This document shows positions 1-32,977 of a stretch of DNA of 32,977 bases, piece after piece. Numbering within the stretch: the stretch's first letter is position 1; every line of letters begins with the position of its first letter. The DNA is from Candidatus Iainarchaeum sp. (GTDB lineage: Archaea > Iainarchaeota > Iainarchaeia > JAADDC01), in assembly GCA_030445695.1 (NCBI GenBank), contig JASUTF010000007.1:1-32977 (forward strand). Reading direction: 5' to 3'. The notes beneath the pieces were generated by a model. The model saw nothing but the letters and a program-made list of their open reading frames with translations. It searched no databases and was not told the origin of the DNA. A program made the translations under genes and the position numbers.

Positions 1-17
1 GTCAGAGAATCTGGTGT

Positions 18-91
18 GGGCCCGTAGCTCAGTCCGGCAGAGCGCCCGCTTGGCATGCGGGAGGCCCCGGGTTCAAATCCCGGCGGGTCCA
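18..91 (+). tRNA. tRNA-Ala (anticodon GGC)
   Basis: The acceptor stem GGGCCCG (18-24) pairs with CGGGTCC (84-90), followed by discriminator A91. The pairing contains the G3:U70 wobble that is the alanine identity element. The anticodon loop TTGGCAT sits between CCCGC and GCGGG and gives anticodon GGC. The T arm has the canonical GGTTCAAATCC core. The CCA end is not encoded and no intron is visible. Confidence 0.96.
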
Positions 92-96
92 CTAGA

Positions 97-111
97 GGGG
101 GTTGCACCCCC
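97..111 (+). terminator. GC hairpin just after tRNA-Ala
   Basis: A perfect stem GGGGGT (97-102) / ACCCCC (106-111) with a three-base loop starts six bases past the tRNA end and is followed by CTTC. It could mark the 3' end or processing site of the tRNA transcript. It lacks a long T run, so a terminator role is inferred. Confidence 0.35.
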
Positions 112-174
112 TTCACCCCTGCGTGCTATCTTCGCTACGCTCGACAGCCCATTGCGTCTAACAAGGTCCACTTC

Positions 175-180
175 TTATAA
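175..180 (+). promoter_or_regulatory. TATA-like box for the radical SAM gene
   Basis: TTATAA at 175-180 is the only good AT-rich box before the radical SAM gene. A start of transcription about 26 bases on (near 203) would leave a leader of about 25 bases to the GTG at 228 or 55 bases to the ATG at 258. This gene is therefore not leaderless, unlike many others here. Confidence 0.4.
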
Positions 181-227
181 CATCCCTGACCACGGCGATC
201 GTATTTCGACGAACGTCCCACGACAGT

Positions 228-1931
228 GTGAACATTCGTCTAACGGCGGCATTTAATATGCTTTTTGACGAATTTTATTACATGGGATATGTCCGCCTGG
301 AGAGCACAGTATCCGTGGATGACAAAAAATACACCGAAAACAGGGTTATCGTACCCGTTGCAGCCGAATACGTCCTCGACCCAGAGACGAACATCGTCTA
401 CCTTAAAAAGGAGAACGGAACTACCGAGCGTATCGGCTCCTACGAATACTGGAAGCGCATTATGAAGTACAGGGCCCGGCTAACAGCGGATTTGAAGGGA
501 TCCAACGGTCATTTTAACGGCTACGGATTGTCCTGCGGCCTGTGTAACATGCATAAGAACAGCACGGCGCTTCTCAACGTCATCGCCACAAACATGTGCG
601 ACCTTCGCTGCTGGTACTGCTTCTTCTACTCTGCCATTGCAGGGTACGTCTACCTGCCCACGCTGGAGGATTTTGAAAGAATATTTGACAGGGCAATAGA
701 GATCAACGGCTACATGCCCCCTGTCCAGATAACAGGTGGTGAGCCCGCACTCCGGGACGACCTGGCAGATATCATACGTCTCGCCAAGAAGAAGGGAGCC
801 CCGCACATCCAGCTGAACACGAATTCTGTCTTTTACGGCATTGAATACTACAAAAACCCTGAGAAAGCCCCTGAAAGGATAAGGGAATATGTGAAAGCAG
901 GCCTCAACACGATATACACGTCCTTCGACGGCGTTAAACCTGAAACCAACTTCAAGAACCACTACGAACTGCCGTTTGCACTGCGCAACTATTACGAAGG
1001 AGGGCTGCGTTCAATCGTTCTCGTCCCGACCGTTAGTACAATGAACCTCGATGAAATACCTGATGTCATCCGTTTCGCCGTCCACAACTACCGATGGGGC
1101 ATAAAAGGTGTGAACTTTCAGCCGTTATCAATTCTTGACCGTGTTGATGAGGAGAAGAGAAAAGCACTGCGTGTAACCCAGTCAGACATCGTAGAGAAAC
1201 TGGAAGAGGTCGGGCTGGGCGATATGGATATGTGGTTCCCCGTCCCCACGGTTCAGTATCTGGCAGACCTCATCTCCGGCGAGAAGTACTTCGTGCACTT
1301 CTATAACAGCGAGAAGTGCGGGATCGCGACGTATGCATTCGTAGATGGGGAGAAGCTCCGCCCGATAACCGATTTCATCGACGTGGACGGGTTCTTGAAA
1401 GAGGTGGAAGAAATTTACACAAGCTGGTTGAAGAAGGTCTACTACGGTGTCAGGGCTGCCCTTACGAAGATCCGCGGAAAGGATCCGAAGGAAATCGCCC
1501 TCGAGCGGCTGGATGATTTCATAAAGAAAGATCGTCTACCGAACGGGGCATCTCTGAAGGAAATTGTGGGTAGAGCAATTACAGAAGGATCCTACGACGC
1601 GTTGGGTGCCTTCCACGATGGGGCGCTTTTCATAGGTATGATGCACTTCATGGACTATTACAACTACGATTTCAACCGCGTGCAGCGCTGCAGCATTCAC
1701 TACGGGATGCCGTCGGGGCTCTACCCGTTCTGCACCTTCAACGTCTACGCTGACAAGTACAGGGACGTGCTGCTGAAGGCGTCCAGAGTACAGGATCCAG
1801 AAGAAGAGAAGCGCTGGACAGAATACGAGAAACGGCGGGCGTTACAGGTGGCCGAGTTCAGGAAGCACCTGGATGAAATCGTCGAGCATCCGATCTACAA
1901 GGAAGCTTATGGGTTCCTTGACCTATCTTAA
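228..1931 (+). CDS. Tes-like radical SAM protein (tetraether lipid synthase family)
   Basis: Radical SAM enzyme of 567 aa from GTG 228, or 557 aa from ATG 258; the in-frame ATG is at least as likely. The SAM-cluster motif CxxxCxxC lies at C124, C128 and C131, with a second Cys/His set C103-x2-C106-x2-H109 just before it. GGEP is at about 170-173. The C-terminal part has an HFMDYYNYDF...CSIHYG...YPFCTFN block. In my recollection this combination (CGLCxxH before the radical SAM core, and a C-terminal 'CxIHY...PFC' block) marks the Tes/GDGT-MAS family, which joins the phytanyl chains of two archaeal lipids to make tetraether or macrocyclic membranes. The family call rests on motifs. The exact substrate is inferred, and another Tes-like paralogue with a different substrate is possible. 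The next gene follows after 23 bases and may be co-transcribed. Confidence 0.7.
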   Translation: MNIRLTAAFNMLFDEFYYMGYVRLESTVSVDDKKYTENRVIVPVAAEYVLDPETNIVYLKKENGTTERIGSYEYWKRIMKYRARLTADLKGSNGHFNGYGLSCGLCNMHKNSTALLNVIATNMCDLRCWYCFFYSAIAGYVYLPTLEDFERIFDRAIEINGYMPPVQITGGEPALRDDLADIIRLAKKKGAPHIQLNTNSVFYGIEYYKNPEKAPERIREYVKAGLNTIYTSFDGVKPETNFKNHYELPFALRNYYEGGLRSIVLVPTVSTMNLDEIPDVIRFAVHNYRWGIKGVNFQPLSILDRVDEEKRKALRVTQSDIVEKLEEVGLGDMDMWFPVPTVQYLADLISGEKYFVHFYNSEKCGIATYAFVDGEKLRPITDFIDVDGFLKEVEEIYTSWLKKVYYGVRAALTKIRGKDPKEIALERLDDFIKKDRLPNGASLKEIVGRAITEGSYDALGAFHDGALFIGMMHFMDYYNYDFNRVQRCSIHYGMPSGLYPFCTFNVYADKYRDVLLKASRVQDPEEEKRWTEYEKRRALQVAEFRKHLDEIVEHPIYKEAYGFLDLS

Positions 1932-1954
1932 ATTGTTCCCTGCATCTTTGTTGT

Positions 1955-2770
1955 ATGCTATCAGAGATCTTTGTCGAATTTCCTCAGAGGGTTTTTCACG
2001 TGCCCGCCGAGAAGAAACACGAGGCAGAAACGAAAAAGGATCTGGGAAACTGCACCGTTTTGCCCGCGATGTCGCCTGAAATGGCAGGTGCCGTAAGAAT
2101 AAAGTTCAAGACAGGGGGGAAGGGCGCGCGCGATTTCTCCCGGCTCCCCGTGGAAACGGGGACGGCGGTGCTGGAACGATTAGTGAGCATTTCCGAGCAG
2201 TTGGGGCGTAGCTACTGGATAACGGGCGACTTTGGCTGGCTGGTAAAGGGAAAGGACAAGCTCACATTCAGCATTTTCCCGGATCCGTGGCACGTGGTGG
2301 AAGATTTCGTGGAGGAAACGGAAGGGAGGCGCAGGTTCGACCCGCTCACCGATGCGATCATGGACGGCGTTAAGAAGTGGGATAGGTTCTACGTGCGGTA
2401 CGGAGACGCCCACATGACCGGTGCCGTGATGCACGGCGACCGGCTCACCGACTTCGTGCAGCTGAAACGCCTGATCGGATCAATGAGGACGCAGTACGGG
2501 AAGATGAGGGAAGTGCTATACCAGCAGCGAAGAGCACTCCTTGAGCGGGGCCAGATGCCCTCGATCGGTTATCACGTCCTCACAATAAACTACAACGAAC
2601 CGCAGATTGTAGTGATTCCCCGCGTCTTCGTGCCCAGAAAGGGAACTTGGAAAGCCATAGAGCTCCTCTACAACGCAAGAATTGTAAGGGATCTGAAGGG
2701 GGAGGCGGCGGAGCAGTTCTGGGAGACGCACAAAGAAGTGGTGGGGGAGATCATAAAGGCAATTAAATAA
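1955..2770 (+). CDS. Uncharacterised 271-aa protein downstream of the radical SAM gene
   Basis: I do not recognise this protein. It looks soluble, with no signal peptide or TM segment, and is mixed alpha/beta. A mid-region rich in aromatic and charged residues (around SYWITGDFGW and DPWHVVEDFVEE) precedes an Arg/Gln-rich helix (MRTQYGKMREVLYQQRRALL) and a short beta segment around YNEPQIVVIPRVFVP. The ATG at 1955 gives the longest form. No Shine-Dalgarno or TATA box marks it, so an internal start such as the GTG at 2000 is possible. It lies 23 bases after the radical SAM gene on the same strand, so a linked role is possible. Its 3' end overlaps the convergent MBL gene by 8 bases. Confidence 0.65.
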   Translation: MLSEIFVEFPQRVFHVPAEKKHEAETKKDLGNCTVLPAMSPEMAGAVRIKFKTGGKGARDFSRLPVETGTAVLERLVSISEQLGRSYWITGDFGWLVKGKDKLTFSIFPDPWHVVEDFVEETEGRRRFDPLTDAIMDGVKKWDRFYVRYGDAHMTGAVMHGDRLTDFVQLKRLIGSMRTQYGKMREVLYQQRRALLERGQMPSIGYHVLTINYNEPQIVVIPRVFVPRKGTWKAIELLYNARIVRDLKGEAAEQFWETHKEVVGEIIKAIK

Positions 2771-3566
2771 ACGCTTCCAGCGTCCTATCCCTTTTCGGTG
2801 GCAGATCCACAACGTCCCCGTCCCGGAGTGCCACCGTTTTGACACCGAACTCTTCCTCTATCCGCCTCGCAAGGGCCCGTTCCATCTTCCTCATGGTGAT
2901 CTTGGCCCCGAAGTGCTGTAGAAGGACGATCTCAGGGGTTATCTCCGAAAGGACGGAGCGCACAGTGTCCATGTTCGTGTGGGGAACCCGCTCCTCTCCG
3001 TCAAAGATCAGGTTGAATATTACGGCGTTGGGGCGGAGTTTCTTCAACTCCCTGCCCAGTTCGTCCGTATACCCCGTGTCAGAAAGGTAGGAAACGGTAT
3101 ACTTGCCGTCGCTGAATGTGAAGCCAACGCCGGAGGGCTCGTTGTGCCACGTGGGGGTAGTGTAAACCTTCAGATCTCCGATCCGGAACTCCTGACCGGG
3201 CTCCGCAACAATGACCTGGTCAAGCATCGCCTTATGATATTCTCCGATCACGGGCAGGAAGTCCTGGCAGCCGTTGATTGCACAGGACGAACCGATAAGA
3301 ATGCCCCTCTTCTTCCTGCCGCCGTCCGCCATGCCCTCAACGAGAACGGGGACATCGTGGGAGTGATCGAGATGGGCATGGCTAACGAGGACTGCTGAAA
3401 GCTTTCCGGGATCTCCAACGACCTTGTTCAGATATACAACGGCCCCGGGACCGGGATCCACATGCACCATTGTCTCACCGGACCGGACGACAAATCCCGC
3501 GGTTCTCCTCAACTGCTTTGTCATTACGAAGCGTCCGCCACCTGTTCCAAGAAATATGAACCTCAT
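2763..3566 (-). CDS. Metallo-beta-lactamase-fold hydrolase
   Basis: A 267-aa MBL-fold protein. It opens with the family's beta strand and glycine turn (FLGTGGGR, residues 4-11). The metal motif HxHxDH is present as SHAHLDHSHD, with further ligand candidates in THNEP-like TWHNEP, the SDTGY segment (Asp) and LLQHFG near the C-terminus (His). The set suggests a two-metal hydrolase of the tRNase Z/PhnP-like type. The substrate (RNA, cyclic nucleotide or phosphodiester) cannot be told. The ATG at 3566 overlaps the stop of thpR as ATGA and follows a strong GAGGTGG ribosome site, so it is the second gene of a thpR-MBL operon. Pairing with an RNA 2',3'-cyclic phosphodiesterase hints at RNA processing or repair, which is inference. 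Confidence 0.85.
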   Translation of the reverse strand: MRFIFLGTGGGRFVMTKQLRRTAGFVVRSGETMVHVDPGPGAVVYLNKVVGDPGKLSAVLVSHAHLDHSHDVPVLVEGMADGGRKKRGILIGSSCAINGCQDFLPVIGEYHKAMLDQVIVAEPGQEFRIGDLKVYTTPTWHNEPSGVGFTFSDGKYTVSYLSDTGYTDELGRELKKLRPNAVIFNLIFDGEERVPHTNMDTVRSVLSEITPEIVLLQHFGAKITMRKMERALARRIEEEFGVKTVALRDGDVVDLPPKRDRTLEAFI

Positions 3567-4111
3567 TTTTCCACCTCGAAGGATTCTACCTCTTTATATA
3601 TGGGTCCCGACGGCGTGAGCGTGGAGCTATACAAAACAAAACGCTCAAACGTAAAGGATCCGAAGTCCAGCGATGCATCTTCACGTATCTTCCGGACGAT
3701 CTCGGGGCTGAACCGCTTGACACGCCCGATGGTAACGTGCGGGTGGAACGGCTTCATCTCGCGGGGAACGCCGTGCGCAACGAGAACGTCGTCAATCATC
3801 TTGCTAACGGACACCAGCTCGTTGAAGCCCTCCTTCACACCTACCCATACGACGCGGGGACGCTCCACAGAGGGGAACGCACCAACACCGGAAAGGTGCA
3901 CGCGAAACAGCCCTGTTTTGACGCTCTCCAGTGTGCCCACGATGTCAGGGATGCGGGTTTCAGGTACCTCGCCCATAAACTTAAGCGTGATGTGCAGGTT
4001 CTCCCGCTCCACATACTTGATTCCCTTGATACTTTGCTGCCACGAACCTATGAGACGCCAGACCGCTTCTCTCTGCTCATCCGGCAGGGGGACTCCCACG
4101 AAGAGGCGCAT
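3563..4111 (-). CDS. thpR: RNA 2',3'-cyclic phosphodiesterase (2'-5' RNA ligase family)
   Basis: 182 aa, normal length for the LigT/ThpR family of two-histidine phosphoesterases. The start MRLFVGVPLP matches the family N-terminus. Two catalytic HxT motifs are visible: HITL near residue 40 and HVTI near residue 125. The family hydrolyses 2',3'-cyclic phosphate RNA ends to 2'-phosphate and can ligate tRNA half-molecules in vitro. It overlaps the MBL gene by four bases (ATGA) and diverges from the YjbQ gene, with a 32-base spacer. Only a weak AT box (GTAAAAAA on the minus strand, near 4137) precedes it at leaderless distance. Confidence 0.9.
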   Translation of the reverse strand: MRLFVGVPLPDEQREAVWRLIGSWQQSIKGIKYVERENLHITLKFMGEVPETRIPDIVGTLESVKTGLFRVHLSGVGAFPSVERPRVVWVGVKEGFNELVSVSKMIDDVLVAHGVPREMKPFHPHVTIGRVKRFSPEIVRKIREDASLDFGSFTFERFVLYSSTLTPSGPIYKEVESFEVEK

Positions 4112-4112
4112 G

Positions 4113-4123
4113 TATTATTTAAA
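4113..4123 (+). promoter_or_regulatory. TATA-like box for the YjbQ family gene (leaderless)
   Basis: TATTATTTAAA is centred 26 bases before the ATG at 4144, so transcription should begin at or next to the start codon. The box lies in the 32-base spacer shared with the divergent thpR gene and abuts the thpR start codon. Confidence 0.6.
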
Positions 4124-4143
4124 GGTGAACGGTTTTTTACTAC

Positions 4144-4557
4144 ATGCGGGTGCTCTTTGAGGAAATTGTTTTTGGGACGAAGAGAAAGGAGCAGATTGTG
4201 GATATCACAGGAGAGGTGCGCGCCGTACTGAACAGATGGGGCGTGCAGGACGGGATCGTGGTGATTTTCGCTCCCCACGCCACAGCGTCCATCGTCCTTA
4301 ACGAGAACGAGCCCGGGCTGGAGAGGGATATCCTGAACCTTTTCAACCTGATTGCCCCAACGGATGCCGACTACCACCACAACAGGATAGACAACAACGC
4401 CCATGCACACCTTCGGTCGGCGGCGTTTCCGCCATACGTCGTCGTCCCCGTGAAGAACGGCAAGATGCTGCTCGGCGCCTGGCAAAGGATAATGTTCGTG
4501 GAGAACGACGGGCCCAGAGCACAGCGACGGGTCATCGTGGAGTATATGGGCGAGTAG
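4144..4557 (+). CDS. YjbQ/UPF0047 family protein
   Basis: 137 aa, the usual full length for the YjbQ (UPF0047) family. Family signatures are HATASIVLNENEPGL (residues ~38-52), the YHHNRIDNNAHAHLRS block (77-93) with clustered His residues that bind a metal or anion, and the C-terminal GAWQRIMFVENDGPR. Some members show weak thiamine-phosphate synthase activity, but the physiological role is unsettled. The start is supported by the TATA box 26 bases upstream. The unknown 313-aa gene follows after 11 bases and is probably co-transcribed. Confidence 0.9.
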   Translation: MRVLFEEIVFGTKRKEQIVDITGEVRAVLNRWGVQDGIVVIFAPHATASIVLNENEPGLERDILNLFNLIAPTDADYHHNRIDNNAHAHLRSAAFPPYVVVPVKNGKMLLGAWQRIMFVENDGPRAQRRVIVEYMGE

Positions 4558-4568
4558 GTAAGATCGGT

Positions 4569-5510
4569 ATGCCCCACCCGGAGGAGGAGTTCGTAAGACA
4601 GGGGGTTCGCGAGTACATAGCTTCCGTCTTCGGTGCGCCTCCACGGTCCCTGTATCCGGGCAAGGATCCCTTGTGGTTCTGGCGGGGGCCGACGCCGGGG
4701 AGAGATACGTTCTCCTACGTCCCCCCTCCAGATGTTTTCGAAAGGATTGCCCGCGAGATCGGCATAGAAAGGGGACACACTGTCGCGCACCCCTACGCTC
4801 TGGACGAAAGCTACAAGAAACTCCTGGAGAGGCAAGGTGCGGTAGTACACTCCTTTGACCTGTCTGCCGAATCTGCCATTCGCTCCGGCTCAAAAATTGC
4901 GGATGCCGAGCGGCTCGTGGACTACACAAAGCGAAAGTATGACCACTTCTTCGCGTTTGAACCAACATCGCTGTTTCTGGCCACGTCCGGACCGGTGAAG
5001 GGTATTCTCGCACTGGCGTCCGCGCTGAACATTGCAGACAGGGTGCACATAGCGTATTCCTACAATCCGAGATCCTCGGAGCACCACATGGACTTTGAGG
5101 CGCTGTTCAGGTGGCTGGCGAATCAGTTCGGCGGCCGGGTTGAGAAAAGAACATATCCCGCGGGAAGCAGAGAGCTCTTTGCAGTGACGACCATTTCCAT
5201 TCCCGACGAGGCAAAAAGAAAGCAGCTACTCGAACTTGCCCGCCTCCTCCATAAAACCGTCGTGCAGGGCCTGCCCGCGGATTATACCCGCCGCGTGATC
5301 CTCGCCGGCAAGATATCCGACGAAAAAGCAGAGACGCACAGCGCACCCCTTGAGATGGTTGAAAAACACGCGGATCGCGTGGTTCAACGCATGAAGAGAA
5401 CACGATGGGGCGACAAAACGCTCTACGATGTTTTCAAGGACTTACTCCGCGCACGTGAAGAGGTTAGGAAGGAATACTCGCCGGGAAAGCCCAAGAAACC
5501 TATCTTTTAA
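4569..5510 (+). CDS. Uncharacterised 313-aa protein
   Basis: I do not recognise it. It is soluble with no signal peptide or TM segment. The middle looks like an alpha/beta (Rossmann-like) fold: the hydrophobic strand-helix run HFFAFEPTSLFLATSG...GILALASAL (about 138-160) is followed by VHIAYSYNP and a His pair (SSEHHMDFE). The C-terminus is Lys/Arg-rich. ATG 4569 lies 11 bases after the YjbQ gene with only a weak GGT-type ribosome site, so it is probably operonic with it. Its 3' end is 36 bases before tRNA-Ser. Confidence 0.7.
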   Translation: MPHPEEEFVRQGVREYIASVFGAPPRSLYPGKDPLWFWRGPTPGRDTFSYVPPPDVFERIAREIGIERGHTVAHPYALDESYKKLLERQGAVVHSFDLSAESAIRSGSKIADAERLVDYTKRKYDHFFAFEPTSLFLATSGPVKGILALASALNIADRVHIAYSYNPRSSEHHMDFEALFRWLANQFGGRVEKRTYPAGSRELFAVTTISIPDEAKRKQLLELARLLHKTVVQGLPADYTRRVILAGKISDEKAETHSAPLEMVEKHADRVVQRMKRTRWGDKTLYDVFKDLLRAREEVRKEYSPGKPKKPIF

Positions 5511-5546
5511 ACGATTTCTTTCCATTCTCATCTTGTCAGTTCTGGT

Positions 5547-5629
5547 GCCGGGGTGGCCGAGTGGTTAAGGCGCCGGTCTGGAGAACCGGTGGGGGACACC
5601 CCGCCTGGGTTCGAATCCCAGCCCCGGCG
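5547..5629 (+). tRNA. tRNA-Ser (anticodon GGA)
   Basis: Acceptor GCCGGGG (5547-5553) pairs with CCCCGGC (5622-5628), followed by discriminator G5629, which is typical of serine tRNA. The anticodon stem CCGGT/ACCGG encloses CTGGAGA, giving anticodon GGA. A long variable arm (GGGG..CCCC around 5590-5602) and the T arm CTGGG-TTCGAAT-CCCAG make the class II serine assignment firm. CCA is not encoded. A decayed copy of its 3' end lies about 180 bases downstream. Confidence 0.96.
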
Positions 5630-5705
5630 CTCATTCAAACCATTTCATTGTTTACGTGACTTCGTGTTAAGGGTATCCTCGATCTCCTTATACTTAGCTG
5701 TGGGT

Positions 5706-5783
5706 ACGGGTTCAGAGAACCCGTGGCCGCGTTCGAGCGGCGCACTGACTACGTCAGGCGCGCTCGGAGGAACTCCGAGTCGC
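5706..5783. repeat. Four back-to-back hairpins in a gene-free stretch
   Basis: Four perfect or near-perfect inverted repeats follow one another. They are ACGGGTTC-AGA-GAACCCGT (5706-5724), GCCGC-6-GCGGC (5726-5741), CTGAC-TAC-GTCAG (5745-5757; extendable by GCGC/GCGC around a bulged A) and CTCGGAG-GAA-CTCCGAG (5763-5779; extendable by GCG/CGC around a bulged T). Three have three-base loops. No open reading frame explains them. They may form a structured small RNA or be the footprint of an integrated element beside the tRNA. The stretch 5630-6044 otherwise holds only the tRNA-Ser 3' copy and a promoter. Confidence 0.6.
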
Positions 5784-5789
5784 CAGAGA

Positions 5790-5818
5790 GCCTGCCTTCG
5801 TGATCCCAGCCCCGGCGT
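5790..5818 (+). repeat. Decayed copy of the tRNA-Ser 3' end
   Basis: The segment GCCTGCCTTCGTGATCCCAG plus CCCCGGCG matches the tRNA-Ser 3' end (GCCTGGGTTCGAATCCCAG plus CCCCGGCG) with few differences, including 14 identical bases TCCCAGCCCCGGCG. Similarity seems to continue past the tRNA (both have AAACCA some ten bases on). The T stem can no longer pair, so this is not a tRNA. Such 3' copies are the usual trace of integration at a tRNA gene (an att site) or of a local duplication. Confidence 0.6.
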
Positions 5819-5963
5819 TCCCCCTTTAAACCACGATGCATAAAATTTACGGCCGGGTTCCAAGAACGAACTAAATGTAGAGCGGCGAATTCTTATGCAA
5901 TCCAACCGAAGTAGGGATGTTAGAAAAATAGGGGTCCCCAATACAAAAAGATGGAATTCCAAG

Positions 5964-5972
5964 TTTTTATAA
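5964..5972 (+). promoter_or_regulatory. TATA-like box before the small membrane protein
   Basis: TTTTTATAA is the best promoter-like element in the 5630-6044 stretch. It predicts transcription from about 5994, giving a leader of about 50 bases with a CCCGC-GGAG-GCGGG hairpin (6018-6031) and a 15-codon open frame before the ATG at 6045. Confidence 0.5.
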
Positions 5973-6044
5973 CCGTTGGGTAGTAACATAAAAACCCCAA
6001 ATGAGGGATATTATTGCCCGCGGAGGCGGGCCGGGGGCGGAAGG

Positions 6045-6212
6045 ATGATGGTGCTATCCCCTCAGGTGGATTTTGACTCGCCCCCCACACTGCTTATAGG
6101 CGGAGGTCTGTTTTTCCTTATGACGAAAGACCCGGGGTGGGGGTGGATTCTGATCCTTCTGGGCACAATACTTGCACTGAAGGCCTATGAGAGCAGGTGT
6201 TGGGAGAACTAG
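6045..6212 (+). CDS. Small two-TM membrane protein (55 aa)
   Basis: 55 aa from ATG 6045, which follows a GGAAGG ribosome-site-like sequence. An in-frame TTG further upstream (5976) lies before the predicted transcription start and is unlikely. The protein has two hydrophobic segments, PTLLIGGGLFFLM and GWGWILILLGTILAL, separated by a short polar turn TKDPG, so it is a tiny hairpin membrane protein. The family is not recognised. A T run after the stop (6218-6227) could terminate the transcript. A 15-codon frame at 6001-6048 overlaps its start as ATGA. Confidence 0.5.
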   Translation: MMVLSPQVDFDSPPTLLIGGGLFFLMTKDPGWGWILILLGTILALKAYESRCWEN

Positions 6213-6217
6213 TGCAC

Positions 6218-6227
6218 TTCTTTTTTA
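6218..6227 (+). terminator. T-rich terminator after the small membrane protein
   Basis: TTCTTTTTTA begins six bases past the stop codon at 6212. Runs of T on the coding strand are the usual archaeal termination signal. A matching T-rich run on the minus strand (about 6262-6244, ACTTTTTACTATTTTTC) follows the convergent surface-protein gene. Confidence 0.5.
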
Positions 6228-6273
6228 TCTGAACGCAAACCGAAGAGAAAAATAGTAAAAAGTGTGACGTCCG

Positions 6274-7332
6274 CTAACGACGCCACAACAGCAAAAGCAA
6301 AACCAGGACAAGCATTCCTGTACCTATTGCTATCGGGAGTGCTCCACTACCGAGTAACGCAAGACCTGTGGGTCCGGTATTTCCCGTTCCTTCTTCCGGC
6401 GCTGGCGCCACGGGTGGCGGCACTGATTCGTTCAGTTCCCCTTCTGTTGTCCCTGTTTGCGGTGTCTCCGCTGCTTCCTGTTTGTTGGGTTCCGTGGCTA
6501 TGGCAATCACCGAAAACGTCGTCGGGCCAGACACAAAGGTGTAAACGCCGTTGACATCGCTGACGAGTTCTGTGTTCAGTTCCTCCCACGTCCCGTTGAC
6601 ACAGTGAAGAATCTGCGTTGCCTCAAGGTTCAAATCGTTCTCTGCATACCACGAGGCGTTCACGTCGAAACTCACTGTTCCGCTCTCGTAGTCGCCGTTC
6701 ACGGTAACGTCAAGGTAAGCATACACATTGTCGAGAGGTGCGCACTCCAGTGTGTTCGGCGGGTCTGTGCTCTCCACGACGTTCACGGTTGTTCCGGGTG
6801 CTGTGCCAAACAGCGTAACTGTTCCGTGCGCACTCGTTTCAGTGACCGTTCCGCCGGACTCGGGCGGGACGTTCTCCTCTGGCGGTGCAGGTGTAGCCCC
6901 GCCGCCTCCGAGTGTTCCTCCACCGCTTGGCGGAGGCGTCGGCTCCGGACAGTCAAGAGGACAGAGTTCTTCTGTTTCACTGCCATCGCAATGACCGTTA
7001 CCGCAGAACACCATTCCTCTCGCGTCTATGTTTAACTCGTACAACGCACCGCTCTGGAAATTAATATCAACGTACTTCGTTCCTCCGATGTAGATATGGA
7101 CCACGGAGTACTCTCCCGTCGGCCGTGTAACGATGAACAGGTCTGAAGCGTATCCATACGCCCCGTTCTGCACCGTTGTCTCTGTAGATGTGCCGATAAC
7201 CGCCGTGATTACCGTTCCGTCCTTCGCGCCGACGACGTAGCCGTAGAACTGCATCCCCGGCTCAGGGGGACTCACTGCCCACGCAACCCCCATAAAGAAA
7301 AGGAGGAAGAGTGGCACTAGTTTAGCGTTCAT
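6274..7332 (-). CDS. Exported surface protein with Cys motif and C-terminal membrane anchor
   Basis: 352 aa from ATG 7332, where TAATG overlaps the stop of the upstream 868-aa gene and GGAGG sits just before it. Longer in-frame starts lie inside that gene and would spoil the signal peptide. Residues 1-20 (MNAKLVPLFLLFFMGVAWAV) form a signal peptide. Then come a beta-rich domain, a CGNGHCDG...CPLDC motif (110-128), Pro/Gly-rich linkers, a second beta domain ending in a TTFSVIAI strand, and a Pro/Thr/Glu stalk. A C-terminal TM (about 328-350) ends in WRR. The layout is that of an archaeal surface protein held in the membrane by its C-terminus, displayed with its coupled partner. Confidence 0.8.
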   Translation of the reverse strand: MNAKLVPLFLLFFMGVAWAVSPPEPGMQFYGYVVGAKDGTVITAVIGTSTETTVQNGAYGYASDLFIVTRPTGEYSVVHIYIGGTKYVDINFQSGALYELNIDARGMVFCGNGHCDGSETEELCPLDCPEPTPPPSGGGTLGGGGATPAPPEENVPPESGGTVTETSAHGTVTLFGTAPGTTVNVVESTDPPNTLECAPLDNVYAYLDVTVNGDYESGTVSFDVNASWYAENDLNLEATQILHCVNGTWEELNTELVSDVNGVYTFVSGPTTFSVIAIATEPNKQEAAETPQTGTTEGELNESVPPPVAPAPEEGTGNTGPTGLALLGSGALPIAIGTGMLVLVLLLLLWRR

Positions 7333-9938
7333 TACCTCCACCATCCTCCGCCTTCGGCAGAGCGATACTTGCTGTGCACGTCTACATTGTCCTCTGTGGT
7401 GTAGACCCAGTATCCCTTGCGTGAGAACACCGGCGTCGTTCTTCTCGGACCGCCCGTCACCGTAATGGCCCAGTACCTGCCGCTGTAGTCCCTGCTGTTC
7501 CACGCGTCGCCCAGCGTGTAGACCTCCTTGGACGTCAGCGCGCTGAACGCCGTTCCTGCGTCTATACCGTCGTATGGCCTGAGGTCAAAGGCCACGGGAT
7601 TCCATCCACTGTGCACTGTGAAGATAACTGAAGGCATGGGCGGATTCGTGTTCGTTTCGGGCTGGCAGTATCCCCAGATGGTAAACTCGGGATAGTCGTC
7701 AAGCCCGTTCCAGTCCACGCGTATCATGTATGCCTTGCCCTGCTCAAACGCGTTCAAATCGCTCAGCTCGGGGTGTTCTGGACGGTAAACTTTCCAGCCG
7801 TTCTCCGTGTAGAGCCAGACGCTGTCAATGCCTTCTGGCATTACCTCGTTCATCTCTTCCGTGTACGGAATCACTGGAACACCTATGAAATACCACTCCG
7901 GTTCGTCCTCCGGCATTGCCGGTCTGAACCATTCTTCGTCTTCTCTGTCCCTGAGTTCATACTCGATGGCCCAGGCGTTCTTGTGGTATTCTATGTCGTC
8001 GGAGAACGTTGTCTCGCGTCCGAAGTAGTCCACCACGTGCACCGTAAGCGTCACCGTTCCTTCCTGCATGCATTCGTAGTAGAAGTCCTCGCCGTCGTCA
8101 ACGAACTCACTCATCTCGTATATGGACGTCCAGTTGTGGCCGTATGCGTCCTCGTAGGTCTCTGAATCGACTTCAAACCAGTTTCCGTCGTTGCACATGA
8201 CCTCAATCGTGTTTATTGGTCCCCAGCCGTTCAGCTCGGAATGCACTTCAATGTCCCTGTCTTCCTCGTCGCACCACTCGGGGCTCTCGTCTCCGCAGCC
8301 GTTGGTTACAGGTTCCCCGTCGTCAAGCACGAGCATACCTGCAGGTTCCGTTGCGTTGAACTCAAAGCCCTCCGCTGCTCCGCCGGTGGGACGGTAAGTC
8401 GCCCTGTGGAGAACGGTTAACTTGCACGAGCCGAGCGTCGGTGGCAGTTCTTCCACGCCGAACTCCCATTCTTCGTCGTCGTGGTCTGGTTCGAACTCAG
8501 CATAGTTTGCATCCCATTCGTGTCCGTCGTACCAGTAGTGGCCGTTCGGGCCGTTGCACTCGAAGATTATGGCAACACTGCTGTCTTCCATCCAGTTCTC
8601 AAGCGTTCCGCTGAAGCCCTCTGGGAAGTCGTTGAAGTAGTTCGTTTCCCATCCGCCGACGTCTATGTGTGCTACAGGTGCTGGTAACTGTGCAACGTCA
8701 AAGTCCTCCTGCCCGTAGATGTCGATTGCCCTGACGCATATCATCTCATTGTAGTCGATGGGCTCGTTAATGTCCGCCTGCCCGAATACAGACGATATAT
8801 TGCTGTAGTCCGCGGTCTCGCAGTTCCCGTCGCGGGGAACAGACGCAACACCTATGTCCACCTCTGTGGGGCCGTATCCCTCTATCTCATCGTCCTCTAT
8901 ATGGAACTGGGCAATCCAGCCCGAACCTCCAAGCACGAAGCCACCAAAGTCCACAGTAGGCGGACTCTTGTCAAAGAGGAACGTTGTCTGGTCTGTTGCT
9001 GTTCCGCGAACCTCCGTAACGTGGTACACCGTGAACACACAGTTGCCCTCAACAGGAGGTAGTGTGGTTACAAAATCCCACTCTGGCGGCGACAAGAACG
9101 GTTCAAGCGAAAAGTTCGTGTCACTCGTCGTCCACTGGTTTCCATCCCAGTAGTACGGACCGCACTGGACGTTGCCGAACAGACCTACCGTGTCCTGCAT
9201 GTAGTTCCCGAACTGGCCAGAAAACTCTGGCCATTCGTCAGTGTAAAAGCCCTCTGGGTCGTAGATTGTAATTATGGGCTCAGGAAGCAAGTATTCGTCG
9301 TATCCAACGTTGCCCGCTGCATCCACAGCCGAAACACAAACCTTGTGCGGGAAGTCCACGGAGACGGTTACAACACTGCTGCCGCCACCATTCACATCGC
9401 CAATATGGGCATAGTTTGCATCGGCACAGCTCTCTGTCCTCCCTACGACCCCAACGTATATTCCGTATGGGTTCGCGTCGCCCATGATGAACGTTACGCT
9501 GTACTGCTTCGTTGTTGCATTGTAATCAACGTTATTCCAGTCCACCGTGGGTGCTGTATTGTCCACAGTAATCGTTACAGTATCCGTAGGCGTCAGTTCG
9601 CCTATGTTCGTGTCCCATGTGCCAGTCACGGTTATGTTGTGCTCACCGTCCGCATATGAGGCCGTGTCCAGATTGTACTCCAGCCAGACCATGGGTTGCG
9701 ATGGTGAAACAGCTGTAACGGTCACGTTCGCTTCCGTTCCGTTATCCACCTTCAGATGCCCAACCAAAAAATTCGAATCAGCTATGAAGCTCTGCGAAGT
9801 GGCCTGAACCGTTAGCAAACCACCTACGTACACACCGTCTAATGGATGCGTAATCGTCGTGTCACTAAACATGTTCGCGTGCGCGCTGCTTGCAAAAATC
9901 GCTACTATTAGGAACACTCCTAAATATCGTAAATCCAT
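7332..9938 (-). CDS. Large secreted acidic surface protein with duplicated Ig-like modules
   Basis: 868 aa with a signal peptide ending at about SSAHA (residue 21). The N-terminal part is a beta-sandwich with NITVTGTW and TVTITVDNTAPTV strands like bacterial Ig repeats. Residues about 127-320 and 325-515 are two copies of one roughly 190-aa module; each begins with D(N/K)(T/S)xPPTV-like sequence, has paired Cys, a CVxAxDxxG strand, and a YYWDG/YWYDG motif. A highly acidic region follows, and a C-terminal domain (about 660-868) rich in Trp and Tyr ends in GGGWWR. There is no C-terminal TM, so it is probably held by the coupled membrane-anchored partner or by the S-layer. A GGAG site 10 bases before the ATG is inside a hairpin. 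It is likely glycosylated, as several NxT/S sequons are present. No specific family is recognised. Confidence 0.8.
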   Translation of the reverse strand: MDLRYLGVFLIVAIFASSAHANMFSDTTITHPLDGVYVGGLLTVQATSQSFIADSNFLVGHLKVDNGTEANVTVTAVSPSQPMVWLEYNLDTASYADGEHNITVTGTWDTNIGELTPTDTVTITVDNTAPTVDWNNVDYNATTKQYSVTFIMGDANPYGIYVGVVGRTESCADANYAHIGDVNGGGSSVVTVSVDFPHKVCVSAVDAAGNVGYDEYLLPEPIITIYDPEGFYTDEWPEFSGQFGNYMQDTVGLFGNVQCGPYYWDGNQWTTSDTNFSLEPFLSPPEWDFVTTLPPVEGNCVFTVYHVTEVRGTATDQTTFLFDKSPPTVDFGGFVLGGSGWIAQFHIEDDEIEGYGPTEVDIGVASVPRDGNCETADYSNISSVFGQADINEPIDYNEMICVRAIDIYGQEDFDVAQLPAPVAHIDVGGWETNYFNDFPEGFSGTLENWMEDSSVAIIFECNGPNGHYWYDGHEWDANYAEFEPDHDDEEWEFGVEELPPTLGSCKLTVLHRATYRPTGGAAEGFEFNATEPAGMLVLDDGEPVTNGCGDESPEWCDEEDRDIEVHSELNGWGPINTIEVMCNDGNWFEVDSETYEDAYGHNWTSIYEMSEFVDDGEDFYYECMQEGTVTLTVHVVDYFGRETTFSDDIEYHKNAWAIEYELRDREDEEWFRPAMPEDEPEWYFIGVPVIPYTEEMNEVMPEGIDSVWLYTENGWKVYRPEHPELSDLNAFEQGKAYMIRVDWNGLDDYPEFTIWGYCQPETNTNPPMPSVIFTVHSGWNPVAFDLRPYDGIDAGTAFSALTSKEVYTLGDAWNSRDYSGRYWAITVTGGPRRTTPVFSRKGYWVYTTEDNVDVHSKYRSAEGGGWWR
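8394..9560 (-). repeat. Internal duplication in the 868-aa surface protein
   Basis: Two protein-level copies lie at about 9560-8979 and 8966-8394. Matching landmarks in order are TAPTVDW/SPPTVDF, CADANY/CETADY, CVSAVDAAG/CVRAIDIYG, the 'PEFSGQFGNYMQD / PEGFSGTLENWMED' segment and 'YYWDGNQW / YWYDGHEW'. Similarity is visible in protein but diverged in DNA, so the duplication is old. Confidence 0.75.
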
Positions 9939-9948
9939 ATTTATTCAA

Positions 9949-9968
9949 CTCCTGCGCAGAAGCAGGAG
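9949..9968 (-). promoter_or_regulatory. Hairpin covering the ribosome site of the surface-protein gene
   Basis: CTCCTGC (9949-9955) and GCAGGAG (9962-9968) form a perfect seven-base-pair stem with a six-base loop. On the minus strand the ribosome-site sequence GCAGGAG nearest the ATG at 9938 is one arm, so folding would hide it. It lies in the predicted leader of about 60 bases. Translational control, for example by temperature or a binding protein, is inference. Confidence 0.5.
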
Positions 9969-10017
9969 GATAGAAAAATCGTAACCCCGCCCCTCCGCAG
10001 TAATAATACGTATTTTT

Positions 10018-10035
10018 GTGCTTATAAAATAGCAC
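10018..10035 (-). promoter_or_regulatory. TATA box flanked by inverted repeat (surface-protein promoter)
   Basis: GTGCT-TATAAAAT-AGCAC is an AT box bracketed by a perfect five-base inverted repeat. Read on the minus strand it would start transcription near 10000 for the surface-protein pair. A repeat around a TATA box is a natural place for a repressor to block TBP binding. Confidence 0.5.
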
Positions 10036-10089
10036 GAATCTGTAATGCAGTATATTTTCGTGCGAAGAAGTTCTGGCATCTGGGGCACG

Positions 10090-10109
10090 TTTTTATTAAC
10101 AATTGTTAA
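10090..10109 (+). promoter_or_regulatory. Promoter and operator of the Cys-rich regulator-sufS unit
   Basis: The TATA-like TTTTTATTAA (10090-10099) is centred 26 bases before the GTG at 10121. Overlapping its end is the perfect 14-base palindrome TTAACAATTGTTAA (10096-10109). The same repeat recurs before the nifX-like gene and sufC. Its placement between TATA box and start would block transcription when bound, suggesting autoregulation. Confidence 0.7.
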
Positions 10110-10120
10110 ACCTTGTTACT

Positions 10121-10447
10121 GTGAAGAACCCGAAGACGCCGTGCGAAGTCATATTCTGGCAGATCCTCCCGGCGGTAAGGCGAGAGTTAGCAAGGGAACT
10201 CGTCAAAAGAGGGTTAAAGCAAAGGGAAGTGGCAGAGATGCTCGGGCTGACACCGGCCGCGCTGACGCAATACTTGAAGGGCAAGAGGGGAAAGACCGAA
10301 CTGCCAGAGTGGATAAAGGAGAAAATCCGTGATTACGCTGGAAGAGCAGATTGCATAAACCTGTGCGACGTGTGTACGGATATCCGTAAAGACAAACGGT
10401 TTGTTGAAACGTTCCTGAAGACAAAAGGGGGGTGTATGAGTGCGTAA
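10121..10447 (+). CDS. Cys-rich HTH regulator, likely Fe-S sensor of the local suf genes
   Basis: 108 aa from GTG 10121; the TATA box 26 bases upstream sets this start, while the longer frame from TTG 10103 would run through the operator. Residues ~31-53 form an XRE-type helix-turn-helix (GLKQREVAEMLGLTPAALTQ). Cysteines lie at C8 and in a C-terminal set C78-x3-C82-x2-C85 plus C105, enough to hold an iron-sulfur cluster or a metal. The form matches the archaeal predicted XRE regulators I recall as COG2522. Its coding end overlaps the sufS start. The palindrome at its own promoter recurs before nifX-like and sufC, so I infer it senses Fe-S status and controls these genes, an archaeal counterpart of IscR or SufR. 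Direct evidence for cluster binding is lacking. Confidence 0.8.
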   Translation: MKNPKTPCEVIFWQILPAVRRELARELVKRGLKQREVAEMLGLTPAALTQYLKGKRGKTELPEWIKEKIRDYAGRADCINLCDVCTDIRKDKRFVETFLKTKGGCMSA

Positions 10448-11630
10448 CGTGAAGGACGACTTTCCCATACTCAAGAACAGGGATATCGTGTATCTGGACA
10501 ACGCGGCCACCACGCAGAAGCCAAAAAGTGTTATTGAAGCAATCAAGGAGTTCTACGAGTATCACAACGCGAACATACATCGTGGAATCTACCCGCTGGC
10601 CCGAGAGGCAACGGAGATGTACGAAGGGGCCCACGAAAGAGTTGCAAAGTTCATCGGCGGGAAGATGGAGGAAACTGTGTTCGTCCGTAACGCGTCGGAG
10701 GGACTGAACCTTGCGGCGTGGATTCTGAAGGACAGGATAGGGAAAGGTGACAAAATCATAACAACCATGTCAGAACACCACAGCAACTTCCTGCCCTGGT
10801 TCAAGATAGCGAGGATGAGGGGCGCGAGGGTCGATGTTATCCCCACGAAGGAGGACGGCTCGATAGATGAGGAAAAAATAATCGAAGCCATTGACTCAAG
10901 GACGAAAATCGTGGCGGTTCAGCACGCGTCCAACGTGACGGGGTACATAACGGACGTGAAGGAGATAGCAAGAGCCGCCCACGATAACGGCGCAGTCATC
11001 GTGGTGGACGGAGCCCAGAGCGTCCCGCACATACCCATAGACGTGAAAAAGCTGGGAATAGATGCTCTTGCCTTCTCCGCTCACAAGATGCTCGGACCGA
11101 CGGGAATAGGCGCGCTCTGGATGAAGGCGGACCTTCTCGAAGAGGGAGAGCCGTTCCTTGAAGGGGGAGACATGATAAAGGAGGTCCACTACAACAGTGA
11201 ATTACAGGTCATTTACAACGACCTGCCGTGGAAGTACGAGGCAGGGACGCCGAACATCGCCGGTGGTGTGGGATTCGCCGCGGCAGTGGACTATTTAGAA
11301 CGTTACGGCATGGAGAACATCCTGCCACACGAACAGAAACTGGCGAAGCGTATAATGAATGGCCTCGAGGAAATGGGCGTTCCCTTCGTCGGGCCGAGGG
11401 ATATAAAGAGAAGGGGCGGCGTGGTGGCGTTCAGCGTGCCAGGAAAGAACCCGTACACCGTTGCCCTCTACCTGGGAACGAAGAACGTGTGCGTCCGTGC
11501 AGGTTACCACTGCGCGCAGCCACTTCACGAATCTTTAGGTATTAAAGGAACCGTGCGCGCATCGCTATACATATACAACGACGAAGAGGACGTTGAAAAG
11601 TTCCTGGAGGCGCTGGAGGGGATGCCATGA
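10440..11630 (+). CDS. sufS: Cysteine desulfurase, SufS type
   Basis: 396 aa, full length for group II (SufS/CsdA) desulfurases, which remove sulfur from cysteine with PLP for Fe-S assembly. The N-terminal YLDNAATTQKP block, the SEHHSN motif (111-116), VDGAQSVPH (189-197), the PLP lysine in SAHKMLGPTGIG (K216) and the catalytic loop RAGYHCAQPLH (C358) are all present. The loop is short, as in SufS rather than IscS. The start GTG at 10440 overlaps the regulator's stop by 8 bases, after a GGGGGGTG ribosome site. The TusA-like gene follows with an ATGA overlap. Confidence 0.95.
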   Translation: MRNVKDDFPILKNRDIVYLDNAATTQKPKSVIEAIKEFYEYHNANIHRGIYPLAREATEMYEGAHERVAKFIGGKMEETVFVRNASEGLNLAAWILKDRIGKGDKIITTMSEHHSNFLPWFKIARMRGARVDVIPTKEDGSIDEEKIIEAIDSRTKIVAVQHASNVTGYITDVKEIARAAHDNGAVIVVDGAQSVPHIPIDVKKLGIDALAFSAHKMLGPTGIGALWMKADLLEEGEPFLEGGDMIKEVHYNSELQVIYNDLPWKYEAGTPNIAGGVGFAAAVDYLERYGMENILPHEQKLAKRIMNGLEEMGVPFVGPRDIKRRGGVVAFSVPGKNPYTVALYLGTKNVCVRAGYHCAQPLHESLGIKGTVRASLYIYNDEEDVEKFLEALEGMP

Positions 11631-11851
11631 AGACATACGACCTGAGGAACGCGGGGGAGGGCTGTATCGACAACCCTGCGTTAGCACTATTAGACGTGTT
11701 CGCGAAGAGGGATAGGGAATTGCAAGTAATCGTAAAGGCGGAGGACATCCCCCTTGAAGTGCTCAGGGACGTGGCGAGGAGTTGCGGCTACGAAGTAAAG
11801 AGCAGCAGGGAAGAAGACGGTTTACTGGTGGCGGTGCTGGTGCGCAGTTAA
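11627..11851 (+). CDS. TusA-like small sulfur carrier candidate
   Basis: 74 aa. The N-terminal YDLRNAGEGCIDNPALALLDV lines up with the TusA/SirA start (DLRGxxCPxPxL), keeping the Cys (C13) and a downstream Pro but replacing the CPxP core. The rest has the expected beta-alpha-beta pattern with a VKAEDIPLEVLRDVARSCGYEV segment like the TusA D-P-x-x-x-x-I region. It overlaps the sufS stop by ATGA and so is probably the acceptor of the persulfide made by SufS. The family call is tentative because of the changed motif. Its stop codon lies inside the operator at 11848-11860. Confidence 0.55.
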   Translation: MKTYDLRNAGEGCIDNPALALLDVFAKRDRELQVIVKAEDIPLEVLRDVARSCGYEVKSSREEDGLLVAVLVRS

Positions 11852-11870
11852 CAATGTTAAACCGTTTAAA
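11848..11870 (+). promoter_or_regulatory. Operator and TATA box of the nifX-like operon
   Basis: TTAACAATGTTAA (11848-11860) is the same inverted repeat as at the regulator and sufC promoters. Five bases on is TTTAAA (11865-11870), centred 26 bases before the ATG at 11894. Here the repeat lies upstream of the TATA box, over the BRE position, so the effect of binding could differ from the other two sites. Confidence 0.7.
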
Positions 11871-11893
11871 CACATCCCTCCTGAAATAGAAAC

Positions 11894-12313
11894 ATGAAGG
11901 TAGCAATCACTGCAATGGGTCCGGGCTTGAACGCGGCGTTCTCTCCGGTGTTTGGGCGTGCTCCATACTTCGTTATTGTTGAAGTCGATGGAGGTAACGT
12001 TTCAGAGATAAAGAGCATTCCCAACCCTGCAGCACAGGCGGCACGCTCTGCGGGAATAATAGCAGCACAGACACTCGTCAGCGAGGGAGTTTCCGCAGTC
12101 ATATCCGGGTCGATAGGGCCTAACGCGCACATGGTCCTCTCGCAGGCAGGCATAGGCATGTACTCCTGCGGGGGTGCAACGGTCTTAGACGTGGCAAGGG
12201 CTTTCGCTCAGAACGCGTGCACCCCAATTACAGCGCCTGGCAGATACGGACCAGGGTACGGCAGAGGTAGAGGATGGGGCCGCGGAGGCGGCTGGGGGCG
12301 AGGGCCATGGTAG
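11894..12313 (+). CDS. NifX/NafY-like cofactor-binding protein
   Basis: 139 aa. The first ~110 residues are the dinitrogenase iron-molybdenum cofactor (Nitro_FeMo-Co) domain: MKVAIT start, SPVFGRAPYFVIVEVDGG, AGIIAAQTLVSEGVSAVISG and GIGMYSCGGATV with one Cys. This compact fold (as in MTH1175) binds metal clusters in transit. A Gly/Arg/Trp-rich tail of about 30 residues (GRGRGWGRGGGWGRG) is added. No nitrogenase gene is seen, so a general metal or Fe-S carrier role is more likely. Leaderless start by the TATA spacing. The stop overlaps the next gene's start. Confidence 0.88.
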   Translation: MKVAITAMGPGLNAAFSPVFGRAPYFVIVEVDGGNVSEIKSIPNPAAQAARSAGIIAAQTLVSEGVSAVISGSIGPNAHMVLSQAGIGMYSCGGATVLDVARAFAQNACTPITAPGRYGPGYGRGRGWGRGGGWGRGPW

Positions 12314-13524
12314 ACATTGAGCACGGAGAGAGAACGGCACAGAGGGCAACCATACTCGTAGCGCTCCTTGCAACGCTGAAGGGAATCGTTGGATTCGTCA
12401 CGAACTCAGCAGCAATGCTCGCCGACGCACTCCACTCCACAGTAGACGTCATGACCGCAGCGGCGACGTGGATTGGCCTTAAAATTGCGAGAAGACCGGC
12501 GGACCAGAAATTCCCCTACGGATACTACCGCGCAGAGTCGCTGGTGGCACTCCTCGTGGCTGGCATCGTCCTCTGGGGCTCCGTGGAACTGTTCCTGGAT
12601 GGAGTGCATCGCATACAGCATCCGGAACTGGTTGAAATGCCATGGCTTGCGGCGGGCATGGCACTCATAGCATCTGTAACGTCATACTATATTTCCAAAA
12701 TGGAGAAAGAGGCCGCGGAAGTGTCCAACTCTCAAGCACTCAAGGCAGTGTCCGTGGAATCCTTGGCTGACACGCTATCGTCCCTCGTAGTGTTCCTGGC
12801 CATCGTTGCCGGCTCGTATCTCCACGTGCCCTGGGCTGAAGGCGTCGGTGCGCTCCTGGTAGCCGCGTGGGTCTTCAAGATCGGAGCAGAGATGCTGTGG
12901 AACGCGGTTCTATCCCTCATGGACGTGGCACCGGAAGATGTCGAAAAGGAAGTAGAAGAGATTCTGAGGCACGTGGACGAAATTACTGGATACAAAGACC
13001 TGCGACTAAGGCGTTCCGGACCAGTGGTGTTCGGCGAGGTGATTGTATTCATTCCAGCGGACGTGCCAGTGGCCAAGGCGGACGAGATTGCCCGAAGAGT
13101 CCAGGAGTACATCCTAACGGTTCCAGAAATTGAGGACTTCCGCGTCTACGTGGAGAGGGAAGAGCCCAGGAAAAAGAAAGTTATAATCCCGGTAACGGAG
13201 GATGGGAAAGTAGCAGGAACCTTCGCAACGGCACCGAAGTTCGCAGTGTTCGTGGCAGACAGCGGGATAAGGAAAGAGAAAGAGATTGAGAACATAGCGA
13301 GAAAGAGAAAGGTCCGTCGCGGCCTAGCGGCGGCCAAACTCGTGCTGGAGGAAAAGCCGTATGCCGTAATCGTGAAGAACATCGGGGAGATATCATACCA
13401 CACGCTCAAGGACGCTTTAGTAACAATACACAGAACAACAGCGGAAGAACCTGAAGAAGCGGTGAAAGAGTTCCTCGAAGGAAAAACAGAGGAACTACAC
13501 GCACCGACGGTGAAAAAGGAATGA
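12307..13524 (+). CDS. CDF cation efflux transporter fused to a NifX-like domain
   Basis: 405 aa from ATG 12307, which overlaps the nifX-like stop. Six TM segments (about 11-32, 35-57, 76-97, 110-130, 147-172, 175-192) form a cation diffusion facilitator. TM2 has D40, H43 and D47 (ADALHSTVD) and TM5 has E151 and D155, marking the metal site; compared with FieF from memory, the TM2 Asp and the TM5 His appear as H43 and E151. Residues ~205-285 are the cytoplasmic metal-sensing domain. Residues ~290-385 add a NifX-type domain (KVIIPVTEDGKVAGTFATAP...AVFVADSG). I infer transport of iron or another divalent metal tied to the soluble NifX-like protein and the MinD-ferredoxin pair that follow. The stop overlaps the next gene as ATGA. 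Confidence 0.88.
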   Translation: MVDIEHGERTAQRATILVALLATLKGIVGFVTNSAAMLADALHSTVDVMTAAATWIGLKIARRPADQKFPYGYYRAESLVALLVAGIVLWGSVELFLDGVHRIQHPELVEMPWLAAGMALIASVTSYYISKMEKEAAEVSNSQALKAVSVESLADTLSSLVVFLAIVAGSYLHVPWAEGVGALLVAAWVFKIGAEMLWNAVLSLMDVAPEDVEKEVEEILRHVDEITGYKDLRLRRSGPVVFGEVIVFIPADVPVAKADEIARRVQEYILTVPEIEDFRVYVEREEPRKKKVIIPVTEDGKVAGTFATAPKFAVFVADSGIRKEKEIENIARKRKVRRGLAAAKLVLEEKPYAVIVKNIGEISYHTLKDALVTIHRTTAEEPEEAVKEFLEGKTEELHAPTVKKE

Positions 13525-14315
13525 TTATCGCAGTAACGGGAGGAAAAGGAGGCACAGGGAAGACCACCGTAGCCCTTTCGCTTGCACTGACGTGGAGGAA
13601 GCCCGTAACGTACATAGACGCTGACGTGGAAACCCCCAACGCGGCCATTCTCCTTGGAACAGAGATGGAAAGAATCGGGGCGGCGTACAAGAGCATTCCC
13701 GTCATAGACGAGGAGAAGTGCATCAAATGCGGACTGTGTGCACATGCCTGCCCCGTTGCAGCTCTTGTCTTCATTCCCGGAAAGGTGCCCCTGTTCATAG
13801 AGGAGAACTGCGTCGGCTGCATGCTCTGCAAGGACGTCTGCCCGGTGGGAGCAATAAGAGAGGAAAAGAAGGAGATTGGAATTATACGCGAGGGGGAACA
13901 CGAACACATCACGCTCTACGATGGATTGCTTGACCCAACGGAAGAGGAAGCAGCCCCACTCGTTGAAGAGCTACTGAGGAGAGCATTGAACGACGCGAAG
14001 GGAGACGTGATTATCGACACAGCAGCGGGAATCCACTGCAACGTTGCAAGGGCGATAATGCCTGCGGATAAAGTAATCATCGTGACAGAACCGACGCCCT
14101 ACGGTGTTCACGACCTGGAGAAGATAGTAAAACTGGTGGAAACGCTGGAGAAGCCGTATGAAATCTACGCAAACAAGTGGGGGATTAACGGGGCATGCCA
14201 GAAAAGGATAGAGGAAATAGCGAGGGAAAAGGGCGTAAAACTTACAAAAATACAGTTCAGCGAGGATTTTGCCCGTAAATACGCAAAAGGGGCGTTCGAA
14301 CCGGTGATTCAATGA
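13521..14315 (+). CDS. MinD-type ATPase with inserted two-cluster ferredoxin domain
   Basis: 264 aa. A deviant Walker A KGGTGKTT (9-16) and the DADVETPN switch region are followed by an inserted ferredoxin with C67-x2-C70-x2-C73-x3-C77P and C97-x2-C100-x2-C103-x3-C107P, enough for two [4Fe-4S] clusters. Later VIIDTAAG and the VTEPTPYGVHD region complete the MinD/Mrp fold. This is the family of MinD-like ATPases with inserted ferredoxin (COG1149 from memory), often next to NifX-like genes. The likely job is ATP-driven transfer or assembly of iron-sulfur or related cofactors. It forms a pair with the next gene (ATGA overlap). Confidence 0.9.
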   Translation: MIIAVTGGKGGTGKTTVALSLALTWRKPVTYIDADVETPNAAILLGTEMERIGAAYKSIPVIDEEKCIKCGLCAHACPVAALVFIPGKVPLFIEENCVGCMLCKDVCPVGAIREEKKEIGIIREGEHEHITLYDGLLDPTEEEAAPLVEELLRRALNDAKGDVIIDTAAGIHCNVARAIMPADKVIIVTEPTPYGVHDLEKIVKLVETLEKPYEIYANKWGINGACQKRIEEIAREKGVKLTKIQFSEDFARKYAKGAFEPVIQ

Positions 14316-15133
14316 TCATAACGGTTGCTTCAGGAAAGGGGGGCGCTGGAAAGACAACGGTAACCGCAAGCATAGCGCATGTGCTCCCAAAGGACAAAAC
14401 ATACCTCTTAGACGCGGACGTGGACACGCCGAACCTGGCGCTGGCCCTTGGACTGGAAAAGCCAGAGAAAAAAGAGGAGTGGTGGGGCGGAGTCGTCTCA
14501 GAGTTTGTAGGGAACGAACCGCACCCAGAAGCATGTCCATTTGGTGCAATAGGACTGGACGGAACAGTCAACGAACTACTGTGCGAGGGCTGCGGTGCCT
14601 GTGCGAAGAGATTCCCTGAATCGTACCGGCTGAAGAACGTCCACACCGCGGACATCCTCTGGTATTCCTGGAACGGTGTCCCCCTGCTGACCGCAGAACT
14701 GATGCCGGGACGTTCAGGTTCGGGGAAGATAGTGACGGAACTGCGTATGAGAGCGGAGAAGGAGATGGCAGAAAAGGGAAGAGACGTTCTGTTAATTGAT
14801 GCGGCCGCAGGCAGGGGCTGTCCGGTGATTGCATCGCTGAGGGGGAGTGACTATGCCATCATTGTGGTGGACAACACACCAACGGGTATTGAGGATGCTC
14901 TACAGGTGTTGAACGTTGTAGAGCATTTCAGCATACCCTTCGGCTACGTAATAAACCGGGCGGACATAGTGCCAGAGAGAGTGGAAAAGATTGAGGAGAT
15001 TTTTGGAAAACGGAGGGGAGGAGAAAAACTGGGGGAGATTCCATACATTCAGGACGTTCTAAAGACGTATCCGCCCCCCTTCGAGCGTGTTCTGGAGTAC
15101 ATCAACGTGGAAGAGATTCTGAAAAAGATTTAA
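14312..15133 (+). CDS. MinD-type ATPase with reduced one-cluster ferredoxin insert
   Basis: 273 aa. Walker A KGGAGKTT (9-16) and DADVDTPN (34-41) match its upstream partner. The ferredoxin insert keeps only C75 (CPFGAI) and C91-x2-C94-x2-C97, while the other four Cys are gone (KRFPE replaces the usual CP). In two-cluster ferredoxins one cluster uses the first three Cys of one motif and the last Cys of the other, so exactly the ligands of one [4Fe-4S] cluster remain. LLIDAAAGRG and VVDNTPTGIED complete the ATPase. It probably acts as a heterodimer with the preceding protein. It converges on sufD with a 32-base overlap. Confidence 0.88.
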   Translation: MIITVASGKGGAGKTTVTASIAHVLPKDKTYLLDADVDTPNLALALGLEKPEKKEEWWGGVVSEFVGNEPHPEACPFGAIGLDGTVNELLCEGCGACAKRFPESYRLKNVHTADILWYSWNGVPLLTAELMPGRSGSGKIVTELRMRAEKEMAEKGRDVLLIDAAAGRGCPVIASLRGSDYAIIVVDNTPTGIEDALQVLNVVEHFSIPFGYVINRADIVPERVEKIEEIFGKRRGGEKLGEIPYIQDVLKTYPPPFERVLEYINVEEILKKI

Positions 15134-16124
15134 TCGCAGAAATCACTCGTTCATCGGAAGCGAGATTGCCCACATACTGCTCTATAAGTTTCTCGACGTA
15201 AACAGATAGTGCTTCGGATGCAGGCAGCCCACGGGTCTGGAGATATAATATCTGCTCGTCGGACAGGGATAAATCACGGGAACGGTGAGACGCACGGATA
15301 ACATTGTCCGTCAGGACTTCGAGCATGGGGGCAGAAACTGCAAGCCCGCCCGTGGTGTAAAAGGCGGAATCCATGTCCGCGTCTGTGCCCGATGAAGTAC
15401 GGGCAACACGGATGGCTCCACGGTGCACGACAAAATCATCTGGGGCAGAAAAAACGGCGTGAGCGATGCGTATCACGTTGTCATTGCCGCTAACAAAGGC
15501 GTTCGTAATTAGGTCGCTCCTACCGCGAATGGATGCACCAGAGTATGATACGCGAGAGCCGGAACCGTTCAGGAAGAATTCGTGGTGAACATGAGTGTTA
15601 ATTCCTAAAACAGCAGAGTTCACGGACAGTTCAGACGAATCGCCAAGGTGGTAACGGATGTGCAAATACTGGGAGTGCTGACCGGAGATAAAGACGGAGA
15701 GATTGACGTGAGCGCCGGGACGAACGAGCATGTCGAGGGTAGCGGATTTCGGGCCGGTAGAAGCAAGGTCCTCAATGTGCACGTTCCTATCCCCGTCCAG
15801 GCAGAAGAGAACGTGTTGAAGTGCCAAGGAATTCCTCTCCGACTCAAGGATAATTGTATCGGAGTCGGCAACGAACGCTCCGGGAAGGTGAGAGAAGTGG
15901 TATGCGAGCATCCTGTTCTCTTCAGGTTGGAAGGAGAATGACGTAAGTTTGTCCGTTGCCGTGGCGCCGGATACTTTTCCGGATGATGCGGGAAGAGAAA
16001 AGGCGTTTTCAAATGCGGACCAGTCCGTGTAACTCTTTACAGTGGGGGAGTCACCGTAGGGCTGGAATGACGTCTTCGGTAGTGCTTTTTTGGCCCGTTC
16101 GCGAATCTTTTCAATCGAAATCAT
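15102..16124 (-). CDS. sufD: Fe-S assembly scaffold subunit SufD
   Basis: 340 aa, short for SufD (bacterial proteins are above 400). The SufBD beta-helix core runs from about residue 85 to 275, and the family C-terminus is clear: ASHRSRDLSLSDEQILYLQTRGL with H280 corresponding to the His next to the conserved 'DEQ-x-x-YL-x-(S/T)RG' block. It has no Cys equivalent to the SufB scaffold Cys. The ATG at 16124 overlaps the stop of sufB by four bases. It is the last gene of sufCBD, and its end overlaps the convergent ATPase by 32 bases. Confidence 0.9.
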   Translation of the reverse strand: MISIEKIRERAKKALPKTSFQPYGDSPTVKSYTDWSAFENAFSLPASSGKVSGATATDKLTSFSFQPEENRMLAYHFSHLPGAFVADSDTIILESERNSLALQHVLFCLDGDRNVHIEDLASTGPKSATLDMLVRPGAHVNLSVFISGQHSQYLHIRYHLGDSSELSVNSAVLGINTHVHHEFFLNGSGSRVSYSGASIRGRSDLITNAFVSGNDNVIRIAHAVFSAPDDFVVHRGAIRVARTSSGTDADMDSAFYTTGGLAVSAPMLEVLTDNVIRASHRSRDLSLSDEQILYLQTRGLPASEALSVYVEKLIEQYVGNLASDERVISAIKSFSESLPR

Positions 16125-17437
16125 CCCACACCACCGGAGAAGTCAGCGTTCAGCACCTCGCGGAGAACAGAGGCGTATTCTAACGGTAAACCACGGAGGA
16201 TATCCTGGATGAAACCGAGGACGGCAAGACCCTTCGCCTCTTCCTCGTTCAAACCGCGGGACTGTAAATAGAATAATTGGTCCTCGGAGAAACGCACGGT
16301 GGTCGCCTCGTGGGTGAACACCGCAGTTGGCTCGTCCACCTGGGCGTGTGGATAAGTAGACGCCTCGCTCTCGCCGTCAAGGATGAGTGAATCACAGGAA
16401 ACGTGGGAGAACGCGTTCTTCGCACCCTTCAAAATGCGAACAAGCCCGCGGTAAATGTTCACGCCGCCATCAGACGATACGCTCTTTGACACTACAGTGC
16501 TCCTCGTGTTGGGAGCCACGTGGAATATCTTTGCCCCGCCGTCCTTCACGTAGGGCCCGTGGGAAAGAGAAAACACGTTCATCGTCGTTCTCGCTCCCTC
16601 GCCGCGAAGGACAACGGAGGGGTAGACGATGGACGTCTTCGCGCCTATGCTTCCTTCCACCCATTCCACAAAGGCGTTCCTCTCCGCAATGGCCCTTTTG
16701 TTGTTGAAGTTGATGATGTTCTTGCTCCAGTTCTGCACAGTGGTGAACTTCACATAAGCGTTTTCCGCTGCGTAAATCTCAACAGCACCGTCATGGAAGG
16801 AAAATTTTCTGAACCGCGGGGCAGAACAACCCTCAATGAAATGAACCTCCGATCCCCTGTCCGCAACGATTAACGTATGCTCGAACTGTCCCTCAAGCTC
16901 CGTGGATATGTAGAAGAACGCCTCAATGGGGAGATCCAGTTTCACGCCTGGGGGGACGTAGAGGAAAACACCGCCGGACCAGAGGGCGTAGTGAAGGGCC
17001 GAGTACTTGTGCTCGGCAGGGGGAAATATGCGGGAGAAGTACTTGCGCACCAGATCGGGATAGTTAAGAACCGCGTCGTGCATGGGTTCCAGAATCACGC
17101 CTTTCTCGCGGAGAGGTTCGAGAACCCTTGAGTATATTGTCTCGCTGTCCAATGACGTTGAAAGGCCCGCGAGGTACTCCTTTTCATACTCCGGAAGGTT
17201 GAGACGCTCGTAAAGCCGGCGAATATCTTCAGGAAGTTCCTCCCAAGACGTGGCGGGCCTCACCCCGGGATCCTTGTAGAGAATTAGGTCTTCCACGTTG
17301 AGCCCTTCCACCCCGTGGATCCATTTGGGCTCGGGCAGACGGTTGTAAAGTTCCAAAGCGTTCAGACGTATCTTCAGCATCCAGTCCGGCTCGTTGTGCG
17401 CCTCGGATATCTCGCGAACAATGGAAGGGTCAATCAT
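16121..17437 (-). CDS. sufB: Fe-S assembly scaffold subunit SufB
   Basis: 438 aa, near the usual length. Family landmarks: ALHYALWSGGVFLYVPPGVKL (147-167), HFIEGCSAP (199-207, C204), the beta-helix with NWSKNIINFNNKRA (236-249), SSDGGVNIYRGLVRI (321-335), SHVSCDSLILD (344-354, C348, equal to the conserved scaffold Cys in CDSLLI of bacterial SufB) and TYPHAQVDE in place of the usual TYP-(H/Y)-I. The C-terminal EDQLFYLQSRGL block is intact. SufB with SufD and the ATPase SufC builds Fe-S clusters from sulfur given by SufS. Starts 8 bases inside the end of sufC. Confidence 0.95.
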   Translation of the reverse strand: MIDPSIVREISEAHNEPDWMLKIRLNALELYNRLPEPKWIHGVEGLNVEDLILYKDPGVRPATSWEELPEDIRRLYERLNLPEYEKEYLAGLSTSLDSETIYSRVLEPLREKGVILEPMHDAVLNYPDLVRKYFSRIFPPAEHKYSALHYALWSGGVFLYVPPGVKLDLPIEAFFYISTELEGQFEHTLIVADRGSEVHFIEGCSAPRFRKFSFHDGAVEIYAAENAYVKFTTVQNWSKNIINFNNKRAIAERNAFVEWVEGSIGAKTSIVYPSVVLRGEGARTTMNVFSLSHGPYVKDGGAKIFHVAPNTRSTVVSKSVSSDGGVNIYRGLVRILKGAKNAFSHVSCDSLILDGESEASTYPHAQVDEPTAVFTHEATTVRFSEDQLFYLQSRGLNEEEAKGLAVLGFIQDILRGLPLEYASVLREVLNADFSGGVG

Positions 17438-18134
17438 AGAACCCCGCCTTCAGCACGTCCTCAAGGACTTCTGGGCCGCCGGAGCGTTCAATCCTGCCAT
17501 CCCTGAGCACATAAACACGATTCGGCGAGATCATCTGCAGTAGAGCTGGATTGTGGGAAACAAGGAGCACGCCCTTTTCCGCGGATACGAGATCGTTAAT
17601 GATTGCCGCGATTTGCTTCAGGCCGTCCACATCCACTCCGCTGTCAATCTCGTCGAGCAGAACATATTTTTTGTTAAGAAATAATGCTTGGAGAAGCTCG
17701 GAACGCTTCTTCTCACCGCCGGAGAAGCCCTTGTTCAGCGGACGGGAGATGTAGGACGGGTCAAGGCCAACGCGGGAAGCGGCCTGCACCAGTTCAGAAA
17801 ACGCTTTGGGGTCACGCTCCCTCCCGGCGGCTCGGAGGAGAACGGTGGCGAGAGTGACACCGTCAAACTCCGGCGGGGTCTGGAAAGCCAGGAACAGGCC
17901 CTTCCTTGCCCGTTCGTCTGGAGGGAGACGCGTTATATCCTCACCGTCCAGAAGGATCCGGCCAGAAACCACTTTGTATCTCGGGTCGCCCGCGATTGTT
18001 CTGAGGAGGGACGACTTGCCGGAACCGTTGGGCCCCACGAGAACCACAAGCTCGCCGGGGCTCAAAAGCAGGTCAATGTCATGAATAACGTCCTTTTCGT
18101 CGACACGGACGGAAAGGTTCTCCACCTCGAGCAC
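17430..18134 (-). CDS. sufC: Fe-S assembly ATPase SufC
   Basis: 234 aa ABC-type ATPase without TM segments. Walker A GPNGSGKSS (34-42), Q-loop AFQTPPEF (83-90), signature FSGGEKKRSE (137-146) with the KKR form typical of SufC, Walker B YVLLDEIDSGVD (157-168), and H-loop VSHN. It powers the SufBCD scaffold. The GTG at 18134 is set by a TATA box 26 bases upstream and an operator lying three bases before it. First gene of the sufCBD unit. Confidence 0.95.
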   Translation of the reverse strand: MLEVENLSVRVDEKDVIHDIDLLLSPGELVVLVGPNGSGKSSLLRTIAGDPRYKVVSGRILLDGEDITRLPPDERARKGLFLAFQTPPEFDGVTLATVLLRAAGRERDPKAFSELVQAASRVGLDPSYISRPLNKGFSGGEKKRSELLQALFLNKKYVLLDEIDSGVDVDGLKQIAAIINDLVSAEKGVLLVSHNPALLQMISPNRVYVLRDGRIERSGGPEVLEDVLKAGFYD

Positions 18135-18137
18135 GCT

Positions 18138-18163
18138 TTAACAGTGTTAAAAAGGGTTAAAAA
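18138..18163 (-). promoter_or_regulatory. Promoter and operator of sufCBD
   Basis: On the minus strand a T5AA box (18163-18157, TTTTTAA) is centred 26 bases before the GTG at 18134 and overlaps the stop of the HAD gene. The inverted repeat TTAACA-n-TGTTAA (18138-18150, TTAACAGTGTTAA on the plus strand) lies between the TATA box and the start, where binding would block transcription. It is the third copy of the motif seen at the regulator and nifX-like promoters. Confidence 0.7.
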
Positions 18164-18747
18164 GAGTTGAGGATTTTCGGAAGTTCAGCGATGCGGGACG
18201 CGTGGAAGAAACGGAAGCCAGCACGCTCGGCAGCGATTCTGTCATACTCCGTGTCCCCAACGACCACCGCGTCACTCACGCCCAGCCGCCGGGCACCCAG
18301 AATGAACGGTTCCGGATCCGGCTTCCCGTGCTTAACGTCCTCGGCGGAAACAACGACGTCAAAGTACATACCGAGGGAAGGGTTTGTGGCACCAAACACC
18401 CACTGGACAAACTTTCGAGACGCAGACGTTACCAAGGCCATAGGGTATTTGCCGTGCAACGCGTCAAGGGCCTCGTAAACACCGGGAAGAACGCGGATCA
18501 TATGCAAATACTTGGGCGTGAACTCCCACTTCTTCTCGCGTATCTTCTGAACGGTAGCATCGTCCAGCTCCGGATAGAGCGAGCGAACAATATCCACGAA
18601 ACGTTTGCCCACCTGCTTGCGGAACGCCTCTTCCACCCCGGGCTTGCGGAGGATGTTCAGAGCATCCAACGCGTCCAGGAAGGAGTAGAGGTGCACGTCT
18701 GTGGAATCCACAAGCGTCCCGTCAAGGTCGAAGAGGATGCCGAGCAT
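18157..18747 (-). CDS. HAD-superfamily phosphatase (phosphoglycolate phosphatase-like)
   Basis: 196 aa. Motif I DLDGTLVDS (7-15) carries the nucleophile D7 and acid/base D9. Motif II is VTSAS, motif III lysine is in KHGKPDPEPF and motif IV is VVGDTEYDRIAA. The helical cap between residues 17 and 80 is the C1 type of phosphoglycolate phosphatases and beta-phosphoglucomutases. The substrate is unknown. ATG 18747 has an AATAATATTG box at leaderless distance (near 18773) shared with the divergent DUF192 promoter region. sufC starts 22 bases after its stop, but sufC has its own promoter. Confidence 0.88.
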   Translation of the reverse strand: MLGILFDLDGTLVDSTDVHLYSFLDALDALNILRKPGVEEAFRKQVGKRFVDIVRSLYPELDDATVQKIREKKWEFTPKYLHMIRVLPGVYEALDALHGKYPMALVTSASRKFVQWVFGATNPSLGMYFDVVVSAEDVKHGKPDPEPFILGARRLGVSDAVVVGDTEYDRIAAERAGFRFFHASRIAELPKILNSF

Positions 18748-18750
18748 GGA

Positions 18751-18756
18751 TTTAAA
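18751..18756 (+). promoter_or_regulatory. TATA-like box for the DUF192-ATPase operon
   Basis: TTTAAA is centred 26 bases before the GTG at 18780, supporting that start for the DUF192 gene instead of the ATG at 18756, which overlaps the box itself. It lies four bases from the divergent HAD start codon. Confidence 0.55.
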
Positions 18757-18779
18757 TGAAAGGAGAAAACAATATTATT

Positions 18780-19109
18780 GTGCTGGTAAACCGCACGAAG
18801 AACAAAATTCTCACAGAACGCGTAGATGTTGCCCACGACTTCTTCTCCCGCGCGTGGGGGCTCATGTTCCGGAAGAAATACGATGGAGCAATGGTGTTTC
18901 CCCACGTTGGTAAAACATCCTTCCACGGATTCTTCTGCTTCTTCCCCATCCTCCTCGTCTGCCTGGATGAACAGAACCGCGTCAAGGAAGCGAAAATACT
19001 GAAACCGTGGTCCGTCGTCTCCGTAAACTGCGAAACGGTGATAGAGCTGGACGCCAGAAAGGAATGGGATATAGAAAAGGGGGACGAGCTGGTCTGGGAT
19101 GAAGGTTGA
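18780..19109 (+). CDS. DUF192 family protein
   Basis: 109 aa from GTG 18780, or 117 aa from ATG 18756. The later start is preferred because the TATA box at 18751-18756 is 26 bases away and the family normally begins with an N-x-T-K strand like VNRTKNKIL. The rest matches DUF192: FFSRAWGLMFRK (about 24-35), a MVFPHVGK...HGFFCFFPILLVCLDEQNRV segment and a C-terminal WDIEKGDEL turn. The family is a small beta-barrel of unknown function, often exported elsewhere, but no signal peptide is seen here. It overlaps the ferredoxin-ATPase gene by 11 bases, so the two are cotranslated. Confidence 0.8.
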   Translation: MLVNRTKNKILTERVDVAHDFFSRAWGLMFRKKYDGAMVFPHVGKTSFHGFFCFFPILLVCLDEQNRVKEAKILKPWSVVSVNCETVIELDARKEWDIEKGDELVWDEG

Positions 19110-20613
19110 GGCAAGGGCAGATCTTTCGTCTGTCTGTCCCTACGAGCTGAAAGAGTCGAAGTGCGTGCACTGCAACCCTGAAGAGGCGCCCTGCGTTGTT
19201 GCCTGCCCGAAGGATGCAATATACGAGGTGGCAGACGGCGTTCTGGCCATTGATTATGATAAATGCGATGGCTGCGGCGAATGCGTGAAGGCCTGCCCCC
19301 ACGGTGCCATTGTCCTGAAAGAGGGAAAGGCGTTCAAGTGCGATCTATGCCTGTCGCTTTTTGATGAGCCGCAGTGTGTCCTTGCAGGGCTGGCAGGGAT
19401 CAAATACACGAGAAAGGAGCTGGAGGAGATATGGGAGACGCTGGGCTGGGCGTTCTTCGAGGACGGGGAGTATAAAGTGGATCTCCCGGAGATACGGCTG
19501 TGGGAGGCGCGGCTGCTCGGAGAGGTCGTCAGCAGATACATGAAGCTGCGCGGGGAGTTCTCGTGGGACGAAGTACTTGAGGGGCTCGAGTACGAGCAGG
19601 GAGAAATCCCAGAGGCGTCAAAGGAGCGTATTATGTGGTGGATAAGGAAAACCTATGAGGGCTATGGGCCGCTGGAGTTCCTCAACGGTCCGGAGATAGA
19701 AGAGATCGCGGTGGTGCGGCTCAGAGAGCCCATACGCATATACGTGAGGGGAGAGGGCTGGAAGACCACAAATCTTGCATTCTGGACGGAGGAGTACTTC
19801 AACGCGGTTGTAAACAGATTCGCAGCGTCCGTGGGCAGGAGAATAACGCTCAAAAACCCGAGAGTGAACGCCATCCTTCCTGACGGCTCACGTCTCCACG
19901 CGGTTGTGCCTCCCCTCTCTTCCGGACACGCCCTCACCATAAGAAGATTCACCGTGCGACGCTTCACACCGTGGGACCTCATAGAGAGGGGGACCGCAAC
20001 GCCGGAACAGCTCGCCCAGATATGGTATGCCATGGACGAGGAGAAGAACGTGATAATAGCTGGCAACACGGGATCCGGAAAGACCACAACACTGAATGCG
20101 GTTCTTTCCTTCGTCCCCATAAACGAGAGGATCGTGCTGGTGGAGGAAACGCCAGAGATAGAAATCCCGCATCCCCACAGCGTCCGTCTTGTCCCCACAG
20201 AAGACGTAAGTATGCAGGAACTCGTATACGACACGCTACGAATGAGGCCGGACCGCATTGTCGTGGGCGAGGTCAGAAGACCGGAGGAGATGCGCGCACT
20301 CTTTGACACCATGCTCGCGGGGCAGGGAAAGGGATCATACGCCACCATGCACGGCAGGACGGCGGAAGAGGCGATGCGGCGCATAAGAAGCATGGGTATC
20401 CCGGAGGAGGACCTGATCGCTCTGGATCTCTTAGTGGTGCAGAGGAGACGAGGAAGGGGCAGCATGGAGGAGCGTAAGATTATAGACGTGTTCTGGCCCA
20501 AGGGAGACACCCCTCCGGAAGAGGAAATCAAATGGAGGGCAGAGGCGCTTACGGAGATCAAGGAGCGGGATCTGAGGGCATACGCGGAGGCGGTGGAGCG
20601 GTGGCGTCGCTGA
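19099..20613 (+). CDS. Secretion ATPase (TadA/CpaF-type) with N-terminal 12-Cys ferredoxin-like domain
   Basis: 504 aa. Residues 1-95 hold 12 or 13 Cys: C13; C22-x2-C25-x6-C32-x3-C36P; C56-x2-C59-x2-C62-x3-C66P; and C81-x2-C84-x8-C93. This resembles HycB/CooF-type multi-cluster ferredoxins. Residues ~140-500 form a type II/IV secretion ATPase: N-domain with RRITLKNPRVNAILPDGSRL, Walker A GNTGSGKTT (322-330), Asp box VLVEETPE (346-353), Walker B RIVVGEVR (386-393) and His box SYATMHGRT (413-421). It would drive assembly or secretion by the two TadC-like proteins encoded next. The ferredoxin part is unusual; I cannot say whether it senses redox state or carries electrons. The start overlaps DUF192 by 11 bases. 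Confidence 0.9.
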   Translation: MKVEARADLSSVCPYELKESKCVHCNPEEAPCVVACPKDAIYEVADGVLAIDYDKCDGCGECVKACPHGAIVLKEGKAFKCDLCLSLFDEPQCVLAGLAGIKYTRKELEEIWETLGWAFFEDGEYKVDLPEIRLWEARLLGEVVSRYMKLRGEFSWDEVLEGLEYEQGEIPEASKERIMWWIRKTYEGYGPLEFLNGPEIEEIAVVRLREPIRIYVRGEGWKTTNLAFWTEEYFNAVVNRFAASVGRRITLKNPRVNAILPDGSRLHAVVPPLSSGHALTIRRFTVRRFTPWDLIERGTATPEQLAQIWYAMDEEKNVIIAGNTGSGKTTTLNAVLSFVPINERIVLVEETPEIEIPHPHSVRLVPTEDVSMQELVYDTLRMRPDRIVVGEVRRPEEMRALFDTMLAGQGKGSYATMHGRTAEEAMRRIRSMGIPEEDLIALDLLVVQRRRGRGSMEERKIIDVFWPKGDTPPEEEIKWRAEALTEIKERDLRAYAEAVERWRR

Positions 20614-21362
20614 CGAGAACCCTGCAGGAGAAGCTGCTGAAGGCGGGGCTCAGAACGGCAGTGGAGGACTATCTCACGAGGGCTGCACTCATCCTCCTTC
20701 TCGCCACGGTGCTTGTATACGTTTTGTTCCACCCGAGACCATCAGGGCTGGCACTTTTCGTCCTTTTCGGTATCCTTGTTATCGTATATCTGCCGTTCCG
20801 GCTTGCAAGGGTCCGTGCAGAGTGTGCGGAGGCGGAGATGCCATACGTGCTGCGCACCCTCGCATCGGAAGTGGAGGCAGGCGTTCCGTACATGACCGCC
20901 CTTGAAGACGCCGCAAGATCCGGAAAGGTGCTGGGAAGGGCTATAAAGGAGGCAATAGCACTTTACAAGAAGGGAATACCCGTCGAACGGGCGCTGAAGT
21001 CCGTGGGGGAGAGCTTTGAATCCGAACGCGTTCAAAGGGCATTCATGCACATGGGCATACTCTACCAGAGCGGAAAGGAGGCCTCCGCGGTAAAGAAAAT
21101 GGCAGACGAGATGATTTCCATCCACCGGGCGGAGGCGAAACGCTTCTCCGCAGAGCTGGCACTGTACACGCTTATATTTATAGCAGTTGCCGCTCTGATC
21201 CCCGCACTGTTCGAGATGTACGTTGCAGTGGGCTCTCTCTTCCTCTCCCTCACGGTAACGCCAGAACAGGCGTTCTACATCCCCGCAGTGATCATGCCGG
21301 CCCTGTCAGGGATGGTGCTCGCATGGATCTACCTGAAACTCCCCTCCTTCATGAGGCGATAG
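20601..21362 (+). CDS. TadB/TadC-like membrane protein (T2SSF), first of pair
   Basis: 253 aa from GTG 20601 (preceded by GGTGGAG). An upstream ATG frame start at 20532 lies inside the ATPase gene and gives an implausible Gly-rich leader. Two TM segments near the N-terminus (ALILLLATVLVYVLF and LALFVLFGILVIVYL), a cytoplasmic helical domain with the EMPYVLRTLASEVEAGVPYMTALE repeat-like motif of T2SSF, and two TM segments near the C-terminus (ALYTLIFIAVAALIPALF and FYIPAVIMPALSGMVLAWIY). It forms the inner-membrane platform that the ATPase turns. Overlaps the ATPase by 13 bases. Confidence 0.85.
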   Translation: MASLTRTLQEKLLKAGLRTAVEDYLTRAALILLLATVLVYVLFHPRPSGLALFVLFGILVIVYLPFRLARVRAECAEAEMPYVLRTLASEVEAGVPYMTALEDAARSGKVLGRAIKEAIALYKKGIPVERALKSVGESFESERVQRAFMHMGILYQSGKEASAVKKMADEMISIHRAEAKRFSAELALYTLIFIAVAALIPALFEMYVAVGSLFLSLTVTPEQAFYIPAVIMPALSGMVLAWIYLKLPSFMRR

Positions 21363-21363
21363 C

Positions 21364-22131
21364 ATGCGTGGCTGGGGAATAACGATCGTGGTGACCCTTG
21401 CCGTCGCGGGGATCCTATACTCCATAAAGCCGGTCTACGCCGCCATAGCCCTCCTGCTGCCACCCGCATACGCCGTCTACTCCGAGTCCGCACGCTACTG
21501 GAGAATTAGAAAAATGGAGAACGAGCTGCCGCGGGCCCTGCTCGAACTCGCAACGCTGCCAACCCACACCCTCCGAGACGTCATAAAATACCTTTCCAGG
21601 GGCTACGGACCGCTCTCAGAGGAGTTCAGGAGGATGGACGCGCTGGTGAGGAGCGGCATTCCCCCGGAAAGAGCAATGAAGGGGGTTGCAGAGCAATCCG
21701 GATCCGTCCTGCTGGAGAGCGCCGTTAACATCATAATTACAGGGGTAAGGAGCGGGTCCCGCTGGTCAGACCTGATAAGGGGCGCAGCGGAGGACATAGA
21801 GGCAGTAATAGAGATTGAAAGGGAGAAGTCCTCTGCCCTGGCACTCCAGAAGTATGTAACGCTCGTCTCTGCAGGTGTCTTCGTTCCGGCGGCACTGGGC
21901 ATAACGAGAAGGATGGTGGTTCGCCTCACGGGGGAGGGGCCGCTGACTGGGGGCCCCACGCTGCTGGCGATCCAGGACGCCGTGTGGGTGCACATCATTG
22001 CCCTCTCCCTGCTCACGGCCATATTTGTTTCACTGCTGGAGGGACGCCCGAGGAGGGCCCTATTCTACGCGGCCATCTTACTACCACTCTCCCTGGGTAC
22101 TTACGTGCTCAGCGGAGGGTTCCGCATTTAA
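21364..22131 (+). CDS. TadB/TadC-like membrane protein (T2SSF), second of pair
   Basis: 255 aa, ATG one base after the stop of its partner. TM segments at the N-terminus (ITIVVTLAVAGILYS, YAAIALLLPPAYAVY), the cytoplasmic T2SSF domain with ENELPRALLELATLPTHTL and SGIPPERAMKGVAEQSGS, and a C-terminal group (YVTLVSAGVFVPAALGI, HIIALSLLTAIFVSLL, ALFYAAILLPLSLGTYVL). Together with the preceding protein it resembles the archaeal FlaJ/TadBC split platform. No pilin gene is present in this plus-strand operon; the pilin-like genes are on the opposite strand about 7 kb away. Confidence 0.82.
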   Translation: MRGWGITIVVTLAVAGILYSIKPVYAAIALLLPPAYAVYSESARYWRIRKMENELPRALLELATLPTHTLRDVIKYLSRGYGPLSEEFRRMDALVRSGIPPERAMKGVAEQSGSVLLESAVNIIITGVRSGSRWSDLIRGAAEDIEAVIEIEREKSSALALQKYVTLVSAGVFVPAALGITRRMVVRLTGEGPLTGGPTLLAIQDAVWVHIIALSLLTAIFVSLLEGRPRRALFYAAILLPLSLGTYVLSGGFRI

Positions 22132-22132
22132 A
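22127..22132 (+). promoter_or_regulatory. TATA-like box inside the end of the second TadC gene
   Basis: TTTAAA overlaps the stop codon of the TadC gene and is centred 26 bases before the GTG at 22154, suggesting a separate leaderless transcript for the PAC2-DUF473 genes. Confidence 0.45.
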
Positions 22133-22153
22133 TCAGGAATGTGTATTTCCTTC

Positions 22154-22852
22154 GTGAGCATCAAGATAAACGTGAGTACATCGCTGAAAGGGTACACGCT
22201 CATAGTGGGCTTCCCCGGAATAGGCCTCGTGGGGCCGATAGTGGCACGCCACATCATAGATTCGCGCAGGATGAAGCTCGTGGGCACGGTAACGTCCCCC
22301 GACTTCCCTGCAGTAATGACAATAAGGAACGGCGTGGCCCTGCCCCCCGTCAGGATATACGCCGATGAAGACAGAAAAATTGCAGTGATCGTGTCGGAGA
22401 TTGCCTTCTCTGAGGACAACGCCAAGAAGATGGGTGAAGCAATCGTAAAAATGGCCACGGAGCAGGGCATCGAACGCATCATATCCATAGCAGGGGTTCT
22501 TATACCGTCGGCGGGCGGGTCTGCCATATGGGGGGCGGCCAACCACCCGGACAGCGTGAAATACCTCATGAAGCACGGTGTAAGCCCTGTGGAGAAGGGG
22601 ATAACCACGGGGATCTCCGCTTCGCTCCTGCTCAACGGCCAGGCAAGCTCCGTGGACGTTATACTCATTCTTGGAGCACTTCACGCAAAGGAGGACTTCA
22701 GGGCAGCGGCAGAAGTGGTCAAGAAGCTGGACGAAATGCTCGGCCTCGAGATCCCATACGAAACGCTCCTCCAGAGGGCAGAAGAGATCGAAAGAGAAGT
22801 ATCCAGGATCGTGTCCCAGTCAAAGCGGCAGGACAGCCCCATGTACGGGTGA
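22154..22852 (+). CDS. PAC2-family protein (proteasome assembly chaperone-like)
   Basis: 232 aa from GTG 22154 (TATA spacing), or 237 aa from ATG 22139. The PAC2 fold is recognised from YTLIVGFPGIGLVGPIVARHII near the N-terminus, the ISIAGVLIPSAGG and GITTGISASLLLNG segments, and a C-terminal helix rich in Glu and Lys. Archaeal PAC2 proteins (PbaA/PbaB-like) form trimers linked to proteasome or other ATPase partners, but their client here is unknown. It shares the strand with the secretion genes but may have its own promoter. DUF473 follows after four bases. Confidence 0.85.
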   Translation: MSIKINVSTSLKGYTLIVGFPGIGLVGPIVARHIIDSRRMKLVGTVTSPDFPAVMTIRNGVALPPVRIYADEDRKIAVIVSEIAFSEDNAKKMGEAIVKMATEQGIERIISIAGVLIPSAGGSAIWGAANHPDSVKYLMKHGVSPVEKGITTGISASLLLNGQASSVDVILILGALHAKEDFRAAAEVVKKLDEMLGLEIPYETLLQRAEEIEREVSRIVSQSKRQDSPMYG

Positions 22853-22856
22853 TGGC

Positions 22857-23222
22857 ATGATCGTGATAACTTGCATAAAGCCGGAGACGCTGCGACGGAT
22901 ACTCCAGAGAGGAGAGGCCACGCTGGAGCTCACGTCCCACCAGAACGTCTCGGCGGCGGAAGAGCTGCGCCCGGGGGACATCGTGTTCCTTGCCCGTGAA
23001 AACGAGGAGGACCTTCGCAGGGGAGTCGAAGGCATCGTTGTACGTGTCGAGAGGGTAAACGTGGACTACGTGAGGACCGACTCACCGCACGAGGACGAGT
23101 GGGAAAAGAAGAGGGCAAGGATCCGTGTCAGCTTCATAAAAACGGCGAAGGTCAACCAGGTGGCAAGGGGAAGGGTACTTACAGCAAACGTGGACACAAC
23201 GGATCACTTCGTTATCGGATGA
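22857..23222 (+). CDS. DUF473-like protein
   Basis: 121 aa from ATG 22857; a longer frame upstream is a shadow inside the PAC2 gene. The pattern ITCIKPETLRRIL, ELTSHQNVSAAEEL-x-PGDIVFL, EGIVVRVERVNVDYVRTDS and an ARIRVSF segment matches DUF473, a family I know from methanogens and related archaea with no assigned function. No catalytic residues are obvious; it looks like a beta-barrel. The stop overlaps the convergent 1363-aa gene by 11 bases. Confidence 0.65.
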   Translation: MIVITCIKPETLRRILQRGEATLELTSHQNVSAAEELRPGDIVFLARENEEDLRRGVEGIVVRVERVNVDYVRTDSPHEDEWEKKRARIRVSFIKTAKVNQVARGRVLTANVDTTDHFVIG

Positions 23223-26200
23223 TGGAAAATACCGCTGCAAGCATCATGATGAGTAGCACCGTTTCTCCGGGTTCCATGAGGGGTAATGAAAGGCCCTGCG
23301 AACGCGAACTAAGGTATGGGTTCGGCCTGAAGCTCCACGGGGCTGGAGTTGCAACAGCATTTCCACTGGCGTCCAGGGAAATCCTTATGCCATTCTTGAA
23401 CGCCTCCGCAATGGGTGTAAGGAGCCCGGCCACGAAGGACCACTCCCCTGTGTCAGGATCGTAGGTCACGAACCCCCTCGGGCCCTGCATGGCCTGAACG
23501 ATGCCCTTGAGCAGGCCGTCCACCAGCAACTGCGGCAGACCGTTCTGATCCACCTTCACCTGAATGGTGTGCGTCCCCTTGTCCGTCTTCACCACAAGGG
23601 CCCCCGTGTTCGGGTCCTGGTACATGTCGAGGACGCGCTCCTGCTCCACGGCACCGGGAACAACCACCGGGCCGTAGACCACACCGTCCAGGAGGGCAAC
23701 GATGATGCCGTCCTGCTCACTCACAGATACCACGTGTTCGCCCTCCTCCGTGCGGAGGAGGTAGCCGTTGACGTCCTCCGAGTAGCTCTGCACCATCAGC
23801 TCCCTGCGCTGGCCCGTTGTCCTGTCGACGTAGGAAAGAATCACCGATCCCCCATCCCTATATACCCTGAGGGAACCGTCGAGCACCTCGAAAGTATCGT
23901 ACTTCCCGTCGCCCTCAAGCACGGAACGGAGGATTTCATACGCCTGCTCCACGGTGAGGGATGCCATGGCATTCCTGTCAAAGATCCTCAGCCAGAGCAC
24001 GCCGTTCTCATCCCTGAACAGTGCAATGGCAGCGTCTTCAGAGAGTATGGAGTTTATTCCGCCCATTTCCTTTATCAACCTATTCAAACGGTCAATCTGT
24101 TCCCTGACGTCATCGGGCGCGTTGGCAGTGGGGGTGAAGGTGACGTTTATGCCGTTCTTCTCGTCGTTGGGGCCCATGCTGATGGACTTCACGTAGTTTC
24201 CGGGGAAGTGAACGAGCCGCCTGATATGGACAAGAAGCTTCCCATCGCTGTAGTAGATGGCCCCGTTCTCAAATATTATTGACTGTAACCTGCCGATGTC
24301 CTTTTCGGACGAGTCCAGATCTACGTTCAGCGTGTTGCCCTCCGCATTGATCTCAAACGTGGAGGCGGTAACTGTAACGTTGTAGTCCGATCCCACCTCT
24401 GCACGTGAGACGTAGGCACTCCAGTCCTGCGTCGCGGCGACGACCCTGTCTCCGAAGTCCACGGTGCCCCTGTCCGTGTTGATAACGATGATGTCTCCCA
24501 TTATGGACCTGAAGAACTCCGTTGTGGGCTCTCCTCCAGGAATCTTTGACGCAAAACACTGCAGAAACGAAGAGTCCTTTACAACGTAGCCGTCAGGTGT
24601 CGCCACGAATGCGGGATTCTCGGTGAACGCGGAGACGATCACCCACGCGGGAACAACGATGCCGGGAACCCTGTTGTCAACGTAGGAGAGCCGCACGAGA
24701 TCCGGATTCGCTATCACGGTCGTTCCGTCAATAGTTACGCTGCCGTTCACCTTGTCAAATAGCGCCTTCCTCCCGTCACTGGATTCGCCGGATATGCTAC
24801 CGTCACTCGATACTGCATTCTGAACGATCTCCCTGGGCTTTGTCCAGAGTTCAATGAGCTTTGCCGGGAAGAACTCCGCATGGGGCACACCGTCTGCATG
24901 GAACTGGACATACGCTCCCGAGTTCCTTATGCTCTCTGCAAGCGCCCTCTGCTTGAAAGCATTGATCTCAGCTGCTAGTTCCTCCGAAACGCCGCCCAAA
25001 ACGCTCGAGGCCGTGTCCAGAATGGATGTAAGGGCATCGTTAGCGGTTAATTCAAAAATCTGCTGTGAGTCCTCCTGTGGCGGGACACGGATGTGTAAAT
25101 AGTACCCCCCCTTCGTGTCCACGCACTCGCCGCAGTCCTTCATGAGCAGCATGGTGGCTGCGCCCGAAACCACCACTCCCGGGGCGCCCGCAACCGCGGA
25201 CATGCTCTGCAGGTACGAGAGGATAAAAACGGCAGAGGCAGGGTTGTCCCCGAATATCTTGCGGGCAAACTCGTTGCTTACAAGCGGACAGGTATCGTAG
25301 CAACTCTTCCCCTCGCGCTCCGCCTCGGGAATGTCAATCTCCGTGCCGTCCCCCATTCTGAAGTTCGTGTGGTGGCCGAAGAGGATGGCCGTTGCCCCTT
25401 CACTCAATGCATTCGCGTCCTCCACCACGGATCCGAGGAACGGGGTGCTCTCCGGCCCGTGGAGCGTCATGCGACCGTCCCCGAACGTGAGCACACAGGC
25501 GGGGCAGTCCTGAGTGGAAAAGCCCGCTGAGAAAATGGCCGGCCCCATCTCGTACTTTTTCGTGTGCTCCTCCGTTAGTATAATGCCACCCGTGGGTATC
25601 TCCCTCCCCAGCATCTCGGAAATGGCCTTGTGAATGAGTGCTCCACCTGATAGGGAGATGAGGGACTTGAACGCGTCGCCGGGGTCGGAACCGTTGTTAA
25701 TGAGGACGTCCACGAAGGAGTCACGGTAACCGCCCTCCTCGGGGGGATAAACAAGGGTAATCCTCCACGATTCGGGGAGGGGAAGCCCCTCCCCCAGCAG
25801 TCCGCTGAAGAAAGGCACATGGTATGCCCCGGTCGCCACAAAGGGGTTCTCGTGCGGGGCCATGGCAAGACGCTTGACAATGTAAAACGCGAGCGGCGTC
25901 ACTGTATACTCGGCGGCAGCAGTGGTCCACCCGCCCTTGACGTTCTCGGCAACCACCTCGTTTATCTTGGAGGAAATTGTGGTGACCACGGGTACCTGGT
26001 CCGCCAGGTGCCCCGTGAGGCGGTGAGCGTTCTCCTTTGCATACTTTAACTTCGTAGCAAGATCGTCAAGGTCATAATATCCCAACAACCCGTGAAGTTG
26101 ATCCGGCGTTGCCTTGGATATGGTATCTAAGAACGTTGAAAGCGGCACCGTCTTATATCCCTTCTCAGAAGGAACTCGAACAACAAGATCTGCATCGGTA

Positions 26201-27303
26201 TATCCCACCTTCTTCAGTGCCTCCTGTAATGCCCCAAAGGACTCCTTCAGCTTCTTGGTATCTATTTTTGAACAGTATTCACTCTTCTGGGCGCAGAGCA
26301 TAAGCGTGTCAATGTTCTTAACTACAGAGTCGCCCGTCTCGTCCAGATACGCTGCCCACATGGCTATCTTCTGCTTGTCAGACACGGGAAGGTCGTCAAC
26401 ACGGGACGGGCTGAAGTTGGGATCCAGAATCCCGCCGATGCCCATCTCCGGGCCGCCCTTCAACGCCACCTTTGCCCCGTCCGTGGTCTTGGCTATGTCG
26501 TCCAGTATGGAGTCCTTCACCTTGGAGACGGGGCCAGTTACCTTGCGCTTCAGAACCGTGGCCTTCTGGTATATCTTCCTCTTTGCGGAAGACGGCACGA
26601 AATTCCTCCAGACGTAGCCCCCACCCATCTCGACGATCATCTGGGCAGACGCCCCGACGTTGATATACTTGGTGAACAGGGAATACATCTCCTGGTCGCA
26701 GCCGTTGGAAGCACAGGTGGCCGTAACGCTGAAGTCCCGCGTGAGCACGACGTTCTTTATCCTCGGTCCCCCGGTGGCGTTCATACTGGCGAGCCGAACA
26801 AGGGCTTCCAGCTCCGTTTTTGCCGTGTTTAGAACTGCCTCCAATGCCTCCCGCGAAGTCCCGTACTCCATCCGGCCTTCAAAACGCTGCTGTAGTCCCT
26901 TATCATTCCCGTAGCCGATTTCCGAGTCCTTTGATATACGGAGAGTGTCGTCCAGAACGCTTACGAAGAAAACAGGGCCGATTATCGTTGTCCCCTCAGG
27001 GAAGAAATCCCCCTTGCGGAGATCCATGGCCCTGCTACCGTTGAAGTCCACGGGGTAATACGTGCCAGAGGCCTCGTCGATGACAGCCGTGCTTCCCCTG
27101 TTTATGGGAGAAACAGGTGGTCTCTCCGCAGGTCCGAAGCTATCGAGGGTTAGCACGCCGTTCTGCGAGTAGACCGCCTGAAGGAATCGCAGGTAATCCT
27201 TCGGACTGACCTGCTCGACGGAACACGTCTGTGCGTGGACCGCCGGGATCAGTAGAAGAGCTGCAAGTACCGCTCCAAGGACCAAGGGAACACGGCCACC
27301 CAT
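23212..27303 (-). CDS. Giant exported protein (1363 aa) of unknown function
   Basis: A signal peptide (MGGRVPLVLGAVLAALLLIP, residues 1-20, cleavage near VHA-Q25) is followed by a very long ectodomain and a C-terminal TM (about 1338-1360, TVLLIMMLAAVFSII). Residues 1-640 are mainly helical and Lys-rich. The middle has several Cys pairs (CPAC, CYDTCP, CGECVD). The last 450 residues are beta-rich with repeated short strand-turn units ending in DGxL-x-V, which suggests a propeller- or beta-helix-like domain. I recognise no family. The ATG at 27303 follows a GGTGATG site and lies 55 bases inside the end of the small membrane-protein gene, so both are on one transcript. Its position beside pilin-like genes suggests a surface or secretion role. 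Confidence 0.75.
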   Translation of the reverse strand: MGGRVPLVLGAVLAALLLIPAVHAQTCSVEQVSPKDYLRFLQAVYSQNGVLTLDSFGPAERPPVSPINRGSTAVIDEASGTYYPVDFNGSRAMDLRKGDFFPEGTTIIGPVFFVSVLDDTLRISKDSEIGYGNDKGLQQRFEGRMEYGTSREALEAVLNTAKTELEALVRLASMNATGGPRIKNVVLTRDFSVTATCASNGCDQEMYSLFTKYINVGASAQMIVEMGGGYVWRNFVPSSAKRKIYQKATVLKRKVTGPVSKVKDSILDDIAKTTDGAKVALKGGPEMGIGGILDPNFSPSRVDDLPVSDKQKIAMWAAYLDETGDSVVKNIDTLMLCAQKSEYCSKIDTKKLKESFGALQEALKKVGYTDADLVVRVPSEKGYKTVPLSTFLDTISKATPDQLHGLLGYYDLDDLATKLKYAKENAHRLTGHLADQVPVVTTISSKINEVVAENVKGGWTTAAAEYTVTPLAFYIVKRLAMAPHENPFVATGAYHVPFFSGLLGEGLPLPESWRITLVYPPEEGGYRDSFVDVLINNGSDPGDAFKSLISLSGGALIHKAISEMLGREIPTGGIILTEEHTKKYEMGPAIFSAGFSTQDCPACVLTFGDGRMTLHGPESTPFLGSVVEDANALSEGATAILFGHHTNFRMGDGTEIDIPEAEREGKSCYDTCPLVSNEFARKIFGDNPASAVFILSYLQSMSAVAGAPGVVVSGAATMLLMKDCGECVDTKGGYYLHIRVPPQEDSQQIFELTANDALTSILDTASSVLGGVSEELAAEINAFKQRALAESIRNSGAYVQFHADGVPHAEFFPAKLIELWTKPREIVQNAVSSDGSISGESSDGRKALFDKVNGSVTIDGTTVIANPDLVRLSYVDNRVPGIVVPAWVIVSAFTENPAFVATPDGYVVKDSSFLQCFASKIPGGEPTTEFFRSIMGDIIVINTDRGTVDFGDRVVAATQDWSAYVSRAEVGSDYNVTVTASTFEINAEGNTLNVDLDSSEKDIGRLQSIIFENGAIYYSDGKLLVHIRRLVHFPGNYVKSISMGPNDEKNGINVTFTPTANAPDDVREQIDRLNRLIKEMGGINSILSEDAAIALFRDENGVLWLRIFDRNAMASLTVEQAYEILRSVLEGDGKYDTFEVLDGSLRVYRDGGSVILSYVDRTTGQRRELMVQSYSEDVNGYLLRTEEGEHVVSVSEQDGIIVALLDGVVYGPVVVPGAVEQERVLDMYQDPNTGALVVKTDKGTHTIQVKVDQNGLPQLLVDGLLKGIVQAMQGPRGFVTYDPDTGEWSFVAGLLTPIAEAFKNGIRISLDASGNAVATPAPWSFRPNPYLSSRSQGLSLPLMEPGETVLLIMMLAAVFSIIR

Positions 27304-27728
27304 ACCAGCATCACCACGAGGAATGTGAAGACGGCGAGATATATCCTGGCAAAAACGGATTTGAAAGGAACGCGGTGGTAGACAAAGAACGCAGCCGAGT
27401 AGAACAGGAGAAGGTAGGGTGCAAGAACCGCCGTTGAAACAACGGAAAGGGACACCGCATCACCCAAGGGGACGGAGGGGCACTCCACCTCCCAGTTAGG
27501 AACGTCCGGAAGCGAGGGGCAGCTGTACCCCGACAAAAAGTATGCGAAGTGGGCGAGAAGGATGAAAATGATAAGATAGACGGCTCCCGCAACGAACTGC
27601 CAGAGAAGACGCTCCGGTTTTGGCAGTATCAGAAGGAGAAGATATACAATCACCGACAGAAAGAGTGCAGAGACCGCACTCCCAAAAACAGCGCGGAGAA
27701 GGAAAAAGATCAAGCCAGAAACGCCCAT
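27249..27728 (-). CDS. Polytopic membrane protein (159 aa) coupled to the giant protein
   Basis: ATG 27728 is set by a TTTTTATA box centred 26 bases upstream on the minus strand; the longer in-frame region lies over the divergent gene. About five TM segments: GLIFFLLRAVFGSAVSALFL, VIVYLLLLIL, FVAGAVYLIIFILLAHFAYFL, VVSTAVLAPYLLLFYSAAFFVY and YLAVFTFLVVMLVWVAVFPW. A short outside loop (CPSLPDVPNWEVECPS) holds two Cys that may form a disulfide. The family is not recognised. The next gene (giant exported protein) starts inside its 3' end, so the two may act together. Confidence 0.75.
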   Translation of the reverse strand: MGVSGLIFFLLRAVFGSAVSALFLSVIVYLLLLILPKPERLLWQFVAGAVYLIIFILLAHFAYFLSGYSCPSLPDVPNWEVECPSVPLGDAVSLSVVSTAVLAPYLLLFYSAAFFVYHRVPFKSVFARIYLAVFTFLVVMLVWVAVFPWSLERYLQLFY

Positions 27729-27731
27729 CAG

Positions 27732-27757
27732 TATTAAATACAGCCCATGTATAAAAA
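27732..27757. promoter_or_regulatory. Divergent leaderless promoters
   Basis: TATTAAATA (27732-27740) lies 26 bases before the plus-strand ATG at 27760/27763. TTTTTATA on the minus strand (27757-27750) lies 26 bases before the ATG at 27728. The two boxes sit back to back in a 31-base spacer, each close to the other gene's start, so the two transcripts probably exclude or tune each other. Confidence 0.6.
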
Positions 27758-27759
27758 GA

Positions 27760-29328
27760 ATGATGGGGATCGATGCGGTTACCAGAGCAGTGGACGCGCA
27801 TATCAGGGTGGCGTCGGAATACCTCCACATCAACATAGATCCGGTCGTAGGGCGTGTTGGCCTCTCGTTCATCATTGTCCTCCTCCTCGGCCACAAGCTC
27901 ATCGAAATTCTGTTCAGGAAGGGTTGCGGGCCGGCCGAGGAGAAACTTTCAGAGGGTGCAAAGAGCGGCATATACGGGCTCTTTTTCTTTTCGGCTCTGG
28001 TGATCGTTCCCCTCTTCACGTACTTGGACGTGCTCCTGGGGGCGTTCGCAGCGGTCGTTCTTCTTCTCGCACTTCCTTTCTACTATGGACGGAGCATAAG
28101 AAAGCGTTTGGAGAGGGGCAAGGAGACGAAAGAGAAGGACAATGCTAAGATCACGCACCCCGCCATGGAGGCCCCAGCACCACCGAGGAAACACGAGAAA
28201 GAAGAACCCAGAGAGAGCATCGGGGGAAAGGTCACGGGAACATTCGCGTCAATCGCAAAGGTGTTCTCAAGGGGTGAGAAGGTAGAGGAAAAGAAGGAAG
28301 CAGAGAAGAAGGTAGAAAAGCAAGTAAGGAGGGAAAAACCAGAGAATCACATAAAGAAGGAGGAGGAAGAACCGCCAAAAGAGCCCGTGAAGGCAGAAAA
28401 GCCGGAGAAAAAGGAGGAGAAGGGAGCAAAGGGAAGTCCCCTGTCCGCACTTGTTTCAATATTCGGCAAGAAGAAGGAGACGCAGAGACGAGTCGAGAGG
28501 AAGACAGAGCCGGTAAGAGTAAAGGTCGAGGAGGTAACACCAGAGGCAGTCGTGACAGTTAAAGAAGAGAAAATTCGTGAGAAGAGAAGCGTGATTCCGA
28601 GAAGAACAGCAAGCATAAAGGAGATAAAGGCGAAAAACGTTCCAAAACCCGTCAAGGAGGAGGAACTCCCTGAAAAAAAGGTGGAAGAAGAGGTAGAGCC
28701 GATCCCGGAACCGCAGGAGAAACAGGAGGAAGAGGTGCCCGAAGAGGTTGCACTGTTCAGGAAGGTAGTCGACGAATTGGAGAAAAAGTACGTGCTCGGG
28801 ATTGAAGAACAGCCCAAGAAAGAAGAGGAAAAGAGGCCCGTCGAAACAAAGAAGGAAGAGGAACTCAAATACAACAAGACGGTCTACGAGCGCATACGCG
28901 AGGAGTTAAAGAAGCTCTTATTCGAGCGGGAGAGGGCGAAACTCGAAAGGGTGACGTGGCGCGAAGTGCGAGAGCTCCGTGCAAGGGCAGAGGAGGAAGC
29001 AAACAAGTACTCTGGAGCAATAGCGGAGGAGGCCGCGAAGCTTGGAGATCGCCCGAGCAAGAGGGATGTTGAAAACGCGGCAAGGCGGATATTAGGTCTG
29101 CCAGAGAAAGAGGAGAAGCAGAGGAGACCCCACAGAAGGGAGAAGGTCGCAGAGGAGAAGGAGAAAAAGGAGACCGTGGAGCAGGAAGCACCGATCACGG
29201 AAGGGGAGGAAGACCTGACGGCACTGCTCGGGGAGGAAGGAGGGGAAGAGGAAGACCTCGCGTCGCTCCTAGGAGGAGAGGAAGAAGGGGAAGAGGAAGA
29301 AGACCTCACGAAGCTGCTGGGGGAGTAG
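27760..29328 (+). CDS. Membrane-anchored Glu/Lys-rich protein with EEDLxxLLG repeats
   Basis: 522 aa. The N-terminus has three hydrophobic segments: GRVGLSFIIVLLLGHKLIEIL, SGIYGLFFFSALVIVPLFTYL and LLGAFAAVVLLLALPFYYG, followed by RSIRKRLERG. The rest is cytoplasmic if the positive-inside rule holds: about 250 residues of very Lys/Glu/Pro-rich, probably disordered chain, then a helical block (about 365-450, YERIREELKKLLFERERAKLE...) and a tail with three copies of EEDL-x2-LLG-x-E. The charged composition makes homology hard to judge, and no enzyme motif is present. It may tether or scaffold partners at the membrane. It ends one base before the convergent pilin-like gene. Confidence 0.75.
   Translation: MMGIDAVTRAVDAHIRVASEYLHINIDPVVGRVGLSFIIVLLLGHKLIEILFRKGCGPAEEKLSEGAKSGIYGLFFFSALVIVPLFTYLDVLLGAFAAVVLLLALPFYYGRSIRKRLERGKETKEKDNAKITHPAMEAPAPPRKHEKEEPRESIGGKVTGTFASIAKVFSRGEKVEEKKEAEKKVEKQVRREKPENHIKKEEEEPPKEPVKAEKPEKKEEKGAKGSPLSALVSIFGKKKETQRRVERKTEPVRVKVEEVTPEAVVTVKEEKIREKRSVIPRRTASIKEIKAKNVPKPVKEEELPEKKVEEEVEPIPEPQEKQEEEVPEEVALFRKVVDELEKKYVLGIEEQPKKEEEKRPVETKKEEELKYNKTVYERIREELKKLLFERERAKLERVTWREVRELRARAEEEANKYSGAIAEEAAKLGDRPSKRDVENAARRILGLPEKEEKQRRPHRREKVAEEKEKKETVEQEAPITEGEEDLTALLGEEGGEEEDLASLLGGEEEGEEEEDLTKLLGE
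29200..29325 (+). repeat. Three EEDLxxLLG-type repeats at the protein C-terminus
   Basis: The last 42 codons of the 522-aa gene encode EEDLTALLGEE, EEDLASLLGGE and EEDLTKLLGE separated by short Gly/Glu runs. Each copy is an acidic-then-hydrophobic short helix, typical of a binding peptide offered in several copies. Confidence 0.7.
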
Positions 29329-29329
29329 A

Positions 29330-29944
29330 TTAACATGGGGATGTAATGGAAGAACCAGCGGGCCAGATTACCATGTGCATTCTGCCAATCACGTAGACGT
29401 CCGATCCCCCGCTCTGAAGCTTAAACCTCAGGGGAACGGAGTAGGAATACACAGGAACCCTGCCGGCAAAACCGGAGAGCCAGCCCCTGAAATCCCCCAT
29501 CGTCTTCTTACAGTGATTCTCAACGGGTCTAAATCCGCTGGAAGGGTCGTGATACCAGGAGAAGATGTACGCTTCCGCACTGTCCCCCGTCCCCAACGTT
29601 ATAACGAGGGCGTAGTCGTATGCGGTGCTCAGGGGCTTCATGGCGTTCCCAAGGACCTTTGCTATCGCATCCTGGGTTGTGGTGTCGTCCAGCTCGCCGT
29701 AATACGCCCTCTCCTTCAGAAAGGCCAACAGGTAGTCGGGCGCGCAGGAGGGATCTTTCTGAATGGTGGCGGTGGATATTACCCTGACCGCCTGCCTCGC
29801 GTAATAGTCAAGGAGGAGCTCGTTGGCCCGTTTGTTTAGGTTAGAACCGTAGTTCGCCGCCGAGTAGAAGAGGATGGCAGAGGCGACTCCCGCGATCAGG
29901 AGGAGGAACACCACGTCCGTGAAGGTCGCTACCCCTTTGGCCAT
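29330..29944 (-). CDS. Pilin-like one-TM protein (204 aa)
   Basis: Short basic N-terminus (MAKG) directly followed by a hydrophobic helix TDVVFLLLIAGVASAILFY, as in archaeal pilins and minor pilins. A C-terminal domain of about 160 residues with three Cys (C67-type in DPSCAPDY, HCKK, and the final PC) forms the globular head. It is last in the minus-strand pilin operon and overlaps the preceding stop by 16 bases. Whether the signal is cleaved after Gly4 is inferred. Family not recognised. Confidence 0.65.
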   Translation of the reverse strand: MAKGVATFTDVVFLLLIAGVASAILFYSAANYGSNLNKRANELLLDYYARQAVRVISTATIQKDPSCAPDYLLAFLKERAYYGELDDTTTQDAIAKVLGNAMKPLSTAYDYALVITLGTGDSAEAYIFSWYHDPSSGFRPVENHCKKTMGDFRGWLSGFAGRVPVYSYSVPLRFKLQSGGSDVYVIGRMHMVIWPAGSSITSPC

Positions 29945-30414
29945 ACTGCCACCACCAGGAACTTCACGTCGTTATGGATAACGTCGCCACTGTTCTGATA
30001 CGTGACGGGGAAGAATCGGATGAGAACGTCCTCCCCACGCACAGGCGGACGGGCGCCGGGGGAGACGCACGTCTTTTCCGCATTGGATGGGGCGGAGAGA
30101 GCAGAGATGCTCGACGCAAAAGAAGCAAGAGATGCATCGAGATCTGCCGGATCCACAAGATACACGTAGAAATAAACGGATGTTTCCTTCTGCTGCACCG
30201 TCCCGCAGCTCGTGTCCCAGCTGCTGTCCGTGAGAACGCCCCACTGCGCAAAGGCATCGGCCACGCGGATGAGCGCGAGGGTGAGGTCCACTTCCGTGTT
30301 CGTTCTGTTGACGGTGGATGTGGCCCAAGAAAGTGCCACGAAGAATAGGATCAGGGCTAACGCTATGGGAACCACCATGGGGACGTCCTCCAGCACGCCC
30401 TGGCCGCGCCTCAA
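29929..30414 (-). CDS. Pilin-like protein (161 aa) with class III signal
   Basis: TTG start at 30414, supported by a GGTGATCT ribosome site and a four-base overlap (TTGA) with the upstream stop. N-terminus MRRGQGVLEDVPMVV has the (R/K)G-Q cleavage site of archaeal class III signal peptides, then a TM segment PIALALILFFVALSWA. The head domain has a Cys pair (SCGTV, KTCVS). Part of the pilin operon; probably a minor pilin or pseudopilin. Confidence 0.7.
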   Translation of the reverse strand: MRRGQGVLEDVPMVVPIALALILFFVALSWATSTVNRTNTEVDLTLALIRVADAFAQWGVLTDSSWDTSCGTVQQKETSVYFYVYLVDPADLDASLASFASSISALSAPSNAEKTCVSPGARPPVRGEDVLIRFFPVTYQNSGDVIHNDVKFLVVAVWPKG

Positions 30415-30947
30415 CAGAGATCACCCGTGGAACAGGAACAGCCCGTAGGGTCCTCGGATGCACAGATCGTCAACTTCATATTACCCGTCGAAAGATCAAG
30501 TGTTCGTTTAAGTATAAAATACTGCTCCTTCGTGACCGCCGAAGTGGCAAAAACGTCACCAGCGTTACCGCAGACGTGGAGTTCCACCTTCGAATCATCG
30601 CCTAAAGCAACAACTTCTGCTGACAGCGGTTTCTTCCGGACGTGATCCATTACGAGAATACCAAGATAGCAGGTAGAGCCCTTCTTGAACGCGATGATGT
30701 TCAGATCGTAAGGAATCTCCGTCTGGCCCGCACGGAGGAATGGGGGGAGTGGATACGCCCGGACCTCGGAGGTGCTCCTGACCGTGGTAACGATACGGGT
30801 CACGTCACCGGCAAGCTGTGATGAAAAGGTCTTCGCCGCCTGCTGGGCGAAGTATGAATCGAGGGAGTGCTGTATGAGTGTAAAGGCAGCTACGAGGAGA
30901 AGTAGGAAGATCAGGAGCACCATCTTGGAGAGGATGTAATCAAGCAC
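30411..30947 (-). CDS. Pilin-like one-TM exported protein (178 aa)
   Basis: GTG 30947 follows the strong site GAGGTGGGAAC and lies nine bases after the upstream stop. MLDYILSK is followed by the TM helix MVLLIFLLLLVAAFTLI; the clear (R/K)G-Q site of its neighbours is missing, so it may be a bitopic assembly protein instead of a processed pilin. The C-terminal half is beta-rich with a Cys cluster at the end (C-x7-C-x-C-x5-C). Same operon. Confidence 0.65.
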   Translation of the reverse strand: MLDYILSKMVLLIFLLLLVAAFTLIQHSLDSYFAQQAAKTFSSQLAGDVTRIVTTVRSTSEVRAYPLPPFLRAGQTEIPYDLNIIAFKKGSTCYLGILVMDHVRKKPLSAEVVALGDDSKVELHVCGNAGDVFATSAVTKEQYFILKRTLDLSTGNMKLTICASEDPTGCSCSTGDLC

Positions 30948-30956
30948 GTTCCCACC

Positions 30957-31508
30957 TCACGACCTCTTCACGCAGAGGGCTATGCCGTTGGACGTCCTGA
31001 ACACGAAAACGGGGAGCACCGTCCCTCCCTCCACCTCGGCAACCATGTTCACAGTGTCCGTGATGAACGGATCATAGCCCGGGGGGCAGTCACTGTGGCC
31101 GCTCTGGAGAAGGAAATACATGTACGGAGACATGCCGCGAAGGCAGACCCTGTCGGCACGGAGTGGTTCTCCCCTGACGTCGTATATCCGGTGCTGGATC
31201 CCGTAACACGTATCGGAGACCTCTCCACAAACCCGGGTGCAGTCGCCCCCTGACAGCTGCACGAACTGATACTCATGCTTCCCCGAGTTCCCGCAGTGTA
31301 TAACAAGTCGGGCAGAGGACGTGGTGGGCGGCTCGGACATACCAACGCGAACTATTGCTGCCGCAAGGTCCTCCGTGCTCTGCGTCCACCTCTTGGCACA
31401 GTTCTCGGAGCCAACCATTTTAAGGACATAGAAGGCAATGGATACAACCATAACCATGGTGAAAACGGACACCAGCAGCTGAAACGGTGCCTCCACACCC
31501 CTCCTCAC
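30957..31508 (-). CDS. Pilin-like protein (183 aa) with class III signal
   Basis: GTG 31508 with GGTGGTGGG before it gives MRRGVEAPFQLLVSV, an RRG site followed by a TM helix LLVSVFTMVMVVSIAFYVLKMV; longer in-frame starts add an implausible leader that overlaps the preceding small gene. The head has many Cys (C45-type ENCAK, HCGNS, DCTRVC, TCYG, VCLRG, DCPPG, LCVK), enough for several disulfides, suiting an extracellular pilin. Overlaps the 45-aa gene upstream by four bases (GTGA). Confidence 0.7.
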   Translation of the reverse strand: MRRGVEAPFQLLVSVFTMVMVVSIAFYVLKMVGSENCAKRWTQSTEDLAAAIVRVGMSEPPTTSSARLVIHCGNSGKHEYQFVQLSGGDCTRVCGEVSDTCYGIQHRIYDVRGEPLRADRVCLRGMSPYMYFLLQSGHSDCPPGYDPFITDTVNMVAEVEGGTVLPVFVFRTSNGIALCVKRS

Positions 31509-31642
31509 GGCCCACCACCGGAAACGTATGAAGCGCCCTTGGAGAACATGGGCTTGATAACGCCGAACATCAGGATAGCGGCGATAATCGCAAGCACAAG
31601 CAGGTATATGGTGTTCCACTCACCGGCTCCACGGTCGTCCAT
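31505..31642 (-). CDS. Tiny pilin-like protein (45 aa)
   Basis: Read directly from the minus strand: MDDRGAGEWNTIYLLVLAII then a hydrophobic stretch and a short tail ending SGGGP-stop. It has one TM helix (about 11-29) preceded by an RG-A-GE segment like a class III signal. ATG 31642 has a TTTTATTT box 25 bases upstream, and its stop overlaps the next gene's GTG start. The tight packing argues it is real. It could be a bare pilin helix without a head domain, or an assembly peptide. Confidence 0.6.
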   Translation of the reverse strand: MDDRGAGEWNTIYLLVLAIIAAILMFGVIKPMFSKGASYVSGGGP

Positions 31643-31662
31643 GTGAAGAAAAAGGGTTGGGG

Positions 31663-31670
31663 AAATAAAA
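31663..31670 (-). promoter_or_regulatory. Internal TATA-like box in the pilin operon
   Basis: TTTTATTT on the minus strand is centred 25 bases before the ATG at 31642 in a 37-base gap, the only real gap in this operon. It could start a second transcript for the tiny protein and the pilins after it. Confidence 0.45.
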
Positions 31671-31679
31671 CGTTAACTG

Positions 31680-32144
31680 TCAGGTCGTGGGCGGTGTGAC
31701 CGTCACGGCGCAGGCAAAATCGTTCCCACCGCACACACCATCATCACAGTAAACGTAGATCCTTGCCTTCCTGCGCTTGCTGCCCCCCGTGTACTGGATC
31801 GTCTTGTTATTGGAGTCACACTTAAAGTCGGAACCGCAAAGGCTGTTGTTTATGCCTGCAGCCCTTATTTCAGTCACCACGCAGACCATACTTTCACTGT
31901 AGCCCAGCTCGTTCTCCACGATGTTCCCGACGTTCACTATGGTGTCACGCTCGAACTCCACCTCAACGCCGCTGCCACCGCCGGACTGGATGTACTCTTC
32001 AAGCAAGGACTTCACCGCCTTTGAGGGCTGTGTTCCAGGGGGACGCACAAGGTTAAGCACGTTGAAGAGCACCATGAGGATTACCATGGCTACCACTGCG
32101 GCTATGAGTAGACGGAAAACCTCGAATGCCTGTCCCTTACGCAT
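31680..32144 (-). CDS. Pilin-like protein (154 aa) with class III signal
   Basis: ATG 32144 follows GGTGAT at the right distance; the GTG at 32153 adds three residues. The N-terminus MRKGQAFEVFRLL carries KG-Q, the typical archaeal prepilin cleavage site, then TM helix IAAVVAMVILMVLFNVL. A head of about 115 residues has Cys pairs (VCVV, LCGSDFKC, YC-DDGVC, ACAV) and ends in TPPTT. Fourth-from-last family member in the minus-strand pilin operon. Confidence 0.75.
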   Translation of the reverse strand: MRKGQAFEVFRLLIAAVVAMVILMVLFNVLNLVRPPGTQPSKAVKSLLEEYIQSGGGSGVEVEFERDTIVNVGNIVENELGYSESMVCVVTEIRAAGINNSLCGSDFKCDSNNKTIQYTGGSKRRKARIYVYCDDGVCGGNDFACAVTVTPPTT

Positions 32145-32189
32145 GGGGATCACCGTAGTAAAATGGCTCCGAGTATATAAACGCTACCC

Positions 32190-32603
32190 TTAGCAGCCGC
32201 CGCAGGGGTTCATGCAGGATGCACTATTTATGCAGAGCTTCGCAGCGTTGCCACACCTACAGGCGGATACGGTGGCCTTCACTGCTTTCTCGGCCCTCGC
32301 AATGCCGTTTTCCACGATAACACCGCGGCCCGCACATATCGTAACACTGGAGACACCCATTTGGTTTTTGACAAAGGATGGGGAAATCATTGTCCCGGGG
32401 CAGAGAATCACCTCCCCCCTCGTCTGGATGCAGCCGACGTCGAGCTTTGCAGCGTCGTGGAGGAGATCCACGATCTGGTCCCAGGACGTCTTGCAACCGC
32501 CGGCAACCACCGTATTATAGACAGAGTATATGGCAACGAGAAAGGCCACGGCGAAAGCCGTCCAGACGAGGTAGTTCATAACCGTGTACTCCTGCCCCCG
32601 CAT
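32190..32603 (-). CDS. Pilin-like Cys-rich protein (137 aa) with class III signal
   Basis: ATG 32603 overlaps the upstream stop as TGATG; GTG 32606 is one codon longer. N-terminus MRGQEYTVMNYLVW has an RG-Q-E site, then TM helix WTAFAVAFLVAIYSVY. The head is rich in Cys, ending in CRCGNAAKLC...SCMNPCGGC. First pilin after the TadC/FlaJ-like gene, so this may be a main pilin candidate. Confidence 0.75.
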   Translation of the reverse strand: MRGQEYTVMNYLVWTAFAVAFLVAIYSVYNTVVAGGCKTSWDQIVDLLHDAAKLDVGCIQTRGEVILCPGTMISPSFVKNQMGVSSVTICAGRGVIVENGIARAEKAVKATVSACRCGNAAKLCINSASCMNPCGGC

Positions 32604-32977
32604 CACATCATCCCCTTAACCAGCGAGAGTGACAGGTAGGTGGATAACGTGAAGAGGATCGCGGACACCACAAGGGCATAGGCAAGCTTCCTGTACATTC
32701 GGATCTTGTTGGGGCCGTCGTGCATGTAGGAAGCGAACCATACAAGGAGAGCGGTGATCTCTAGGGTATAAACGGCCACAGATATCATGAACAGCCAGTC
32801 GGGTATGGGCGGTCCCTTCACCTGCGAAAGGGCTCCCGCAGTGGTTTCAAAAAATGCCGCGGCACCTCCGACGTCAGAAAGGTACTCCACGTCCTCCGCA
32901 AGGCCAGAAGCACCGAACTGTGCCACTGAATTCACTATGACCTTCTCAAGGGCGACGGTGATGCCAAGAACGACGGG
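32603..32977 (-). CDS. TadC/FlaJ-like membrane protein, 3' end only
   Basis: The frame is open to the window edge, so a start at GTG 32935 is not needed. The visible 124 residues begin PVVLGITVALEKVIVNSV, which resembles a TM segment and following loop of the T2SSF/FlaJ platform family, and end with two TM helices (WLFMISVAVYTLEITALLVWF, LAYALVVSAILFTLSTYLSL). This would be a second platform gene, separate from the TadC pair at 20601-22131, and would be expected to have its own ATPase just beyond the window. The assignment from the C-terminal part alone is tentative. Confidence 0.6.
   Translation of the reverse strand, partial: PVVLGITVALEKVIVNSVAQFGASGLAEDVEYLSDVGGAAAFFETTAGALSQVKGPPIPDWLFMISVAVYTLEITALLVWFASYMHDGPNKIRMYRKLAYALVVSAILFTLSTYLSLSLVKGMM

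Follow-up and report, generated by a model that had tools for sequence, protein, structure and literature searches.

What is the role of four overlapping genes that lie beside the suf genes of the tiny, uncultured archaeon Candidatus Iainarchaeum sp. and encode a free PF02579 protein of NifX fold, a CDF transporter that carries a second PF02579 domain by fusion, and two MinD-type ATPases? A sequence-only reading of the window (the whole stretch of 32,977 nucleotides analysed here, contig JASUTF010000007.1) had suggested that this set might move iron or a metal cofactor between the membrane and Fe–S carriers, under the same operator as suf. We followed up this proposal by domain, structure and neighbourhood comparisons.

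Results

Gene content and recurrence of the set

Open reading frames and domain matches bear out the four overlapping genes at 11894-15133 (Table 1). For the CDF the in-frame ATG at 12307 was taken as start, giving a 7-bp overlap with the PF02579 gene, while the mechanical open reading frame runs from 12274; the CDF/MinD1 and MinD1/MinD2 junctions overlap by 4 bp each. A family search with the 74-aa TusA-like protein gave no match.

Table 1. Features of the locus, with positions in the window
Feature	Position	Strand	Basis or remark
Operator TTAACAATTGTTAA, spacer 2, before the regulator-sufS-tusA-like operon	10096..10109		Pattern match, 1 of 3
XRE-type HTH regulator, 108 aa, GTG start, Cys 8, 78, 82, 85, 105	10121..10447	+	HTH_3 E=2.6e-7
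SufS-type cysteine desulfurase	10440..11630	+	TIGR01979 474.8 bits (cut-off 475.1); Aminotran_5 E=8.5e-135
Small TusA-like protein, 74 aa	11627..11851	+	TusA-like by reading only; relatives after sufS in G007, G008
Operator TTAACAATGTTAA before the four-gene set	11848..11860		Pattern match, 1 of 3
PF02579 gene (free, IssA-like, 139 aa)	11894..12313	+	PF02579 E=1e-20, 74.2 bits
Cationic Gly/Arg/aromatic tail PITAPGRYGPGYGRGRGWGRGGGWGRGPW of IssA-like protein	12224..12310	+	Sequence composition, pI 11.8
CDF with C-terminal PF02579 fusion, 405 aa, without Cys	12307..13524	+	Pfam domains, AlphaFold, Foldseek
CDF A-site span HD-ED: H43 12433-12435, D47 12445-12447, E151 12757-12759, D155 12769-12771	12433..12771	+	
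PF02579 domain of CDF, residues 299-390, with KNIGEISYHTLK and basic stretch RKRKVRR	13201..13476	+	32.6 bits, cut-off 26.3
MinD1, MinD-type ATPase with complete 2[4Fe-4S] ferredoxin insert	13521..14315	+	CbiA and Fer4
MinD2, MinD-type ATPase with half ferredoxin insert	14312..15133	+	CbiA; Fer4 below cut-off
SufD, convergent, 3' end overlaps MinD2	15102..16124	-	SUFBD_core E=1.6e-14; top NCBIfam match sufD 2.3e-16
SufB	16121..17437	-	SUFBD_core E=1.3e-73
SufC ATPase	17430..18134	-	ABC_tran E=2.7e-23
Operator TTAACACTGTTAA, minus-strand reading, 3 bp from sufC GTG start codon	18138..18150		Pattern match, 1 of 3

The genome (88.6% complete) holds no match to nitrogenase alpha/beta (PF00148), in agreement with the proposed lack of nitrogenase, and a NifX/NafY-like role in nitrogenase maturation was rejected on this ground. 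Both PF02579 copies of the genome lie at the locus, one free and one fused to the only CDF. FeoB was not found in the genome, nor was Nbp35/ApbC, there being no CxxC-bearing Mrp/Nbp35 among its ParA matches; at this completeness, the gene for FeoB or Nbp35 could lie in the part of the genome that the MAG lacks. A separate MinD-like member of the ParA family is encoded on contig C24.

Among 80 loci drawn by similarity to MinD1, with a MinD1 alignment as query, 65 have a PF02579 neighbour, 59 the MinD1-MinD2 pair and 14 a CDF, so the CDF is an optional part of the set. The whole set stands within a few kb in eight genomes and is more loosely placed in three others (G021, G023, G044). It recurs in other families of the Diapherotrites as well as in Aenigmatarchaeota, Woesearchaeota and further groups (five loci), and its carriers include many DPANN archaea and some bacteria, with Patescibacteria and the culturable Malonomonas rubra among them. 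Linkage of the four genes is thus found well beyond this genome, as the earlier proposal implied. In all four members of the genus that hold the MinD pair (G000-G003) it is convergent with sufDBC.

Operator and candidate regulator

A genome-wide search for TTAACA-N(1-2)-TGTTAA gave exactly three sites in 664 kb, which stand before regulator-sufS, the four-gene set and sufC; the reversed pattern had no match, and ∼0.03 are expected from composition. The common operator is therefore better founded than had been claimed, all three sites being suf-related and recurring in relatives. A site of the TTAACAATGTTAA type also precedes the orthologous gene in G002 and the PF02579 gene on contig C24 of G001, and is degenerate before the set in G003. 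The sufC operator is kept in six relatives (G002 and G005-G009), and in G001 the operator also precedes a PF01883 Fe–S assembly gene. Another palindrome, TTAAACNGTTTAA at 11857, was dropped as an operator since it is a single site and is equalled by 44% of shuffles.

The XRE-type protein is the sole match of its kind in the genome. Its orthologues precede sufS in G005, G006, G007 and G008, with an operator-like palindrome in G005, G007 and G008. This Cys-bearing protein is likely the common regulator of the set and suf and would bind the operator.

The free PF02579 protein

The best solved relative of the free protein is MTH1175 (1eo1, E 6.7e-24), followed by 1rdu and the orange protein ORP (2wfb), and no nitrogenase NifX or NafY is among its solved-structure matches. 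MTH1175 was placed in the IssA clade, whose namesake stores Fe–S and rebuilds the [4Fe–4S] cluster of ferredoxin in vitro (PMC5524996). Thioferrate has been demonstrated only for IssA of P. furiosus, and the ORP protein with this fold carries a Mo-Cu sulfide in place of Fe–S. The tail of the free protein (∼29 residues, rich in W, G and R; pI 11.8 as against 9.8 for the full length) is conserved in character in orthologues and agrees with the IssA description (PMC5524996). The label NifX holds for family and fold, but judged by its best match and cationic tail the protein appears to fit the IssA clade better than nitrogenase NifX. We also rejected a Cys cluster site of the NifX type, since Cys is wholly absent from the CDF, and C92 and C109 of the free protein are not conserved in G003.

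The CDF-PF02579 fusion

All three domains of the fusion exceed curated cut-offs (Cation_efflux 3e-46, ZT_dimer 5e-10, PF02579 1e-7). With its AlphaFold model (mean pLDDT 85.9) Foldseek retrieved both YiiP (E 5e-14) and the NifX-fold structure 2re2 (TM-score 0.87 by target length, rmsd 1.9) in one chain. A single-sequence search of genome contigs with the CDF as query gave no match, and our literature search found no paper on such a fusion. The GE-motif of the fused domain is shared by 6/6 fused CDFs of clade A at the 80 loci and is present in 0/96 free NifX ORFs. Fused CDFs fall into two CDF clades, and the tree needs two label changes, which may represent two fusions or one gain and one loss.

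The numbering of D40, H43, D47, E151 and D155 given earlier is correct, and so is the view that the site differs from FieF: H43, D47, E151 and D155 align with FieF D45, D49, H153 and D157 (PDB alignments agree), giving HD-ED in place of the DD-HD of FieF, while D40 is an extra, invariant Asp. The DxxxD of Mn-CDFs in TM5 is likewise not seen; the window's genus has ExxxD, and DxxxD occurs only in the relatives L127 and G080. CDFs carry metal out of the cytoplasm, so an inward delivery of metal from the membrane is unlikely. The HD-ED quartet is already known from one CDF clade, number 8, for which Zn and further metals are given, and neither A-site composition nor clade is a good guide to the metal that a CDF selects (PMC5703985). 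On these grounds we rejected a reading of the metal from the A-site, from which the transported metal cannot be inferred; it does not point to Fe. Why an exporter is co-regulated with Fe–S assembly is not self-evident.

The MinD pair

The description as two ATPases with ferredoxin inserts applies in full to MinD1, with ligands C67, C70, C73, C77, C97, C100, C103 and C107, but only by half to MinD2, where C75, C91, C94 and C97 are left as ligands for one [4Fe–4S] cluster. The loss in MinD2 takes the four ligands of one cluster and spares the four of the other, the pattern that a functional one-cluster insert would show. The C-terminal CxxC of the Mrp/NBP35 type is absent; the only Cys outside the inserts are C173 and C226 in MinD1 and C170 in MinD2.

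Discussion

The locus combines its gene content and domain make-up with recurrent linkage and an operator shared only with suf operons. We propose, with moderate confidence as to the biochemical function, that the set is an iron-sulfur storage and trafficking module of the SUF regulon, and it is probably best read as a relative of the Desulfovibrio ORP complex and Pyrococcus IssA to which a NifX-tethered metal exporter was added. The IssA-like protein would nucleate and hold anionic, thioferrate-like Fe–S species via its cationic tail. MinD1 and MinD2 could form a heterodimeric, ATP-driven partner with three [4Fe–4S] clusters (2+1) that loads, unloads or reduces the Fe–S store and passes clusters on, taking the niche of Nbp35/ApbC. 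The CDF would export surplus divalent metal, for which Fe2+ is our first guess; its PF02579 domain, basic and without Cys, may sense or dock the same Fe–S species at the membrane, by which efflux would be tied to the state of the store. A bolder version, unlikely when taken as a whole, would make the heterodimer a NifH-like, ATP-driven source of electrons: ferric thioferrate bound to the IssA-like protein would be reduced, and the Fe and S set free would go to SufBCD. The CDF, through its PF02579 domain, would read the same polymer and open metal efflux once the store is full; with one Fe–S-sensing XRE regulator of archaeal SUF over all, this would amount to a membrane-coupled iron-sulfur mineral store.

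It is conceivable, though doubtful, that the CDF is instead a detoxifying exporter which keeps Fe–S assembly from being poisoned by competing metals (Zn, Co, Cd, Ni, Mn), the set then being a stress arm of SUF in which the PF02579 domain only regulates the transporter. The clade 8 assignment of HD-ED (PMC5703985) would suit this, as would the acidic residue that Mn-CDFs have at the TM5 His position (DxxxD; PMC1868760), matched here by E151. Co-regulation with suf would befit a metal-stress response, and since the genome has no other CDF, this one may have a general role. Detoxification alone leaves unexplained why the CDF lies beside an IssA-like neighbour and is fused to the same domain, in two CDF clades. 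It is improbable that the module handles not Fe–S alone but a sulfide of mixed metals, like the Mo-Cu cluster that the Desulfovibrio orange protein binds: the gene logic is that of the orp cluster, with paired ferredoxin-type ATPases and a PF02579 protein, ORP is the third-best solved relative of the free protein, Orp8 homologues bind a non-covalent S2MoS2CuS2MoS2 cluster (PMC6345978), and basic PF02579 domains without Cys are suited to anionic clusters held non-covalently, but the SUF operator and the IssA-like tail favour Fe–S, and MTH1175 is nearer to the free protein than ORP.

We consider it very improbable that the MinD pair serves mainly in positioning or cell division, the role first suggested for the ORP complex, and handles metal only secondarily. 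Both ATPases do have the MinD fold, orp operons were tied to septum positioning (PMC3897727) and MrpORP is polar (PMC6345978). Against this stand the tight co-regulation with suf, the conservation of Cys ligands in two states and the MinD-like ParA member on C24, which could serve division. Delivery of a cofactor to a specific enzyme, such as a link to F430 and MCR, is likewise very improbable, as the set is found in many DPANN archaea and Patescibacteria, which are not known as methanogens. The F430 shuttle was proposed for the ANME-2a neighbourhood C5S33_05750-05780, which is alike by its listed names: a CDF, two 4Fe-4S proteins, a dinitrogenase-type protein and a P-loop NTPase (PMC12622379).

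Because of its suf adjacency, common operator and recurrence in many archaea and some bacteria, the set that we read as a storage and trafficking module is a concrete candidate for cellular iron and sulfur storage and movement. It bears on the storage of both elements, and on cluster delivery without ISC carriers, in strict anaerobes and chiefly in those DPANN archaea and Patescibacteria that have reduced genomes. A widespread group of PF02579 and paired MinD-ferredoxin genes is now tied to SUF via a clean genome-wide operator and gains a transporter partner through domain fusion. The analysis further singles out the one-cluster insert of MinD2, the GEI[SA][FY]H motif and the HD-ED A-site of the CDF, and offers a candidate archaeal SUF regulator with a defined palindromic operator.

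The Desulfovibrio ORP complex (Orp3, Orp4, Orp5, Orp8 and MrpORP in D. vulgaris) has, like the set, two tandem ferredoxin-type partners, Orp3/Orp4, and a single-domain PF02579 protein, Orp8, with the fold of the free protein; MrpORP hands Fe–S clusters to Orp3/Orp4 (PMC6345978). In both systems PF02579 is also fused to another partner, to Mrp in the ORP complex and to the CDF in the set. The complex as described contains no CDF, whereas neither MrpORP nor Orp5 was seen in the set, the two PF02579 copies of the genome being free and CDF-fused. Regulation differs too, with suf here and by sigma54 there, and the one-cluster insert of MinD2 sets the archaeal set apart. IssA of Pyrococcus furiosus (PF2025; PMC5524996) shares with the free protein a PF02579/IPR003731 domain followed by a cationic Gly/Arg/aromatic tail, which has 70 residues as against ∼29; unlike P. 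furiosus IssA, the free protein is encoded with a MinD pair and a CDF. The CDF belongs to its family by six TM helices, A-site geometry and ZT_dimer domain, as in FieF/YiiP, but differs by the replaced site-B histidines of YiiP (D-F-Y), HD-ED in place of DD-HD, the lack of Cys and the extra C-terminal PF02579 domain. MinD1 and MinD2 resemble Mrp/NBP35/ApbC as MinD-type ATPases with deviant Walker A that are tied to Fe–S clusters, which would lie in the ferredoxin insert, while those of Mrp/NBP35/ApbC are held by a bridging C-terminal CxxC.

Results

Gene organization and linkage

The window is one 32,977-base contig of a 664-kb genome with a completeness of 88.6%. The four-gene set noticed in the sequence-only reading was confirmed by open reading frames and family searches; consecutive genes overlap by 7, 4 and 4 bases.

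Features of the window and how they were assigned
Feature	Position	Strand	Assignment
Operator copy ahead of regulator-sufS	10096		genome-wide pattern search
XRE regulator	10121-10447		
Operator copy ahead of four-gene set	11848		genome-wide pattern search
Free PF02579 protein	11894-12313	+	family search: PF02579 alone
CDF transporter	12307-13524	+	family search: Cation_efflux, ZT_dimer, PF02579
MinD1	13521-14315	+	family search: MinD-type ATPase, ferredoxin insert complete
MinD2	14312-15133	+	family search: MinD-type ATPase, weak ferredoxin remnant
Operator copy ahead of sufC	18138		genome-wide pattern search
T2SSE ATPase (TadA/FlaI-like, type II/IV secretion)	19099-20613	+	N-terminal ferredoxin-type Cys domain
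1363-aa protein	23212-27303	-	no Pfam match

That these genes belong together, as first proposed, also held outside this genome. All four genes are clustered over a few kb in the Diapherotrites genomes G000 (the window's own), G002, G003, G029, G030, G052, G058 and G080, and on single contigs, over ∼10–12 kb, in G021, G023 and G044. A sample of 80 loci, selected by MinD1 similarity alone, spans many phyla of archaea and bacteria; of these, at least 65 have a PF02579 neighbor, 59 have MinD1 and MinD2 ≤2.5 kb apart, 14 include a CDF, and in 7 a CDF carries PF02579. All counts are lower bounds since contig ends cut many loci. Based on these counts, PF02579 and the MinD pair are the core of the module, while the CDF is an optional partner. 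The named strain Malonomonas rubra DSM 5091 (locus L187) carries a PF02579 gene and the MinD1-MinD2 pair and is a possible experimental system.

Elsewhere in the window, the T2SSE ATPase is followed by two T2SSF genes and is conserved in G002 (L061:3039-4613); a pilus/secretion motor bearing an Fe–S domain looks unusual.

SUF operator and candidate regulator

On the 5′ side of the four-gene set are genes for an XRE-type regulator, for SufS and for a small TusA-like protein, and on its 3′ side, in convergent orientation, those for SufD, SufB and SufC. The palindrome TTAACA-N(1-2)-TGTTAA occurs only three times in the entire genome, compared to 0.03 copies expected from base composition, and the reversed control pattern had no genome-wide match. 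The operator also precedes sufC in the same-genus relative G002 and in G005–G009, regulator-sufS in G007, the PF02579 gene in G002 and same-genus G001, and in G001 a PF01883 (SufT/MIP18-type) Fe–S assembly gene (L096:1501-1874). Additional copies are found in the same-genus genomes G003 (C95:4013 and 6329, C19, C122) and G001 (C40, C48). Regulator orthologues precede sufS in G005–G008, and the protein has Cys close to both termini. We regard this Cys-bearing protein (also in L112, L113, L114 and L117), encoded before sufS with a conserved palindrome, as a candidate archaeal SUF regulator, which may bind the operator and sense Fe–S. FeoB_C had no match in the whole, 88.6% complete genome.

Protein features

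In 2[4Fe–4S] ferredoxins, each cluster is held by three Cys of one motif and a fourth of the other. MinD1 retained the full set of eight ferredoxin Cys in all relatives aligned in A1; MinD2, too, has eight in most other families. In the window's genus MinD2 keeps only C75, C91, C94 and C97; by the 3 + 1 rule exactly one site is whole and all four ligands of the other are gone, a coordinated cluster loss, not decay. The CxxC of Mrp is missing from both ATPases, and no CxxC-bearing Mrp was among the ParA hits of this 88.6% complete genome.

Of solved structures, MTH1175 (E 6.7e-24) comes closest to the free PF02579 protein, and 1rdu and ORP come next. MTH1175 belongs to the IssA clade, whose long-tailed members are described by W, G, R repeats (PMC5524996). 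The tail of the window's protein, PITAPGRYGPGYGRGRGWGRGGGWGRGPW, has a pI of 11.8, and its chemistry is preserved in orthologues although the sequence changes. From the closest structural relative and the tail, IssA-like would be the better name. A second short PF02579 protein with a conserved Cys, ending in ..CSPG.GKGYGI.KEDGHGE, follows the IssA-like one in L074, L079, L081 and L085 and is absent from the window's genome (88.6% complete).

The AlphaFold model of the CDF fusion has a mean pLDDT of 85.9 (last domain ∼79–91); Foldseek paired the last domain with 2re2, a protein of NifX fold (target-length TM-score 0.87), and the membrane portion with YiiP. Module-associated CDFs form three groups in the tree, two of them fused (clades A and B) and the third having a Cys4 ribbon-like C-terminus (100/99 support). 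The fused label requires two changes, meaning that fusion may have happened twice, or once together with a replacement. In Patescibacteria, Pacearchaeota and Diapherotrites, ribbon-type CDFs, with CPKCGY..H.RG.PC..CP.C replacing the PF02579 domain, adjoin the same module (L143, L161, L171, L182, L184, L196; G028, G083). Clade-A PF02579 domains carry [IVL]GE[IV][SA][FY][HN][TV][LI][RK] in place of the GPNA-type turn usual in free proteins, and GE-x-FH occurred in 0 of 96 free ORFs. The PF02579 domain of the CDF lacks Cys and contains a basic stretch, RKRKVRR, features that would be consistent with non-covalent binding of an anionic species.

Discussion

Iron or cofactor trafficking, as initially suggested for the set, is partly supported; the check that could have refuted it, linkage of the genes elsewhere, came out in its favor. 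The metal of the CDF cannot be read from its A-site. This site is HD-ED (H43, D47, E151, D155) compared to DD-HD in FieF; the TM5 His position is acidic across clade A (HD-ED, DD-ED, HD-EH, HD-DD, DD-DD), and the other fused clade, B, from families f10 and f13 of Diapherotrites, has HD-HD. HD-ED is known from CDF clade 8, and the quartet correlates little with metal (PMC5703985); acidic TM5 residues occur in Mn-CDFs (PMC1868760). A similar ANME-2a neighborhood was read as an F430 shuttle (PMC12622379), but the module's distribution includes groups not known as methanogens, which argues against this as the general function. Due to the likeness to ORP and IssA together with the SUF operator, we give an even chance to the module serving in Fe–S storage and trafficking, with a metal exporter linked to the store. 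Within this reading, Fe–S trafficking has firmer support than storage of thioferrate; the weakest step is the CDF metal. The module is widespread, and specific, testable features are now named.

Two studied systems come closest. In the Desulfovibrio ORP complex, paired Orp3/Orp4 receive clusters from MrpORP (PMC6345978). IssA is a thioferrate store able to rebuild a ferredoxin cluster (PMC5524996), and its homologues increase in pyrite-grown Methanococcus voltae (PMC8516115). What is new here is an ORP/IssA-type module with an added CDF, under SUF control.
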